Assembly: GCF_024171765.1 (NCBI RefSeq)
Contig: NZ_JAMTCI010000001.1
Coordinates: 2,156,796-2,220,795 of the forward strand
Source: Williamsia deligens
Lineage (GTDB): Bacteria > Actinomycetota > Actinomycetes > Mycobacteriales > Mycobacteriaceae
Direction of reading: 5' to 3'
DNA length: 64,000 bases
Of this stretch, positions 1 through 64,000 are shown piece after piece. Every line of letters starts with the position of its first letter. Positions within the stretch are counted from its first letter, which is position 1. A program made the position numbers and the translations under genes. The notes beneath the pieces are model-generated. The model saw nothing but the letters and a program-made list of their open reading frames with translations, ran no database searches and was not told the DNA's origin.

Positions 1-587
1 TCGTCGTCTACTCCGGCACCAAGCACATCGACGGCCAGGGCCGCGTGATGGGCGGTGCGGTGCTCGGGCCGAAGGAGTACATCGAGGAACCGGTGCAGAA
101 GCTGATGCGGCACACCGGTCCCGCGATGAGCCCGTTCTCGGCCTGGACGCTGCTCAAGGGCCTGGAGACCCTGCGGTTGCGGGTGGAGGCGTCCGTGGCG
201 TCGGCGCTGCGCGTAGCGCAGTTCCTGGAGGACGACCCCCGGGTGAAGTGGGTGAAGTACCCGTTCCTGCAGTCACATCCGCAGTACGAGCTGGCCACCT
301 CACAGATGTCGGGAGGTGGCACCGTGGTCACCTTCGAACTGAACGACCGCGACGACGTGTCCGGCAAGCTGCGGGCCTTCGAGGTGCTCGACGCCCTGCG
401 CGTCATCGACATCTCCAACAACCTCGGCGACGCGAAGTCGCTGATCACCCACCCCGCGACCACCACGCACCGCGCGATGGGACCCGACGGGCGTGCCGCG
501 ATCGGCCTGTCCGACAGCGTCGTCCGGTTGTCCGTCGGACTCGAGAGTGTCAACGACCTCCTCGGCGACCTCGACCAGGCGCTCTGA
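1..587 (+). CDS. metZ: O-succinylhomoserine sulfhydrylase, 3' part only
   Basis: PLP enzyme of the Cys/Met-metabolism family that makes homocysteine from O-succinylhomoserine and sulfide. The gene is cut by the window edge; the visible frame begins at base 3 and gives about 194 C-terminal residues. The start of the fragment (TKHIDGQGRVMGGAVLG) is the segment just after the PLP lysine region in MetZ proteins. The end (SLITHPATTTHRAM, then GLSDSVVRLSVGLES) is the usual C-terminal signature. MetZ is preferred over the related cystathionine synthase because of the HIDGQGRV wording, but MetB-type activity cannot be excluded from a fragment. Confidence 0.85.
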   Translation, partial: VVYSGTKHIDGQGRVMGGAVLGPKEYIEEPVQKLMRHTGPAMSPFSAWTLLKGLETLRLRVEASVASALRVAQFLEDDPRVKWVKYPFLQSHPQYELATSQMSGGGTVVTFELNDRDDVSGKLRAFEVLDALRVIDISNNLGDAKSLITHPATTTHRAMGPDGRAAIGLSDSVVRLSVGLESVNDLLGDLDQAL

Positions 588-658
588 GTCGTCGTGCGTG
601 ACCCCGGCGCGCCCGAGTCCGGGAACGGTTCGTCCCGACCGCGCCCGCGGGTGCGCTG

Positions 659-1282
659 ATGCAGTCGGTGATCGACTGGCTGGTCGACGTCATCGCGACC
701 ACCCCGCCGTGGGTGGTGTACCTCGTCGTGTGGGCGCTGGTCTACTGCGAGTCAGCGGCACTGCTCGGCCTCATCCTGCCCGGCGAGACGGCACTGCTGG
801 CCGGGGGAGTGGCGGCGGCGGTCGGTGAGACCTCGGTCGGGTGGCTGATCGTCGGTGCGTGCGTGGCCGCGATCGCGGGGGACGCGACCGGCTTCTCCCT
901 CGGCAGGTGGTCGGGTCCGCGGATGATGCGGTCCCGCCTCGGCCGGCGCATCGGAGAAGAGCGGTGGGACAAGGTGACCCATGCGATCCAGCACAACGGT
1001 GTCCCGACGGTGCTGGGGGCACGGTGGATCGGGTACGTCCGCACGCTGACGCCGTTCGTGGCCGGCATGTCCCGGATGCCCGTGCGGCTGTACCTGACCG
1101 CGAACGTCCTCGGCGGCGTCGTGTGGGTGACGGCGGTCGGGATGGTCGGGTATCTCGTGGGCGCGACCGTCGGTGCCCGACTGCTGCTCTACGGCGGCGT
1201 CGTCGTCGGTGTCGCGGCGGTGATCTTCTTCGCGGTCAGCTGGTGGCGATCACGCCACGACGCCCGGGATCCGGCCGCCTGA
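659..1282 (+). CDS. DedA/VTT-family membrane protein
   Basis: A 207-residue integral membrane protein of the DedA (SNARE-associated/VTT) family, proposed to move lipids or sustain proton-motive-force-dependent membrane homeostasis. Visible marks are an early acidic helix (ESAALLGLILPGE, about residues 31-43), the G-rich re-entrant segment near residue 75, and the family motif RWIGYVRTLTPFVAGMSRMP at about residues 121-140. Two hydrophobic helices and a basic WWRSRHD tail close the protein. ATG at 659 is the first start in frame. It sits 71 bp after metZ in the same direction and converges with the isochorismate synthase gene 12 bp downstream. Substrate unknown. Confidence 0.85.
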   Translation: MQSVIDWLVDVIATTPPWVVYLVVWALVYCESAALLGLILPGETALLAGGVAAAVGETSVGWLIVGACVAAIAGDATGFSLGRWSGPRMMRSRLGRRIGEERWDKVTHAIQHNGVPTVLGARWIGYVRTLTPFVAGMSRMPVRLYLTANVLGGVVWVTAVGMVGYLVGATVGARLLLYGGVVVGVAAVIFFAVSWWRSRHDARDPAA

Positions 1283-1294
1283 TCGGTCCGGCCA

Positions 1295-2410
1295 TCAGCT
1301 CTCCGCGAGCAGGAGGTCCGGACACCCCAACGCGCGCAACACGGTTCCGAACTTCGCGGTGGTCTCGGCCAGCTCGTCGGCCGGGTCGGAGTCGGCGACG
1401 ATGCCGCCGCCGGACCAGGCCCGCAACGATCGACGGTCCGCCGACACCTGAACGCCGCGGATGCTGACCATCCACTCGCCGTCGCCGGCGGTGTCACACC
1501 ACCCCAATGCTCCGGCGTAGAAGCCGCGGGGTTCCTCGACCGCGCCGATGACGGCCGCAGCCGCGTCCGTGGGGGTCCCGCAGATCGCGGGGGTGGGATG
1601 CAGGTGCACGGCGAGATGCAGTGCGCTGAGGTCGGTGTCGATCAGGGTGCCCTCGATGGGGGACGCCAGGTGCCACATCTCGCCGGTCCCGATCAGCACC
1701 GGTTCGTCGGGGACACGCAGGTCGCGGGTGAGCGGGCCGAGCGCCGTGGCGATGTGCTCCACCACGAACCGGTGCTCGCGGTGGTCCTTCCCCGATTCCA
1801 GCAGGGCGGCCGCGTTCCGGCGATCCGTCTCGGGGTCACTCGACCGGGGTGCGGATCCGGCGTACGGGTGGCAGGTCACCTGCCGACCGTGCTTGCGCAC
1901 CAACGACTCCGGACTCGATCCGACGATCACGGTGTCGCGGTGGTCGACGCCTGCCGCGGAGAGGTCGACGGCGAAGGCGTTACGTTCCGGGCTCCCCGCG
2001 GCGAACGCCGCGACGGTGGCGTCGACGTCGACGGGGATGTCCGCCGTCAGCTGGATCGACCGCGCCAGCACCACCTTTCGTGCCTCGCCGGCCCGGATGC
2101 GGTCGACGACCGCGCCCACGCGCGCGCGGTGCTCCGACGGCGACGGCACCGAGCGCACCAGCACCATGCCGGGTGGTGCAGCGACGGGGCCCGGTGCCTC
2201 CGGCGGCGTCCGGTCCACGGTGAGGTCTGCCGGAACGTAGAGGGCGTCGGGGCTGTCCGCGGCGAAGGAGATGGCGCCGACCACCGGAACCGGGTCGCCG
2301 TCGGTGCGGCCGGAATCGACTGCGCCGAGCGCCTCCGACACCGACGAGAACGACCGCGTCGCGCGGGTCGCCCGCACCGTCGCCGACGGTCGGGAGAGGT
2401 GGAACAGCAC
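1295..2410 (-). CDS. isochorismate synthase (EntC/MenF type)
   Basis: A 371-residue chorismate-utilising enzyme that converts chorismate to isochorismate for menaquinone or for a salicylate/catechol siderophore. The C-terminal two thirds contain the chorismate-binding fold: GSSPESLVRKHGRQVTCHPYAGSAPR, GEMWHLASPIEG, the HLHPTPAICGTP motif, and GFYAGALGWCDTAGDGEWMVSIRG near the C-terminus. The GTG start at 2410 is the first in a frame open from there. No other menaquinone or siderophore genes adjoin it, so the end product is undetermined. It is divergent from the riboswitch-controlled aminotransferase gene. An anthranilate or aminodeoxychorismate synthase is less likely because the HPTPAICG motif and size fit isochorismate synthases. 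Confidence 0.85.
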   Translation of the reverse strand: MLFHLSRPSATVRATRATRSFSSVSEALGAVDSGRTDGDPVPVVGAISFAADSPDALYVPADLTVDRTPPEAPGPVAAPPGMVLVRSVPSPSEHRARVGAVVDRIRAGEARKVVLARSIQLTADIPVDVDATVAAFAAGSPERNAFAVDLSAAGVDHRDTVIVGSSPESLVRKHGRQVTCHPYAGSAPRSSDPETDRRNAAALLESGKDHREHRFVVEHIATALGPLTRDLRVPDEPVLIGTGEMWHLASPIEGTLIDTDLSALHLAVHLHPTPAICGTPTDAAAAVIGAVEEPRGFYAGALGWCDTAGDGEWMVSIRGVQVSADRRSLRAWSGGGIVADSDPADELAETTAKFGTVLRALGCPDLLLAES

Positions 2411-2468
2411 GCCATCACGCTACCCGCGGCGCGGTTGCGATCACCGTGAGCGCAACCCGGCGGCGGTT

Positions 2469-2498
2469 TTGACAGCCGACGGCCGGGTCGGCGACCAT
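2469..2498 (+). promoter_or_regulatory. predicted sigma-70 type promoter for the riboswitch transcript
   Basis: A perfect -35 hexamer TTGACA at 2469-2474 is followed after 18 bp by GACCAT (2493-2498), a weak -10. Transcription would start near 2505, exactly where the riboswitch aptamer begins, which supports the assignment. Confidence 0.5.
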
Positions 2499-2505
2499 CG
2501 CTGCA

Positions 2506-2625
2506 GGTCATGAGTGTCAGCGTCGTGAGCCCCGGCTCGCTGACCGGCAACCCTCCTCCTGCGGTGGGGTGCTTCCGGGTGACGACCCGGCCCGCGTCCG
2601 AACGGATGCGGGCAAGCGCGGGGCC
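2506..2625 (+). promoter_or_regulatory. SAM-IV-type S-adenosylmethionine riboswitch
   Basis: The leader matches the actinobacterial SAM-IV aptamer as I know it: GGTCATGAGTGTCAGCG, then GAGCCCCGGCTC, CGGCAACCCTCC, GCGGTGGGGTGC and GGGTGACGACC in order. Pairings can be read directly. P1 is GGTC (2506-2509) with GACC (2584-2587). P2 is GTCAGCG (2516-2522) with CGCTGAC (2538-2544), 7 bp perfect, topped by GAGCC/GGCTC. A further hairpin (CGCGTCC/GGATGCG, about 2592-2610) and a GC-rich segment follow, as expected for the 3' pseudoknot part of SAM-IV. The ribosome site AGAGGAG (2645-2650) lies just downstream, so translational control is plausible. The 3' limit is approximate. Confidence 0.82.
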
Positions 2626-2654
2626 CTCGGCGGTCCCCTGATCAGAGGAGACAC

Positions 2655-3869
2655 ATGTCTTTGCTCGCCCACAGCCGTCCCGAGGTCTGCGCACCGCGCG
2701 GCGACGAGTACCTCGCCGACGTCCTCGCCGGCCCCGCCCACGCTGGCTACGCCAACCTCGATCACGCGGCGAGTGCGCCTGCCCTCGACGCCGTGGTGGC
2801 CGAGCTCGCCGTCGCGCTGCCGGAGTACGCGAGCGTCCATCGCGGCGCCGGCCGACTGTCGCAGATCACGACCGCCCGGTACGAGGACGCGCGGGCCACC
2901 GTCGCCGACTTCGTCCGGGCACGGCACGACGACTCGGTGGTGTTCACGCGCAACACCACGGACTCGCTGAACCTGCTGGCCTCGGTCGTCCCCGGGGACA
3001 CGGTGGTCCTCGACGTCGAGCACCACGCGAACCTGTTGCCCTGGACCCGCTCGGGCCGTCGCGTCGTCCGCTGCCGGGACACGCTCGCGGAGACTCTCGC
3101 GGCGCTCGAGGCGGAACTGCACCGCGCGCCCGCGGCCCTGCTCGCCGTGACGGGTGCCTCCAACGTCACCGGCGAGGTGCTGCCGGTGCGCGAACTGGCC
3201 GACATCGCCCATGCGGCGGGCGCGCGGATCCTCGTCGACGCCGCGCAACTCGCACCGCACCGCGCGATCTCGATGGCCGGTCTCGGCATCGACCACCTCG
3301 TGTTCTCCGGGCACAAGCTCTATGCCCCGTTCGGCTGCGGGGTCCTCGTCGGTCGCAGCGACTGGCTCGACGCCGCCGAGCCCTATCTCCTCGGCGGTGG
3401 CGCCAGCCTCGACGTCGCACCCGACGAGTCGGTCCGCTGGCAGACCGGACCGAGCCGCCACGAGGGTGGATCACCCAACGTGCTCGGTGCCGTCGCCATC
3501 GCCGCCGCGTGCCGGGCGATCACGGAGTTCGGGTTCGACCGCCTCGGCGTGCACGATCACGACCTGCGGACCCACCTCGACGCCGGACTCGACGCGATCC
3601 CCGGTGTGCGGCGACTGACCTTGTTCGCCGACGACGACCTCGACCGCGTGGGCATCGCCGCGTTCACCGTCGACGGGCACTCCCCGCGGGAGGTCGCCGA
3701 GCATCTCGCCGACCGCGGCATCGGGGTCCGCGACGGCCGGTTCTGCGCGCACCCGCTGATGCACCGTGTCGGCGCCCCCGACGGTGCGGTGCGGGCGTCC
3801 TTCGGCATCGGCACCCACATCGAGGAGATCGACCGACTGCTCGCGGCTCTCGTCGAGCTCACCGCCTGA
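2655..3869 (+). CDS. cysteine-desulfurase-like class V aminotransferase under SAM riboswitch
   Basis: A 404-residue PLP enzyme of the SufS/Csd class. The PLP lysine is K221 in SGHKLYAPFGCGVL, preceded by the LVDAAQLAPH aspartate-glutamine segment. A cysteine at 364 in GRFCAHPL lies where SufS-type desulfurases carry their active-site cysteine, so sulfur or selenium release from cysteine is plausible. ATG at 2655 follows AGAGGAG by 4 bp. The gene stands alone between its riboswitch leader and a terminator, with no suf or isc partners. SAM control argues for a role in sulfur-amino-acid balance rather than iron-sulfur assembly. Exact substrate unknown; an isopenicillin-epimerase-like aminotransferase is the alternative. 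Confidence 0.8.
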   Translation: MSLLAHSRPEVCAPRGDEYLADVLAGPAHAGYANLDHAASAPALDAVVAELAVALPEYASVHRGAGRLSQITTARYEDARATVADFVRARHDDSVVFTRNTTDSLNLLASVVPGDTVVLDVEHHANLLPWTRSGRRVVRCRDTLAETLAALEAELHRAPAALLAVTGASNVTGEVLPVRELADIAHAAGARILVDAAQLAPHRAISMAGLGIDHLVFSGHKLYAPFGCGVLVGRSDWLDAAEPYLLGGGASLDVAPDESVRWQTGPSRHEGGSPNVLGAVAIAAACRAITEFGFDRLGVHDHDLRTHLDAGLDAIPGVRRLTLFADDDLDRVGIAAFTVDGHSPREVAEHLADRGIGVRDGRFCAHPLMHRVGAPDGAVRASFGIGTHIEEIDRLLAALVELTA

Positions 3870-3898
3870 CCCCTCCGGTCGCCAGTCGGCGATCGCAG

Positions 3899-3932
3899 CA
3901 GCCCCGGTCGTCGTCGACGGCCGGGGCTGTTT
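3899..3932 (+). terminator. rho-independent terminator after the class V aminotransferase
   Basis: CAGCCCCGG (3899-3907) pairs perfectly with CCGGGGCTG (3921-3929) around a 13-nt loop and is followed by TTT. It lies 30 bp beyond the stop codon. Confidence 0.8.
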
Positions 3933-3958
3933 GCGTGCCCATCCGGGCTTCGGCATAC

Positions 3959-3981
3959 TTGCACTCGTCAATCAGTTGCAC
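3959..3981. promoter_or_regulatory. direct repeat upstream of marR, candidate operator
   Basis: The hexamer TTGCAC occurs twice (3959-3964 and 3976-3981), 17 bp apart, in an unusually AT-rich stretch 28-50 bp before the MarR gene. MarR proteins usually bind their own promoter; the repeat is a candidate site only. Confidence 0.3.
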
Positions 3982-4008
3982 GATGAAACTCATTTGAGGT
4001 GAAAATCA

Positions 4009-4629
4009 GTGACGAGGCTGCATCACGTCGACGATCTCCTCTCGGTCCTGTCCCGCTACGGGCGCATCCGCGAGCGGCTCGCGGTGACGAAGTTCAAGAC
4101 ACCGGAGGGCATCGTCGAGACGGCTGCCTTCTCGTGCCTGTTCACGCTGGCCGAGAAGCCGATGCGGTCCGGGGAGCTCGCCGAGCACCTCTACGCCGAT
4201 CCGTCCACCGTCAGCCGCCACATCGCGTCGCTGGTCCGCCTGGGCTACGTGCGGCGTGAGGCCGACCCGCGCGACGGGCGCGCCACGATCCTGGTGCTCA
4301 CCGAGTCGGGGAGGACCCAGGTCGAGGCCGTTCGCCGGCACCGGATGAACGCCGTCGACGTGATGCTCGAGGACTTCACCACCGAGGAGATCGCCCAGCT
4401 CTCCGGCCTGATGGGCCGCGTGGTCGACGCCGCCGACAAGCTCGCGGCCAGTGCGTACTCGCCCGTGAAGACACTCGGCGGCCCGGACGACGCCGTCGCG
4501 GGAATCGACGGCGACGCCTCGGGGGTTGGTTCTCGAGACGACGACCTCGCCGACGCGACATCAGACGACCTCACCGCCGACACGTCGGCACACACCACAG
4601 CCCACACACGCGAGAAAGCATCACGATGA
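4009..4629 (+). CDS. MarR-family transcriptional regulator
   Basis: A 206-residue winged-helix regulator. The MarR core spans residues 1-145: the recognition helix region SGELAEHLYADPSTVSRHIASLVRLGYV and the wing DPRDGRATILVLTESG are clear. About 60 residues after that are acidic and of low complexity (DDLADATSDDLTADTSAHT), longer than most MarR proteins. GTG at 4009 is the chosen start, preceded by TTGAGGTG. Its stop overlaps the exporter start (ATGA), so the two are co-transcribed and the protein most likely represses the exporter in response to a toxic ligand. Confidence 0.88.
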   Translation: MTRLHHVDDLLSVLSRYGRIRERLAVTKFKTPEGIVETAAFSCLFTLAEKPMRSGELAEHLYADPSTVSRHIASLVRLGYVRREADPRDGRATILVLTESGRTQVEAVRRHRMNAVDVMLEDFTTEEIAQLSGLMGRVVDAADKLAASAYSPVKTLGGPDDAVAGIDGDASGVGSRDDDLADATSDDLTADTSAHTTAHTREKASR

Positions 4630-6557
4630 CCGACACCGCAGTCCCCGGCGCAGCGTCCGCCGGATCGTCCGCGTCCGCCGACCCGGCGGCCGGGTCGATG
4701 ACGCTCTCGCACCGCCAGATCCTGACGATCATGGGCGGACTCATGATCGGCATGTTCCTCGCCGCCCTCGACCAGACCATCGTGTCGACGTCGATCCGCA
4801 CCATCGCCGACGACCTGAACGGCTACTCGCTGCAGGCGTGGGTGACGACGGCGTACCTCATCACCTCGACGCTGGCGACGCCGATCTACGGCAAGTTGTC
4901 CGACATGTACGGGCGCAAGCCCTTCTTCATGGCGGCGATCACGATCTTCGTCATCGGGTCGCTGCTGTGTTCCACGTCGACGTCGATGTACGAGCTCGCA
5001 GGGTTCCGTGCGCTGCAGGGCATCGGTGCCGGTGGTCTGTTCTCTCTGGCGCTGACGATCATCGGCGACATCGTCGCGCCGCGGGAACGCGCCAAGTACC
5101 AGGGCTACTTCCTCGCGGTGTTCGGCACGTCCAGCGTGCTCGGCCCCGTGCTCGGTGGTCTGTTCGCCGGCCAGGACTCGATCCTGTGGGTGTCGGGTTG
5201 GCGCTGGGTGTTCCTCGTCAACGTCCCCGTCGGGCTCGTCGCGCTCGTCGTGGTGTTCCGCGTCCTCAACTACGACCGGATCCCGGGTGTGAAGCGCAAG
5301 ATCGACTGGTGGGGTGCGTTCGCCCTCGCCGTCGGCGTCGTGCCGATCCTCGTCGTCGCCGAACAGGGCCGCGAATGGGGTTGGGGCTCCACACGATCGA
5401 TCATCTGTTACGTCATCGGTGTGGTCGGCGTCGCGGCGTTCGTCGCGGTGGAGAGGGCCATGGGCGAGGCCGCGATCATCCCGCTGCGCGTCTTCAGGAA
5501 CAGGGTGTTCGCGCAGGGCATCGTGATCTCGATCGTCATCGGTTCGGTGATGTTCGGCGCGATCTCCGTGCTGCCGCAGTACTACCAGGTGCTCCGCGGG
5601 TCCAGCCCGACCATCGCCGGCCTGCAGTTGCTGCCGATGGTGCTGGGTCTGATGAGCGCGTCGATCATCTCCGGCCAGATGATCTCGCGGACCGGTCGCT
5701 ACAAGATCTTCACGATGATCGGCGTCGTCCTGATCAGCGTGATGACCTTTCTCCTGCACTACGTCAGCCCGAGCACCCCGCTCTACGTCGTGATGCTGAT
5801 GACCTTCGGGCTCGGCTTCGGACTGGGCAACCTGATGCAGCCGCTGACGCTGGCCATGCAGAACGTGTTGCCCGCCAAGGACATGGGCATCTCGACCAGC
5901 TCGGCCACGTTCTTCCGGCAGATCGGCGGAACCCTGGGTGTCGCCGTGTTCTTCTCGGTGCTGTTCTCGCTCATGGGTCCGAACATCGCCGACGAGTTCC
6001 GTCAGGCCGCGCCGACGCAGTCGTTCCAGGCTGGTGTCCGTGAGGCCGCGCAGAGCACCGACCCGACCGTCGCCGGGTTCGGCAAGAGCCTGATCGAGGC
6101 CGCCCAGGGCGGAGGCGGTGGAGCCACCGGTTCGGTCATGAACGACACGTCGGTCATCCCCAAGCTGCCCGACGCCGTCGCCGCGCCCGTCAAGCAGGGC
6201 TTCTCGGACGCGATGGACTCGGTCTTCCTGACGGTCTCGATCGTGTCGCTCATCGCCCTCGTCGCCGTCTTCACGTGGAAGGAGATGCCGCTGCGGAAGT
6301 CCTCGGGGACGCAGGCCGCCGCGGACGACGCGATGGGTGTCGGCCCCGATCCCGACGCACTGCCCGGCGGGGAGCGGTCACCGGAGCCCGTGTCCGTCGG
6401 CGGCGGTCACAACGACATCGTCGACCCCGCCGATGTGCACGGTCGCCACACCGCGGTCTCCGACGAGGGTGGCCCCGTGATCGCCGCGGACCCCGGTGGA
6501 CGCCACGAGGCGTCGTCGGACACCGGTGACACCCACCCGGGTCGCCACGAGGCCTGA
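4626..6557 (+). CDS. DHA2-family (EmrB/QacA) drug exporter, 14 TM
   Basis: A 643-residue proton-driven exporter of the major facilitator superfamily. The family loop motif GKLSDMYGRKPFF lies at about residues 88-100. The segment FLAALDQTIVSTSIRTIADDL in TM1 is characteristic of the QacA/EmrB group, and about 14 hydrophobic segments can be counted to residue 560. A large loop containing QGGGGGATGSV precedes the last TM segment. The final 80 residues are hydrophilic, rich in Gly, His and Asp (PGGRHEASS, HPGRHEA), and probably cytoplasmic and disordered. The start overlaps marR by 4 bp. Substrates cannot be predicted. Confidence 0.9.
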   Translation: MTDTAVPGAASAGSSASADPAAGSMTLSHRQILTIMGGLMIGMFLAALDQTIVSTSIRTIADDLNGYSLQAWVTTAYLITSTLATPIYGKLSDMYGRKPFFMAAITIFVIGSLLCSTSTSMYELAGFRALQGIGAGGLFSLALTIIGDIVAPRERAKYQGYFLAVFGTSSVLGPVLGGLFAGQDSILWVSGWRWVFLVNVPVGLVALVVVFRVLNYDRIPGVKRKIDWWGAFALAVGVVPILVVAEQGREWGWGSTRSIICYVIGVVGVAAFVAVERAMGEAAIIPLRVFRNRVFAQGIVISIVIGSVMFGAISVLPQYYQVLRGSSPTIAGLQLLPMVLGLMSASIISGQMISRTGRYKIFTMIGVVLISVMTFLLHYVSPSTPLYVVMLMTFGLGFGLGNLMQPLTLAMQNVLPAKDMGISTSSATFFRQIGGTLGVAVFFSVLFSLMGPNIADEFRQAAPTQSFQAGVREAAQSTDPTVAGFGKSLIEAAQGGGGGATGSVMNDTSVIPKLPDAVAAPVKQGFSDAMDSVFLTVSIVSLIALVAVFTWKEMPLRKSSGTQAAADDAMGVGPDPDALPGGERSPEPVSVGGGHNDIVDPADVHGRHTAVSDEGGPVIAADPGGRHEASSDTGDTHPGRHEA

Positions 6558-6576
6558 CCCACACCGACGCAGGACG

Positions 6577-6616
6577 CAGAACGGCCCCGAGCACTCCGCT
6601 CGGGGCCGTTCTGTCG
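6577..6616. terminator. bidirectional terminator between the exporter and ppa
   Basis: A perfect 15-bp stem, CAGAACGGCCCCGAG (6577-6591) against CTCGGGGCCGTTCTG (6599-6613) with a 7-nt loop, lies between two convergent genes and probably serves both. Confidence 0.85.
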
Positions 6617-6628
6617 TGTGGGGGTGGG

Positions 6629-7141
6629 TCAGCCGCGGGAGGGGTCGTTGGCCTCGTGGGGCTGCTGGGCGAGCCGGTCGATCGCCTCCTGGGCGACCTT
6701 CTCGGCGGCCTCGCGGCCGACCCAGCCGCCGGGCTGGACCTCCTTGCCCGGCTCGAGGTCCTTGTAGTGCTCGAAGAAGTGCGAGATCGCGTCCAGCTCG
6801 AACTTGTCCACGTCGCCGACGTCCTGGATGTGGTCCCAGCGGACGTCGCCCGCGGGCACGGCGAGCAGCTTGTCGTCGCCGCCGGCCTCGTCGGTCATGG
6901 TGTACATCGCGACGATGCGCGCCTTGACGACGACGCCCGGGTAGACCGACTCGGGGAGCAGGACCATCGCGTCGAGCGGGTCGCCGTCCTCACCGAGGGT
7001 GTTGTCGATGTAGCCGTAGTCGGCCGGGTAGCCCATCGAGGTGTAGAGGTAACGGTCGAGGTGGACCCTGCCCGTCTCGTGGTCGACCTCGTACTTGTTG
7101 CGCTGTCCCTTGGGGATCTCGATGGTGACGTCGAACTCCAC
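6629..7141 (-). CDS. ppa: inorganic pyrophosphatase (family I)
   Basis: A 170-residue soluble enzyme hydrolysing pyrophosphate from biosynthetic reactions. The sequence starts [29 protein letters not shown]. It holds the family signature of clustered aspartates, [22 protein letters not shown] (about residues 41-62), that bind Mg2+, and a later [11 protein letters not shown]. The GTG start at 7141 gives the expected N-terminus. It is divergent from dacB, the same arrangement as in mycobacteria, where these two genes begin the conserved tilS-hpt block. Confidence 0.95.
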
Positions 7142-7258
7142 GACTCACATCCTCGCTCTCTGTGACGGTTCGTGCGGGCAGGCCGTTGCGTCGGCCGAGC
7201 CGCGATCGGGTCGAGGATACTGTTGGACGCCAGGACCACGGTGGGCGGAGGAGCATCA

Positions 7259-8641
7259 GTGAACGCACGGGCACGCCGGCGCGTCAGTGTGTGGTGGACC
7301 GTCATCCCGGTCCTCGTCCTCCTCGTCGTCGCGGCCGTGGTTGCGGTCGTCGCCGTCACCGTCGACTCCGGTGGCACCCAGCCGGCCGCGAACGCACCCG
7401 CCCGCCCGGCCGCGGCCTCCGCGGACCCGGCCGTCGTGCCGGTCGCCTCGGCCGCCCCCGAACCCACCTCGGCGGGGGTCTCCGCGCAGCTGGCGTCGGT
7501 CGCGCGCGACCCCCGGTTGGGCACGCTCACCGGCGAGATCTCCGACGCGCTCACCGGACAGGTCCTCTGGTCGCAGAACCCGACCAGGCCCATGACGCCT
7601 GCGTCGACGACGAAGATCCTCACCGCGGCCGCGGTGCTGCTGTCGGTCCCGCTCGACGCCACCCTCACCACGAGCGTCGTCGACGCGGGCAACGGTCGGA
7701 TCGTCGTGGTCGGTGCCGGTGACCCGACGCTCTCGGTCCAGCCGGACGGGACCGACACGTTCTTCACCGACGCGCCCCGCATCGCCGACCTGGCCGCGCA
7801 GATCCGTCGGTCGGGGGTGCAGGTGTCGTCGGTGGCCGTCGACACCGGACGGTTCACCGGGCCGTCGTTCGCCTCCGGCTGGGAGACCGCCGACATCGCG
7901 GGCGGCAGCATCGCACCGATCGAGGCGCTCATGGCCGATTCCGCCCGGACCGATCCCACCGCGCTGTACTCACCGCGCACCGCCACCCCGGCCGTCACCG
8001 CCGCCACCGACCTCGCCCGCGATCTGGGGGTGTCGGCCGACGCCGTGTCGTCGGGGACCGCGCCCCAGGGCGCGCGCGTGATCGCGTCGGTCACCTCCGC
8101 GCCGATGCAGACGCGCCTGCGCGACATGCTCGTCGACTCCGACGACGTCCTCGCCGAGACCATGGCCATCGAGGTGGCCCGCGCACGTGGACTCCCGGCG
8201 AGCCTGTCGGGTGCCACCGACGCGGTGGCCGCGGTGCTGCGTGAGGCGGGCGTCGACATGTCACAGGTGACACTGCAGGACACGAACGGGCTCTCGACCG
8301 GCGACCGCATCCCGGCGGGTGTGCTCGACGCGATCCTGCGCGCCGCGTCGGGCACCCAGGACACCAAGCTCCGGCCTCTGCTCGACATGCTGCCGATCGC
8401 CGGGGCCACCGGGACCCTGTCCGACCGGTTCTCGTCGGTGTCCGGCGTCGCGAACGCCGCGGGCTGGGTGAAGGCGAAGACGGGGACCCTCACCGGCGTG
8501 AGCGGACTGGCGGGGATCGTCCAGACCCGGCAGAACCGGGTGCTCACCTTCGCGCTGCTGTCGAACGGGACCAACCCGGCAGACGCCCGTCCGGCCCTCG
8601 ACGCGATCGCGGTGCGACTGCGGGGATGTGGATGCCGATGA
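7259..8641 (+). CDS. dacB: D-alanyl-D-alanine carboxypeptidase, PBP4 (S13) family
   Basis: A 460-residue exported peptidoglycan carboxypeptidase/endopeptidase. The N-terminus has basic residues (RARRR) followed by one hydrophobic segment (VIPVLVLLVVAAVVAVVAV), an uncleaved anchor or signal peptide, then an Ala/Pro-rich linker. Active-site motifs are STTK at about residue 114, SDDVLAE where S13 enzymes usually have SxN (here Ser-Asp-Asp, unusual), and KTGTLTG near residue 409. GTG at 7259, 4 bp after GGAGCATCA, fits the signal sequence better than the upstream in-frame ATGs. Its stop overlaps the next gene start. Confidence 0.9.
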   Translation: MNARARRRVSVWWTVIPVLVLLVVAAVVAVVAVTVDSGGTQPAANAPARPAAASADPAVVPVASAAPEPTSAGVSAQLASVARDPRLGTLTGEISDALTGQVLWSQNPTRPMTPASTTKILTAAAVLLSVPLDATLTTSVVDAGNGRIVVVGAGDPTLSVQPDGTDTFFTDAPRIADLAAQIRRSGVQVSSVAVDTGRFTGPSFASGWETADIAGGSIAPIEALMADSARTDPTALYSPRTATPAVTAATDLARDLGVSADAVSSGTAPQGARVIASVTSAPMQTRLRDMLVDSDDVLAETMAIEVARARGLPASLSGATDAVAAVLREAGVDMSQVTLQDTNGLSTGDRIPAGVLDAILRAASGTQDTKLRPLLDMLPIAGATGTLSDRFSSVSGVANAAGWVKAKTGTLTGVSGLAGIVQTRQNRVLTFALLSNGTNPADARPALDAIAVRLRGCGCR

Positions 8642-9678
8642 GCACCGATCGCGATCTGCCCGGCGCCAGGATCGACTGGTCGCTGGCCGCCGGGGTCGGC
8701 CGTCGACTCACCCGACCCGGTCCCAGCACCACCGAGTACACGCGTTCGGCCGCCCGCGAGCAACTGTCGGTGCTGGCCGCGCGCGCCGAGGGACCGGTCC
8801 GGGAGACGACGGGTCTCGCGGACGGGCTGCCCGTCCCCGCGGCGTCCGTGCTGGACCGTCGCGGATGGGTCGACGCCGCCGCGCAGTCGATGTCGGCGAT
8901 GCTCGGCGGCGGTTCCACGGCGGCACCGGGCATCTCCGGCCGCATCGGCGGCATGCAGGCGGGCGGGCTCCTCGCGCTGCTCTCGGGGGCGATCCTCGGC
9001 CAGTACGACCCGTTCTCGCCCGACCCGTCCACCGGCGCCGACGGCGTGCTGATGCTGGTGGCCCCCAACATCATCGCTGTCGAACGGTCGCTGAAGGTCG
9101 TCCCGGCCGACTTCCGCTACTGGGTCTGTCTGCACGAGGTGACCCACCGCGTGCAGTTCTCGGCCACCCCGTGGCTGCGCGACTACATGCTCGACAACAT
9201 CGCGACCATCAGCACCGACAACGACGAGTCGGGCAGTGAGATGGCGGCGCGCGTCGTCGGCGCCCTCCGCTCGGACAAGCCCCGCGAGAAGGGCGTCCTC
9301 GGTGCGATGCAGCTGCTGCAGGCGCCGGAGCAGTACGAGGCGTTCACCCGGCTGATGATGCTGGGAACCCTGCTGGAGGGCCACGCCGATCACGTCATGG
9401 ACGCGGTGGGACCGGCGCATGTGCCGACCGTGGAACGCATCCGCACCGCCTTCGACCACCGCCGCACGAGCAAGCAGAACCCGATGCAGCGCATCCTGCG
9501 CGCCCTCGTCGGGATGGACGCCAAACTGGCGCAGTACATCCGGGGCAAGGCGTTCGTCGACGAGGTCGTCGGCACCGTCGGGATGGCCCGGTTCAACGCG
9601 ATCTGGTCCGCCCCGGACGCGCTGCCGCGACCCGAGGAGATCGACACCCCGCGACTCTGGGTCGACCGTGTGCTCTGA
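8638..9678 (+). CDS. zinc-dependent metalloprotease-like protein (F420-associated family)
   Basis: A 346-residue protein of an actinobacterial family annotated as zinc-dependent hydrolase or coenzyme-F420-biosynthesis-associated. The gluzincin-like motif HEVTHRVQF sits at about residues 164-172, followed by a helical region with another Glu/His-rich segment (LLEGHADHVMDAVG) that could supply the third ligand. The ATG at 8638 overlaps the dacB stop; two further ATGs lie just upstream. The gene sits between dacB and tilS, as its orthologue does in mycobacteria. The real substrate is unknown and protease activity is inferred from the motif only. Confidence 0.82.
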   Translation: MSTDRDLPGARIDWSLAAGVGRRLTRPGPSTTEYTRSAAREQLSVLAARAEGPVRETTGLADGLPVPAASVLDRRGWVDAAAQSMSAMLGGGSTAAPGISGRIGGMQAGGLLALLSGAILGQYDPFSPDPSTGADGVLMLVAPNIIAVERSLKVVPADFRYWVCLHEVTHRVQFSATPWLRDYMLDNIATISTDNDESGSEMAARVVGALRSDKPREKGVLGAMQLLQAPEQYEAFTRLMMLGTLLEGHADHVMDAVGPAHVPTVERIRTAFDHRRTSKQNPMQRILRALVGMDAKLAQYIRGKAFVDEVVGTVGMARFNAIWSAPDALPRPEEIDTPRLWVDRVL

Positions 9679-9684
9679 GATGCG

Positions 9685-10641
9685 GTGGCCGCGGGTGTGA
9701 CCGCGCTCGACGAGATCGCCCGCGCGGTGGCCGATCTCGTCGACCGCCTCGACCTCGGGCGCGACGTGTGCGTCGGCCTGTCGGGTGGACCGGACTCCCT
9801 CGCACTCACCCTCGGCGCGCTCCGGGCGGGGCTGACGACGACGGCTCTCGTCGTCGACCACGGTCTGCAGCAGGGTTCGGCCGACGTCGCGCGGCGCGCT
9901 GCATCGGCTGCGGAGTCCGCCGGTGCGCGCGCGAGGGTCCTGACGGTGACGGTCGACGGACGCGGTGGCCCCGAGGCGGCGGCCCGCCGCGCCCGGCGTG
10001 CCGCACTCGACGACGCCCGTGACGGCCTCCCCGTGATGCTCGGCCACACCCTCGACGACCAGGCCGAGACGGTGCTGCTGGGACTCGCCCGCGGATCGGG
10101 GCCGCGGTCGGTGGCGGGGATGGTGGCCTGGGCCGACCCCTGGGCGCGACCCCTGCTGGGTGTGCGCCGGGCGACGACCGTCGCCGCGTGTGCGGAGTCG
10201 GGCCTGACGCCCTGGTCGGACCCCCACAACGACGACCCCCGGTTCGTCCGGTCGAGGCTGCGGGCCGAGGTGATGCCGACGATGGAGGACGTCCTGGGCG
10301 GCGGTGTCGCCGAGGCGCTGTCGCGCACCGCCGACCTGCTGCGCGACGACGTCGACCTGCTCGACGCGATGGCCGCCGACGCGATGGCGACGGTGGTCGA
10401 GGGGGATGCGCTGCGGCGGGTGGGGGTGGCCGCACTGCCGCGCCCGCTGCGTCGTCGGGTGATCCGCCTCTGGCTGCTCGCCGCAGGTGCCACCGAGCCC
10501 ACCGCACGTCTCGTCGCCGCGGTGGACGCGCTGACAGACGACACCGCCCACGGCACGGTGGCCGTGGGCGGTGACGTCGGCGTCCGCGTGAACGCGGTGG
10601 CCGACGGGGAACTGCTGCGACTGCGCCGGGACCGTCGCTGA
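9685..10641 (+). CDS. tilS: tRNA(Ile)-lysidine synthase
   Basis: A 318-residue enzyme that uses ATP and lysine to convert C34 of the CAU-anticodon tRNA-Ile to lysidine, so it reads AUA. The PP-loop motif LSGGPDSLALTLG lies at about residues 32-44, and GHTLDDQAETVLLGLARGSG at about 117-136 is the family signature. The catalytic domain and the following helical domain are present; no long C-terminal domain as in E. coli TilS is seen, which is normal for actinobacteria. GTG at 9685 is 7 bp after the previous stop. It precedes hpt in the same order as mycobacteria, here separated by a reversed small gene. Confidence 0.9.
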   Translation: MAAGVTALDEIARAVADLVDRLDLGRDVCVGLSGGPDSLALTLGALRAGLTTTALVVDHGLQQGSADVARRAASAAESAGARARVLTVTVDGRGGPEAAARRARRAALDDARDGLPVMLGHTLDDQAETVLLGLARGSGPRSVAGMVAWADPWARPLLGVRRATTVAACAESGLTPWSDPHNDDPRFVRSRLRAEVMPTMEDVLGGGVAEALSRTADLLRDDVDLLDAMAADAMATVVEGDALRRVGVAALPRPLRRRVIRLWLLAAGATEPTARLVAAVDALTDDTAHGTVAVGGDVGVRVNAVADGELLRLRRDRR

Positions 10642-10657
10642 CGATCCCGGCGTCAGA

Positions 10658-11272
10658 TCACTTCTTCGGCGGGACGAAGGGTGAGTTGATCGTGTTGAAG
10701 TACTGGATCACGTTGCCGATCAGAGTCGGGCCGCCGGCGATGATGGTGCCGCCGAGGGCACCGATGCTGCCGCCCGTGACACACCCGGTGAGGATCGGCA
10801 CCGGGGGCAGGGTCGAGAGCAGGATGCAACCGACAGCCGCGCCGATGATGGTGCCGACCAGGCCGCCGATGGCGGTCGCCGTGCTGATGTTGCTGCCCAG
10901 CTTGTTCAGCGCCTGCTGATCGCGTTCCTGCCGGGTCGCTGGCGCGTCGACGAGCACCTTGCCGGGCAGCTGCGGGGTCAGCGTGGCCGTGCGCCCGTTG
11001 GCTGAGGCCTTGATCGGCAGTGCGACGTTGTTGAACTTGTAGGTCAACGGGAAGGCGACGGCGACGCGGCCGGCCGAGTCGACGATCTGCAGTTGGTCGT
11101 TCGCGGTCCGCAGGGATCCGGCGGTCGTGGAGAACAGGATCGACTGCCCTTGGACCTGGGCGGAGTAGTTGATCTTCTCTGCCGGGGCGGCATTGGCCGG
11201 GGCGCCGGTGACGACGCCCGCCACGCAGGCGAGCGAGACGCCCGCCGAGACGAGTGCGGTTCTGAGCTTCAT
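10658..11272 (-). CDS. secreted glycine-zipper protein of unknown function
   Basis: A 204-residue protein with a clear Sec signal peptide (MKLRTALVSAGVSLACVAGVVTGAPANA, cleavage after ANA-AP). The mature part starts with a beta-rich domain (INYSAQVQGQSILFSTTAGSL). It ends with two small-residue hydrophobic stretches (IGGLVGTIIGAAVGCILL and GCVTGGSIGALGGTIIAGG) resembling glycine-zipper membrane-inserting segments. Two cysteines flank a Pro-rich turn. ATG at 11272 gives the cleanest signal peptide; an ATG at 11284 is possible. Its family is common in Gordonia- and Nocardia-like bacteria, but I know no function. It is inserted in opposite direction between tilS and hpt. Confidence 0.65.
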   Translation of the reverse strand: MKLRTALVSAGVSLACVAGVVTGAPANAAPAEKINYSAQVQGQSILFSTTAGSLRTANDQLQIVDSAGRVAVAFPLTYKFNNVALPIKASANGRTATLTPQLPGKVLVDAPATRQERDQQALNKLGSNISTATAIGGLVGTIIGAAVGCILLSTLPPVPILTGCVTGGSIGALGGTIIAGGPTLIGNVIQYFNTINSPFVPPKK

Positions 11273-11598
11273 CGGTCGATCCATTTCCTGTGGTTGGTGC
11301 TGTCCCGGAGACCAGCGCCCGCCCCCCACTGTCGGCTGTTCAGCCGACCCTGAATCCCGTGGACTCGCCTGTCGGGCAGCCTCGTTCACGTCGATTCCGT
11401 GCATGCGTCCGGGTGAGGACAAGTCGATGTTAACGTCACCAAATCCGGAAAAGGAAACGAACGGTGAAAAGCGTCCGTGATCTGAACGAAATGGCCACGT
11501 GACCGACCCTCCACCCGCTATGGAGGTCCGTACGCGGCCGTGACAAGGTTGTGCCGAGCAGCGTTGGGCGACGCGGTGGTGGGCGAAAGGCGTGACAG
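11273..11598. other. 326-bp divergent intergenic region
   Basis: This gap separates the secreted glycine-zipper gene from hpt. A possible -10 for the leftward gene is TAACAT on the minus strand (11427-11432). An inverted repeat CCTCCA/TGGAGG with a 7-nt loop lies at 11508-11526 on the hpt side. GAAAGG at 11585-11590 is the likely ribosome site for hpt. No small coding region or known RNA was recognised. Confidence 0.4.
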
Positions 11599-12165
11599 GT
11601 GGCCGTTCCGGGCGATCCATATGGCGACGACATCGAGGCCGTCGTCATCTCCGAGGAGCAGATCAAGGCGCGGACGACCGAACTCGCCGAGGCGATCGCG
11701 GCGCGGTACACCGACATCCCCGACGACCTCGTCCTGATCGGCGTCCTCAAGGGCGCGATCATGTTCATGACCGACTTCGCGCGTGCTCTGCCGATCCCGT
11801 CGCAGATGGAGTTCATGGCCGTCAGCTCGTACGGGTCCTCGACGTCGTCGTCGGGTGTGGTGCGGATCCTCAAGGACCTCGACCGGGACATCGCCGGTCG
11901 TGACGTCCTGATCGTCGAGGACATCATCGACTCGGGTCTCACGCTCTCCTGGCTGCTGAAGAACCTCCGCTCGCGCCAGCCGCGGTCGCTGGCGGTCTGC
12001 ACGCTGCTGCGCAAGCCCGACGCGGTGCGTCGCGACGTCGACATCGCCGAGGTCGGCTTCGACATCCCCAACGAGTTCGTCGTCGGCTACGGCCTCGACT
12101 ACGCCGAGCGCTACCGCGACCTGCCCTACATCGGTCGGCTGCACCCGCAGGTCTACTCGCAGTGA
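11599..12165 (+). CDS. hpt: hypoxanthine phosphoribosyltransferase
   Basis: A 188-residue purine-salvage enzyme converting hypoxanthine or guanine and PRPP to IMP or GMP. The PRPP-binding signature [18 protein letters not shown] lies at about residues 103-120; the earlier [17 protein letters not shown] loop and the late [25 protein letters not shown] segment match HPRTs. GTG at 11599 follows a purine-rich GAAAGG by 8 bp. The stop overlaps the amidase start (GTGA), so they are probably co-transcribed. Position after tilS matches the mycobacterial block. Confidence 0.93.
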
Positions 12166-13529
12166 CCGAGACCGCCGTCGGCATCGCCGAAGCGGTCGCT
12201 TCGGGTCGTCGCAGCCCGCGCGAGGTGGTGGACGCGGCCCTCGCGCGCATCGCCGAGCGTGACGGCGCCCTCAACGCCTTCGTGTCCGTCGAGGCCGACG
12301 CGGCGCGGGCGGAGGCCGACGCGCTCGCCGGCCGCGACCTGGCCGGACTACCCCTGGCCGGGGTCCCCGTCGCGATCAAGGACAACGTGCCCGTCGCCGG
12401 GGTGCCGCAGCGCGTCGGCTCGGCGGCCACGTCGTCGCGACCGTCGGCGGAGGACCACCCGCTCGTGACCCGCCTGCGTGCGGCGGGCGCCGTCGTCGTC
12501 GGCGTGACCGCGGTGCCCGAGCTGTGTCTGTGGGGTGCCACCGACACTCCGGGTCGGATCACCCGGAACCCGTGGAACCCCGAGCTGACCCCCGGTGGGT
12601 CGTCGGGAGGTGCGGCGGCCGCGGTCGCGAGCGGGCAGGTGCCCATCGCGCACGGCAACGACGGCCTGGGCTCCATCCGCATCCCCTCGGCCGACTGTGG
12701 ACTGTTCGGCATCAAGCCCGGACGGGGTGTCGTGCCGCCGCAGACCAGCGGGAACGGCTGGTACGGCATGTCGGAGAACGGGCCGCTGGCCACGACCGTC
12801 GCCGACGCCGCACTGATGCTCGGCGTCATGGCCGACGACCCGTCGCTCGGTGCCGCCGGCCGCGACACCGGGCGTGCGCCCGTCGGGGTCGTCGTCGCCG
12901 AGAACTTCCCCCTGGCCGTCGGGTCCACCGATCGCCACTGGGCCGGCGCGCTGTCGGACGCGGCCGCGGCGCTGACCGAGATCGGACACCGGGTGACATC
13001 GTCGCCGCTGCCGTACCCCACCAACCCGGCGCCACTCCTGCTGCGCTGGGTCGGTGGCGCAGCTGCGGACGCCGACGAGATCGGCTCGCACGGCGGCGAT
13101 CTGAGCCGACTGCAACCGCGGACGCGTCGTCACACCGCACTCGGCCGACTGGTGAACCGCCGGGGCCTGGTCCGCGATGAACAGCGGACCGCGATCGTCA
13201 CGAGCGTGGAGCAGTACCTCGAGCGAACCGGGTCGGACCTCGTCATGACACCGATGCTGGCCCGTCCGCCGTTGCCGGCGCGGCAGTGGAGTGGGCGCGG
13301 GTGGCTCGCGAACATGTACGCCAACATCGGGTACGCGCCGTTCGCCGGTCTGGTGAACGTCCTGCAGTGGCCGGGGATGTCGGTGCCGATGGGCGTGCAC
13401 CCGGAGTCGCGGACACCGATGGCGGTGCACCTGTTCGGCAGGCCGGGGTCGGAGACCCTGCTGCTCGCCGTCGCCGCTCAGCTCGAGCAGGCGCGGCCCT
13501 GGCCGCTCGTCGCCCCCGGGTTCGCATGA
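12162..13529 (+). CDS. amidase-signature-family amidase
   Basis: A 455-residue amidohydrolase of the amidase-signature family. The catalytic triad regions are visible: the lysine in [12 protein letters not shown] (about residue 70), the glycine-serine segment [14 protein letters not shown] (about residues 146-159) with the cis-serine, and the nucleophile region [22 protein letters not shown]. The substrate cannot be read from the sequence; a GatA role is unlikely because gatCAB partners are absent. It is translationally coupled to hpt before it and to bluB after it (ATGA). Confidence 0.85.
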
Positions 13530-14176
13530 CCGGCCCGTGTGACCCGTTCCCCGACAGCGACCGCGCCGCGGTCTACCGCGTCATCGGGAGTCGCCGCGAC
13601 ACAAGGCATTTCGCCGGGGGAGAGGTGCCCGAGGACGTCCTGGCGCGGCTGCTCGGTGCTGCCCATCACGCACCCAGCGTCGGACTGATGCAGCCGTGGC
13701 GGTTCGTGCGCGTCGTCGATCCCGCTGTGCGCGAGTCGATCCGCGAGATCGTCGAGGCCGAACGCGTGCGGACCGCCGAGGCCCTCGGTGACCGTGGCGA
13801 GGAGTTCGCGCGTCTCAAGGTCGAGGGCATCTCCGAGTGCGCCGAGGTCATCGTGGTGGCGCTCGGCACGGGGCGTGACGCGCATGTGTTCGGCCGTCGC
13901 ACCATGCCGCAGATGGACCTGGCGTCGGTCGCGTGCGCCATCCAGAACATGTGGCTCGCCGCGCGCGCCGAGGGCTACGGCATGGGGTGGGTGTCGATGT
14001 TCGACCCGGCGGAACTGGGTCGACTGCTGGGCATCCCCGACGGCGCCGAGCCGATCGCGGTGCTGTGCCTGGGGCCGGTGGACGCGTTCTACGAACGGCC
14101 GATGCTCGTCGAGACCGGTTGGGCGGTCGAGCGTCCGCTCGGCGAACTCTGCAGCGTCGACACCTGGCGCCTCTGA
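13526..14176 (+). CDS. bluB: 5,6-dimethylbenzimidazole synthase (BluB-like nitroreductase fold)
   Basis: A 216-residue flavoprotein of the nitroreductase fold. The N-terminal SRRDTRHFAGG and HAPSVGLMQPWRFVRV (about residues 27-65) are the features separating BluB from ordinary nitroreductases; BluB breaks down FMNH2 with oxygen to form the lower ligand of vitamin B12. The segment ARAEGYGMGWVSMFDP is also typical. It starts at the ATGA overlap with the amidase. No other cobalamin genes are in the window, so the B12 role rests on family recognition. A generic nitroreductase is the alternative. Confidence 0.75.
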   Translation: MTGPCDPFPDSDRAAVYRVIGSRRDTRHFAGGEVPEDVLARLLGAAHHAPSVGLMQPWRFVRVVDPAVRESIREIVEAERVRTAEALGDRGEEFARLKVEGISECAEVIVVALGTGRDAHVFGRRTMPQMDLASVACAIQNMWLAARAEGYGMGWVSMFDPAELGRLLGIPDGAEPIAVLCLGPVDAFYERPMLVETGWAVERPLGELCSVDTWRL

Positions 14177-14180
14177 CCCC

Positions 14181-14256
14181 GAGCGTGCAGTAGATTCCGC
14201 TGAGCGTGCGGAAAATGCCCGCCGAGTGTGCAGAAAATGCCCGCCGAGTGGGTAGT
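14181..14256. repeat. intergenic tandem array A: four units, 21-22 bp, core GAGYGKG
   Basis: In the gap between convergent bluB and the MBL gene, the core repeats with GAG at 14181, 14202, 14224 and 14246: GAGCGTGCAG, GAGCGTGCGG, GAGTGTGCAG, GAGTGGGTAG. Two units share the tail GAAAATGCCCGCC. Spacings are 21, 22 and 22 bp. It belongs with the arrays at 15078, 33416 and 44313. Confidence 0.8.
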
Positions 14257-14258
14257 TC

Positions 14259-15074
14259 CTACTCCGGAACCGCCTGCAGCGCGGCGATGTAGCGATCGGC
14301 CGATCGTTGGACCGCGTTCCATGCGTCGTCGACCTGCTGGTCCCAGAACGCACTGTGCAGGACGTCGAACTCGAGGTCGGCGAGGACGTCGGCGATGCGC
14401 CGGACCTCCGCGGCGGGCAGCGGCACCATGTTCGGGTAGCTCCACATGAAGGACACCCACCGACGATCGGCCGCCGCGAGGGGGAGGTCGCCGCTGAGCA
14501 ATGCGGCAGAACGGCCCCCGGTCGCCGCGACGTGGAGCGCCGACGCCCCGGGGAAATGACCGCCGAGACGGTGCACCGTCAGCCCGTCGCCGAGGTCCAG
14601 CTCGTCGCCGTCCCACAGCTCGATCGCTGCGTCCGGGCGCATGATCCACCGCTCGTCGACGCGGGGGAGGTGGATCGGGCAGTCGAAGCGATGCGCCCAC
14701 TCGACCATCGTCGACCAGTAGTGCGGATGCGAGATCGCGATGCCCGACAGGCCGCCGCGGGACTCGATCTCCTCGGCGAGGGCGTCGTCGAGCAGGGCGA
14801 CGCAGTCCCAGAGCAGATTGCTCTCGCCGTGGGGGACGAGGAGCGCACGCTGTCCGATGCCGACCTTGGGCTCCGCGCCGACGCCGAGGAAGTCGCCCTG
14901 CATCCTCGTCACGGATCGGTGGTCACGCCGGAGTTCGTCGAGCGAGGTCCACTGCTGACCGCCCTCGCCGACGTACTGGCGTGGGTCGGCACAGATCGGG
15001 CACACGTGCGGCGGGTCGTCGACGGGGACGTCGAACTGGACCGCGCACGTCGTGCAGATCGCGAGACCCGTCAT
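14259..15074 (-). CDS. metallo-beta-lactamase-fold hydrolase with N-terminal zinc ribbon
   Basis: A 271-residue protein. The first 30 residues hold two CxxC pairs (CTTC at 7-10, CPIC near 25-28), a rubredoxin-like zinc ribbon. An MBL-fold domain follows with SHPHYWS (the metal-binding HxH), a LGGHFPGAS histidine segment, and LLSGDLPLA supplying the aspartate. The reaction is unknown. ATG at 15074 puts the zinc ribbon at the N-terminus. The frame stays open upstream through the 21-bp repeat array, which would add SSGRLET heptads, so a longer N-terminus from an upstream TTG or GTG cannot be excluded. Confidence 0.72.
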   Translation of the reverse strand: MTGLAICTTCAVQFDVPVDDPPHVCPICADPRQYVGEGGQQWTSLDELRRDHRSVTRMQGDFLGVGAEPKVGIGQRALLVPHGESNLLWDCVALLDDALAEEIESRGGLSGIAISHPHYWSTMVEWAHRFDCPIHLPRVDERWIMRPDAAIELWDGDELDLGDGLTVHRLGGHFPGASALHVAATGGRSAALLSGDLPLAAADRRWVSFMWSYPNMVPLPAAEVRRIADVLADLEFDVLHSAFWDQQVDDAWNAVQRSADRYIAALQAVPE

Positions 15075-15077
15075 CTG

Positions 15078-15176
15078 CCGCCCACTCGCCGTCTCCAACC
15101 GCCCACTCGACGTCTCCAACCGCCCACTGGACGTCTCCTGCCGCCCACTCGACGTCTCCAACCGCCCACTCGACGG
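15078..15176. repeat. intergenic tandem array B: five 21-bp units
   Basis: Between the two leftward genes the plus strand reads CGCCCACTCGACGTCTCCAA-type units with the CTC/CTG core at 15085, 15106, 15127, 15148 and 15169, an exact 21-bp period. On the coding strand each unit carries GAGTGGGCGG and then TTGGAGAC or CAGGAGAC. It directly abuts the MBL start codon, contains no stop codon in the MBL frame, and may influence its translation. Confidence 0.88.
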
Positions 15177-15181
15177 GTGGG

Positions 15182-15667
15182 TCAGGAGTCCTGGGCGTCG
15201 AGACGGTCGGCGACGTCCTGGGGGAACCCGCCGGTGGCGATCGGACCCCAGCGGGTCGGGGTGATGCGGATGAGGGACTTGTTCTGCGTGGCCATCGCCG
15301 CGCGGTACTCGTCCCAGTCGGGGTGCTCGCCGGAGATCGAGCGGAAGTACTCGACGAGGCCCTCGGTCGACTCCGGCTGATGGAGCACCTCGGCGGTGCC
15401 GTCGACCTGCACCCACGCGCCGTTGAACTCGTCGGACAGCACGCACACCGACACCTCGGGCCGGGACTCGGCGTTGCGGGTCTTCGCCCGTGCGGGGTAG
15501 GTCGAGATGACGATGCGGCCCTCGTCGTCGACGCCGCCGGACACCGGTGAGACCTGCGGCGACCCGTCGGACCGCGTGGTCACCAGGATCAGGTTGTGCC
15601 GGTTTCGGACGAATTCGAGCAGCTCGTCGAGCTCGACGTGGTCGGTGGTCGCGATGTTCCTGGCCAT
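15182..15667 (-). CDS. PPOX-class F420-dependent oxidoreductase-like protein
   Basis: A 161-residue split-barrel flavin/deazaflavin-binding protein of the pyridoxamine-phosphate-oxidase-like family. LILVTTRSDGSPQVSPVSGGVDDEGRIVISTYPARAKTRNAESRPEVSVCV (residues 27-77) is the typical F420-binding FDOR-B layout. The end, SLIRITPTRWGPIATGGFP, fits this class. Actinobacterial members reduce small molecules with F420H2; the substrate here is unknown. It reads toward the MBL gene across repeat array B and is divergent from ftsH. Confidence 0.8.
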   Translation of the reverse strand: MARNIATTDHVELDELLEFVRNRHNLILVTTRSDGSPQVSPVSGGVDDEGRIVISTYPARAKTRNAESRPEVSVCVLSDEFNGAWVQVDGTAEVLHQPESTEGLVEYFRSISGEHPDWDEYRAAMATQNKSLIRITPTRWGPIATGGFPQDVADRLDAQDS

Positions 15668-15734
15668 GTCCCCAGCGTATGCGGTGTCACACGGTCAGCC
15701 GAGGCGCTCGGGAACGCCCGGCCGCCTGTGGGCG

Positions 15735-15760
15735 TTGACAGGTAGCCTGACCTCCTAGGT
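15735..15760 (+). promoter_or_regulatory. candidate ftsH promoter
   Basis: TTGACA at 15735-15740 is a perfect -35. Downstream, TAGGTG (15756-15761, 15-bp spacing) is a poor -10; TAGCCT (15743-15748) could act as a -10 on its own. It lies about 45-70 bp before the ftsH start. Confidence 0.35.
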
Positions 15761-15804
15761 GTACCTCCAGCGAAGGGACGCGCCGGCGCCGACCGGGACG
15801 TGTG

Positions 15805-18249
15805 ATGAATCGAAAGACTGTTTTCCGCAACCTCGCCATCGTGGCTGTCATCGTGCTCGCCATCTGGGGATGGTCCGTCCTGCGCGACGGCAACCGTGAG
15901 TACAAGAGTGTGGACACGTCCGTCGCGCTGACGCAGCTGAACACGAAGAACGTGAACAGCGTCCAGATCGACGACCGCGAGCAGCAGCTCCGCCTCGAAC
16001 TGAAGGACGAGGTCGACGGGTCCACCAAGATCACGGCCAAGTACCCGGCGCGCGCCTCGGAGTTCGTGTTCACCTCGGTCCGCGACTCGGGGGCGAAGTA
16101 CCAGACGAACGTCACCCAGGAGTCCGTCCTCTGGCAGATCCTCATCTTCGTCCTCCCGATGATCCTGCTGTTCGGCCTCTTCTTCTTCGTGATGAGCCGG
16201 ATGCAGGGTGGCGGCAAGGGCGGCGTCATGGGCTTCGGCAAGTCCAAGGCCAAGCAGCTGTCGAAGGACCACCCGAAGACCACCTTCGCCGACGTCGCCG
16301 GTTCCGACGAGGCCGTCGAAGAGCTCTACGAGATCAAGGACTTCCTGCAGAACCCGGCGCGCTACCAGGCGCTCGGCGCCAAGATCCCCAGGGGCGTGCT
16401 GCTCTACGGCCCTCCCGGTACCGGCAAGACGTTGCTCGCCCGCGCGGTCGCCGGCGAGGCCGGCGTCCCGTTCTTCACCATCTCCGGGTCGGACTTCGTC
16501 GAGATGTTCGTCGGTGTCGGCGCGTCCCGCGTGCGCGACCTCTTCGAGCAGGCCAAGAACAACAGCCCCTGCATCATCTTCGTCGACGAGATCGACGCCG
16601 TCGGTCGTCAGCGCGGCGCCGGCCTCGGCGGCGGTCACGACGAGCGTGAGCAGACCCTCAACCAGCTGCTCGTCGAGATGGACGGGTTCGGTGAGCGTTC
16701 CGGCGTGATCCTGATCGCCGCGACCAACCGTCCCGACATCCTCGACCCCGCGCTGCTGCGCCCCGGTCGCTTCGACCGGCAGATCCCCGTCGGCAACCCC
16801 GACATCGCCGGCCGCAGGGCGATCCTCAAGGTGCACGCCGCGGGCAAGCCGATCGACTCCGACGCCGATCTCGACGGTCTCGCCAAGCGCACCCCGGGCA
16901 TGTCCGGCGCCGACCTGGCCAACGTCATCAACGAGTCGGCCCTGCTCGCCGCCCGCGAGAACCGCACGACGATCACCGCCGAGCTGCTCGAGGAATCGGT
17001 GGACCGCGTCGTCGGTGGACCGCGCCGCAAGAGCCGCATCATCAGCGAGCAGGAGAAGAAGATCGTGGCCTACCACGAGGGCGGACACACCCTCGCCGCG
17101 TGGGCGATGCCCGATCTCGACCCGATCTACAAGGTCACCATCCTCGCCCGCGGTCGCACCGGCGGTCACGCGCTGGCCGTGCCCGAGCAGGACAAGGACC
17201 TGATGACGCGCTCGGAGATGATCGCGCGCCTCGTCATGGCCATGGGTGGTCGTGCCGCCGAGGAGCTCGTCTTCCACGAGCCCACGACCGGTGCGTCGTC
17301 CGACATCGACCAGGCGACGAAGATCGCCCGCGCGATGGTCACCGAGTACGGCATGAGCGCCAAGCTCGGCGCGGTCCGCTACGGCCAGGAACAGGGCGAC
17401 CCGTTCCTCGGACGATCGATGGGTGCCCAGAGCGACTACTCCTCGGAGGTGGCCGCCGAGATCGACGACGAGGTCCGTCGTCTGATCGAGGCCGCGCACA
17501 CCGAGGCGTGGGCCATCCTCTCGGAGTACCGCGACACCCTCGACGATCTCGCGACCCAGCTGCTCGAGCGCGAGACGCTGACCCGCAAGGACCTCGAGGT
17601 CATCTTCTCCAACGTGCAGAAGCGTCCGCGCATCACCACGTTCGACGAGTTCGGCGACCGCACCCCCAGCGACAAGCCGCCGGTGAAGACGCCGGGTGAG
17701 CTCGCGATCGAACGCGGCGAGCCGTGGCCTCCGGAGCCCGCACCGGATCTGCGCAAGGAGCCGGTCGGCGCGAACCCCGGTCACGGGCAGGGCGGATACG
17801 GCCCCGCCGGTCAGAACGGGTACGGCCCGAACGGCTACGGCCAGAACGGCCATGGCCAGAACGGCTACGGCCAGAACGGGTACGGCCCGAACGGCCATGG
17901 CGGCCAGAACCCCTACGGCCAGAACGGCCAGGGCCAGAACGGCTACGGCGGCCAGAACGGCTGGGGCCAGGGCGCCCCGGGATACGGACAGCCCGGGCCG
18001 ACCGGCCGCGGGGACGACGTCCCCGGCTACCCGCAGGGCTATCCGGCTCCCGGATACGGCGGGCCCGGGTACGGCAATCCCGGCCACCAGCCGCACCCGC
18101 AACCGGTGCCCCGTGACCAGGATCCGCAGGCGAACCGTCCGGGCGGCACCCGGCCCGACTACGGCGCACCCGACGGATGGTCCGCCCCGGGGTGGCCTCC
18201 GCGTGACCCCGACCGTCGCGACGACGGCACACCGCCCACGCGCTTCTAG
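15805..18249 (+). CDS. ftsH: ATP-dependent membrane zinc metalloprotease FtsH
   Basis: An 814-residue membrane AAA+ protease that degrades misfolded and regulatory membrane proteins. TM1 is near residues 8-25, the extracytoplasmic domain follows, and TM2 ([19 protein letters not shown]) lies near 112-130. The Walker A GPPGTGKT is at about 202, Walker [12 protein letters not shown] follows, and the zinc site is HEGGH at about 424. The C-terminus is unusual: residues about 660-745 are a Gly/Asn/Gln/Tyr-rich run of [10 protein letters not shown]-like pentapeptides, then a Pro/Gly tail. ATG at 15805 is preferred to GTG at 15802. It precedes the folate operon as in mycobacteria. Confidence 0.95.
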
Positions 18250-18323
18250 ATCACCACCGCCGCCCCCGCCCGGGGGCGGCGTCCGTTCACCGCCGCTCTC
18301 GAGAAAATGGGTAGGCACCTGCG

Positions 18324-18968
18324 ATGACCGATTCCCCTGCGATGACCGATCACACCGACGTGGCCACCTCGGACCTCGAACGCCCGGGGGTCGCCTCCGG
18401 TTTCGACCAGCCGCGGGCCGAGGCCGCCGTCCGCGAACTGCTGCTGGCCATGGGCGAGGACCCGGAACGGGATGGTCTGCAGGACACCCCCGCCCGGGTG
18501 GCGCGGGCGTACAAGGAGATGTTCGCCGGCCTGTGGGTGAACCCCGACGACGTGCTGGCCACGACCTTCGACGTCGGCCACGACGAGTTGGTGCTGGTCA
18601 AGGACATCCCGATGTACTCCACGTGCGAGCACCACCTGGTGTCGTTCCACGGCGTCGCCCACGTCGGGTACATCCCGGGGGCGACCGGTCAGGTGACGGG
18701 CCTGTCGAAGCTGGCGCGGGTCGTCGACCTGTACGCGAAGCGCCCCCAGGTGCAGGAGCGGCTGACGACGCAGATCGCCGACGCGCTGGTCCGCAAGCTC
18801 GATCCGCGCGGGGTGATCGTGGTCATCGAGGCCGAACACCTGTGCATGGCGATGCGGGGCATCCGCAAGCCCGGGGCGAGCACCACCACCTCCGCGGTCC
18901 GCGGCATCTTCAAGACCAACGCGATCAGCCGCGGTGAGGCGCTCGAGCTCATCGCGCGACGGACCTGA
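18324..18968 (+). CDS. folE: GTP cyclohydrolase I
   Basis: A 214-residue enzyme converting GTP to dihydroneopterin triphosphate, the first folate step. The zinc and catalytic motifs are clear: [26 protein letters not shown] (Cys and His ligands, about residues 94-119), [22 protein letters not shown], and [19 protein letters not shown] (second cysteine). The N-terminus offers two ATGs (18324 and 18342); the first is used. It starts the folE-folP-folB-folK run. Confidence 0.95.
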
Positions 18969-18997
18969 CGTCCGTTCTCACGCCGCCCACGCCTACC

Positions 18998-19894
18998 GTG
19001 GACGGCGTGTCCCCCGTCGTCGACCTGACACCCGACACCCGCACGCGGGTCGTCGGTGTCCTCAACGTCACGGCCGACTCGTTCTCCGACGGCGGCCGCT
19101 ATCTGGACCCGGACCGGGCTGTCGCCCACGGCCTGTCGTTGCGGGCCGACGGCGCGGACCTGGTGGACGTCGGCGGGGAGTCGACGCGACCCGGCGCGAC
19201 CAGGGTCGACCCCGACACCGAGCGCGATCGTGTGGTCCCGGTGATCGCCACGCTCGCTGCCGAGGGTGTCGCGGTGTCCGTGGACACGATGCGGGCGACC
19301 GTGGCGGCCGCCGCTGTCGAGGCCGGAGCCGCCGTCATCAACGACGTCTCGGGGGGCCGCGCCGACCCGGACATGGCCCGCGTGGCCGCCGAGACCGGCG
19401 TGCCCTGGATCCTCATGCACTGGCGGCCCACCGTCGACGCATCGGGCGTGACCCGCTTCGCCCACCGTGTCGACGACGTCGGCGGCTATCGCGACGTCGT
19501 CGCGCAGGTCAGCTCCGAACTCCTCGCCCAGGTCGACGCGGCCGTGCGCGCCGGCGTCGACCCGGGACGCATCGTCCTCGACCCGGGACTCGGTTTCGCC
19601 AAGGCCCCCGAGCACAACTGGGCACTGCTGCACGCGCTGCCCACGTTGGTGGGGCTCGGCTACCCGGTGCTCGTCGGGGCATCGCGCAAACGCTTCCTCG
19701 GCGCCCTGCTCGGCGGACCCGACGACCCCCGACCGCCCGCGGGGCGCGAGGTCGCGACAGCCGCCGTCACCGCGCTGGCCGCCGCCCACGGCGCGTGGGG
19801 TGTCCGGGTGCACGACGTGGTCGCCGGACGCGATGCTGTGGCGGTCGCCGACGCGTGGTCGACCGGAGGACGACGGGGGCTGGTGGATGGCTGA
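18998..19894 (+). CDS. folP: dihydropteroate synthase
   Basis: A 298-residue enzyme joining p-aminobenzoate to the pterin diphosphate; it is the sulfonamide target. [17 protein letters not shown] (about residues 12-28) and [14 protein letters not shown] (about 53-66) are the family signatures. The catalytic loop [13 protein letters not shown] near residue 228 and the final [16 protein letters not shown] are intact. GTG at 18998 is the first usable start; GTG at 19007 is possible. It overlaps folB by 8 bp. Confidence 0.95.
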
Positions 19895-20267
19895 CCGCAT
19901 CGAGCTGCGCGGGCTGGTGGTCCGCGGCAACCACGGGGTCTTCGACCACGAGAAGCGCGACGGACAGGACTTCGTCCTCGACATCGTCCTGTGGCTGGAC
20001 CTGCGTCCGGCCGCCGAGAGCGACGACCTCGCCGACACCGTCGACTACGGCGGGCTCGCCCAGCGCGCCCACGACATCGTGGCCGGTCCCGCGCGCGATC
20101 TCATCGAGACCGTCGCCGCTGAGATCGCCGACGACATCATGACCGACGAGCGGGTCGCGGCCTGCGAGGTCACCGTCCACAAGCCGTCGGCACCCATCCC
20201 GCTGACCTTCGCCGACGTGGCCGTCGTGACCCGTCGGTCGCGCGCGCCGCGGGGTCGGACATCGTGA
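19887..20267 (+). CDS. folB: dihydroneopterin aldolase
   Basis: A 126-residue enzyme releasing glycolaldehyde from 7,8-dihydroneopterin. It starts [31 protein letters not shown], with the substrate-binding glutamate in the expected HGVFDHEK context, and ends [20 protein letters not shown] carrying the catalytic lysine (KPSAPI). ATG at 19887 lies inside the end of folP. The stop overlaps folK (GTGA). Confidence 0.93.
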
Positions 20268-20800
20268 GCAGAGCGGTCCTCTCGATCGGTGCCAACATGG
20301 GCGACACCGTCGCCGCGCTCACGGGGGTGCGCGAGCATTTCGGCGACGTGGTCGTCGCGGCGTCGGCGATCCACGCGACCCCGCCGTGGGGACCCGTCGG
20401 CCAGGACGACTTCGACAACGCCGTGCTGATCGTCGACGACCCCGCCCGCGACGCCCACGACTGGCTCGAGGAGGGCTTCGCCTGCGAGCGCGCCGCGGAC
20501 CGTCGTCGCGAGGTGCGCTGGGGACCTCGCACCCTCGACGTCGACGTGGTGTCCGTGACGGTCGAGGGGACCACGGTCGTCGACGACGACCCGCACCTCA
20601 CGCTGCCGCACCCCCGCGCGAGCATCCGGGCGTTCGTGCTCGTGCCCTGGCTCGACGCCGACCCCGAGGCCCGCCTGTGGACCCCCGACGGTGAGCGCGC
20701 CGTCGTCGATCTCGTCGCGGACCTCCCGACCGACGACGTCACCGGCGTCCGTCGCCGTGACGTCCCCGGATGGGACCGCCTCCCGGTGGTGGCCCGATGA
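20264..20800 (+). CDS. folK: hydroxymethyldihydropterin pyrophosphokinase
   Basis: A 178-residue enzyme that transfers pyrophosphate from ATP to 6-hydroxymethyl-dihydropterin. [13 protein letters not shown] at the N-terminus and [11 protein letters not shown] (about residues 86-96, the metal-binding DxD) are diagnostic, and [19 protein letters not shown] follows. It is coupled to folB before it and to the DUF3180 gene after it by 4-bp overlaps. Confidence 0.94.
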
Positions 20801-21333
20801 CGACACGACCGGATCCCCGGCGGCGCGGCGGCCGCGACCCCGAGGACGGCGGGCTGGCACCCACCCGGGTCCGCGATCTCCTCGGCGTCGCGGCGGTGAC
20901 GGGCGTCGTGGTGTGGCTGCTGGTCCGCGTCGACTACGGGCAGCTGCCGCCCCTGCCGTTGCTGGCCGGGATCGTCCTGTACGCCCTGGCGCTGCTCGAG
21001 GCGGTCATCGCCGTCATCGTGCGGACGCGGGTCGCGGGGAGGCAGGTCGGTCCCGCGAACGGCCAACTGCACCCGCTGACCGTGGCGCGCGTGCTCGCCC
21101 TCGCCAAGGCCTCCGCGCTGCTCGGTGCACTGGCCGTCGGTGTGTGGGCCGGACTGCTGGTGTACCTGCTCTCGCTGTCGGACTCGTCTGCGGCAGACCA
21201 TGACCGGCCCGCCGCGATCGTCGGGCTCATCGGCGGGGTGGTGCTCGCCGCCGCGGCGGTGTGGCTCGAATACTGTTGTCGCACACCGGACGATCCGGAG
21301 GATGTTCCCGGGGCGTCGCCGTCGGGGTCGTGA
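20797..21333 (+). CDS. DUF3180 membrane protein
   Basis: A 178-residue protein with four hydrophobic helices after a 30-residue charged N-terminus: [42 protein letters not shown], a long [25 protein letters not shown], and [21 protein letters not shown]. It is an actinobacterial family always found next to folK in mycobacterial relatives (position of Rv3605c). Function unknown. The start overlaps folK by 4 bp. Confidence 0.8.
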
Positions 21334-21421
21334 CCGTGCTCGCGACACCGCGGATCTCGCGTCGCCGACACCCTCGGCGGGCTGGCGCGTGCGGACCACG
21401 GACGCAAGTAGGGTGACGCGC

Positions 21422-22513
21422 ATGACGGTGACGGGCGGACGATCCGCCGAGTCCCGCCGGTCGCGGCGTGGACCGGCTCAGTGGCTTCTCGGGTTGCTGC
21501 TGATCCTTGCCATCGGCGCGTCCGTCGCCATGATCTTCAGCCGCGACCGCAGCATCGTCGCGAGCCTCGCGGTCATCGCCGCCCTCTGGGCCGCCGTGAT
21601 CGGCGCCATCCTGGTCACCAAGTTCCGGCGACAGGCCGATTCCGCGGAGGCCAAGACCCGCGACCTGCGCGTCGTCTACGAACTCCAGCTGGAACGCGAG
21701 ATCACCGCGCGCAAGCAGTACGAACTGGGCGTCGAGGCGCAGATCCGCCGCGAGGTGCTCGCCGAGTCCTCGGAGGAGCTGCGCGCCCTGCAGGAGCAGG
21801 TCGCGTCGCTGCGTGCCAGCGTCGAGGCACTGGTGGGCGAACTGCCCGACCCCCGTGCCGCGATCGAGGCGGAGAGGCTGCGGGAACTGGCGCGCCCGAC
21901 GGCGGTCGACGAGAGCGCACTGTCCGACGGCGCCGCCGCAGAACGCGACTTCGCCCGCACGGCACCGGAGCCGACCTCGGTGCCGGCATCGCCGCCGAAC
22001 GCCCCGACCGAGGTGATCGCGGTCGTCGACGACTCCGCGAACCGGCCGCGCTTCGTCGACGAGACGCCCACCGACGAGTGGGCCACCACCGCCGCGCCGG
22101 CGCAGACCGCGGAGCCCGCTCCCGCGTCGCCCACCCCGCCACCTGCCGCAGCACCCGCCGCGGCCGCCCACCACCGTCAGCCCGACGAGGAGTCGACTGC
22201 GTCGGGTGGTCGCCACGGACGGTCGTCGGGCAGTCACGCCACACCGACGCCTGACGACCCCGGACCCGTCGACACGCCGTCCCCGGCCGATCCGTCACCG
22301 GCTGCCGCGCGCGACGACGAGCCGGCCCCGGACGAGGCGATCGCCGACGCGACACCGGCATGGACCACCTCTGCGGAACGCCCGTCCGGCCGTGACCGCC
22401 ACCGCGCGCGCGAGGTCGACGCGGGGGCGCACAGCAACGGCCGGTCGGTGTCGGAGCTGATGGACTCCCTGCGGACCGCCGGTGGCGGTCGCCGCCGTCG
22501 TCGCGAGGACTGA
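21422..22513 (+). CDS. membrane protein with coiled coil and long disordered tail (DUF6779-like)
   Basis: A 363-residue protein. Two adjacent hydrophobic helices (residues about 21-62: WLLGLLLILAIGASVAMIF and IVASLAVIAALWAAVIGAILV) form a hairpin. A heptad-rich helix follows to about residue 165 (YELQLEREITARKQYELGVEAQIRR then AESSEELRALQEQVASLRASVEALV). The remaining 200 residues are Ala/Pro/Glu-rich and probably disordered, ending in the conserved-looking GRSVSELMDSLRTAGG followed by RRRRRED. It occupies the place of Rv3604c in mycobacteria. A cell-envelope scaffolding role is only a guess. Confidence 0.75.
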   Translation: MTVTGGRSAESRRSRRGPAQWLLGLLLILAIGASVAMIFSRDRSIVASLAVIAALWAAVIGAILVTKFRRQADSAEAKTRDLRVVYELQLEREITARKQYELGVEAQIRREVLAESSEELRALQEQVASLRASVEALVGELPDPRAAIEAERLRELARPTAVDESALSDGAAAERDFARTAPEPTSVPASPPNAPTEVIAVVDDSANRPRFVDETPTDEWATTAAPAQTAEPAPASPTPPPAAAPAAAAHHRQPDEESTASGGRHGRSSGSHATPTPDDPGPVDTPSPADPSPAAARDDEPAPDEAIADATPAWTTSAERPSGRDRHRAREVDAGAHSNGRSVSELMDSLRTAGGGRRRRRED

Positions 22514-22660
22514 CCCCACTGACGTCGGCCGGGACACGCCTGCCGCGGTGAGCCCGGTCACTCCGCGTTCCGTGTCGTCGCGCGCTGCGCCTATCCTCGA
22601 CGGCAGACCACGTCCGGTACCCGCCACGCGGGACCGGAACGCTGCATCAGGAGGACATCG

Positions 22661-23605
22661 GTGACCTCATCGGGCATCTCGAACTGGCCTGCGCCCGCCC
22701 GTCTCACGGTCGGGGTCATCTCGGCCGGTCGGGTCGGGACCGCGCTGGGATCGGCGCTCGAGGCCGCCGGACACGTCGTCGGCGGTGTCCTCGCCCGCTC
22801 GGAGCGCTCACAGGCCCGTGCGGCCCGCCTCCTGCCGGACTCCGAACTGCTCACCCTCGCCGCGGTCGTCGCGCGCAGTGAACTCCTGCTCGTCGCGGTC
22901 CCCGACGACGCGCTCGATGCGGTCGTGGCCGAGATCGCCGCCTGCGGTGCGCTGCGTGCCGGCACGATCGTCGCCCACACCGCCGGCGCCCGGGGCATCG
23001 CGGTCCTCGCGCCGCTGGCGGACCTCGGCGCCACCTGCCTCGCACTGCATCCCGCGATGACCTTCGTCGACTCCGACGAGGACGTGCGGCGGCTGCACAC
23101 CGCCTGCTTCGGTGTCACCGCCGCCGACGAGATCGGCTACGCGGTGGGGTCGGCGCTCGTCCTCGAGATGGGTGGCGAGCCGGTGCGCGTCCGCGAGGAG
23201 GCCCGCCCGCTCTACCACGCGTCCCTCGCCCACGGCGCCAACCACCTCGTCGCACTGATCTCCGATGCCCTCGACGGCCTGCGTATCGCCCTGGCGGGAC
23301 AGGAACTGCCCGGCCAGGACCCCGTCGACGACGGTCCCGGTGGACTCCCCGCCCGCGTGCTGGGCCCGCTGGTGACCGCCGCGTTGGAGAACACCCTCGA
23401 ACTAGGTCCGCGCGCCCTGACCGGGCCGGTCGCCCGGGGTGACGCACACGCGATCGCCCGTCACCTCGCCGCGCTCGACGAGGCCGACCCCGACCTCGCC
23501 GGTGCCTATCGCGCGATGGCGTTGCGCGCCGCGCATCACGCCGGAGCGTCGGACGCCGTGCGCGGCGTGCTGCGCGGCACCGACCCCGAAGGCCTCGACC
23601 GATGA
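22661..23605 (+). CDS. Rossmann-fold DUF2520 protein (ketopantoate-reductase-like layout)
   Basis: A 314-residue protein with an N-terminal NADP-type Rossmann domain ([33 protein letters not shown], residues 12-44) and a helical DUF2520 domain ([24 protein letters not shown], about 185-208). The fold order resembles ketopantoate and F420-NADP reductases. It directly precedes and overlaps panC, so a role in pantothenate synthesis, perhaps the missing ketopantoate reductase, is a reasonable but unproved inference. GTG at 22661 follows a strong AGGAGG by 6-7 bp. A -10-like TATCCT lies at 22592-22597. Confidence 0.75.
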
Positions 23606-24513
23606 CCGCCACGCGCCCGTATGTGCCCGGCGCGTTGACGGTGCACCGCGATCCGGCGGCGATCGCCCAGGTGTCCCGCGCGCTGCGGTCCACGGGCAAG
23701 CGCGTCGTGCTGGTCCCCACGATGGGCGCGCTGCACGCCGGTCACCGGGAACTGATCCGTGCGGCCCGTGCGCAGGGACCCGCCGTGGTCATCGTCTCGA
23801 TCTTCGTCAACCCGCTGCAGTTCGGTGCGAACGAGGATCTCGACGCCTACCCACGGACCTTCGACGCCGACCGCGCGCTGTGCGAGGCCGCCGGGGTGGA
23901 GCTGCTCTTCGCCCCCACCGCGGCCGCGATGTACCCGGCCGGACCGCGCACCACGGTCCACCCGGGGCCGATCGGTGACGACCTCGAGGGTGCCTCGCGC
24001 CCAGGCCATTTCGCCGGGATGCTGACCGTCGTCGCCAAACTGCTCACCATCGCGGCACCGCACGCGGCGTTCTTCGGCGAGAAGGACTACCAGCAGCTCG
24101 TGCTGGTCCGCCAGATGGTCACCGACCTCAACCTCGACGTCTCCATCGTCGGTGTGCCGACGGTGCGCGAGTCCGACGGCCTCGCCCTGTCCAGCCGGAA
24201 CACCTACCTGACCCCCGCGCAGCGGGAATCGGCGACCGCACTGTCGGCGGCGCTGGTGGCCGGCGCGCACGCCGCCGCCGGCGGCGTCGAGGCCATCGTC
24301 GACACGGCCAGCCAGGTGCTGCGCACCCACCCGGAGATCGAGGTCGACTACCTCGAGGTCCGTGGCACCGACCTCGGCCCCCCGCCGGAACAGGGCGACG
24401 GCCGACTGCTCGTCGCCGCCCGGGTCGGCAGCACCCGCCTCATCGACAACGTCGGCGTCGCGGTCGGCACCGGATTCCTCGCCCGCGGCACCACCCCCGA
24501 TCCCGTCTCCTGA
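23602..24513 (+). CDS. panC: pantothenate synthetase
   Basis: A 303-residue ATP-dependent ligase joining pantoate and beta-alanine. Nucleotidyltransferase motifs are [18 protein letters not shown] (HxGH, about residues 39-56), [14 protein letters not shown] and [12 protein letters not shown] (KMSKS-like region). It overlaps the DUF2520 gene by 4 bp and is followed at 16 bp by panD and then by coaX, giving three consecutive steps of the coenzyme A pathway. Confidence 0.95.
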
Positions 24514-24529
24514 CAGCAGAGGACCCCCG

Positions 24530-24997
24530 ATGCTCCGCACCATGATGACCTCGAAGATCCACCGGGCCACGGTGACCCAGGCCGATCTGCACTACGTCGG
24601 GTCCGTCACCATCGACGCCGACCTCCTCGACGCGGCCGGACTGCTGGAGGGGGAGCAGGTGACCATCGTCGACATCGACAACGGTGCCCGGCTCGTGACC
24701 TACGCGATCGCCGGCGCGCGCGGTTCCGGTGTCATCGGGATCAACGGTGCGGCAGCGCATCTCGTGCATCCGGGTGACCTGGTCATCATCATCGCCTACG
24801 GGGTGCTCAGCCCGGAGGAACTCGAGTCCTACGCCCCCCGTGTGGTCTTCGTCGACGGCGAGAACCGCATCGTCGACCTCGGGGCGGACGCCGCGCACGT
24901 GCCGGACGGGTCGGGTCTGCTCGATCCCCGTGTGCCCGAGGACACCCGCGTCCCCGACGACACCGCCGAGCTCCTCGCCCCGACCGCCGCGCGCTGA
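24530..24997 (+). CDS. panD: aspartate 1-decarboxylase proenzyme
   Basis: A 155-residue pyruvoyl enzyme making beta-alanine from aspartate. Self-cleavage should occur between G24 and S25 in [13 protein letters not shown], giving the pyruvoyl group on the large chain. [20 protein letters not shown] is the second family signature. The last 35 residues, beyond the usual 126-residue core of E. coli PanD, are a Pro/Asp/Thr-rich extension as in mycobacteria, where mutations here affect pyrazinamide response. ATG at 24530 follows CAGAGGACC. Confidence 0.94.
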
Positions 24998-25015
24998 GCC
25001 GGAGCGGGCGTCCCC

Positions 25016-25873
25016 ATGCTGCTCGTCCTCGACATCGGCAACACCAACATCCATCTCGGGGTGTTCGCCGGACGCGGTGAGCACTCGACGCTGGTGCGCG
25101 ACTGGCGGATCCGTACCGAGCCCCGCATGACCGCCGACGAGTTGGCGTTGACGCTCGACGGCCTCCTCGGTGAGGACACCGACCGCGTCGTGTCCGTGGC
25201 GGCGCTGTCCACCGTGCCGTCGTTGCTGCGTGAGCTGCGGGTGATGATCCCGAAGTACTTCGGCTCCGGCCCGCACGTCCTGTTCGAACCCGGCCTGCGC
25301 GCGGGTGTGCCGCTGCTCGTGGACAACCCGAAAGAGGTCGGCACCGACCGCGTCGCCAACGCCCTCGCGGCACGGGAGACGTACGGGACCGCCTGCATCG
25401 TGGTCGATCTCGGGACGACGACGCTCGTCGACGTGGTGTCGGCGAAAGGGGAGTTCCTCGGCGGCGCCATCGCACCCGGCATCGACATCGCCGTCGACGC
25501 CCTCGCCGAGCGCACCGTCACCCTGCGCACGGTCGAACTGCTCCCGCCCCGCAGCGTCGTGGGGAAGAACACCGTGGAGGCCCTGCAGTCCGGGATCCTC
25601 TACGGGTTCGCCGGTCAGGTCGACGGCCTGGTGTCCCGGGTGCGCCGCGAGGTCCCCGGCTTCGGTGACGACGACGCTGTGACCGTGGTCGCGACGGGGT
25701 ATCTGGCGCCGCTCGTGTTCGACGAGTGCCGCACCCTCGACGTGGCGCACCCGTATCTCACCCTCGAGGGACTGCGACTGGTGTTCGAGCGGCAGCAGGA
25801 CATCCGGCGCCGGCACGAGGCCCGGTCGCAGGCCGACCCCGATGGCGCCCGACGGTCCCCTGTGTCAGACTGA
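25016..25873 (+). CDS. coaX: type III pantothenate kinase
   Basis: A 285-residue kinase of the ASKHA fold performing the first step of coenzyme A synthesis. The phosphate loop DIGNTNIHLGVFAG is at residues 5-18; NPKEVGTDRVANALAA (about 103-118) binds pantothenate and VDLGTTTLVDVVSAKGEFLGGAIAPG (about 130-155) contains the second nucleotide motif. It starts 18 bp after panD in the same operon. Confidence 0.93.
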   Translation: MLLVLDIGNTNIHLGVFAGRGEHSTLVRDWRIRTEPRMTADELALTLDGLLGEDTDRVVSVAALSTVPSLLRELRVMIPKYFGSGPHVLFEPGLRAGVPLLVDNPKEVGTDRVANALAARETYGTACIVVDLGTTTLVDVVSAKGEFLGGAIAPGIDIAVDALAERTVTLRTVELLPPRSVVGKNTVEALQSGILYGFAGQVDGLVSRVRREVPGFGDDDAVTVVATGYLAPLVFDECRTLDVAHPYLTLEGLRLVFERQQDIRRRHEARSQADPDGARRSPVSD

Positions 25874-25877
25874 CGCC

Positions 25878-25913
25878 GTGATGAAGCGCTGTCGCGAGTG
25901 TTGTCGGGCCTGA
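25878..25913 (+). CDS. cysteine-rich leader peptide, candidate Cys-responsive attenuator
   Basis: A short frame from GTG 25878 (or ATG 25881) reads MKRCRECCRA then TGA, with three cysteines in seven residues. A -10-like CAGACT ends 6 bp before the GTG, as expected for a leaderless transcript. It sits in the 88-bp gap before the rhodanese-like gene. Short leaderless Cys-rich reading frames are known in mycobacteria to sense cysteine supply by ribosome stalling and control downstream sulfur genes; this one has the same form and place. Translation is not proved here. Confidence 0.6.
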   Translation: MMKRCRECCRA

Positions 25914-25961
25914 CGGCCCCGCCTCACCCTGCCCGCTTCCACACCCTCCAGGACTTCTCTC

Positions 25962-26414
25962 ATGCCCGTCGTGGCCTCGCTCTCGCGTTCTGTCCCCCTG
26001 TTCCCGGCGCATCCGGTGACCTCGGTCCGTCGTGCTCCGCTCGGTCTCCCGGTCGCCGACCTGCCCGCCGCCGTCGCCGCCGGCCACCGTCTGGTCGACG
26101 TGCGCTCCCAACTCGACCGCGACCTCGACGGGGTCGTCGGAGGCGCGATCGCGGTGTCCCCGGACGTCGTCGTCGAGCGTCTGACCCCCGGTGGTGCGGC
26201 GTCGCTGCGCAGCGCCCAGGAGTGGTCCCGGTGGGTGCTCGTCGCCACCGACGGCGACGACGCGGAATGGCTCACGTGGCATCTGCACGCGGCCGGTGTG
26301 ACCGGCGCGCGGTTCCTGCTCGGCGGCGTGCGCGCCCTCCGCGCTGCGCGGACCGCGTCGTTGCCGGTCACGGAGTCGCAGCGTCGGGATCTGGCGGCCA
26401 TCGCCGCCCACTGA
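25962..26414 (+). CDS. rhodanese-like domain protein lacking the catalytic cysteine
   Basis: A 150-residue single rhodanese-like domain: [39 protein letters not shown] (about 30-68) is the start of the fold, and [14 protein letters not shown] near residue 115 is the typical end. Where active rhodaneses have a cysteine loop, this protein has [13 protein letters not shown], with no cysteine anywhere in the protein. A direct sulfurtransferase reaction is therefore unlikely; a binding or regulatory role is possible. ATG at 25962 follows CCAGGA. It sits behind a Cys-rich leader and before lysS (position of Rv3599c). Confidence 0.7.
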
Positions 26415-26444
26415 CGCACGACGGGCCGTCGTCGGTGGTGACGA

Positions 26445-26450
26445 TAGGGT
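26445..26450 (+). promoter_or_regulatory. -10 element for a leaderless lysS transcript
   Basis: TAGGGT at 26445-26450 ends 7 bp before the GTG start of lysS and there is no Shine-Dalgarno sequence, so transcription probably starts on the GTG itself, a common arrangement in mycobacterial relatives. Confidence 0.5.
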
Positions 26451-26457
26451 CGTCCGG

Positions 26458-27975
26458 GTGAGCGAGACCGAGCAGACCCCCGGATCCGAGACGGATCAAC
26501 TCCCCGAGCAGCTGCGCATCCGCCGGGAGAAGCGTGCCCGCATCCTCGCCGAGGGCGGCCAGGCGTATCCGGTGGAGGTCGCACGGACACACACGCTCTC
26601 GGCGATCCGCGCGCAGTACGCGGATCTGGAGACCGACACCGCGACCGGGGACACGGCCGGCGTGGCGGGCCGCATCATCTTCCTGCGCAACAAGGGCAAG
26701 CTCTGTTTCGCGACGCTGCAGGAGGGCGACGGGACGCAGCTGCAGGTGATGGTGAGCCTCAACGGTGTCGGTGAGCAGCGGCTGGCCGCGTGGAAGGCGG
26801 ACGTCGACCTCGGGGACTTCGTGTTCGTCCACGGCGAGGTGATCACCTCCCGCACCGGCGAGCTCAGCGTCATGGCCGACGACTGGGCGATGGCGTCGAA
26901 GTCGTTGCGCCCGCTGCCCGTCGCGCACAAGGACCTCAGCGAGGAGACCCGGGTCCGGCAGCGCTACGTCGACCTCGTGCTCAACCCGGCGGCGCGGGAG
27001 ACGGCCCGCACACGCATCGCGGTGGTGCGTGCCGTGCGCGACATCCTCACCGAGCAAGACTTCGTCGAGGTGGAGACCCCGATGTTGCAGACGCAGCACG
27101 GTGGTGCCGCCGCGCGCCCGTTCGTCACCCACTCCAACGCGCTCGACATCGACCTGTACCTGCGCATCGCGCCGGAGCTGTTCCTCAAGCGCGCGGTCGT
27201 CGGCGGGATCGACCGGGTCTTCGAGATCAACCGCAACTTCCGCAACGAGGGCATCGACTCGACGCACTCCCCGGAGTTCGCGATGCTCGAGACCTACCAG
27301 GCCTACGGCACCTACGACGACTCCGCGCGCATGACGCGGGAACTGGTGCAGGAGGTCGCACTCCGCGCCCTGGGGACCCTCACGCCGACCCTCGCGGACG
27401 GCACCGTCTACGACCTGTCGGGGGAGTGGCGGACCATCTCGATGTACCCCTCGCTGGCGGAGGCGGCCGGCGAGGACGTCACCCCGGACAGCACCGTCGC
27501 CGACCTCACCCGGCTGGCCGAGCGTGTGGGCCTGCGCATCCCGGCGGACAAGGGGTACGGCCACGGGAAGCTGGTCGAGGAACTCTGGGAGCACCTCGTC
27601 GGGTCGGGGATCAAGGAACCCTTCTTCGTCCGTGATTTCCCCGTCGAGACGTCACCGTTGACCCGCGATCACCGATCCATTCCCGGTGTCGTCGAGAAAT
27701 GGGACCTCTATGTCCGTGGATTCGAGCTGGCGACCGGTTATTCGGAATTGATCGACCCGATCATCCAAAGGGAGCGATTCGTCGATCAGGCGCGTCTCGC
27801 CCGCGCCGGTGACGACGAGGCCATGGTCCTCGACGAGGAATTCCTCACGGCCATGGAACACGGCATGCCGCCCACCACGGGCACCGGCATGGGCATCGAC
27901 CGCCTGCTCATGGCACTGACCGGGCTGGGAATCCGCGACACGATCCTGTTTCCGTTCGTGAAACCCGCGGAATGA
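26458..27975 (+). CDS. lysS: lysyl-tRNA synthetase, class II
   Basis: A 505-residue class II synthetase. An OB-fold anticodon-binding domain occupies residues about 65-155 ([32 protein letters not shown]). Class II motif 2 is [24 protein letters not shown] (about 257-280), and motif 3 is [15 protein letters not shown] near the C-terminus. The GTG start at 26458 coincides with a predicted leaderless start. The last third of the gene uses noticeably more A/T-ending codons than its first part. It is followed by lsr2 as in mycobacteria. Confidence 0.95.
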
Positions 27976-28018
27976 CCATCGGCGCACGAATGAACGATCA
28001 CGAATAGTCGGACATGAA

Positions 28019-28047
28019 TTGTCGGCCGGGCTTTCGGCCGTTATCAT
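28019..28047 (+). promoter_or_regulatory. lsr2: lsr2 promoter
   Basis: TTGTCG (28019-28024), 17-bp spacer and TATCAT (28042-28047) form a good vegetative promoter. The resulting 5' leader of about 83-85 nt before lsr2 could leave room for autoregulation. Confidence 0.55.
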
Positions 28048-28136
28048 CGGTTTCTGAATCGGGGGAAGTCGCGGGGGGATCCGCAATGGGAACACCCGAT
28101 GTCGACGATGTGGTGAGACGACATGGGGAATCGAAC

Positions 28137-28466
28137 ATGGCAAAACGGGTGACGGTCACACTCGTCGACGATGTCGACGACAGCAGCTCCGCGGACGAGA
28201 CGGTCGAGTTCGCGATCGACGGCGTCGCGTACGAGATCGACCTCTCGCGGTCCAACGCCGAGCGTCTGCGCTCCGAGCTGCACACCTGGGTGCGGCACGC
28301 CCGCCCGGTGAACGGGTCCGCGCGCCCGGCGGCGGCCACCGGGAACGGCGTCGGACAGGGCACCACCGCCGCGATCCGCGAGTGGGCCCGCCGCAACGGC
28401 ATCGGGGTCTCCAGCCGCGGTCGTGTCGCGAGCGACGTCGTCGAGCTCTACAACGCAGCGCACTGA
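28137..28466 (+). CDS. lsr2: nucleoid-associated silencer Lsr2
   Basis: A 109-residue H-NS-like protein that coats AT-rich DNA and silences foreign genes. The N-terminal dimerisation domain ([37 protein letters not shown]) leads through an Ala/Gly linker to the DNA-binding domain [26 protein letters not shown], where R94-G95-R96 is the minor-groove hook. ATG at 28137 gives the canonical MAKRV start. In M. tuberculosis clpC follows; here the steroid gene fadD3 lies 26 bp away in opposite direction. Confidence 0.96.
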
Positions 28467-28492
28467 CGCGGCCGCGCCTGCGCTGAGCGGGT

Positions 28493-30097
28493 TCAGCGCA
28501 GTTCGCGCTTGAGGATCTTCCCCGACGCGTTGCGCGGGAAGGCGTCGACCGCGACGACGGTCCGCGGCACCTTGAAGGCGGCCAGGCGGGTCCGGCAGAA
28601 CGCGATCACGGCGTCGGCGTCGAGCTCGGTTCCCGGTCGCAGGGTGACGAAGGCGGCGCCCACCTCGCCGAGGCGGTCGTCGGGTACGCCGATCACCGCG
28701 GCCTCGGTCACCTCGGGAAGACGAGCGAGGGTCTGCTCCACCTCCGCGGGGTACACGTTGAATCCGCCGCTGATGTACATGTCCTTGAGGCGGTCGGTGA
28801 TGCGCAGGTTGCCGGCGTCGTCGATGGTCCCGATGTCCCCGGTGTGCAGCCACCCGTCGGCGTCGACGGTCTCGGCGGTGGCGGCGGGGTCGTCGAGATA
28901 GCCCCGCATCACCATCGCCCCGCGCGCCAGCACCTCACCCGCCTCCGAGAGCGCGATCTCCATCCCCGCGAACGCCCGACCGCACGTCCCGGCCACGGTG
29001 ACGTCGTCGTCGTCCGGGGTGCAGGTGGAGACGAACCCGCTGCACTCGGTGAGGCCGTAGGCGGTGATGACGGTGTCGACGCCGAGGTCGCGCTGGATGC
29101 GCTCGACGAGGACCACCGGCACGATCGCCGCGCCGGTCACGACCAGCCGCAGCGAGGTGAGGTCGCGACCGGTCCGCCCGGGATCGTCGAGGATCGTCTG
29201 GAAGATCGTCGGTGCCCCGGGGAACACCGTGAGGCGGTGGGTCTCGACGAGGTCCATCGCCGCGGTGGTGTCGTACACGGCGAGCGGGTACATGGCGGTG
29301 CCGAACAGGACGCAGGGCAGGATCCCGGCCTTGTAACCGAAGGTGTGGAAGTACGGGTTGACCATGAGGTAGCGGTCGTCGGTGCGCAGACGTCCGTTCG
29401 CGCCCCAGGCCCGCGCACCCGCGAGGGTCTGTCGGTGCTCGGCCATGACGCCCTTGCTGCGACCGGTGGTCCCCGACGTGAACAGGATGTCCGACAGGTC
29501 GTCGGGTGCGACGGCGTCCGCGCGGCGGTCGGCCTCGGCGCGGGCGTCGTCGGTGGCATCGGTGAGCAGGTCGTCCCAGTCGAGCGCACTCTGCTGTGAC
29601 CGGTCGGTGCCCGCGCGGACGTCGGGGTCGAGGCGGACGCGGACGGGGGTCGGGGGAGCCGTCAGCGCGGCCCACTCGTCGAGCGCCAGGAGGTCGGCGA
29701 GGCGGTCGGTGCCGAGGAAGGTCCCGGACACCACGAGCACCCGCGCATCGATCCGCGCGAGGACGTCGACGACCTCGATCGCCGTGTAGCGGGTGTTGAG
29801 CGGCACCAGGACGGCCCCGGCCCAGTGGACGGCGAGTGCGGCGACGGGCCACTGCGCACAGTTCGGTGCCCACACGGCGACGCGATCACCGGCACCGACG
29901 CCGAGGGTGACGAGCACTCCGGCGGCCGTCCGGACGGCGTCGAGCAGTTGCGACCACGTCAGACGCGTCGGCTCACCCCACTGCTCGTCGACGACGGCGA
30001 CCGCGTCGGGCCAGAGAGCAGCTGCCCGCCGGAGGGCCGCGGGCGTCGTCTCGATCGTGTCCACGTCGGCGCTTCCCACCTGTGCATCATCGGTCAT
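28493..30097 (-). CDS. fadD3: HIP-CoA synthetase (steroid CD-ring degradation)
   Basis: A 534-residue adenylate-forming acyl-CoA synthetase. LFTSGTTGRSKGVMAEH (about residues 178-194) is the AMP-binding loop, YGLTECSG (about 316) the adenine site, GWLHTGDIGTID the hinge region and GKILKREL the catalytic lysine at the C-terminus. FadD3 activates the bicyclic propionate (HIP) left after rings A and B are removed from cholesterol. Assignment rests on its place next to fadE30-ipdF-fadA6 and a KstR2 box. ATG at 30097 follows GAGGAG by 6 bp. Confidence 0.85.
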   Translation of the reverse strand: MTDDAQVGSADVDTIETTPAALRRAAALWPDAVAVVDEQWGEPTRLTWSQLLDAVRTAAGVLVTLGVGAGDRVAVWAPNCAQWPVAALAVHWAGAVLVPLNTRYTAIEVVDVLARIDARVLVVSGTFLGTDRLADLLALDEWAALTAPPTPVRVRLDPDVRAGTDRSQQSALDWDDLLTDATDDARAEADRRADAVAPDDLSDILFTSGTTGRSKGVMAEHRQTLAGARAWGANGRLRTDDRYLMVNPYFHTFGYKAGILPCVLFGTAMYPLAVYDTTAAMDLVETHRLTVFPGAPTIFQTILDDPGRTGRDLTSLRLVVTGAAIVPVVLVERIQRDLGVDTVITAYGLTECSGFVSTCTPDDDDVTVAGTCGRAFAGMEIALSEAGEVLARGAMVMRGYLDDPAATAETVDADGWLHTGDIGTIDDAGNLRITDRLKDMYISGGFNVYPAEVEQTLARLPEVTEAAVIGVPDDRLGEVGAAFVTLRPGTELDADAVIAFCRTRLAAFKVPRTVVAVDAFPRNASGKILKRELR

Positions 30098-30122
30098 GAC
30101 GGGCTCCTCACCACGGAAACCT

Positions 30123-30136
30123 AGCAAACGCTTGGT
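30123..30136. promoter_or_regulatory. KstR2 operator in the fadD3-fadE30 divergent promoter
   Basis: AGCAAACGCTTGGT matches the known KstR2 palindrome AnCAAGnnCTTGnT at all but one fixed position. It lies immediately before the fadE30 -10 element and 26 bp upstream of fadD3, so one bound repressor could control both directions. Confidence 0.8.
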
Positions 30137-30140
30137 AGGT

Positions 30141-30146
30141 TATCCT
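30141..30146 (+). promoter_or_regulatory. -10 element for leaderless fadE30
   Basis: TATCCT ends 7 bp before the fadE30 ATG and no ribosome site is visible, indicating a leaderless transcript starting next to the KstR2 box. Confidence 0.5.
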
Positions 30147-30153
30147 GGGCGCC

Positions 30154-31407
30154 ATGACCGTGACCGACCTCGCCGATCGTGCCGTCGACCTGGGTCGACT
30201 GAGCGTCTCGGACGATGAGTTCGCGCAGCGCGTCCGGTCGTGGCTCGAGGAGAACCTCACCGGCGAGTTCGCGCACCTGCGTGGTCGCGGTGGCCCGGGC
30301 AGCGAGCACGAGTTCTTCACCGAGCGACTCGCCTGGGACCGCCACCTCGCCGCCGCGGGCTGGACCTGCCTGGGATGGCCCACGGAGTTCGGTGGGCGCA
30401 ACGCCACCATCGCCCAACGCATCGTCTTCCACACCGAGTACGCCCGCGCGCAGGCGCCGGCGCGGGTGAACCACCTCGGTGAGGAGCTCCTCGGCCCGAC
30501 GCTCATCGCGTTCGGCACCGACGCGCAGCGGGAGCGGTTCCTGCCGGGGATCGCCGACGTGACGCAGCTGTGGTCGCAGGGGTACTCCGAACCCGGTGCC
30601 GGCTCGGACCTGGCCAACGTCGCGACGACGGCCCGCCTCGAGGACGGCCGGTGGGTCATCAACGGCCAGAAGATCTGGACCTCGCTGGCGCATGTCGCGC
30701 AGTGGGTGTTCGTGCTGTGCCGCGTGGAGCGCGGATCGAGCCGACACAAGGGCCTCGGCTTCCTGCTCGTCCCGCTCGACCAGCCCGGCGTCACCGTCCG
30801 GCCGATCCAACAGCTCACCGGCACATCGGAGTTCAACGAGGTCTTCTTCGACGACGCCGTGACCGACGCCGACCTCATCGTCGGGGAGCCCGGTGACGGG
30901 TGGCGGGTGGCGATGGGGCTGCTCGAGTTCGAGCGGGGTGTGTCGACGCTCGGCCAGCAGGTCGGCTTCGCGCGGGAACTGGATCGGGTGGTGGCGATGG
31001 CCCGCGAGAACGGGACCGCCGACGATCCCCGCATCCGGGAACGGATCGTCCGCTCGAGGATCGGTCTGCGGGCGATGCGCGCGCACGCCCGCAGGACACT
31101 CGCCGAGGTCGACACCGGCGGCGCGGGTGGCCAGGCGTCGGTCTCGAAGCTGTTGTGGGCGAACTGGCATCGCGACCTCGGCGAGTTGGCCATGGCCGTG
31201 CAGGGCGCGCCGGGGCTGGTCGCACCCGACGCGACCACCGAGGGTGTCGCCAACGACATCACCACACCCGAGCGCGTCGAGTTGGGTGAGTGGCAACGCC
31301 TGTTCCTCTTCTCCCGCGCCGACACGATCTACGGAGGGTCGAACGAGGTGCAGCGCACCATCATCGCCGAGCGCGTGCTCGGCCTGCCGCGAGAGGCGCG
31401 CCCATGA
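30154..31407 (+). CDS. fadE30: acyl-CoA dehydrogenase of HIP-CoA degradation (IpdE1-type)
   Basis: A 417-residue FAD-dependent acyl-CoA dehydrogenase. LWSQGYSEPGAGSDLANVATTA (about residues 139-160) and WVINGQKIWTSLAHVAQWVFVLCR (about 167-190) are the FAD/substrate motifs; IYGGSNEVQRTIIAERVLGLPRE ends the protein as in most members. Place and KstR2 control suggest FadE30, which oxidises the hydroxylated HIC-CoA intermediate. The stop overlaps ipdF by 4 bp. Other FadE paralogues of the regulon (fadE31-33) are not in the window. Confidence 0.85.
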   Translation: MTVTDLADRAVDLGRLSVSDDEFAQRVRSWLEENLTGEFAHLRGRGGPGSEHEFFTERLAWDRHLAAAGWTCLGWPTEFGGRNATIAQRIVFHTEYARAQAPARVNHLGEELLGPTLIAFGTDAQRERFLPGIADVTQLWSQGYSEPGAGSDLANVATTARLEDGRWVINGQKIWTSLAHVAQWVFVLCRVERGSSRHKGLGFLLVPLDQPGVTVRPIQQLTGTSEFNEVFFDDAVTDADLIVGEPGDGWRVAMGLLEFERGVSTLGQQVGFARELDRVVAMARENGTADDPRIRERIVRSRIGLRAMRAHARRTLAEVDTGGAGGQASVSKLLWANWHRDLGELAMAVQGAPGLVAPDATTEGVANDITTPERVELGEWQRLFLFSRADTIYGGSNEVQRTIIAERVLGLPREARP

Positions 31408-32204
31408 CCGAGTTCTCGTTGGCCACACCGCCCGCCGAGATCCCCGGGCACGGACTGCTGGCGGGCCGCAAGGTCGTCGTCACCGCGGCCGCCGGTACCG
31501 GCATCGGTTTCGCCACCGCGCGTCGGGCGTTGCTGGAGGGCGCCGACGTCGTCGTCAGCGACTTCCACGAACGCCGGCTCGGCGAGACCGTGGAGAAGCT
31601 GACCGGGGAGTTCCCGGATCAACAGGTCGCCTCGGTGGTGTGCGATGTGTCGAGCACCGCCGCCGTCGACGCATTGATCGCAGGCTCCGCGGACGCCCTC
31701 GGTCGCATCGACGTCGTCGTCAACAACGCGGGCCTCGGCGGGGAGACGCCCGTCGTCGACATGACCGACGAGCAGTGGGACCGCGTCCTCGACATCACCC
31801 TGACCAGCACCTTCCGCTCCACTCGCGCTGCGCTGCGGTATTTCTCGGGTGTCGAGCACGGCGGTGTCATCGTCAACAACGCGTCCGTCCTCGGCTGGCG
31901 CGCCCAGCACGGGCAGGCGCACTACGCGGCGGCCAAGGCGGGTGTCATGGCGCTGACACGCTGTTCGGCGATCGAGGCCGCCGAGCACGGTGTGCGGATC
32001 AACGCCGTAGCACCGTCGATCGCCAAGCACCCCTTCCTGGCCAAGGTCACCAGCGACGAACTCCTCGACGAACTCGCCTCGCGTGAGGCGTACGGCCGCG
32101 CCGCCGAGGTGTGGGAGATCGCCGCCACCATCGCGATGCTCGCCAGCGACTACACCACCTATCTCACCGGGGAGATCGTGTCGGTCTCCAGCCAACGGGC
32201 CTGA
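31404..32204 (+). CDS. ipdF: short-chain dehydrogenase IpdF
   Basis: A 266-residue SDR. The nucleotide motif is atypical, VVVTAAAGTGIGFATA (residues about 24-39) in place of TGxxxGxG, a variation seen in this family; NNAG is at about 111 and the catalytic Y/K is in HYAAAKAGVMALTR (about 173-186). IpdF oxidises a hydroxyl on the HIP-CoA-derived thioester before ring opening. It is coupled to fadE30 (ATGA) and followed 29 bp later by fadA6, giving a three-gene operon. Confidence 0.85.
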   Translation: MTEFSLATPPAEIPGHGLLAGRKVVVTAAAGTGIGFATARRALLEGADVVVSDFHERRLGETVEKLTGEFPDQQVASVVCDVSSTAAVDALIAGSADALGRIDVVVNNAGLGGETPVVDMTDEQWDRVLDITLTSTFRSTRAALRYFSGVEHGGVIVNNASVLGWRAQHGQAHYAAAKAGVMALTRCSAIEAAEHGVRINAVAPSIAKHPFLAKVTSDELLDELASREAYGRAAEVWEIAATIAMLASDYTTYLTGEIVSVSSQRA

Positions 32205-32233
32205 GCCCGACCGCGATCGCAGAGGAACACGCC

Positions 32234-33391
<1,158 letters not shown>

Positions 33392-33415
33392 CCTCCCAGC
33401 CCGTCACCCCACCCG

Positions 33416-33572
33416 TCGAGTGGGCGTTTACACACGTCGAGTGGGCGTTTGACGACGTCGAGTGGGCAGTTGGAGACATCGAGTGGGCGGCCGAGCAGTC
33501 CGCGCGTCGTCAACCGCCCAGTCGACGTTCGTAACCGCCCAGTCGACGTCGTCAACCGCCCACTCGACGGGG
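33416..33572. repeat. intergenic array C: four forward and three inverted 21-bp units
   Basis: Forward units GTCGAGTGGGCGTTTG have GAG at 33418, 33439, 33460 and 33481. Inverted units GTCAACCGCCCACTCGAC have the complementary CTC/GTC at 33521, 33542 and 33563. Both halves keep an exact 21-bp period. The halves are complementary over tens of bases and could form a long imperfect hairpin between convergent fadA6 and the small membrane-protein gene. Confidence 0.9.
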
Positions 33573-33608
33573 TGGGGGTGGGGGTCGGGGTGGTGCCGGC
33601 GTGAGCGG

Positions 33609-33995
33609 TCAGTGGGCCGCGGTCTGGGCGACGGCGACGACCACCAACCCCAGCGACAACGCCACGAACGACAGGCCTGAGACTGCCTTGTAGAGCAGGT
33701 TCTGCTGGATCTCGGCACGGAACGCGAGTGGCGCGAACAGCACCGGGTTGATGATCCCGCCGATCGCCACGAGCACCAGCGACCAGGCGGGGGAGTCGTG
33801 CCCGACCGCCCCGACGGCGACCATGAGCACGCCCATGATCACCCAGTCGAGATGCAGCTGGAGCACCCGCCGCGGGTGCTGGACCCCGACCTTGGCCAGC
33901 GCATCGGGCTTCTCGACCATGAGCGTCACGGCGAATCCGGACACCGCACCGATCGCGGTCGACCACAGACCGATGAGCACCAGGATGTCCGCCAC
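33609..33995 (-). CDS. small four-TM membrane protein, possibly SOI/HAB-mutase-like
   Basis: A 128-residue protein with four hydrophobic helices. The first (ILVLIGLWSTAIGAVSGFAVTLMV) is followed by RVLQLHLDWVIMGVLMVAVGAVG, whose histidine-acidic pattern just before a Gly-rich helix recalls styrene-oxide isomerase and hydroxylaminobenzene mutase. A third helix (SLVLVAIGGIINPVLFAPLAF) contains an Asn-Pro, and the last is AVSGLSFVALSLGLVVVAV. GTG at 33995 gives the shortest sensible N-terminus. The family link is a weak visual resemblance; no function can be assigned. Confidence 0.6.
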   Translation of the reverse strand: MADILVLIGLWSTAIGAVSGFAVTLMVEKPDALAKVGVQHPRRVLQLHLDWVIMGVLMVAVGAVGHDSPAWSLVLVAIGGIINPVLFAPLAFRAEIQQNLLYKAVSGLSFVALSLGLVVVAVAQTAAH

Positions 33996-34103
33996 ACGGC
34001 CGAGCGTAGAGGCCCCCTGGCGCGACGGGTGTGACGTGGCGCATACTGTCAAAGCGACACATCGCAGAATTTGTTTCATTGCACGGTCGAAGGAGATCGA
34101 CAC

Positions 34104-35651
34104 ATGACCGAACCGGCCACCCGCCCGTACACCTCGCCGCGACAGGCAGGTGCCGACCGGTCCGCGACGGTCGCCCCGATCCGCCCCCGGTCCGCCGCCG
34201 GCATGTCGCTCCAGGAGATCCTCGACACGCAGCGTGCCGCTTTCCTGCGCGACGGCATCCCGGATGCGCGCACCCGCATCGACCGCATCAACCGGCTCGC
34301 GTCGCTCCTGCTCGACAACGCCGACGAGATCGCCGAGGCCCTGCGCGTCGACTTCGGGTCGCGTCCGCGGGAGCTCTCCATCTCCACCGACGTCGCCGGC
34401 TGCATGATCGACCTGGCCGATCAGCGGCGTCACGTGCGCAAGTGGATGGCGACCGAGAAGGTGGCCAAGGCCGCGTCGATCGCCGGGTTCGCCCAGCGCA
34501 TCCGCCACGACCCGCTCGGGGTCGTCGGCATCATCGGCCCCTGGAACTTCCCGCTCCAGCTCACGATCGTCCCCGCGGGTGCGGCACTGGCCGCGGGCAA
34601 CCGCGTCATGATGCGGCCGTCGTCGGTCACCGCCCGGACCACCGCGGTGCTCGCCGCCCATGCGCCCGACTACTTCTCGGTCGAGGAGCTCGCGGTGCTC
34701 ACACCGGAGCACGGTGGTGGCGCCGACTTCGCCAAGCTCCAGCTCGACCACCTCTTCTTCACGGGCTCGCCCGAGGTCGGTCGCTCCGTCGCGGCGGACG
34801 CCGGCAAGAACCTGGTGCCCGTCACCCTCGAGCTCGGCGGCAAGAACCCCGTCGTGGTCGACGTCGACGCCGACATCCCCGCCGCCGCAGCACGTCTCGC
34901 CGACGCGAAGCTCGTCAACTCGGGTCAGGTGTGCCTCTGCCCCGACTACGCCTTCGTCCCCGCGCACCGTCTCGAGGAGTTCGTCGACGCGGTCGTCGCC
35001 CGGTGGCGCACCGCGAACCCGAGCATCGCCGACAACCCGCAGTACACGGCGACCATCAACGAGAAGAACTACACCCGGATCGTGGGTCTCATCGACGACG
35101 CCGTGGCGCGGGGCGCCGACCGGCGTCAGGTGATCCCGCCGGGCGAGTCCCTCCCCGACGCGACGACCCGCAAGATCCCGCCGACGGTGCTCACGAACGT
35201 CGCACCGGGCAGCGACATCGAGGACGACGAGGTCTTCGGCCCGGTCCTCACGGTCTACCCGTACCAGGACCTGTCCGAGGCGGTCGACCACATCACCGCC
35301 CACCCGCACCCGCTCACCATGTACTGGTACGGGCCGGACAACGCGCGCTACCAGCAGCTGCAGGACACGACACGGTCGGGATCGGTGAACGGCAACGACT
35401 TCGCGCTCAACCTGCTCAGCGGATCACTCCCGTTCGGCGGCGTCGGCAACAGCGGCATGGGCAGCTATCACGGGCATTTCGGGTTCGCCACGTTCTCCCA
35501 CGCCCGCGCGGTGACCCACTCGCGGATGCCCATCAGCTTCGGCCGACTCATGTCCGCGCCGTTCACCGGCTCCGACCGGCGCTCGGCCGACGGGCAGCTC
35601 GCCATGTGGCGGGCGATCACCAAGCGGGCCACCAAGCGCAACAAGCGCTGA
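34104..35651 (+). CDS. aldehyde dehydrogenase, coniferyl-aldehyde-dehydrogenase-like
   Basis: A 515-residue NAD(P)-dependent aldehyde dehydrogenase. It holds GIIGPWNFPLQLTIVPAGAALAAGN (about 152-176), FFTGSPEVGR (cofactor motif), the general-base region ELGGKNPVVVD (about 247-257) and the nucleophile cysteine in NSGQVCLCPDY (about 275). The C-terminal SGSVNGNDFALNLLSGSLPFGGVGNSGMG is typical of CalB-like members, and the C-terminal tail is Lys/Arg-rich. ATG at 34104 follows AAGGAG. It lies beside kstR2 but no KstR2 box precedes it, so a steroid role is not supported by regulation. Confidence 0.85.
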   Translation: MTEPATRPYTSPRQAGADRSATVAPIRPRSAAGMSLQEILDTQRAAFLRDGIPDARTRIDRINRLASLLLDNADEIAEALRVDFGSRPRELSISTDVAGCMIDLADQRRHVRKWMATEKVAKAASIAGFAQRIRHDPLGVVGIIGPWNFPLQLTIVPAGAALAAGNRVMMRPSSVTARTTAVLAAHAPDYFSVEELAVLTPEHGGGADFAKLQLDHLFFTGSPEVGRSVAADAGKNLVPVTLELGGKNPVVVDVDADIPAAAARLADAKLVNSGQVCLCPDYAFVPAHRLEEFVDAVVARWRTANPSIADNPQYTATINEKNYTRIVGLIDDAVARGADRRQVIPPGESLPDATTRKIPPTVLTNVAPGSDIEDDEVFGPVLTVYPYQDLSEAVDHITAHPHPLTMYWYGPDNARYQQLQDTTRSGSVNGNDFALNLLSGSLPFGGVGNSGMGSYHGHFGFATFSHARAVTHSRMPISFGRLMSAPFTGSDRRSADGQLAMWRAITKRATKRNKR

Positions 35652-35679
35652 GGGCACCCGCACGACCCGGCCCGGCCCA

Positions 35680-35693
35680 CCCAAGCGGTTGCT
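35680..35693. promoter_or_regulatory. KstR2 operator before kstR2 (autoregulation)
   Basis: CCCAAGCGGTTGCT resembles AnCAAGnnCTTGnT with two mismatches (first base and ninth base). It abuts the TAGGGT -10 of kstR2, consistent with the repressor controlling itself. Confidence 0.55.
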
Positions 35694-35698
35694 AGGGT
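35693..35698 (+). promoter_or_regulatory. -10 element for leaderless kstR2
   Basis: TAGGGT ends 6 bp before the GTG start of kstR2 and shares its first base with the operator; no ribosome site precedes the start. Confidence 0.45.
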
Positions 35699-35704
35699 GG
35701 GCCG

Positions 35705-36301
35705 GTGCCGTCCGACGCCCCGACCCGATCGACGCGGCGTGACGAGTTGCTGGCGCTGGCCGGGCGGATGTTCGCCGAGCAGGGCCTGAGGTCCACGACC
35801 GTCCGCGACATCGCCGACTCCGCCGGCATCCTCTCGGGCAGCCTGTACCACCACTTCGACTCCAAGGAGTCGATGGTCGACGAGATCCTGCGGGGGTTCC
35901 TGGACCCACTGTTCGCCCGGTACCACGAGATCGTCGACGCCGGTCGTCCCGCGGACGTCACCCTCACCGATCTCGTCGTCGCCTCGTTCGAGTGCATCGA
36001 CCGCTACCACCACGCCGTCGCGATCTACCAGGACGAGGCCAAGCGCCTGTCGACGCAGGAGCGGTTCGGCTACATCGGCGACCGCAACCGGGAGTTCCGC
36101 GGTCTGTGGGAGACGGTGTTGCGCAACGGGGTCGAGGACGGGACGTTCCGGTCCGACCTGGACGTCGAGCTCGTCTACCGGTTCCTCCGCGACACCGTCT
36201 GGGTCGCCGTGCGCTGGTACCGGCCGGGCGGTGTGCTCGACGCCGACCGCGTCGCCGACGAGTACCTCGGCGTGGTCCTGCGCGGCCTCACGCCCCGCTG
36301 A
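35705..36301 (+). CDS. kstR2: TetR-family repressor KstR2
   Basis: A 198-residue TetR regulator. The HTH occupies residues about 25-45 in LRSTTVRDIADSAGILSGSLYHHFDSKESMVDEI. The ligand domain has an RYHHAVAIYQDEAKRL helix. KstR2 represses the CD-ring degradation genes and is released by HIP-CoA, the product of FadD3. Identification rests on context (fadE30-ipdF-fadA6 and three KstR2 boxes in the window) and on the sequence opening LAGRMFAEQGLRSTTVRDIADSAGILSGS. GTG start at 35705. Confidence 0.87.
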   Translation: MPSDAPTRSTRRDELLALAGRMFAEQGLRSTTVRDIADSAGILSGSLYHHFDSKESMVDEILRGFLDPLFARYHEIVDAGRPADVTLTDLVVASFECIDRYHHAVAIYQDEAKRLSTQERFGYIGDRNREFRGLWETVLRNGVEDGTFRSDLDVELVYRFLRDTVWVAVRWYRPGGVLDADRVADEYLGVVLRGLTPR

Positions 36302-36351
36302 ACCACGCCGAGATCTCCTGCCCGCAACGGCGCGCGTCGAGAGGTGCTGCG

Positions 36352-36639
36352 TCAGTAGGACTTCAGCGGGTGGATCGCGACGTTCTCGAGTGCGTCTCCC
36401 AGGGTCGAGAACGCCTCGGCGACATGCGGTGCGGCCATGTGGGCGTCCAACGACTCCTGGCTCTCCCACTTCTCGACGGTGACGAACGTCCCCGGCGTGC
36501 TCGCGGATTCGTACGCCTCGTACGCGATGCAGCCGGCGTCACCGCGCGATGCCTCGGCGAGCGTCCTCAGTGCGGCGCCGACGCGATCCGCGGTGCCCTC
36601 CTTGGCCGAGATCGTCGCCACCACGTTCAGTTCCGCCAT
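36352..36639 (-). CDS. antibiotic-biosynthesis-monooxygenase-domain protein (YgiN-like)
   Basis: A 95-residue dimeric alpha-beta barrel protein: AELNVVATISAKEGTADRVGAALRTLAEASRGDAGCIAYEAY (1-42) and FVTVEKWESQESLDAHMAAPHVAEAF (about 52-77) are the two halves of the ABM fold. Such proteins oxidise quinols or other small aromatics without cofactors, or serve as heme or quinone handlers. The substrate is unknown. ATG at 36639 follows GGAGG by 6 bp. It converges with kstR2 and is downstream of the TetR gene in the same direction. Confidence 0.8.
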   Translation of the reverse strand: MAELNVVATISAKEGTADRVGAALRTLAEASRGDAGCIAYEAYESASTPGTFVTVEKWESQESLDAHMAAPHVAEAFSTLGDALENVAIHPLKSY

Positions 36640-36695
36640 CGGATCCTCCATCGCATCCCGCGGTCGACGGGTCGTCGAGCGCTCTGGAAGCCAAC

Positions 36696-37319
36696 CTACC
36701 GGCGAGTGTCGTCGACGAGGATGCGTTCGACGGCGGCGACGACGGACGCCGCGAGTGCATCGGCATCCGACGCCGTGATCTCGCCGTCCGAGCGCAGTCC
36801 GATGACCGACTCCACGAGGCGGAACGGCAACGCGGTGCGGGTGTCGGCGGTGTCGGTTCCGAGGACCTCGGCGGACAGCGCCCGATAGAGGTCGCGCAGC
36901 GCCAGACGCTCGGCGCGGAACGCGTCGAAGGTGGCCGTGCGGATCTCGGGGAGGAGATAGAGCACCCCGAGATTCCATCGCGAGGTGACGAGCTGGGTCA
37001 CGTCGAACCGGACCACGTGGGCCAACTGGTCCCGGGCGGGGAGCGTCGCATCCAGTCCTCGCGCGAACTCGAGGGTCGGGACCACCGTGTCGCGCAGCAG
37101 CGCGACGAGGATGTCCTCCTTGGTGGAGAAGTGGTGATAGAGCGACGCCTGCCGCAGTCCGACGGCCTCGGCGATGGCCCGTGTCGACGTCCCCGCGTAT
37201 CCGTTGTCGGTGAAGAGTTCGCCCGCGGCGTCGAGGATCTCGTCCTGCGGTGTCCCACCGACCCGGCGCCGGGGCACCAGACGTGGACGGCCCCGTGCGG
37301 GCGTCTGAGGGGAGCTCAC
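36696..37319 (-). CDS. TetR-family regulator divergent from the permease operon
   Basis: A 207-residue regulator. A basic N-terminus (RGRPRLVPRRRVGG) precedes ILDAAGELFTDNGYAGTSTRAIAEAVGLRQASLYHHFSTKEDIL, a complete TetR HTH at about residues 30-70. GTG at 37319 is chosen because it lies at the start of the homologous part; the frame is open further upstream. Its position, divergent from the permease-DUF1989 operon across a 178-bp promoter region, makes it the likely local regulator of that operon, alongside a possible GlnR site. Confidence 0.85.
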   Translation of the reverse strand: MSSPQTPARGRPRLVPRRRVGGTPQDEILDAAGELFTDNGYAGTSTRAIAEAVGLRQASLYHHFSTKEDILVALLRDTVVPTLEFARGLDATLPARDQLAHVVRFDVTQLVTSRWNLGVLYLLPEIRTATFDAFRAERLALRDLYRALSAEVLGTDTADTRTALPFRLVESVIGLRSDGEITASDADALAASVVAAVERILVDDTRR

Positions 37320-37379
37320 GGGCGCCCACGCTACCGAGCACCGTCGGCCCGGCGCCGGGTGAGCACTCGTTGACACGAC

Positions 37380-37417
37380 GTTCACAAAGGGGAAACCGCA
37401 GGACACGTCGGAGTCAC
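37380..37417 (+). promoter_or_regulatory. candidate GlnR (nitrogen regulator) site before the permease operon
   Basis: GTTCACAAAGGGGAAAC (37380-37396) fits the actinobacterial GlnR pattern GnTnAC-n6-GnAAC with AC-n9-AC spacing. A second AC-n9-AC pair, GACAC to GTCAC (37402-37417), follows but is one base out of register with the first. A TTGACA (37370-37375) lies just upstream. Binding is predicted from memory of the consensus. Confidence 0.42.
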
Positions 37418-37497
37418 TACCTTTTCGATCACTCGACAGAAAACCGCCTCGAGGCCGCGGCGGACATCCACATCCCGTGCTCGTCAGGAGTAGTCCC

Positions 37498-39063
37498 ATG
37501 ACCGCAGTCGATTCCCGGGGAGGGTCCCCGACCCCCGACGGTCCGCCGCCACCCATCTCGTCCAGCGCCGACTCCGACGCGCTCGCCGAACTCGGGTACA
37601 CCCAGCAGCTGCACCGCGGGATCGGCTCCTACGCCGCCTTCGCGGCCGGGTTCTCGTTCGTCTCCATCCTGACGACGGTGTTCGCGCTGTTCGCCCTGGG
37701 CTTCGGGCTCGGTGGTCCGGCGTTCTTCTTCACCTGGCCGATCGTGTTCGTCTGCCAGTTCTGTGTCTGCCTGGTGTTCGCCGAGCTGTCGGGCAAGTTC
37801 CCGGTCGCCGGCGCGGTCTACCAGTGGTCGCGACGACTGGCCGGTGAGACGGTCGGATGGTTCGCCGGCTGGTTCATGCTCGTCGGGTACATCGTGTCCG
37901 TCGCCGCACTCGCGATCGCCATGCAGAGCGTCCTACCGTCCATCTGGTCCGGTTTCCAGCTGGTCGGCACCGACACCGGGCTCGCCACCGTCTCGGGCGC
38001 GACCAACGCGATCATCCTGGGCACCATCACCATCGCGCTGTGCACGCTGATCAGCGCCATCGGTGTCTCGTTCATGGGCAAGGTCACCGTCATCGGCGTC
38101 AGCATCGAGATCGTCGGCGTGATCGTGCTCGTCGGACTGATGTTCGCCCACGCCGAGCGCAGTCCCGTCGCCGCCATCACCGACACCGGCGGGCACGGGT
38201 CGGGTCTCGGCTACGTCCCGGCGTTCCTGGCGTCGATGCTGATGGCCGCCTACGTGATGTACGGATTCGACTCCGCCGCAGAGCTGTCCGAGGAGACGAC
38301 CGATCCGCGCCGCACCGCTCCCAAGGCCATCATCGCCGCGCTGCTCGTCTCCGCGGTGGGTGGCGGACTGATGATCCTCGCGACTCTGATGGCGGCGCCG
38401 TCACTCGGTGCGCCGGAGTTGTCGGCCGACGGGATCGCCTACGTCATCACCAGCCAGCTCGACACCTGGATGGGTCGGACGCTGCTGACCATCGTCGCGA
38501 TCGCGATCTTCTCGGCCACCCTCGCCATCCAGGCGTCGGCGTCGCGGGTGATGTTCTCGATGGCCCGTGACGGCCGACTCCCGTTCTCCGACTTCCTCGC
38601 CCGGGTCCACCCCCGCACCGGGACTCCCATCAACACCGGCATGGTGGTCAGCGCTCTCGCGATCGTGGTGCTCCTGGTCAACCTCGGTCAGGCCGGTGTC
38701 TTCGCCGCCATCACCAGCGTCTCGGTGGTCATCGTCTACATCGCCTATCTCATGGTGACGGTGCCCGCCCTGGTGCACCGGATCCGCGGTCGCCGTCTCG
38801 ATTTCGGTCCGGGTGTCTTCTCGCTGGGTCGCTGGGGGATCGTCGTCAACGCGGTCGCCGTCGTGATGGGTGCCGCGCTCATGGTCAACATCGCCTGGCC
38901 CCGCCAGGAGGTCTACGACCCCGACGGCCAGTCGTGGTTCCTGCACTACTTCGCGATCATCTTCGTCGCGGCGACGCTGGTGGTCGGTGCGCTGGCCTAC
39001 CTCCGCATCCGCGCGAAGTCCGCACCCGTCGCGACGGCACCCACCGCGGCGGTGGCCCGATGA
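37498..39063 (+). CDS. APC-superfamily amino-acid/amine permease
   Basis: A 521-residue permease with about 12 TM segments. The APC signature is near the N-terminus: AELGYTQQLHRGIGSYAAFAAGFSFVSILTTVFALF, then FPVAGAVYQWSRRLAGETVGWFAGWFMLVGYIVS (about 100-133) and YGFDSAAELSEETTDPRRTAPKAIIAA (about 260-285). It resembles permeases found with urea or guanidine catabolism genes. ATG at 37498 follows AGGAG by 7 bp. It overlaps the first DUF1989 gene, so import and catabolism are one transcription unit. Confidence 0.88.
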   Translation: MTAVDSRGGSPTPDGPPPPISSSADSDALAELGYTQQLHRGIGSYAAFAAGFSFVSILTTVFALFALGFGLGGPAFFFTWPIVFVCQFCVCLVFAELSGKFPVAGAVYQWSRRLAGETVGWFAGWFMLVGYIVSVAALAIAMQSVLPSIWSGFQLVGTDTGLATVSGATNAIILGTITIALCTLISAIGVSFMGKVTVIGVSIEIVGVIVLVGLMFAHAERSPVAAITDTGGHGSGLGYVPAFLASMLMAAYVMYGFDSAAELSEETTDPRRTAPKAIIAALLVSAVGGGLMILATLMAAPSLGAPELSADGIAYVITSQLDTWMGRTLLTIVAIAIFSATLAIQASASRVMFSMARDGRLPFSDFLARVHPRTGTPINTGMVVSALAIVVLLVNLGQAGVFAAITSVSVVIVYIAYLMVTVPALVHRIRGRRLDFGPGVFSLGRWGIVVNAVAVVMGAALMVNIAWPRQEVYDPDGQSWFLHYFAIIFVAATLVVGALAYLRIRAKSAPVATAPTAAVAR

Positions 39064-39911
39064 CCGTCACCCACGACGACCAGACGGCCTCCACGGCCGG
39101 TGCCCGGGCACACGCCCGCGCGCAGGCGGCAGCCGCAGACGGGCCGATGCCCGTGGTCCCGGCGTCGGCGTGGCCGCACCCACCCGAGGGTGTCGATGCC
39201 GGGCGGATGACCTGGGCGGAGACCGTGCCCGGGGGCCGGTACACCGTCAAGGTGCTCGGCCGGGGGACGCGACTGCGCCTCACCGACGTCGACGGGACGG
39301 CCTGCGCGCACACCCTCCTGTGGCGTGCCGACGCACCGTGGGAGCGTCTCAGCGTCGCCGACACCGTAAAGGTGCCCTGGCAGGCGTATCTCGGCGCAGG
39401 GCACCCGTTGCTGAGCGACCAGGGGCGCGTGCTCGCCACGATCGTCGAGGACACCTCCGGGCGGCACGACGCACTGTGCGGGACGACGACGCTGGTGACG
39501 AACACCGAGCGCTACGGGGACGGGACGCCGCAGTCGTCGTCGCCCGCGGGCCGGGAGTTGTTCGTGCTGGCCGCGGCCAAGCACGGGATGGGCCCCGCGG
39601 ACGTCCCGCCGAGTCTGTCGTTCTTCCACGGCGTCCGTGTCGACGACGCCGGCGCCCTCGTCGACGAGGGCTCGGCGGGGCCGGGACGTCACGTCGACCT
39701 CGTGCTGCATCTGCCCTGCGTCGTGGCGATCGTCGACACGGCCCACCCGCTGGACCCGTCGCCGACGTTCGACGTCGGGCCGGTGGAGGTCCTCGCATGG
39801 TCCGCCCACGACGACCTCGCCGGGCTCGTCGCCGGCACCGGTGACACCGATCCCGAATACGCCCGCGCTGTGGCGAACTCGGAAGACGTCCACTCCGCTG
39901 CCCATCCCTGA
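39060..39911 (+). CDS. DUF1989 protein, urea-amidolyase-associated protein 1 (CgdAB-type subunit)
   Basis: A 283-residue member of DUF1989. TWAETVPGGRYTVKVLGRGTRLRLTDVDGTACAHTLLW (about 51-88) is the family opening. A metal-type cysteine/His segment, DTSGRHDALCGTTT, and FFHGVRVDDAGALVDEGSAGPGRHVDLVLHLPCVVAIVDTAHPLDP follow. In other bacteria a pair of these proteins forms carboxyguanidine deiminase, converting carboxyguanidine to allophanate. The companion gene is next. The first 40 residues are Ala-rich and variable. It is coupled to the permease by an ATGA overlap. Confidence 0.82.
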   Translation: MTVTHDDQTASTAGARAHARAQAAAADGPMPVVPASAWPHPPEGVDAGRMTWAETVPGGRYTVKVLGRGTRLRLTDVDGTACAHTLLWRADAPWERLSVADTVKVPWQAYLGAGHPLLSDQGRVLATIVEDTSGRHDALCGTTTLVTNTERYGDGTPQSSSPAGRELFVLAAAKHGMGPADVPPSLSFFHGVRVDDAGALVDEGSAGPGRHVDLVLHLPCVVAIVDTAHPLDPSPTFDVGPVEVLAWSAHDDLAGLVAGTGDTDPEYARAVANSEDVHSAAHP

Positions 39912-39952
39912 GCCGCCGCGCACCCCGTGACCCGGACCTCCGAGGAGACACC

Positions 39953-40591
39953 ATGACCACAGCTCTCGCACCCGACGTCCTGCTCGACACCGAGATCGGC
40001 CCACGCGCGGCGTGGTCCGGGACCGTGCCCGCCGGCGCGACGATCGAACTCATCGACCTGCACGGCAACCAGGCCGTCGACACACTGTTCTACGGTGCGC
40101 ACGACCACTCGGTCCGCTACTCCGCCCAGGCGACGATCACCGCGCAGCGATCGATCTTCCTCACCACGGGCACGGTGATCCGTGACCAGGAGTCCCGGCC
40201 GCTGATGACGATCGTCGCCGACGAGGTGGGCAACCACGACACACTCGGCGGTGCCTGCTCGCAGGAGTCGAACACCCTGCGCTACGGCCACCACACCAAG
40301 CACCAGCACGCCTGCGTCGAGAACTTCCTCGCCGAGGGCGCGCGACACGGGTTGGGCAAGAACGACATCGTCGGCAACGTCAACTTCTTCATGAACGTCC
40401 CGGTCGACCCCGACGGGACGCTCGGCATCGTCGACGGCCTGTCGGCGCCGGGGAAGTCGGTGACACTGCGGGCCGATGTGGACACCCTGGTCCTCATCTC
40501 GAACTGCCCGCAGATCAACAACCCCTGCAACGGCTTCGACCCCACGGCGGTGCGCGTCGTCGTCCGCGCCCCGCAGGAGGCGGACGCGTGA
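39953..40591 (+). CDS. DUF1989 protein, urea-amidolyase-associated protein 2 (CgdAB-type subunit)
   Basis: A 212-residue DUF1989 protein, paralogous to its upstream neighbour. It contains AAWSGTVPAGATIELIDLHGNQAVDTLFY, then DEVGNHDTLGGACSQESNTLRYGHHTKHQHACVENFL (about 83-120) with conserved Cys and several His likely binding a metal. CPQINNPCNGFDPTAVRVVV is the family C-terminal signature. With the other subunit it is expected to deiminate carboxyguanidine. ATG at 39953 follows GAGGAG. The stop overlaps the carboxyltransferase start. Confidence 0.85.
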   Translation: MTTALAPDVLLDTEIGPRAAWSGTVPAGATIELIDLHGNQAVDTLFYGAHDHSVRYSAQATITAQRSIFLTTGTVIRDQESRPLMTIVADEVGNHDTLGGACSQESNTLRYGHHTKHQHACVENFLAEGARHGLGKNDIVGNVNFFMNVPVDPDGTLGIVDGLSAPGKSVTLRADVDTLVLISNCPQINNPCNGFDPTAVRVVVRAPQEADA

Positions 40592-42609
40592 GCATGGTCG
40601 AGGTGGTGCGGGCGGGCCCGATGACCACGATCCAGGACTGGCCGGGGCGTGTGGGGTACTGGAGTGTGGGTGTCCCGCCGTCGGGGCCGATGGACGACCT
40701 GTCGTTCCGGCTGGCGAACGTCGCGGTCGGCAACCCGGAGGGCGCAGCAGGGTTGGAGGCGACGCTCGTCGGCCCGCGCCTGCGGTTCTCCGCGCCGACC
40801 GTGGTGGCCGTGACCGGGGCGCCCGTCACCGTCACGGCGATCGGATCCGACGGGTCCACCCGGGCTGTCGCGCAGGGGGTCCCGCTGACCGTCGGTGACG
40901 GCGACGCCCTCGACGTCGGTCCCGTGGGGGCCGTCGGGATGCGGGTGTACATCGCCGTCGCGGGAGGCCTGGACGCGCAGGAGTACCTCGGGAGCGTCGC
41001 GACGTTCGGGCTCGGGCGGTTCGGCGGCCTCGACGGCCGATCGCTGACCGACGGCGACACCCTCGCGATCGGTGACGCCGTCGTCGGTACGCCCCGCCGG
41101 GTGCAGTTCGACGAGCACCCGGCCATCGGCAACGCCTGGGACCTCGCCGTCACCATGGGACCCCACGGGGCGCCGGAGTTCTTCACCGACGCCGACATCA
41201 CGACTGTCCTCGACACGGCCTACGAGGTGCACTTCAACTCCGACCGCACCGGTGTGCGGCTCATCGGTCCGAAACCGACGTGGGCCCGACCCGACGGCGG
41301 CGAGGCGGGCCTGCACCCGTCGAACATCCACGACACGGCGTACTCCGTCGGCGCCCTGGACTTCACCGGGGACACCCCGATCCTCCTCGGCCCCGACGGG
41401 CCGAGCCTGGGGGGATTCGTCTGTCCGGTCACGGTCACCACCGCCGACCGCTGGAAGCTCGGACAGCTCAAGGCCGGTGACACCGTGCGCTTCGTCCCCG
41501 TCCGGACACAGGACGCCGCCAGCCCGGCGGCCCTCGGCGCCGAGCGTCGCGCGCGGTTCGCGACCGTGGTGTCCGCGGGACACGACGAGGACAACGGGGT
41601 GCTGGCGGTCGACGCCACCGCCGACGGCGAGAGCAGTGTCACCTACCGACGCAGCGGCGACGACAACATCCTCGTCGAGTACGGCGACATGTCCCTCGAC
41701 CTCGAACTGCGGGCACGCGTCCATGCGCTCGCCGCCCACATCGAGGCGCACCGGCCGCCCGGCCTGACCGACCTGACCCCCGGGATCCGGTCGCTGCAGG
41801 TGAAGGTGGATGCGGCCGTGTGGTCGCAGCCGCGCCTGCTCGCCTGGCTCCGCGAGGTGGAGGCGGCGCTCCCCGCGGCCGACGACCTCGTCGTGGACAG
41901 CCGGTCGGTGGCGTTGCCGCTGTCCTGGGACGACCCGTCGACGCGGGAGGCCATCCAGCGCTACATGTTCGGCGTCCGGTCCGACGCGCCGTGGTGCCCG
42001 TGGAACATCGAGTTCATCCGCAGGATGAACGGGCTCGACTCCGTCGACGACGTGCACCGCATCGTCTTCGACGCGGAGTACCTGGTGCTCGGCCTGGGCG
42101 ACGTCTACCTCGGTGCACCGGTCGCCACGCCGCTCGACCCCCGCCACCGACTGGTGACCACGAAGTACAACCCGGCCCGCACCTGGACGCCGGAGAACGC
42201 GGTCGGCATCGGCGGCGCCTACCTGTGCGTCTACGGGATGGAGGGCCCCGGCGGCTACCAGTTCGTCGGACGCACGACCCAGGTGTGGAACCATCGACAT
42301 CCCCTGCGGGCAGCGGGTTTCGACCCCGAGCACCCCTGGTTGCTCCGACACTTCGACCGCATCCGGTGGTATCCGGTGGGTGCCGACGAACTGCTCGACC
42401 TCCGCGCCGACGTCGCGGCCGGCCGCGGTGACGTCACCATCGAACAGGGGTCGTTCTCGCTCGCCGAGCACCGGGCGTTCCTCGCCCGCGAGCACGACGA
42501 CATCGTCGCCGTCCGGACCGGCATGGAGGAGTCACGGGCGCAGGAGAGGCGCCGGTGGTCCGACAGCGGGGAGTTCGCCTCCGCGCCGACCGCCGGGGTG
42601 CCGGCGTGA
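40588..42609 (+). CDS. urea/guanidine-carboxylase-type carboxyltransferase without BC and BCCP domains
   Basis: A 673-residue protein matching only the middle of urea or guanidine carboxylases. Residues about 1-330 are the AHS2/KipA-type domain (TTIQDWPGRVGYWSVGVPPSGPMDDLSFR). Residues about 375-640 are the AHS1/KipI-type domain (LVEYGDMSLDLELRARVHAL; GLGDVYLGAPVATPLDPRHRL; KYNPARTWTPENAVGIGG; GGYQFVGRTTQVWN). The ATP-grasp biotin carboxylase that normally precedes and the biotinyl-lysine domain that normally follows are both missing, and no candidate for either is in the window. It may use a biotin carboxylase/carrier encoded elsewhere, or be inactive as a carboxylase. GTG at 40588 overlaps the previous stop. 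Confidence 0.82.
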   Translation: MSMVEVVRAGPMTTIQDWPGRVGYWSVGVPPSGPMDDLSFRLANVAVGNPEGAAGLEATLVGPRLRFSAPTVVAVTGAPVTVTAIGSDGSTRAVAQGVPLTVGDGDALDVGPVGAVGMRVYIAVAGGLDAQEYLGSVATFGLGRFGGLDGRSLTDGDTLAIGDAVVGTPRRVQFDEHPAIGNAWDLAVTMGPHGAPEFFTDADITTVLDTAYEVHFNSDRTGVRLIGPKPTWARPDGGEAGLHPSNIHDTAYSVGALDFTGDTPILLGPDGPSLGGFVCPVTVTTADRWKLGQLKAGDTVRFVPVRTQDAASPAALGAERRARFATVVSAGHDEDNGVLAVDATADGESSVTYRRSGDDNILVEYGDMSLDLELRARVHALAAHIEAHRPPGLTDLTPGIRSLQVKVDAAVWSQPRLLAWLREVEAALPAADDLVVDSRSVALPLSWDDPSTREAIQRYMFGVRSDAPWCPWNIEFIRRMNGLDSVDDVHRIVFDAEYLVLGLGDVYLGAPVATPLDPRHRLVTTKYNPARTWTPENAVGIGGAYLCVYGMEGPGGYQFVGRTTQVWNHRHPLRAAGFDPEHPWLLRHFDRIRWYPVGADELLDLRADVAAGRGDVTIEQGSFSLAEHRAFLAREHDDIVAVRTGMEESRAQERRRWSDSGEFASAPTAGVPA

Positions 42610-44308
42610 CCGACCTCCTGCACAGCGAGACCGCGGCGCACGTCGTCGACGATCTCTTCGACCGCATCGACGCCCTCGACCGCCCCGAGATCTTCGTCGA
42701 CCTGCGGCCCCGTGAGGACGTCCGTCGCGACCACGCGGCGTCCATCGCCGCCGGCGGGCCGCTCGCCGGGCGGATCCTGGTGGTCAAGAACAACGTCGAC
42801 GTCGCCGGGCTGCCCACGACCGCCGCGTGTCCGGGATTCGGCCGCATCGCGGCGACCGACGCGCCGGCGGTCGCGGCCCTGACGTCGGCGGGCGCCGTTG
42901 TCCTCGGCACCACGAACCTCGACCAGTTCGCGACCGGCCTGGTCGGCACCCGCAGCCCGCACGGCGCGGTCCGCGACAGCCGCCGGCCGGAGTTCATCTC
43001 CGGTGGGTCGAGTTCGGGCTCCGCCGTCGCGGTCGCCCTCGGTGTCGCCGACATCGCCATCGGCACCGACACCGCCGGGTCGGGACGGATACCCGCGGCG
43101 CTGCAGGGGATCGTCGGGATCAAGCCGACCATCGGGGTCGTCTCCACCGAGGGTGTCGTGCCGGCATGTGCGAGCTACGACTGCGTGACGATCCTCGCCC
43201 GCGACGTCGCCACCGCCGACGCCGCGATGGCCGCCATGGCCGCGGCGGGAGGACCACGCCCGTTCCCCGCGGACCTCCCGCTCGCCGCACCCGCGGTGCC
43301 GGTGGTCGCCGTCCCGGCTGACCTGCCGGCGATGGACGGGGCGTGGCGGGACGCCTTCCAGGACGCGATCGCGCGGTGCCGCGACCTCGGCTGGACAGTG
43401 CGCGAGATCCCCATCGATCACTTCCTCGCCGCCGCGGCGCTTTTGTACGACGGTGCGCTCGTCGCCGAAAGGTACGACGCGGTGGGGGAGTACGTCGACG
43501 AGGCGCTGTCCGACCACCGCGTCGGGGCACTCGATTCCACGGTCGCGACGATCATCAGCGCGGCGGGCCGGTTCTCCGCGGTCGACCTCCTCGCCGACCG
43601 CCGCCGTGTCACCGAACTGCGGACCGCGGCGATGGCGCATGTCGAGGGATGCGACGCGATGGTCGTGCCGACCGCGCCCTTCCACCCGTCGATCGCCGAG
43701 GTGGCCGCCGATCCCGTCGCGACCAACGCGCGCATGGGGACGTACACGAACTTCTGCAACCTCTTCGACCTCGCGGCGATCGCCGTGCCGGCGGATCCGT
43801 CGACGACGGTGACCGTGGCACAGCGCAGTTCGGCATCACCCTGCTGGCCCCGGCACACCACGACGCGGTCGTCGTCGACCTCGCCCGGCGGTTCGTCGGC
43901 GACGACCCGGAGACCGCCGGCTGGCCCGAGGCGGTGGCCCCGACGGTCGATCTCGCCGTCTTCGGCGCACACCTGCGCGGCCAGCCGTTGGACCACCAGC
44001 TGACCTCACGGGGCGCACGATGGTCCGGGCATCTCACGACCGCGCCGCGCTACCGGCTGGTCGAGTTGGCGACGCAGCCACCGAAACCGGGGCTCGTCGC
44101 CGACGCCGTCGAGGGGAGGCGCATCCGCGGTGAGCGATGGTCGATGTCGACCGCTGCGCTGGGCGCGTTCCTCGCCGAACTGCCCGAGCCGATGGGGCTG
44201 GGTGCGATCACCCTCGACGACGGTTCATCGATCATCGGGTTCACCTGTGCCCACGACGCCGCCGAGGCGGGACACCCCCTCGACGTGGACCACTGGCTCG
44301 ACCGCTGA
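42606..44308 (+). pseudogene. allophanate hydrolase with a -1 frameshift
   Basis: The first frame from GTG 42606 encodes the amidase-signature domain: KNNVDVAGLPTTAACPGFG, GGSSSGSAVAVALG, DTAGSGRIPAALQGIVGIKPT. After YTNFCNLFDLAAIAVPA it breaks. The rest of the protein, FGITLLAPAHHDAVVVDLARRFVG and the C-terminal decarboxylating domain (FGAHLRGQPLDHQL to DDGSSIIGFTC), lies in the next frame. One extra G in GCGGATCC near 43791-43797 would restore AVPAGSVDDGDRGTAQFGITLL, and the total length (1703 nt) is one short of a whole number of codons. The enzyme hydrolyses allophanate to CO2 and ammonia. This is a real mutation or a one-base sequencing error. Confidence 0.85.
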
Positions 44309-44312
44309 CCCG

Positions 44313-44388
44313 CCGAGTGGGCCAAAACCCGTCGCCGAACGTGCCGAAACCCCACACCGAGCGGGCCAAAACCCCGCCGAGCCTGCCG
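44313..44388. repeat. intergenic array D: four degenerate 20-22-bp units
   Basis: Between the convergent allophanate hydrolase and methyltransferase genes the core recurs at 44315 (GAGTGGGCCAAAACCC), 44337 (GAACGTGCCGAAACCCC), 44359 (GAGCGGGCCAAAACCCC) and 44379 (GAGCCTGCC), with 22, 22 and 20-bp spacing. It is closest to array A because of the A-rich tails. Confidence 0.75.
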
Positions 44389-45132
44389 TCAGCGCGTACG
44401 GTGGGTGATCACCGCGCGCGGGGTGCCCTCGACGGTGACCGGGCCGGCACCGATGGCCTCGGCGAGGTCGCGGCGGAGCTCGACCTTCTGCTCGGGGGAG
44501 AGCACCAGGAAGCGGGAGTAGGTGAACATCGCGTCGAGCCACTCGTCGACGGGGACCACCGTGGTCGTCGGGAACTCCTCGACGCGGACGTCGAAGCCGG
44601 CGTCGGTGAACAGCGCGACGGTGCGCTCGTCGGTGGGCCGTCTCCGAGGCGTGTCGTCGGGGCGGACGTAGCGCTCGACGACCGACTTCACCGGTTCGTG
44701 CGCGAACAGTGACCAGCTCGCCTCGTGGGTCATCAGCGCGACATGACCACCGGGCACGACGATCCGGGTGAGTGTGTCGACGGCGGTCCGCGGGTCGACC
44801 CAGTGCCACGACCGCGCGAACGTGACGAGGTCGAAGACACGCCCGCGCGGGTCCCACTCCTCGAACGTGCCCTCCTCGACCACGACGTGTTTGCGTCGGG
44901 CGATGGTCGCCATGTGCACGTCGGGTTCGACCGCGAGGACCGAGCAACCGCGGTCGAGCAGGGCGCGCGCCGCTTTCCCCGTGCCGGATCCGACGTCGAG
45001 CACCCGATGGCCCAGGGCTGCGACGACATCCATCATCTCGGGTGGGAAATCGGGTCGGTGCTGCTCGTAGGACTCCGCCTCCGAGCCGAAGCTCAGCGCC
45101 AGCGTGCGGTCGGCGTGCAGTGGATCGCTCAT
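44389..45132 (-). CDS. SAM-dependent methyltransferase, copy 1
   Basis: A 247-residue class I methyltransferase. ALSFGSEAESYEQHRPDFPPEM precedes motif I VLDVGSGTGKAARALLDRG (about 44-62) and VLAVEPDVHMA (motif II). FDLVTFARSWHWVDPRTAVDTLTRIVVPGGHVALM is the post-motif region typical of ubiquinone/menaquinone and trans-aconitate-type methyltransferases. The substrate is unknown. It is the second of two adjacent paralogues in one operon; its ATG overlaps the stop of copy 2. Confidence 0.83.
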   Translation of the reverse strand: MSDPLHADRTLALSFGSEAESYEQHRPDFPPEMMDVVAALGHRVLDVGSGTGKAARALLDRGCSVLAVEPDVHMATIARRKHVVVEEGTFEEWDPRGRVFDLVTFARSWHWVDPRTAVDTLTRIVVPGGHVALMTHEASWSLFAHEPVKSVVERYVRPDDTPRRRPTDERTVALFTDAGFDVRVEEFPTTTVVPVDEWLDAMFTYSRFLVLSPEQKVELRRDLAEAIGAGPVTVEGTPRAVITHRTR

Positions 45133-45875
45133 GCCGGGTGTGCCTCGATCCAGTAGGTGAACGCGGTGACGGTGATCCCGTCGGGGCCGATGGCATCGGC
45201 GAGCCGGGACCGCAGCCGCTGTGCCGCACCGGCGTCGAGCACGATGTGGTTCGAGTACGTGAAGGCGGTGTCGAGCCAGTCGTCGGCCCGCTGCAGCGAT
45301 TCGCCGGTGAACGTGTGGTCGGTGACCTCCCACCCCGCCGACGTCAGCTGGTCAGTGATCGACGGGGTCGCCGACGGACCGACAACACCCTGCATGCCGG
45401 AGTCCGCGTACGCGGCGTCGATGCGGTCCTTCGACGGACCGGTGGGAGCTGTTGCGTGCCAGAGCAGAACGAGGTGGCCGCCGTCGACGAGCACGTCGCG
45501 CAGGATCGGGAGGACCACGTCGACGTCCACCCAGTGCCAGGAGTTGGCGAACGTGACGAGCGAGAACCGTCGGCCCGCGGGTTCCCATGTCTCGGCCGTC
45601 GCCTCCTCCACGACGATCCCCTTGGCGCGCGCGATCTCCGCCATCTCCGGATCCGGTTCGACGGCGAGCACGTCGACGCCCCGTCGAAGGAGTGGCTCCG
45701 CGAGCAATCCGGTCCCCGCGCCGACGTCGAGGACAGGTCCGCCCGCGGCCAGTGCGGCGATCTCGTCGACGACGGCGTCGGGATAGCGCGGGCGATACCG
45801 GTCGTAGGCGGCCGCCACGGATCCGAAGGAGTCCGCGCGGTCACGCTGAGCATGCAGGGGGGCGTCTGCGGTCAC
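45129..45875 (-). CDS. SAM-dependent methyltransferase, copy 2
   Basis: A 248-residue class I methyltransferase paralogous to its downstream neighbour: DSFGSVAAAYDRYRPRYPDAVVDEIAAL, motif I VLDVGAGTGLLAEPLLRRG, VLAVEPDPEMAEIARAKGIVVEEATAETW, and FANSWHWVDVDVVLPILRDVLVDGGHLVLLW. Both copies share the end-region pattern DDWLDTAFTYSNHIVL / DEWLDAMFTYSRFLVL, showing a tandem duplication. GTG at 45875 overlaps the stop of the F420 enzyme gene. Function unknown. Confidence 0.83.
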   Translation of the reverse strand: MTADAPLHAQRDRADSFGSVAAAYDRYRPRYPDAVVDEIAALAAGGPVLDVGAGTGLLAEPLLRRGVDVLAVEPDPEMAEIARAKGIVVEEATAETWEPAGRRFSLVTFANSWHWVDVDVVLPILRDVLVDGGHLVLLWHATAPTGPSKDRIDAAYADSGMQGVVGPSATPSITDQLTSAGWEVTDHTFTGESLQRADDWLDTAFTYSNHIVLDAGAAQRLRSRLADAIGPDGITVTAFTYWIEAHPA

Positions 45876-46906
45876 CGGGCCGATGGTACGACCGGTTCCT
45901 GGAGGTGCCGGACGAGAGCGGACAGATCGGACGAGACCGGCTCGTAGTGCGGGAAATAGCAGCAGACGTCCGCGGCGAACTCCCCGAATCGGTCGAGGAT
46001 CTCGGCTGCGCATTCGGCGGGTGAGCCGACGACGGCGAACGTGGCGACGTCGTCGTCGGTGACGAGGGCCCGCATCTCGGCGAAGCGTCCCTGCTTCGAC
46101 AGCGCGTTGAGCTCTGGCTGCAGATCACCCCGCCCGCTCGCCTCCAGCACCGGTCGATACGCCGGTGTCGACCCGTAGAACGCGATGAGCATCGCCACAC
46201 CGTCGACCGCCGCGCGCAGCGACGTCTCGTCGGACCCGACCGCCACCATCGCCTGACCCACGACCGCGAAGTCGCCCTTCCGGGAGCGGCTGCCGAGTCC
46301 CGCGTCGACCGCAGGCAGGGTGCGGTCGACGAGATGGCGACGACTGTGGAACGGCATCACGAGCAGCCCGTCCGCCACCTCCGCGGCGGTGCGGGTCATC
46401 ACCGGCCCGAGAGCGCCCATGAGCACGGCGGGCCGGCCGAAGCCGGTCGGGGCTGGGACGAAGTTCGGCGGCATCAGGGTGTGGGTGGTGAACTCGCCCC
46501 GGAAGTCCAGGGGCACACCGTTCTCCCACGTGTCGAAGATCGCCCCGATCGCCCGGACCGTCTCGCCGAGCCGTGCCGCGGGCCGTCCCCAGGTGGCGCC
46601 GTACCGCTTCTCGATGTGCGGTCGGATCTGCGACCCCAGGCCCAACCGGAAACGACCGCCGCTGTAGGACTGCAGATCCCACGCCAGGTGCGCGAGGTGC
46701 AGGGGACTTCGGGGACCGGCGATGGCGACGTTGGTCATCAGGTCGAGCCCAGCAGCCTGCGGTACCGCGCTCGCCCGCACCAACGGTGCGAACACGTCGT
46801 GGGGACCCTCGAAGGTGAAGACGCCGTCCACGCCGAGACCGCTGAGCGCCACCACGTCGTCGTCGACAGCCCCGGGTGTCCCCGTCAGCTGCAGATGGAC
46901 CCGCAC
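45872..46906 (-). CDS. LLM-class F420-dependent oxidoreductase
   Basis: A 344-residue luciferase-like TIM-barrel enzyme using F420. LVRASAVPQAAGLDLMTNVAIAGPRSPLHLAHLAWDLQSYSGGRFRLGLGSQIRPHIEKRYG (about 46-108) is the diagnostic stretch, including the non-prolyl cis-peptide region, and VGSPAECAAEILDRFGE near the end is typical of the actinobacterial subfamily. It lies 19 bp downstream of ipdC in the same direction, so it may be read together with the ipd operon. Whether it acts on steroid intermediates or on substrates of the adjacent methyltransferases is unknown. Confidence 0.83.
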   Translation of the reverse strand: MRVHLQLTGTPGAVDDDVVALSGLGVDGVFTFEGPHDVFAPLVRASAVPQAAGLDLMTNVAIAGPRSPLHLAHLAWDLQSYSGGRFRLGLGSQIRPHIEKRYGATWGRPAARLGETVRAIGAIFDTWENGVPLDFRGEFTTHTLMPPNFVPAPTGFGRPAVLMGALGPVMTRTAAEVADGLLVMPFHSRRHLVDRTLPAVDAGLGSRSRKGDFAVVGQAMVAVGSDETSLRAAVDGVAMLIAFYGSTPAYRPVLEASGRGDLQPELNALSKQGRFAEMRALVTDDDVATFAVVGSPAECAAEILDRFGEFAADVCCYFPHYEPVSSDLSALVRHLQEPVVPSAR

Positions 46907-46925
46907 CGTCGGGACCTGCTGTTCC

Positions 46926-47999
46926 TCAGCCGAGGTCGCCGAGGGCGCGGATCCGTGCCCGCGCGTCGCCGACGATGGTCTGGACGAGATCGGCGCAGCT
47001 GGGGAGGTCGTCGATCATCCCGACGACCTGGCCCGACGCCAGGACCCCGGCGTCGGTGTTGCCGTCGACGAGCCCCGCCTTGAGGAGCATCGGCGTGTTG
47101 CCGGCCATGATGATCTGCTGCCACGTCCGGTCACCCGAACGACGCATCGCCCGCCCGTCCCGCAGCATGGTGGTCCACTTCATGCCGGTCATCTGCTTGA
47201 AGTCGTTGGCGTTCTTCGCCGCCGCCGCGAGCGCGGTCGCGGGGTTCCCGCCCTCCAGCTTCTCGACGAGCGACGTCTTCAGCACCCGGTGCGGCATCCC
47301 GTCGACCTTGGTGGAGACCACGGTGTCGGCCAGTGTCCGGCCCAGGTACTCCTGCTTCACCGAGTCCGGGACGGTCGAGTCCGAGGTGAGCAGGAAGCGT
47401 GTCCCCATCGCGACGCCCGCTGCGCCGTAGGCGAGTGCCGCGGCCAGGCCCCGTCCGTCGAAGAAGCCGCCCGCCGCGACGACGGGGATCCCGTCGGTGC
47501 CGAGGGCGTCCAGCACGGACGGCAGGAGCAGCGTCGTCGCGACCGGTCCGGTGTGTCCGCCGCCCTCGCCGCCCTGGACGATGACCGCGTCCGCACCCCA
47601 CGACGCCACCTTCACCGCGTGCTTCGCCGCCCCGATGGACGGGATGACGACGACACCGTGGTCCTTGAGCTTGGCGATGAGGTCCTTCTTCGGCGCCAGG
47701 GCGAACGACGCGACCTTGACGCCCTCACGGATCAGCAGGTCGATGCGTTCCTCGGCGTCGGTGGCGTCGGCGCGGATGTTCACGCCGAACGGCTTGTCGG
47801 TCAGCGACTTCGTCCGTGCGACGGCCTTCTCGAGTTCCTCGAAGGTCATGGTCGCCGACGCCAGGATGCCCAGCCCACCGGCGTTGGACGTGGCCGAGGT
47901 CAGGGAGGCGCCGGACACCCATCCCATCCCGGTCTGCACCACCGGGTAGTCGACACCGACGAGCTCGGTGAACGCGGTCCGCAGCGGCGCCTGCGTCAT
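46926..47999 (-). CDS. ipdC: IpdC flavin-dependent reductase (nitronate monooxygenase fold)
   Basis: A 357-residue FMN TIM-barrel protein of the nitronate monooxygenase/enoyl reductase type. It has VQTGMGWVSGASLTSATSNAGGLGILASATMT (about 22-53), ADAVIVQGGEGGGHTGPVATTLLLP (about 136-160) and VVAAGGFFDGRGLAAALAYGAAGVAMGTRFL (about 173-203). In steroid degraders IpdC prepares the ring-opened CoA intermediate for IpdAB. It is the third of four coupled genes; the start overlaps the ipdB stop by 4 bp. Confidence 0.88.
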   Translation of the reverse strand: MTQAPLRTAFTELVGVDYPVVQTGMGWVSGASLTSATSNAGGLGILASATMTFEELEKAVARTKSLTDKPFGVNIRADATDAEERIDLLIREGVKVASFALAPKKDLIAKLKDHGVVVIPSIGAAKHAVKVASWGADAVIVQGGEGGGHTGPVATTLLLPSVLDALGTDGIPVVAAGGFFDGRGLAAALAYGAAGVAMGTRFLLTSDSTVPDSVKQEYLGRTLADTVVSTKVDGMPHRVLKTSLVEKLEGGNPATALAAAAKNANDFKQMTGMKWTTMLRDGRAMRRSGDRTWQQIIMAGNTPMLLKAGLVDGNTDAGVLASGQVVGMIDDLPSCADLVQTIVGDARARIRALGDLG

Positions 48000-48760
48000 C
48001 GTGCCGCTCCTGCCGGGGCGACCTCTTTGTCCCGCAGTCCCTTCGGGTCGAGGGTGTCGCGGATCAGCGACAGTTCCTCGTCGGTGGGCGCCCGGGTCTC
48101 GCCGACGTCGTCGAGGCCCGCGACCTCGAAACCGGTGTTCTCGACGACCTCGTCGGCGGTCACGCCCGGGTGCAGCGACAGCGCGCGGAACGTGTGGTCC
48201 GGTCCGCGGAAGTCGAAGACGCCCAGGTTGGTGACGACGCGATGGATGTGGTGGAACCGGTAGGCGGGGTTGGCCGGATCGATCTGGTCGTATCCGACGC
48301 CGGAGATGATGTCGACGGTCTCGGTGAACACCCGCGAGGAGTGGCGGGCCACCCAGTAGCTCGTCGGGTGGTTGATCGTGTTGCCGGGCGCGCCGCGGAC
48401 GCCGAACATCTGCCGCTTCGGGTGCTGCAGCGGCCCGAACGCCGACAGGTTCTGGTTGCCGTGGCGGTCGATCTGGTTGGCGCCCATGACCACATGTCGC
48501 CGGCCCGAGGCGACGACGTCGAAGACCTTGCGGAACGGCATCCACCCCTCGATGGGCGCCGACGTCCCCACGGCCGGGGTGTCGGCGAAGATCAGCGCCT
48601 CACCGTCGGTGATCAGCAGGTCGGGTTCGGTGGTGAGGCGGGCCAGGCGGGCGCCGATCAACGGGGTCGTCGCCATGGGGGAGGCCATGATCTCGCCCGC
48701 GCCGGAGAAGATCTCGGCGCAGGCGATCACACAGGTCTCGGCGCAGGTCACGTCGCTCAT
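47996..48760 (-). CDS. ipdB: IpdB, beta subunit of the ring-C-opening hydrolase
   Basis: A 254-residue protein of the CoA-transferase beta fold, with IIACAEIFSGAGEIMASPMATTPLIGARLARLTTEPDLLITDGEALI-type opening (residues about 10-57) and MGANQIDRHGNQNLS (about 115-129). IpdAB is a hydrolase, not a transferase: it opens the last steroid ring of COCHEA-CoA. It overlaps ipdA and ipdC by 4 bp each, consistent with a stoichiometric heteromer. Confidence 0.9.
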   Translation of the reverse strand: MSDVTCAETCVIACAEIFSGAGEIMASPMATTPLIGARLARLTTEPDLLITDGEALIFADTPAVGTSAPIEGWMPFRKVFDVVASGRRHVVMGANQIDRHGNQNLSAFGPLQHPKRQMFGVRGAPGNTINHPTSYWVARHSSRVFTETVDIISGVGYDQIDPANPAYRFHHIHRVVTNLGVFDFRGPDHTFRALSLHPGVTADEVVENTGFEVAGLDDVGETRAPTDEELSLIRDTLDPKGLRDKEVAPAGAAR

Positions 48761-49683
48761 GCGGGTGCGCCCTCCTTCTGTTCGGTACGCTCCCGCGTCC
48801 ACTCGACGACGCGCTCCTGGTAGGTCTCCTCGTCGACGTCGAGGAAGTGGTCGCGGAACGTCGCCCACGACTCGGGGTCGGCGGCGGACTGCGCGTAGTG
48901 ACGCTGGAACGCCTCGTCGCGGCGGTAGTCACCCGCGAAGGTGAAGTGCGCGCCGTTGGGGGCGTGGATGACACGGTCGACGTTCATCCGGTTGAGCAGC
49001 ATGCGTTGCGGTGACACGGATTCGACCAGCTCGGTGGTCTCGACGACGCGGTCGGCCTCGAGGAACCGCCGCTGTGCCGCGCCGCAGAACAGGTCGTCGA
49101 AGTACGGGTCGACGCCGGTGTAGGCGGCATTGCCGTGGACGTCGGCGATGTCGAGGTGGACCAGGGCGACGTCGAGCTCGAGGGCGGGCATCGCGACGAG
49201 GGTCTCGGTGCGGCCGTCGGCCGACGGGTACGGGGAGTCGACGGTGCGCAGCTCGTCCCCCCAGAAGTCGAGGACGGCCGAGCCGAGGCCGGCGCGGATG
49301 GGCAGGAACGGTAGGCGCGCCGCGGCCGCCTCCAGTCCGCACTTCACCATGCCCTCGTCCATCTCCCGGACCTCGATGGCCCCGGAGGTGCGGGCGTGGG
49401 CGAACCAGGGGTCGTAGAACGGTGGCGAGTCGAGGGAGACGAAGCCGTAGTACGCCTTGCGGACCTTGCCTGCCGCGCAGAGCAATCCGAGGTCGGGGCC
49501 CCCGTAGGTGACCACCGTCAGGTCGCGGACGTCGGACCGCGCGAGGGCGCGGACGAGTGCCAACGGCTTGCGGCGTGACCCCCAGCCACCGATGCCGATG
49601 GTCATCCCGTCGCGGATCTCCCCGATCGCCTCGTCGAGGGTCGAGGTCTTGTCGGTCTGTGTCCTGCGCGTCCCCGTGGTCAT
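48757..49683 (-). CDS. ipdA: IpdA, alpha subunit of the ring-C-opening hydrolase
   Basis: A 308-residue CoA-transferase alpha-fold protein. LDEAIGEIRDGMTIGIGGWGSRRKPLALVRAL (about 16-47) is the family glycine-rich motif, and VTYGGPDLGLLCAAGKVRKAYYGFVSLDSPPFYDP follows. ELDVALVHLDIADVHGNAAYTG (about 172-193) is conserved in IpdA. It pairs with IpdB. Overlaps at both ends place it second in the echA20-ipdA-ipdB-ipdC transcript. Confidence 0.9.
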   Translation of the reverse strand: MTTGTRRTQTDKTSTLDEAIGEIRDGMTIGIGGWGSRRKPLALVRALARSDVRDLTVVTYGGPDLGLLCAAGKVRKAYYGFVSLDSPPFYDPWFAHARTSGAIEVREMDEGMVKCGLEAAAARLPFLPIRAGLGSAVLDFWGDELRTVDSPYPSADGRTETLVAMPALELDVALVHLDIADVHGNAAYTGVDPYFDDLFCGAAQRRFLEADRVVETTELVESVSPQRMLLNRMNVDRVIHAPNGAHFTFAGDYRRDEAFQRHYAQSAADPESWATFRDHFLDVDEETYQERVVEWTRERTEQKEGAPA

Positions 49684-50438
49684 CGTCCGCCCGCCTTGCT
49701 GGTGCCTGCGAAGGCATCCCGGTGTTCGTCGGCGACGCCCGCGAGGTTCAGCTCGAAGGTGTAGCCCTGCTCGAGGCGGTAGCTCGTCTTGACGTCGACG
49801 GGGTCGATGCCGTTGATGGCCTCCTTCGCGGCACGGATCACCCGGGTGTCCTTGGCCGCGATCATGCGGGCGACCTCGAGGGCGGCCTCGAGCAGATCAT
49901 CGCGCGCGACGACGCGGTACACCGAGCCGAAGTGGTGCAGCTGCTGGGCGGTCACGTTCTGCGCGGTGAAGTACAGGGTGCGCATCATGTGCTGGGGGAC
50001 CAGGCGCGCGAGATGCGTTGCCGCACCGAGCGCGCCGCGGTCGACCTCGGGGAGCCCGAACACCGCGTCGTCGGAGGCGACGACGACGTCGGCGTTGCCG
50101 ACCAGCCCGATGCCGCCGCCCACGCAGAACCCGTTGACGGCGACGATGACCGGCACCTTGCAGTCGTAGACCGCGGCGAATGCGTGCGCGCAGCCCCGGT
50201 TCGCGCCGATCAGTGCGCCGAACCCCTCGGTGTTCTGCATCTCCTTGATGTCGACGCCGGCGTTGAAGCCGCGGCCCTCCGCGCGCAGTACGACGACCGA
50301 CGTCGTCGGATCCGCCCCGGCGGCCAGGATCGCGTCGCCGAGGTCGAACCATGCGGCCGACGGCAACGCGTTGACCGGCGGGAAGTCGACGGTGACCGCC
50401 ACGATCCCCGGTTCGATCGTCGATGTGGTGATGGGCAC
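49680..50438 (-). CDS. echA20: EchA20, crotonase-fold ring-D hydrolase
   Basis: A 252-residue crotonase-superfamily protein. NALPSAAWFDLGDAILAAGADPTTSVVVLRAEGRGFNAGVDIKEM (about 21-65) is the first half of the CoA-binding fold. VIVAVNGFCVGGGIGLVGNADVVVASDDAVFGLPEVDRGALGAATHL (about 91-137) holds the oxyanion loop and an acidic residue. EchA20 opens ring D of the steroid-derived CoA ester. GTG at 50438 follows GAGAGGGG by about 6 bp; the frame extends upstream but without a better start. It is first in its operon, next to a KstR2 box. Confidence 0.88.
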   Translation of the reverse strand: MPITTSTIEPGIVAVTVDFPPVNALPSAAWFDLGDAILAAGADPTTSVVVLRAEGRGFNAGVDIKEMQNTEGFGALIGANRGCAHAFAAVYDCKVPVIVAVNGFCVGGGIGLVGNADVVVASDDAVFGLPEVDRGALGAATHLARLVPQHMMRTLYFTAQNVTAQQLHHFGSVYRVVARDDLLEAALEVARMIAAKDTRVIRAAKEAINGIDPVDVKTSYRLEQGYTFELNLAGVADEHRDAFAGTSKAGGR

Positions 50439-50464
50439 GCGCGCCCCTCTCGCTATGGTTACCA

Positions 50465-50478
50465 ACCAAACACTTGCT
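50465..50478. promoter_or_regulatory. KstR2 operator between echA20 and the SDR pair
   Basis: ACCAAACACTTGCT matches AnCAAGnnCTTGnT except one base. It lies 26 bp from the echA20 start and 43 bp from the SDR start and would control both divergent operons. Overlapping CCAAGCAAGTG symmetry on the other strand extends the palindrome. Confidence 0.78.
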
Positions 50479-50521
50479 TGGTAGCGTAGCAGGCACGTCA
50501 GCGGTGGAAATGGGGCAACAG

Positions 50522-51310
50522 ATGGCCAACCTGGGCTTGTCGGGGCACGTCGTGCTCGTCACCGGGGGAGCGCGGGGCGTGGGTGCCGGGATCTGCACGG
50601 TCCTCGCCGACCTCGGGGCGGTCCCGGTGGCGTGCGCACGTCGCCCACCCGAACCGGGTGGTGCCCTGCCGGACGCGCTCGACTTCGTCGCCTGCGATGT
50701 CCGCGACGCCGATGCCGTCGCGGCGATGGTCTCGCAGGTGACCGACCGTCACGGCCGCCTCGACGGGCTGGTGAACAACGCCGGGGGCGCACCCTTCTCC
50801 CTGGCGTCCGACGCCTCCGACCGGTTCCACCGCAAGATCGTCGAGCTCAACCTCCTGGCGCCGCTGCTGGTCGCGCAGGCGGCACGGGCGTCGCTGGCAC
50901 GGTCCGGCGGTGGCTCGATCGTCAACGTCTCCAGCGTCAGCGGACACCGCCCGTCGCCCGGGACCGCCGGATACGGCGCCGCGAAGGCCGGGCTCGACAG
51001 CCTCACCGGGTCGCTCGCCGTCGAGTGGGCGCCGACGGTCCGGGTCAACAGCGTGGTGGCGGGGCCGGTCGAGACCGAGCTGTCCGCGATGCACTACGGC
51101 GACGCCGACGGTGTGGCCGCGGTGGGGCGGACGATCCCGATGGGACGGATGGCCCGCCCGACCGACGTCGGGCACGCCGTCGCGTTCCTGCTGTCGCCCC
51201 TGGCCTCCTACATCACCGGCTCCGTGCTCACCGTGCACGGAGGCGGCGAACGGCCGGCGTTCCTCGACGCCGGCACAACCGACAACCGATTGGAGCACCA
51301 GGCGCCGTGA
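50522..51310 (+). CDS. short-chain dehydrogenase, KstR2 regulon (Rv3549c-like)
   Basis: A 262-residue SDR. VVLVTGGARGVGAGICTVLADLG (about 10-32) is the NAD(P) motif, NNAGG lies at about 87, and the catalytic serine and tyrosine/lysine are in NVSSVSGHRPSPGTAGYGAAKAGLDSL (about 139-165). It ends with the usual ITGSVLTVHGG. The order next to echA20 equals that of Rv3549c in M. tuberculosis, inferred to act in steroid CD-ring degradation; its exact step is not established. ATG at 50522 gives the homologous MANLGL start; ATG 50510 is possible. Confidence 0.82.
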   Translation: MANLGLSGHVVLVTGGARGVGAGICTVLADLGAVPVACARRPPEPGGALPDALDFVACDVRDADAVAAMVSQVTDRHGRLDGLVNNAGGAPFSLASDASDRFHRKIVELNLLAPLLVAQAARASLARSGGGSIVNVSSVSGHRPSPGTAGYGAAKAGLDSLTGSLAVEWAPTVRVNSVVAGPVETELSAMHYGDADGVAAVGRTIPMGRMARPTDVGHAVAFLLSPLASYITGSVLTVHGGGERPAFLDAGTTDNRLEHQAP

Positions 51311-52227
51311 GCGGGATCAACGAGGGACGGGTCGTCGTCGTCACCGGCGCCGCCCGGGGGATCGGCCGGGAGCACGCGCTCGCGTTCGCGGCGTCGGGGG
51401 CGAAGGTCGTCGTGAACGACATCGGCGCCGGACTGGACGGCAGCGCGACCGGCGAGTCCCCGGGTGAGCAGGTCGTCGCCGAGATCGTCGCGTCAGGCGG
51501 GGAGGCCGTGGTCAACGGGGCCGACGTCGCCGACTGGGAGGGTGCGAGGAGCCTCGTCACCACCGCCGTCGAAGAGTTCGGTGCGCTCGACGTCCTGGTC
51601 AACAACGCCGGGTTCCTCCGGGACAAGATGCTGGTGTCGATGAGCGAGTCGGACTGGGACGACGTCGTCCGCGTCCACCTCAAGGGTCACTTCGCGACGC
51701 TGCGGCACGCCGCCGAGTATTGGCGGGCGCAGTCGAAGGCGGGGTCACCCCGACAGGCACGCGTCGTCAACACCTCCTCCGGGGCCGGCCTGTACGGCTC
51801 GGTCGGGCAGGGCAACTACGCGGCGGCGAAGGCGGCGATCGCCGAGTTGACGATCCAGGCCGCCGCCGAGATGAAGGGATACGGCATCACGGTGAACGCG
51901 ATCGCGCCGTCGGCCCGGACCCGGATGACGACCAGTGCCGGCGACGCGATGGCCGCGCAGATGGCGGCGCCCGACGACGGGTCCTTCGACACCATGGACC
52001 CGGCGAACGTGTCACCCCTCGTGGTGTGGCTCGGATCGCCGGGCTCGGGCGACGTGACCGGGCGGGTGTTCGAGGTCGAGGGCGGGAGGATCTCCGTCAC
52101 CGACGGCTGGCAGCGCAGCGCGGCGCGGGACAAGGGGGCGCGGTGGGACCCTGCCGAACTCGGGCCGGTCGTCGCCGACATCCTCGGCGAGGCCCCGGCA
52201 CCGTTCCCCGTCTACGGCGCACGCTGA
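51307..52227 (+). CDS. short-chain dehydrogenase, KstR2 regulon (Rv3548c-like)
   Basis: A 306-residue SDR resembling the N-terminal dehydrogenase part of the peroxisomal multifunctional enzyme type 2. VVVVTGAARGIGREHALAFAASGAKVVVNDIG (about 8-39) with the acidic NDxG end suggests NAD preference. NNAGFLRDKMLVSMSESDWDDVVRVHLKGHF is diagnostic of this hydroxyacyl-CoA dehydrogenase group, and the active site is in NTSSGAGLYGSVGQGNYAAAKAAI. GTG at 51307 overlaps the preceding SDR, so they form a two-gene operon under the KstR2 box. Confidence 0.84.
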   Translation: MSGINEGRVVVVTGAARGIGREHALAFAASGAKVVVNDIGAGLDGSATGESPGEQVVAEIVASGGEAVVNGADVADWEGARSLVTTAVEEFGALDVLVNNAGFLRDKMLVSMSESDWDDVVRVHLKGHFATLRHAAEYWRAQSKAGSPRQARVVNTSSGAGLYGSVGQGNYAAAKAAIAELTIQAAAEMKGYGITVNAIAPSARTRMTTSAGDAMAAQMAAPDDGSFDTMDPANVSPLVVWLGSPGSGDVTGRVFEVEGGRISVTDGWQRSAARDKGARWDPAELGPVVADILGEAPAPFPVYGAR

Positions 52228-52254
52228 GGCGCCCGCCGGTGCGATCATGACCCG

Positions 52255-52611
52255 GTGACCACACCGGACCCGATCGCCGACGCCCGCGCCTACATCGAGG
52301 CGCTGGCGAGTCATGACGTCTCGGCGGTGCGTCTCGCCGACGGGTGTCGCCGCGTGGAGAACGGCATCCGGACCGGATCGAGCGGGCCGGCGATCATCCA
52401 CGACCTCGACGTCGGCCGGAAGTACCGCGTGATCCGTCGCGTCGAGATCATCGGCATCGAGCAGGTCGAGGGTGGGTCGGTGCAGGCCGAGTTCCTCGTC
52501 CACGTGGTGTTCGGCCTGTCGGCGCGGGTGCGCGAGCGCTTCGACGTCGACCTCGACGGGCGCATCGACCGCATCACCGCCCGGATCGGGTTCCCACCTC
52601 GACGACGCTGA
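52255..52611 (+). CDS. small NTF2/SnoaL-like protein
   Basis: A 118-residue protein with the layout of a cystatin/NTF2-like cone: TTPDPIADARAYIEALASHDVSAVRLADGCRRVENGIRTG (helix then pocket loop), then GSVQAEFLVHVVFGLSARVRERFDVDLDGRIDRITARIGF with alternating hydrophobics. Such folds isomerise or hydrolyse small lipids or act as binding proteins. GTG at 52255; a GATCAT 6 bp before it could be a leaderless -10. It converges with the TetR gene after 4 bp. A steroid-related role is only positional. Confidence 0.65.
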   Translation: MTTPDPIADARAYIEALASHDVSAVRLADGCRRVENGIRTGSSGPAIIHDLDVGRKYRVIRRVEIIGIEQVEGGSVQAEFLVHVVFGLSARVRERFDVDLDGRIDRITARIGFPPRRR

Positions 52612-52615
52612 CGTG

Positions 52616-53203
52616 TCAGGGGGTGACCACCCGGATCACGCTCTCGCGCAGGAGTTCACGCCGGGCGTCGTGCGTCGGCGTCGGTTCGTCGGCGGTCGCG
52701 GCGTAGACGTTGCTGACCGGGGACCACGCCATGGACATGGCGATGACCATGGCCATGATGTCGAACGGGTCCCCCGCGCGGACGAGCCCGCGGCGCTGGG
52801 CGTCGGCGATGGCCGCCAGCTTGGGTGCGTCGACGCGGTCCTGCTCCGCGACCAGGGTCCCGGCCGGACGGCGTTCGAGACGCGCCCAGGTGGCCAGACG
52901 GATGAGATCGGGGCGGCGCAGGTACTCGTCGTAGAGGCGCACGGCCCAGTCGGCGAGGTCGTCGGCGTCGATCGCCACGACGGACATGATGCGCTCCATC
53001 GAACCGAAGAAGATCGCGTCGAACAGGCCGTCCTTGCTGCCGAAGTACTGGTACAGCTGCGCCTTGTTCGTGCGTGCCGTGGCGACGATCCGCTCGACCC
53101 GCGCCCCGGCGATGCCGTGGCGGGCGAACTCGTCGGTCGCCGCGTCGAGGATCCGCTGCCGGGTCGCGGCGCCTTTCGCGGTCAGTGTCTGCTCCTCGGT
53201 CAC
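52616..53203 (-). CDS. TetR-family regulator of the adjacent alcohol dehydrogenase
   Basis: A 195-residue TetR protein. RQRILDAATDEFARHGIAGARVERIVATARTNKAQLYQYFGSKDGLFDAIF (about 15-66) is the full HTH, followed by an all-helical ligand domain with MAMVIAMSMAWSPVSNVYA near residue 155. GTG at 53203. It is divergent from the alcohol dehydrogenase gene across a 96-bp gap containing a long inverted repeat, the expected operator. Confidence 0.88.
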   Translation of the reverse strand: MTEEQTLTAKGAATRQRILDAATDEFARHGIAGARVERIVATARTNKAQLYQYFGSKDGLFDAIFFGSMERIMSVVAIDADDLADWAVRLYDEYLRRPDLIRLATWARLERRPAGTLVAEQDRVDAPKLAAIADAQRRGLVRAGDPFDIMAMVIAMSMAWSPVSNVYAATADEPTPTHDARRELLRESVIRVVTP

Positions 53204-53217
53204 GCACCGCAGTCTAG

Positions 53218-53287
53218 AACAGACCGGTTGGTTTGCCGGAGGGCCGGGAGAGGGCTACGGTGTCCAAAGCAAACCGACCGTTCTGTT
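53218..53287. promoter_or_regulatory. paired 19-bp inverted-repeat operator for the TetR/alcohol dehydrogenase pair
   Basis: AACAGACCGGTTGGTTTGC (53218-53236) and GCAAACCGACCGTTCTGTT (53269-53287) are inverted copies agreeing at 17 of 19 positions, 32 bp apart. Each lies close to one of the two divergent genes, so two repressor dimers could occupy both promoters. Confidence 0.7.
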
Positions 53288-53299
53288 TTAGGAGAGATC

Positions 53300-54373
53300 A
53301 TGCGGGAGACGACGGCATGGATGTTCGACGACACCGGGCGCGGGGGTCGACGCACCACCGTCGCCCGACGAGACCTCCGCGACGACGACGTCGCGGTGCG
53401 CATCGACTTCTGCGGGGTGTGCCACACCGACGTCCACAGCATCGACGGCCTCGCGGCCGGTGGATCGGTGGTACCGGGCCACGAGTTCACGGGGACCGTC
53501 GTCGCCGTGGGTGATGCCGTGTCGACGTTCCGGACCGGCGACACGGTGGCCGTGGGCAACATCGTCGACTCGTGCGGGATCTGCGCACACTGTCGCGCCG
53601 GGCAGGAGAACTGGTGTCACGAGTTCCCGACGCTCACCTACGGCGGCACGGATCGGCGGGACGGGTCGACCACGGCCGGCGCCTATGCGCGGGAGTACGT
53701 GGTGCGTGAGGGCTTCTGCCATCCGCTCCCCGACGGCCTCGACCCGGCGGCGGCAGCACCCCTGCTGTGCGCCGGGGTCACCGTCTGGGAACCGCTGCGT
53801 GCCGCCGGCGTCGACTCAACCTCGCGTGTGGCCGTCGCCGGGCTCGGCGGTCTCGGACATCTCGCCGTGAAGTTCGCGGTCGCGCTCGGCGCGCGGACCA
53901 CCGTCATCAGCCGCTCGGCGGACAAGGCCGAGGACGCCCGCGCCCTCGGCGCCGACGACCTCCTCGTGTCGACGGACGAGGAGCGGATGGCAGCCGCCCG
54001 GGACACCTTCGACGTCGTGATCGACACCATCTCGGCCGAGCACCAGATCGAGCCGTACCTGCGGGTCACCGCGGTCGACGGTGTGCTGGTCCAGCTCGGC
54101 CACCTCGGTCCGATGAGCGTGGACACCCTGGCGCTGCTCGTCGGCCGGAAGCGGTTGAGCAGCAGTGGCAGCGGGGGTCTGCGGTCGACGCGGGAGATGC
54201 TCGCGTTCTGCGGCGAGCACGGCGTGCTCGCCGACGTCGACGTCGTGCCCTCCGCGGAGGTGGACGCGGCACTGTCGCGCGTCCGACACAACGACGTCCG
54301 GTACCGCATGGTGCTCGACATGTCCGATCTCGACATGCCCGGTGTCCACGGCGAGGTGGAAGCCGCCCGCTGA
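53300..54373 (+). CDS. zinc-dependent alcohol dehydrogenase (MDR, cinnamyl-alcohol type)
   Basis: A 357-residue medium-chain dehydrogenase. The catalytic zinc ligands are C37 and a histidine in the VPGHEFTG segment; structural zinc cysteines are in SCGICAHCRAGQENWC (about 93-108). TYGGTDRRDGSTTAGAYAREYVV and the Rossmann motif AGLGGLGHLAVKFAVALG (about 179-196) place it with the YahK/CAD-type NADP alcohol dehydrogenases. ATG at 53300 follows AGGAGAG. It is controlled by the divergent TetR. The substrate is probably an aldehyde/alcohol that is also the TetR ligand. Confidence 0.88.
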   Translation: MRETTAWMFDDTGRGGRRTTVARRDLRDDDVAVRIDFCGVCHTDVHSIDGLAAGGSVVPGHEFTGTVVAVGDAVSTFRTGDTVAVGNIVDSCGICAHCRAGQENWCHEFPTLTYGGTDRRDGSTTAGAYAREYVVREGFCHPLPDGLDPAAAAPLLCAGVTVWEPLRAAGVDSTSRVAVAGLGGLGHLAVKFAVALGARTTVISRSADKAEDARALGADDLLVSTDEERMAAARDTFDVVIDTISAEHQIEPYLRVTAVDGVLVQLGHLGPMSVDTLALLVGRKRLSSSGSGGLRSTREMLAFCGEHGVLADVDVVPSAEVDAALSRVRHNDVRYRMVLDMSDLDMPGVHGEVEAAR

Positions 54374-54532
54374 GGTCGGTCGCCCGGATCGTGTCCGGAT
54401 CGAGATGTGGGGCACAGGGTCACAACTTTCGTCGCCCGACGCCGAACGCGTGCGTATGAATGACAGCAGTGGCCCAGAACCGGTCGGTGTGGGCTCGTCC
54501 GCGTCACCCACGCCCCGATGAGAGGCCCCGTC

Positions 54533-56803
54533 ATGACGACGTATTCCGAGTACTCCGAGGTCCTCGAGGGGAAGTGTCCCTTCGGTGGCAACACGATCGG
54601 CGGGGCGGAGACGTCGAAGCCCACTCTGTCCGACTGGTACCCCGATCGGCTGCGCGTCGAGCAGCTGCACACCGATGGTCCCGCCGCGAACCCGTTGCGC
54701 GACTTCGACTACGAGGCCGCGTTCTCGGCCATCGACCTCGATGCCCTGAAGAACGAGATCAAGGAGTTCCTCACCACCTCGGTCGACTGGTGGCCGTCGG
54801 ACTACGGCAACTACGGCCCGCAGATGATCCGCATGGCCTGGCACTCCGCGGGCACCTACCGCATCGCCGACGGTCGCGGCGGAGCAGGTCAGGCCCTGCA
54901 GCGCTTCGCACCGATCAGCAGTTGGTGGGACAACGGCAACACCGACAAGTCACGTCGCCTGCTGTGGCCGATCAAGAAGAAGTACGGCAACGCGCTCTCG
55001 TGGGCAGACCTGATGATCCTCGCGGGCAACTGCTCGCTGGAGATCATGGGCTTCCCGACGTACGGGTTCGGCGGCGGTCGCCGCGACGCGTGGGAGGCCG
55101 ACGACGCCACCTACTGGGGCGCGGAGTGGATCGACAACACGAGCCCGGAGTCCTACGACGCGATGGTCGACCGCAGCAAGCGCTGGACCGGTCAGCCCGG
55201 TGACGCCGACTACGAACTCGAGCAGCCGCTGGCCGCGTCGCATCAGTCGCTGATCTACGTCAACCCGGAGGGCCCCAACCAGGAGGGTGACCCGGCGGCA
55301 TCCGCGGTCGACATCCGGATCACGTTCGGCCGCATGGCGATGAACGACGAGGAGACCGTCGCGCTGATCGCCGGCGGCCACGCGTTCGGCAAGAGTCACG
55401 GCAAGGTGCCGTCGGAGGAGATCGGTGCGCCGCCGGAGATCGCGCCGATGGAGGCGATGGGCCTCGGCTGGCACAACCCTCGGGGCGACGGCAACGCCGA
55501 GAACACGATGACCAACGGCATCGAGGGCTCGTGGACCCAGAACCCCACGCAGTGGGACAACTCGTACTTGGAGAACCTCTTCGGCCACGAGTGGGAGAAG
55601 ACCCAGAGCCCGGCCGGCGCGCTGCAGTGGACCCCGACCGACCCCGACGCGCCGCGCACCCCCGACGCGCACATCGCCGGCAGGGACGAGCCGCTGATGA
55701 TGATGACGAGCGACATCGCGCTGAAGGTCGACCCGGTCTACCGTGAGATCTGCGAGCGGTTCCTCGCCGACTTCGACCACTTCACCGAGCAGTTCTCCAA
55801 GGCGTGGTTCAAGCTGACCCACCGCGACATGGGACCCAAGTCGCGCTACCTCGGTCCTGAGGTCCCGGCCGAGGACTTCTCCTGGCAGGACCCGCTGCCG
55901 GCCGCCGACGGCCCGGTGATCGGTGACGCCGACATCACCGCGCTCAAGCAGGCGATCGCGGACTCGGGGATCTCGGTCTCGGACCTCGCCTACACGGCGT
56001 TCTCGTCGGCCGTGACGTTCCGCATCTCCGACAAGCGCGGCGGCGCGAACGGAGCACGCCTGGCGCTGGCGCCGCAGAAGGACTGGTCGGTCAACGCCCG
56101 CACCGTCGACGTGGTCGCGAAGCTGCGGGACATCAAGGAGGCGAGCGGAACCTCGGTGAGCCTCGCCGACGTCCTCGTCCTCGGCGGCGTCGTCGCCGTC
56201 GAGAAGGCCGCCGCCGACGCCGGCGTCACCGTCACGGTCCCCTTCACGCCGGGGCGCGTCGACGCATCCCAGGACCAGACCGACCCCGAGCAGTTCGCCT
56301 GGCTCGCACCGGTCGTCGACGGTTTCCGCAACTACGTCCTGCCCGAGTACCACTCGGTGTCGTCGGTGGCGCCCGAGCGGATGTTCCTCGATCGCGCCGC
56401 GCTCCTGGGGCTGTCGGCGCCGCAGTGGGTCGCGCTCACCGGTGGCCTGCGTGTGTTGGGCTGCAACCACGACGGTTCCGACACGGGCGTGTTCACCGAC
56501 CGTGTCGGTGTGCTCACGACGGACTTCTTCGACACCGTGACGAGCATGGACTACGTGTGGACCCCGGCCGACGGCTCCGAGGGGGCCGCGGGGCCGACGG
56601 CGTTCACCGTCGACGACAGGACGACCGGCGAGACCCGGTTCCACGCATCGCGCAACGACCTGCTGTTCGGCTCGAACGACCAGCTGCGCGCGGTCGCCGA
56701 GGTGTACGCGGGCAGCGACGGTCACGAGCGGTTCGTCCGCGACTTCGTCGACGTCTGGGACACGGTGATGATGGCCGACCGCTACGACGTCGTGAAGGGC
56801 TGA
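54533..56803 (+). CDS. katG: catalase-peroxidase
   Basis: A 756-residue bifunctional heme catalase-peroxidase. The distal site is [20 protein letters not shown] (Arg, Trp, His near residues 100-104), whose Trp joins the Met-Tyr-Trp adduct. The proximal histidine is in [15 protein letters not shown] (about 283). The C-terminal peroxidase-like half, without heme, begins near residue 440 and retains [37 protein letters not shown]. Full length for the family. No furA or oxyR gene is adjacent. The ATG at 54533 is chosen; an in-frame ATG at 54518 exists. Confidence 0.95.
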
Positions 56804-56810
56804 GCCCGGT

Positions 56811-57166
56811 CTAGAGGACCGCGAACAGCACCAGCGCGATCACGGCGAACAGTGCCTGCGTCGTCGCTGCCCGCAGATACGACAGTCCTGTGGTGAGCAG
56901 GACCGCTGCGGCGGCGACGATGCAGGCACAGCAGAACACGACGAGCGTCGTACCTGCGGTGCCGCCGATCGCGATCCCGACGATGATCCCGACGGCCAGG
57001 AAGAGGTTGTAGAACCCATCGACCGGGTCGCGACCGCCTCGTCGGCCGAGGCGAGACCGAACCGTCGATGGACGGCGGGCCGCGTCCACAGGACCGACTC
57101 CATCACGAAGATCGCGACGTGCAGCACGGCCGCGAGGGCCGCGAACACCGCTGCGAGAACGGGCAT
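56811..57166 (-). pseudogene. DUF1304 membrane protein with a -1 frameshift
   Basis: The N-terminal half from ATG 57166 (PVLAAVFAALAAVLHVAIFVMESVLWTRPAVHRRFGLASADEAVAT) runs out of frame at the RSMGS codons, while the C-terminal half DGFYNLFLAVGIIVGIAIGG to ALFAVIALVLFAVL continues in the next frame and ends at TAG 56811-56813. Adding one C on the plus strand within GACCGGG (57021-57027) would give VATRVDGFYNLF, matching the usual DUF1304 layout of four TM helices (about 118 residues). Length is 356 nt, one short of whole codons. Real inactivation or sequencing error cannot be told apart. Confidence 0.75.
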
Positions 57167-57173
57167 CGACCGG

Positions 57174-57848
57174 TCAGGCCGAGGCGCCGGGGGCGCGGAC
57201 GACCATCGGCACGCCGGGGAACGCCGACGCCATCTCCGATCGCGACTTGCGCAGTGCGGCTGTGCCGTAGCCCTTCTTGCGGTGATCGGGGTGGATCCAG
57301 ATGCGGACGTTGACCTCGCCGCCGACGAGTTCACCGAACACCAGGCCGACCTTGGTGGCGCCGTCGGAGGTGAGCTCCTCGGCGACATACCAGGCGGCCT
57401 CCTCGACGCGGACGCGCTCGGTGGCCAGCGCGATCTCCTCGTCGAGACCGCCCGCCGGGTTGCCCGAACCGTCTCCCGCGGAACCGATCTCCTCGGTGCG
57501 GGCGCCGAAGATGTCGCTGTCGACGGTGCCCTGGAACGCGCGCAGGCTCAGCGTGTCGCCGGAGCTGCCCGGGCGCTCGGTGAGGGTGAAGGTCAGCTGA
57601 CGGTCGAGGTCCTCGAGTTCGGCCTGGTTCGCACGACGCTCGTCGACGGTCAGCTGCTGCAGGGACATCCCCATGACGGCCTCGGCGCCGAGGGTGGAGG
57701 AGTCGAGCAGTTGCGTCAGCGATCGCACGGCGCTGTCGCGGTCGGGGGCGTCGACGATGGCGTCGAGCACTTCGTGGCGCTTGTCGAACGCCGTCGAGAG
57801 GGCGTTCGTGATCTCCCTGCGCGCTGCTGCACGGTCATGATCGGTCAT
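57174..57848 (-). CDS. GNAT-like protein with gyrase-A-like N-terminal helical domain
   Basis: A 224-residue protein. Residues about 1-85 (ITNALSTAFDKRHEVLDAIVDAPDRDSAVRSLTQLL, then AEAVMGMSLQQLTVDERRANQAELEDLDRQL) closely resemble the C-gate helices of GyrA/ParC, where the same pattern ends in LxLQxLTxxE. The rest has AFQGTVDSDIFGARTEE and then the acetyl-CoA-binding-like VRIWIHPDHRKKGYGTAALRKSRSEM (about 178-203), a GNAT signature. ATG at 57848. Enzymatic role unknown. Confidence 0.6.
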   Translation of the reverse strand: MTDHDRAAARREITNALSTAFDKRHEVLDAIVDAPDRDSAVRSLTQLLDSSTLGAEAVMGMSLQQLTVDERRANQAELEDLDRQLTFTLTERPGSSGDTLSLRAFQGTVDSDIFGARTEEIGSAGDGSGNPAGGLDEEIALATERVRVEEAAWYVAEELTSDGATKVGLVFGELVGGEVNVRIWIHPDHRKKGYGTAALRKSRSEMASAFPGVPMVVRAPGASA

Positions 57849-57913
57849 GGCGTCATCGTAGGACAGCCGCGCGCGCTGCGATCGGGGTTGGGCGCGACGG
57901 GGTGTCGCGGGTG

Positions 57914-59302
57914 TCAGGCGACGGCGGCCTTCTCCAGTTCGGCCAGCGCGTCCTCGAGGTGGTGGATCATCCGCTGCAGGCTCGGCAGGGTCTGCCGGCA
58001 CCCGACGATGCCGAAGTCGAGGGCGTCGTCGTTGCTGGTGAACGTGATGTTCATGGCCTGGCCGTCCAGCGCGATGGACGCGGGATAGATGCCGTCGAGA
58101 CGAGATCCGTTCCAGTACAACGGCTTGTCGGGGCCGGGCACGTTGGAGATGATGATGTTGAACGGCGGACGCGCGAGGGAGACGTAGCCGGGCAGCGGCG
58201 AGAGTGCCAGCGCCGACATGTTCACCGCGCTGAGCAGCAGGATCTGCAGCGGCGTCAGTTCCTTCATCAACTGCTTCGACGCCTGTGCGGACTCGCGGAT
58301 GGTCTGCAGACGTGCCAGCGGGTCCTCGATGTCGGTCGCGAGGGAACAGATGACGGCACCCACCGAGTTCCCGCCGGCGCTGTCGGAGTCGGATCGGAGC
58401 GAGACGGGGACCATCGCCGTGAGCGACTTGTCGGGCAGGGCGTTGTTCTCCTGCAGGTAGCGGCGCAACGCACCACTGCACATCGCGAGCACCACGTCGT
58501 TCAGGGTCGCGCCGACGGAATCGCCGACGGCACGCACCCTCTCGATCTCCCAGGACTGCGCGACGAATCGACGAGCGCCGCCGATCGGGCCGTTGAGCAT
58601 GGTGCGCGGGGCCTCGAACGGCGTGGTGAAGTTGTGGTCGCGGACGGCCTGGGTGAGCACCTTGAGCGACGCGGGCACCAGGCCGGCGGCCGTGGTCCCC
58701 AGGGAGACACCCTTGCCGATCACCGACAGCGGCAGGGCGAGCGGCCCGCCACCCGAGGACTGGACCTCCTTGGACCGGGGCGGCTGCGGATCCCAGGGGA
58801 CACGGATCGTGGTGTCGTTCGGGTCGTCGGTCAGCGCACGCTGGGTGACCCGCAGGGCGGAGACGCCGTCGAGCAGGGAGTGGTGCACCTTGCTGTAGAC
58901 CGCGATCCGACCGCCCTCGATGCCCTCGACGAGGTGCGTCTCCCACAGGGGGCGGTGACGGTCGAGCAGGGTGCCGTGCCACCGCGAGGTGAGCTGGAAG
59001 AGCTCACGGATGCGTCCCGGCCGGGGGACCGCCGAGTGCCGGATGTGGTAGTCGAGGTCGACGTGCGGTTCCTCTGTCCACCAGGTGTTCCCGACCGAAC
59101 TGACGGGGTCGGCGGGACGCCGACGGAAGCGGCTGCTGACGTCGGTGTGCGAGCGGAGTTCGTCGACCATGTCGCGGGCGTAGTCGGGACCGGCGTCCTC
59201 GGGCGGGGTGAAGAGTTGCAGGCCGCCGACGTGCATCGGATGCTCGCGCGATTCGGCGAGCAGGAACATCGCGTCGGTCGGAGGCATGTATGTCACCGGA
59301 CC
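57914..59302 (-). CDS. wax ester synthase/diacylglycerol acyltransferase (WS/DGAT)
   Basis: A 462-residue acyltransferase making wax esters or triacylglycerol from acyl-CoA. The active-site motif is HHSLLDG in VYSKVHHSLLDGVSALRV (about residues 131-148). PPTDAMFLLAESREHPMHVGGLQLF is the family N-terminus, and NVPGPDKPLYWNGSRLDGIYPAS near residue 382 is the second signature. GTG at 59302 is chosen because the family begins just here; GTG 59341 and ATG 59287 are alternatives. It links steroid or fatty-acid catabolism to lipid storage but nothing here shows shared control. Confidence 0.88.
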   Translation of the reverse strand, partial: GPVTYMPPTDAMFLLAESREHPMHVGGLQLFTPPEDAGPDYARDMVDELRSHTDVSSRFRRRPADPVSSVGNTWWTEEPHVDLDYHIRHSAVPRPGRIRELFQLTSRWHGTLLDRHRPLWETHLVEGIEGGRIAVYSKVHHSLLDGVSALRVTQRALTDDPNDTTIRVPWDPQPPRSKEVQSSGGGPLALPLSVIGKGVSLGTTAAGLVPASLKVLTQAVRDHNFTTPFEAPRTMLNGPIGGARRFVAQSWEIERVRAVGDSVGATLNDVVLAMCSGALRRYLQENNALPDKSLTAMVPVSLRSDSDSAGGNSVGAVICSLATDIEDPLARLQTIRESAQASKQLMKELTPLQILLLSAVNMSALALSPLPGYVSLARPPFNIIISNVPGPDKPLYWNGSRLDGIYPASIALDGQAMNITFTSNDDALDFGIVGCRQTLPSLQRMIHHLEDALAELEKAAVA

Positions 59303-59357
59303 AGTGTTGTCCCCTCGCCCCTGATCGGAGAGGGTTTTCACCCGACCGGACCGTAGA

Positions 59358-59375
59358 CCGTGACCCGGGTCACGG
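59358..59375. promoter_or_regulatory. perfect 18-bp palindrome upstream of the WS/DGAT gene
   Basis: CCGTGACCCGGGTCACGG is fully self-complementary. It lies 56-73 bp before the likely WS/DGAT start and 26 bp after the ddn-like stop codon. It has no T-run, so an operator is favoured over a terminator; the binding protein is unknown. Confidence 0.45.
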
Positions 59376-59400
59376 AAAGGTCACCGCATGGGGGTTGTAC

Positions 59401-59895
59401 TCAGTCCGACGGCACGCAGACGACGAGCGGGATCGTCCGGTCGGCCCACTCCTGGTACTGGTCCACGTCGGCGTACAGATCGGCCATCAGAGGCCACAGA
59501 CGAGTCCGTTCGGCGTCGTCGGCGGGATGTGCCCGATACGCACGGGTGCGCTTGCCGATCTGGATGCGGACGTCCGGGTCGGCGACGAGGTTGAGGTACC
59601 AGAGCGGATGGTTCTTGCGACCACCCTGTGAGGCGACGAGCACGACGTTCTCGCCGTCGCGGAGGCAGAGCAGCGGGACGGTGCGCGGCTCGCCGGTCTT
59701 GCGCCCGGTGGTGGTGAGCAGGCAGACGGGTACGGGCTTCTTGAAGCCCGCTCCGATCCGCCAGTTGCCGCCGATGCGTCCGCCGGTGGCCTTGTACAGC
59801 GCGGTGTTGGCCTTCGACCCCCACTTGAGGATGGCTCCGACCGCGGGCGAGTCGAGTGCGCCCGGCTTCTCGCGGGTCTTCCTGTCCGATGTCAT
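59401..59895 (-). CDS. Ddn-like F420-dependent nitroreductase
   Basis: A 164-residue split-barrel protein of the Ddn (FDOR-A) family. LLTTTGRKTGEPRTVPLLCLRDGENVVLVASQGGRKNHPLWYLNLVADPDVRIQI (about 59-113) and WADRTIPLVVCVPSD at the end match M. tuberculosis Rv3547, which activates pretomanid and reduces menaquinone with F420H2. Two of the tyrosines I recall near the Ddn active site are replaced (Leu in VPLLCLRDG and Val in LYADVDQYQEW). It lies between fadA5 and WS/DGAT, the same neighbour (fadA5) as in M. tuberculosis. Confidence 0.83.
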   Translation of the reverse strand: MTSDRKTREKPGALDSPAVGAILKWGSKANTALYKATGGRIGGNWRIGAGFKKPVPVCLLTTTGRKTGEPRTVPLLCLRDGENVVLVASQGGRKNHPLWYLNLVADPDVRIQIGKRTRAYRAHPADDAERTRLWPLMADLYADVDQYQEWADRTIPLVVCVPSD

Positions 59896-59907
59896 TGGAA
59901 CATCTTC

Positions 59908-61083
<1,176 letters not shown>

Positions 61084-61084
61084 C

Positions 61085-61098
61085 TAGAACACGTTCTC
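61085..61098. promoter_or_regulatory. KstR operator, fadA5 side
   Basis: TAGAACACGTTCTC matches the KstR palindrome TnnAACnnGTTnnA with a single mismatch at the last base. It lies 11 bp upstream of the fadA5 start codon. Confidence 0.75.
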
Positions 61099-61163
61099 AC
61101 TTCAGTCCACATCGGGCGCCGGAAATGCTTCCCGATCGGCGCCGTCGGGTGTTCACTGAGAAC

Positions 61164-61177
61164 TGGAACAGGTTCAC
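61164..61177. promoter_or_regulatory. KstR operator, cyp125 side
   Basis: TGGAACAGGTTCAC matches TnnAACnnGTTnnA except at the last base and lies 20 bp before the cyp125 start, so each divergent gene has its own box. Confidence 0.72.
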
Positions 61178-61196
61178 CACGTGAGGAAGCTCGATC

Positions 61197-62477
61197 ATGA
61201 CCGGAGCCGACGCCCTGCCCACGCCCACCTCGGGATGTCCGGTCTTCACCGACCCCGTGTTGCGGGACGGTGTGGATCTGACCAGCCCGTCGTTGTTGCA
61301 GGGCGGGATCCCGCACGCGACGTTCGCCGAGTTGCGGCAGACCGCGCCCGTTCACTGGGTCGACCAACCCGCCGGCAGCGGCGGCGGTTTCCGGGACGGC
61401 GGCTACTGGGCGGTGACGCGGCACGAGGACATCCGGGCGATCTCGAAGAACAACGACCTGTGGTCGGCGAACGCGAACGGTGTCATCGTGCGCTTCGACG
61501 ACGCTATGGAGCCCGAGGCACTCGAGGTGACCAAGGCGCTCGTCATCAACCACGACCCACCGGACCACACGCGCCTGCGCAAGTTGGTGTCGAAGACGTT
61601 CACGCCGCGGTCGGTGCATGCCCTGGAGGAGGGGCTGGCCGAGCGGGCGCGGCAGATCGTCGAGAAGGCCGCGGCGAACGACGGGACGGGGGACTTCGTC
61701 CACGACGTCGCCGTCGAGTTGCCGCTGCAGGCCATCGCCGACCTCCTCGGTGTGCCGCAGGAGGATCGGCAGAAGTTGTTCGCGTGGTCGAACGCGATGA
61801 TGAACTACGACGACCCCGACTTCACCGACGACCCGCAGATGGCGTCGGCGCAGATGCTCGGTTACGCCTACGAGATGGCCGAGGACCGCAAGAAGTGCCC
61901 TGTCGGTGACATCGTCACCGAACTCGTCCACGCCGACATCGACGGGCACGCGCTCGACGAACTCGAGTTCGGCTACTTCTTCATCATGTTGAGCGTCGCC
62001 GGCAACGAGACGACGCGCAACGCGATCAGCCGCGGCATGAACGCGTTCCTCGACAACCCCGAGCAGTGGGAGCTCTTCCGGCGCGAGCGCCCGGCGACCG
62101 CGGCCGACGAGATCGTGCGATGGGCGACGCCGGTGAACTGTTTCCAGAGGACGGCGAAGGCCGACGTGCAGCTCGGTGGGGCGCAGATCCGCGAGGGTCA
62201 GCGCGTCGGCATGTTCTACGGGTCGGCGAACTACGACACCGACGTCTTCACCGACCCGTTCACCTTCGACATCACACGAGACCCCAACCCGCACGTCGGT
62301 TTCGGCGGGCACGGCGCCCACTACTGCGTGGGCGCGAATCTCGCGCGCATGGAGATCGACCTGATCTTCGGGGCCATCGCCGACCACATGCCCGACATCA
62401 CCAAGGTCGCCGAACCCCGGTATCTCCGCCACGGGTGGATCAACGGGATCAAGGAGTTGTCGGTCCGCTACCGCTGA
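61197..62477 (+). CDS. cyp125: cytochrome P450 CYP125 (steroid C26-oxidase)
   Basis: A 426-residue P450. HDPPDHTRLRKLVSKTFTPRSV (about 120-141), the I-helix LSVAGNETTRNAISRGM (about 263-279), the ExxR EIVR (about 303) and the heme loop VGFGGHGAHYCVGANLARME with C377 are all intact. CYP125 oxidises the terminal carbon of the cholesterol side chain. The start LPTPTSGCPVFTDPVLRDGVDLTSPSLLQGGIPHATFAELR is typical of CYP125. ATG at 61197 follows GAGGAAG. Ferredoxin and reductase partners are not in the window. Confidence 0.92.
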   Translation: MTGADALPTPTSGCPVFTDPVLRDGVDLTSPSLLQGGIPHATFAELRQTAPVHWVDQPAGSGGGFRDGGYWAVTRHEDIRAISKNNDLWSANANGVIVRFDDAMEPEALEVTKALVINHDPPDHTRLRKLVSKTFTPRSVHALEEGLAERARQIVEKAAANDGTGDFVHDVAVELPLQAIADLLGVPQEDRQKLFAWSNAMMNYDDPDFTDDPQMASAQMLGYAYEMAEDRKKCPVGDIVTELVHADIDGHALDELEFGYFFIMLSVAGNETTRNAISRGMNAFLDNPEQWELFRRERPATAADEIVRWATPVNCFQRTAKADVQLGGAQIREGQRVGMFYGSANYDTDVFTDPFTFDITRDPNPHVGFGGHGAHYCVGANLARMEIDLIFGAIADHMPDITKVAEPRYLRHGWINGIKELSVRYR

Positions 62478-62596
62478 GGTTCTCCTCGCCGTCCACAACC
62501 GACACCCATGTCGACCACCGCGTGCACGATGCACTCGGCGACGCGCATCGGTGTCAGTGGTGTACCCGCATGCCCGAGCCGGGCACACTGTTCGCC

Positions 62597-63472
62597 ATGC
62601 GTACCTTCCGGCCGTTCGCGGCGCTGCTCCCGGTTCTCGTCGCCGTCGGTCTGACGACGGCTCCGGCGCAGGCGGCACCGTCCGTCGACATGCAGATCCG
62701 GTCGCTCGCGGCCGCAGCCCACGTCGACGTCGGGGTGTGGGCACGGGATCTGACGACCGGACGGGTGATCGCGTCGGTCGACGCCGACCGGCGGTTCCCG
62801 GTGCTGTCGATGTCGAAGGTGTACCTCGCGGCAGCAGTGCTCGATGCCGCCCGCCACGGTCGGCTGCGTCTGGACACCCCGGTGCCGGTCCGCGCGCGGG
62901 ACATCGTCGCCAACTCGCCGGTCACGCAGACGTTCGTCGGACGCACCATGACCTACCCCGAGATCGCGACCGCGGCGCTGCAGCGCAGCGACAACACCGC
63001 GGCGAACCTCATGTTCGCCGCGATCGGTGGCCCCGCCGCGGTGACGGCGTTCGCCCGATCTGTCCGCGACCCGGCGACGGTGATGGTGCGACAGGAGACG
63101 GCGCTGAACACCGCGATCCCCGGGGACCTGCGCGACACGACCGTCCCCCAGGCGTGGGCGGCGGGGCTGCGCGCGGTGATGGTCGGCGACCGGCTCGATC
63201 CCCGCGACCGGGCGACGCTCGTCGGGTGGATGCGCGGGACGAGGACGTCGGACAAGCGTTTCCGCGCGAACCTGCGCGCCGGATGGACGTCGGCGGACAA
63301 GACCGGCTCCGGCGACTTCGGCACGGCGAACGACGGCGGCCTGCTCATCGGGCCGCGGGGACAACGGATCCTGCTGGTCGTGCAGACCCGCAACAGCCGT
63401 GTCGACCCCGACGCCACGCCTAACCAGGACATCATCGGGCGGGTGGCTGCGCTGGTGGCGCGCGCGGTCTGA
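62597..63472 (+). CDS. class A beta-lactamase, secreted
   Basis: A 291-residue serine beta-lactamase. The signal peptide MRTFRPFAALLPVLVAVGLTTAPAQA should be cut before APSVD. All active-site motifs are present: SMSK (S70-x-x-K, about residue 71), SDN in RSDNTAANL (about 130), ETALN (E166 region, about 166) and KTG in DKTGSGD (about 235). It is therefore probably active on penicillins. ATG at 62597; a CACACT about 6 bp before it may be a leaderless -10. Its stop lies in the first copy of a tandem repeat. No bla regulator is adjacent. Confidence 0.87.
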   Translation: MRTFRPFAALLPVLVAVGLTTAPAQAAPSVDMQIRSLAAAAHVDVGVWARDLTTGRVIASVDADRRFPVLSMSKVYLAAAVLDAARHGRLRLDTPVPVRARDIVANSPVTQTFVGRTMTYPEIATAALQRSDNTAANLMFAAIGGPAAVTAFARSVRDPATVMVRQETALNTAIPGDLRDTTVPQAWAAGLRAVMVGDRLDPRDRATLVGWMRGTRTSDKRFRANLRAGWTSADKTGSGDFGTANDGGLLIGPRGQRILLVVQTRNSRVDPDATPNQDIIGRVAALVARAV

Positions 63473-63540
63473 CGGGTCAGGCCTTTGTCCGCCTGACGGG
63501 TCAGGCCTTTGTCCGCCTGACGGGTCAGGCCTTTGTCATC
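63468..63540. repeat. three tandem copies of a 24-bp unit at a convergent junction
   Basis: CTGACGGGTCAGGCCTTTGT occurs three times (from 63469, 63493, 63517), 24 bp apart, almost identical. Each copy contains the small inverted repeat CTGAC-GG-GTCAG. The first copy overlaps the beta-lactamase stop and the third the stop of the KSI-like gene, so the array looks like a duplicated 3' gene end. Confidence 0.9.
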
Positions 63541-63965
63541 GACTCCATCGTCTTCTGGACCTCCCAGAAGGCGCGGAGGGCGACGAGCTTGCCGGCGTCG
63601 TCGGCGCGGTAGGTGAACACGCCTCGCGAGGTGGTGACGTGTCCGCCGATGTGGGTCACGATGCGGCCGATGTAGGCGACCTCGTTCCCGCAGATGATCT
63701 CTTCGTCGAACTCGAAGTCGAGGCGCTCGGTGGTCGCGATCGTCATGTCCCAGAACGCCGAGATGGCGTCCCGCCCGCGGTGACCGGTCCCGTGTTCGTC
63801 GAACATCGACGGTCCGACGGGGTCCTCGACGACGGCGTCGTCGGCGAAGTTGTCGAGCCATCCCTGCTTGTCGCGGGCGGCCACCATCTCGCGGGAGACG
63901 CGTCCGGCGACGACGGCGGGGTTGTTCTCCCGGTCGATGTAGAGGTAGGCGGGCTTGGCGCTCAT
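63525..63965 (-). CDS. ketosteroid-isomerase-like (NTF2 superfamily) protein
   Basis: A 146-residue NTF2-fold protein: VVAGRVSREMVAARDKQGWLDNFADDAVVEDPVGPSMFDEHGTGHRGRDAISAFWDMTI (about 26-84) is the typical SnoaL/ketosteroid-isomerase opening with acidic residues in the pocket, followed by EEIICGNEVAYIGRIVTHIGGHVTTSRGVFTYRADDAGKLVALRAFWEV. A steroid substrate is plausible from location near cyp125 but unproved. ATG at 63965 overlaps the stop of the next upstream gene (ATGA). Confidence 0.75.
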   Translation of the reverse strand: MSAKPAYLYIDRENNPAVVAGRVSREMVAARDKQGWLDNFADDAVVEDPVGPSMFDEHGTGHRGRDAISAFWDMTIATTERLDFEFDEEIICGNEVAYIGRIVTHIGGHVTTSRGVFTYRADDAGKLVALRAFWEVQKTMESMTKA

Positions 63966-64000
63966 GGCTTGTCCGCGCCGAGCAACCACATCGAGAAGTA
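63963..64000 (-). CDS. 3' end of an upstream gene cut by the window edge
   Basis: On the minus strand the frame TAC TTC TCG ATG TGG TTG CTC GGC GCG GAC AAG CCA ends in TGA at 63963-63965, giving YFSMWLLGADKP. The stop overlaps the start of the KSI-like gene (ATGA), showing an operon. Twelve residues are too few to name the product. Confidence 0.55.

Follow-up and report, generated by a model that had tools for sequence, protein, structure and literature searches.

We found a family of short tandem arrays, built on a 21- or 22-bp beat, that sits closely behind genes in Williamsia deligens and related species. The arrays are placed at 3′ ends, avoid genes and promoters, keep their positions at the loci examined while their spacers and types turn over, lie in gaps where hairpins are scarce and tend to point in the sense direction. 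Each array could be a 3′-end module of the preceding gene that replaces a hairpin terminator. We consider this reading quite possible, if short of probable; its function is something we infer, and its protein step, described below, is a guess.

The window, i.e. the whole stretch of 64,000 nucleotides that was analysed, contains the arrays listed in Table 1. An earlier note on this DNA had described four forward and three inverted units at an exact 21-bp period between a thiolase gene and a membrane-protein gene. This layout is confirmed, with a span of 33415-33568, near the 33416-33572 originally given. The unit consists of GTCGAGTGGGC and a 10-bp spacer, and the step from unit to unit is exactly 21 bp throughout each half. 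The fourth forward unit starts with ATCGAG, and two of the three inverted units read GACTGGGC instead of GAGTGGGC. The stop codon of the thiolase gene lies just 5′ of the forward half, and the 128-aa protein on the other side has no Pfam or NCBIfam match. As the note had also claimed, the gap lacks a canonical terminator, in that none with a T-tail was found in 33300-33700, and three further gaps of the window contain the core too, one with the same type of array and two with a related, sister type. In the window, the sister type has CGAGYGTGC-like cores at steps of 20-22 bp. The array at 15 kb stops about 6 bp short of the next start codon. The gene to the left of the array at 44 kb, which ends near 44290, was missed by the gene finder and read by eye.

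Table 1 Arrays and flanking genes in the window
Feature	Position	Strand	Details
Thiolase gene	32234..33391	+	Own gene finder; Pfam Thiolase_N/C; NCBIfam acetyl-CoA C-acetyltransferase; labelled fadA6 in the earlier note
Array, forward half	33415..33488	+	4 units at 33415, 33436, 33457 and 33478; period 21
Array, inverted half	33516..33568	-	3 units at 33516, 33537 and 33558; 21-bp step; co-oriented with the right-hand minus-strand gene
Gene for 128-aa hydrophobic protein	33609..33995	-	Own gene finder; membrane-like by eye; convergent with the thiolase gene
Array of the same 21-bp type	15080..15172	-	5 units; minus-strand genes on both sides; co-oriented with the upstream PPOX-type gene
Array of the sister type (CGAGCGTGC/CGAGTGTGC)	14180..14253	+	4 units; steps 21, 22 and 22; convergent gap
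Array of the sister type (CGAGTGGGCCAAAACC...)	44314..44386	+	4 units; steps 22, 22 and 20; convergent gap

The proposal that the element is genome-wide holds as well. Tandem pairs of the 11-bp core at a spacing of 20-22 bp occur 46 times in the whole genome, far above the reversed control, which has none. The single 11-mer core has 110 matches (20 for the reversed control), a wider core pair has 107 (control, 5) and the sister-type pair has 33 (control, 0). The 13-mer of the earlier note, with up to three mismatches, is at chance level in the window (36 seen, 35.9 expected), so the array signal resides in the exact cores and their period.

Related species also carry arrays. The strict core pair is present in seven of eight Williamsia genomes, including that of W. 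deligens, at 0 to 55 per genome. In a wider set of 61 genomes, 11 have this pair (7 Williamsia) and 13 have the sister-type pair (8 Williamsia). Named genomes, among which the window's own records are possibly absent, were scanned for core pairs 21 bp apart, which gave 65 stretches: 56 in Williamsia, 7 in Gordonia and 2 in Bacteroidetes metagenome-assembled genomes (MAGs). The array layout agrees between L045/L054 (G002) and L063 (W. serinedens). Periods of 21 and 22 bp make up 57 of the 77 extragenic tandem repeats in the own-genome and background loci and 74 of the 102 in the named loci, although these loci were selected for arrays; within the background stretches, one of ten such repeats has a period of 21. 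The earlier note knew of no named repeat family that fits, and we likewise recognised none in the literature searched, judged by title and the start of the abstract.

In the two Bacteroidetes stretches (L066:94-399 and L111:2399-2798), the GCCCACTCGA core is shared but the spacers of the long 21-bp arrays are AT-rich, and next to a gene end L066 has three successive 21-bp arrays with differing units. These arrays may be due to chance, to convergence or to kinship, and both loci were left out of the placement and later counts. A convergent gap at L160:10517-10648 contains another tandem family, with a 39-bp period, beside a strong hairpin; its unit combines two GTGGAGCG half-units, each roughly 20 bp long.

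Placement was determined in 33 stretches around arrays, 20 background stretches of 16 kb and 63 named loci, with genes called by a home-made finder based on codon usage. The background stretches were hand-picked at round coordinates outside all listed arrays, so the absence of arrays from them is uninformative. The own-genome loci were drawn from about the first 100 of the 110 (11-mer) and 107 (wider pair) matches, which cover contig 1 and possibly miss the last contigs. Of 63 arrays called in these loci, 62 lie outside genes and 1 inside, and in the 63 named loci none of 92 arrays lies inside a gene.

Among the 46 array gaps examined in the W. deligens genome, 28 are convergent, 17 tandem and 1 divergent; the corresponding counts for named loci are 34, 25 and 3. 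Array-free gaps of at least 60 bp, taken from the background and the window, are distributed differently (13 convergent, 84 tandem and 56 divergent; Fisher p 1e-12 for convergent enrichment of the own array gaps). A variant-tolerant caller gives 6 divergent gaps among 106 with arrays. Arrays in tandem gaps are located a median of 25 bp past the upstream stop and 62 bp ahead of the next start in the W. deligens genome, and 16.5 and 72.5 bp, respectively, in named loci. The earlier note's link to gene ends is thus supported by the 3′-end placement and the near-absence inside genes; copies are neither missing elsewhere nor scattered at random within genes, but are found genome-wide.

A single gene is sometimes flanked by a forward and an inverted array (L150, L158, L145; L072, L061, L106), an arrangement common to several species. 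It is natural if the arrays end the outer genes, and also looks cassette-like.

The arrays are oriented. In gaps with two arms, forward-then-inverted order occurs 25 times and inverted-then-forward order 6 times (p 0.0009; one RFR and one RR gap left out), and arrays of a single orientation in tandem gaps are sense in 21 cases and antisense in 8 (p 0.024). These counts are partly non-independent because some gaps are orthologous. In the W. deligens genome alone, the counts are 11 vs 3 for arm order (p 0.06) and 8 vs 3 for sense (p 0.23). The variant-tolerant caller gives 34 vs 5, with one RFR gap set aside, and 20 vs 8; seven Gordonia loci were left out of the named set in its counts.

Arrays and strong hairpins rarely share a gap. 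Folding was evaluated with arrays masked, in gaps of 60-500 bp and at a threshold of -28 kcal/mol or better, without the seven Gordonia loci and divergent gaps. A strong fold is present in 8 of 58 array-bearing convergent gaps, as opposed to 16 of 22 array-free ones (p 9e-7), where shuffled sequences lead us to expect 4.7 and 7.3, respectively. One of the eight, the window gap at 44003, contains a gene missed by the finder; the other seven are L134, L149, L158, L062, L113, L118 and L122. The contrast is also seen in tandem gaps (2 of 32 vs 74 of 204) and in convergent gaps of like free length, 70-150 bp (2 of 21 vs 10 of 13). At a threshold of -32 kcal/mol, 7 array-bearing convergent gaps (1.2 expected) and 13 array-free ones (2.0 expected) retain a fold. 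An earlier count of perfect stems of at least 9 bp, which preceded the energy-based count, had given no clear contrast (3 of 27 array-bearing convergent gaps, one stem being made by the array itself, vs 5 of 18 array-free ones). In most array gaps, then, no terminator-like hairpin is present besides the array. The ppa gap represents the converse situation: six of eight Williamsia genomes have a strong fold there, one has a weaker fold and one is not readable, and no array was called in any of the eight loci.

Array positions are often kept between species. The gene pair around the thiolase gap is retained in five of eight Williamsia genomes, and all five have an array, which is of the main, two-arm type in G000, G006 and G002 and of the sister type, in one orientation, in G001 and G007. 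The gene order is lost in the other three: G003 and G005 have no array, and G004 has a 43-bp repeat. In G004, which has no strict main-type core pair, the orthologue of 33609-33995 is followed by this repeat, downstream of 1884 in L185, and to the eye the repeat resembles two drifted units (21 and 22 bp). The PPOX gene has an array behind it in G000, G002 and G006 (same neighbour) and in G003 (other neighbour), none in G001, G005 and G007, and at most one unit-like site in G004. Altogether, 21 array gaps of W. deligens have an orthologous gap among the other loci compared, most of which were picked for carrying arrays, so that shared arrays are favoured. No array was called in G006 at the 14176 gap. 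When four orthologous gaps that were empty according to the caller were read by eye, drifted units that keep the beat were seen in three (two in L123, one in L114) and none in L060.

Within the unit, positions 1, 2, 12 and 21, which were not fixed by the search, carry 1.7-2.0 bits, and positions 13-19 carry 0.3-1.5 bits. The CHRR-6 unit joins GTCGAGTGGGCGG to AAAACCCC and so may be a link between the main type and the sister type. The family as a whole looks like a case of concerted evolution among dispersed bacterial repeats that have no known transposase.

The array unit has a near-fixed core, ACGTCGAGTGGGCG in this species when counted across the unit boundary, in which the G of GAG is most variable, and the spacer between cores, about 7 bp long, is only loosely conserved. 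Two to eight units follow one another on the 21-bp beat (21/22 bp for the sister type), which corresponds to two DNA turns. If the arrays are 3′-end modules, they may end or block transcription, or insulate convergent neighbours. A protein could bind the cores on one DNA face and serve as a roadblock, a guess prompted by the constancy of the period, the conservation of the core and the fact that single-orientation arrays are mostly unstructured. The half-forward, half-inverted layout would arise where two convergent genes meet, each with a module of its own. Against this reading, 8 of 28 single-orientation arrays in tandem gaps are antisense, 6 of the 106 array gaps are divergent, as noted above, two single-arm folds beat shuffles (see below), and seven array gaps also hold a strong hairpin.

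More broadly, the arrays might form a hairpin-free class of gene-end elements in Williamsia and some Gordonia. These would be directional, helically phased sets of protein-binding sites that terminate transcription or insulate convergent genes. Their DNA code would turn over in concert across the genome, as if tracking a changing binding protein, while period and sites stay fixed. We regard this fuller proposal as rather doubtful. To our knowledge, how transcription ends in high-GC actinobacteria without a U-tract is an open matter. The arrays are a testable candidate for gene ends that lack a hairpin, with dozens of sites that keep their place but not their spelling and that are thin around the origin.

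Two alternatives place the function in the RNA. The earlier note had suggested that the complementary halves could form a long hairpin or cruciform; on this view, inverted arrays might be bidirectional RNA hairpin terminators or RNA stabilisers. Strong folding of the whole gap is the part of this claim that stands: the predicted RNA fold of the window gap is a single long hairpin with imperfections (z -8.0, -139.4 kcal/mol), and none of 200 shuffles was as good. Forward-then-inverted is also the commonest two-arm order, yet either order would fold equally well, and the preference for one is not accounted for. The halves of the window gap folded singly have z-scores of +0.8 and +1.0, and five of seven single-arm stretches are within -0.8 to +1.0, i.e. 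no better than shuffles. The exceptions are the sister-type stretch at 14177-14258 (z -4.9), which favours a hairpin, and the minus strand of 15075-15181 (z -2.3). A selected long stem would need matching spacers in the two arms, but spacer likeness in W. deligens is 0.530, vs 0.605 for permuted arms (none of 2000 permutations was as low), and it is 0.611 vs 0.631 in W235 and 0.699 vs 0.706 in W. serinedens. Pooled over 30 gaps, it is 0.598 vs 0.624 (P of a null value as low, 0.03); CHRR-6 and two small sets, with too few two-arm gaps, are outside this comparison. The three Gordonia gaps show the opposite, with arms that are alike (0.598 vs 0.507). Moreover, 66 of 106 array gaps (variant-tolerant caller) have a single orientation, the window array has no T-tract, and one G003 gap has unlike arms, with a sister-type arm following the PPOX gene and a main-type arm facing it. 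We therefore dropped a selected hairpin or cruciform as the main reading, and action as an RNA hairpin seems improbable. Rho-dependent termination is very improbable. The strand that reads GCCCACTCGACGTCTCCAACC is C-rich and little structured, making it a candidate Rho loading site, and the C-rich RNA from the plus strand of 15075-15181 indeed folds no better than shuffles (z +0.4). However, most gene ends have the G-rich strand as their sense strand, which would usually put the loading site on the wrong RNA.

The other alternatives concern the DNA itself. The arrays could be a dispersed minisatellite, selfish or neutral, that moves or converts from locus to locus and persists only where the harm is slight, after genes and away from promoters. 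Their spacer consensus is species-wide (GGTTGGAGAC in W. deligens, GGTTCCGGAC in W. serinedens and GGAAAACCCC in CHRR-6), copy number changes, and neighbours on the same strand are most alike (0.80 in W. deligens). Arm likeness is 0.64-0.71 within species and 0.34-0.61 between species, and orthologous arms are not clearly more alike than all arms of the same two species (W. deligens and W235, 0.545 vs 0.594 for all arms; W. deligens and W. serinedens, 0.654 vs 0.610). Nevertheless, a freely spreading repeat does not readily explain why positions are kept across species although the flanking gap DNA differs by eye, why the core is conserved and the spacer variable, or why hairpins are scarce where arrays sit; in addition, the Y1 transposase family is found in none of the eight Williamsia genomes. 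We judge this explanation unlikely. A role in nucleoid structure or supercoiling, with sites for gyrase, a nucleoid protein or a domain factor where convergent transcription piles up positive supercoils, more so away from the origin, is quite unlikely. The two-turn period and the convergent gaps would suit it, and REP elements have been hypothesised to act in supercoiling, according to PMC3733652. It would also suit the distribution around dnaA (C1:1593695 in G000): 6 of 42 array gaps on contig 1 are within 600 kb of this gene, where 39% are expected (p 0.0007; 4 of 29 for merged clusters, p 0.006), while convergent gaps of at least 60 bp are equally common in ten near and ten far stretches (six in each). 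A plain terminator does not predict this depletion. On the other hand, a supercoiling element predicts neither the scarce hairpins nor the sense bias, and there is no replichore orientation. With 26 of 56 arms pointing away from dnaA, a replication-oriented signal was likewise rejected. On contig 1 of G000, the arrays are thin for roughly 0.6 Mb on either side of dnaA, about 0.95-2.15 Mb.

Among known systems, REP/BIME elements are the closest kind: the placement agrees, but the unit structure and the RAYT-type transposase do not. In PMC3733652, REPs are described as short, extragenic elements in many copies, mostly in convergent or co-directional gaps, where they follow stop codons closely and frequently form oppositely oriented pairs; their unit is a 20-40 bp palindrome. 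CGTC REPs are described there as mainly HH dimers with stems of 8-9 bp, with negligible HT dimers. The main text of that paper has no match for Gordonia, Williamsia, mycobacter- or actinobacteria. Our arrays resemble the GTAG and CGTC superfamilies in being extragenic, downstream of genes and in convergent or co-directional gaps. However, the array unit is not palindromic by eye and its consensus is not self-complementary, so there is no palindrome to carry a GTAG or CGTC tag (CGTC sits inside the array core), and head-to-tail repetition at 21/22 bp is the rule. A RAYT-driven REP was rejected: the transposase that goes with GTAG REPs (PF01797) is found in none of the eight Williamsia genomes and in 5 of 14 control genomes.

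Intrinsic terminators occupy the same place as the arrays and seldom share a gap with them; most single-arm array stretches are unstructured relative to shuffles; a hairpin with a T-tract was looked for at the window array, and none was found. The arrays share with bacterial minisatellites and VNTRs that they are tandem and intergenic and vary in copy number between species. Mycobacterial MIRU units are longer than the array unit. Unlike minisatellites and MIRUs, the arrays repeat one core and one period at dozens of loci, with positions kept across species.

Several other identities were set aside. A CRISPR array does not fit the 21-bp period or the 10-bp spacers, which are alike across the genome and not unique. 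A protein-coding repeat (21 bp being seven codons) is disfavoured by the location of the arrays after stop codons and by the 22-bp steps, which break the frame. A G-quadruplex was considered by eye; the sister type has no G-runs. A mycobacterial intergenic repeat, taken as a possible cousin, was found in 1 of 121 genomes of the family, and this lead was dropped.

At the gathering score, Rfam detects no structured RNA family at the window arrays; its sole match in the window is a SAM-IV riboswitch at 2506-2624 (105 bits). At 63469-63537, nearly three perfect 24-bp repeats of CTGACGGGTCAGGCCTTTGTCCGC, which differs from the array unit, span a convergent gap and touch both gene ends.
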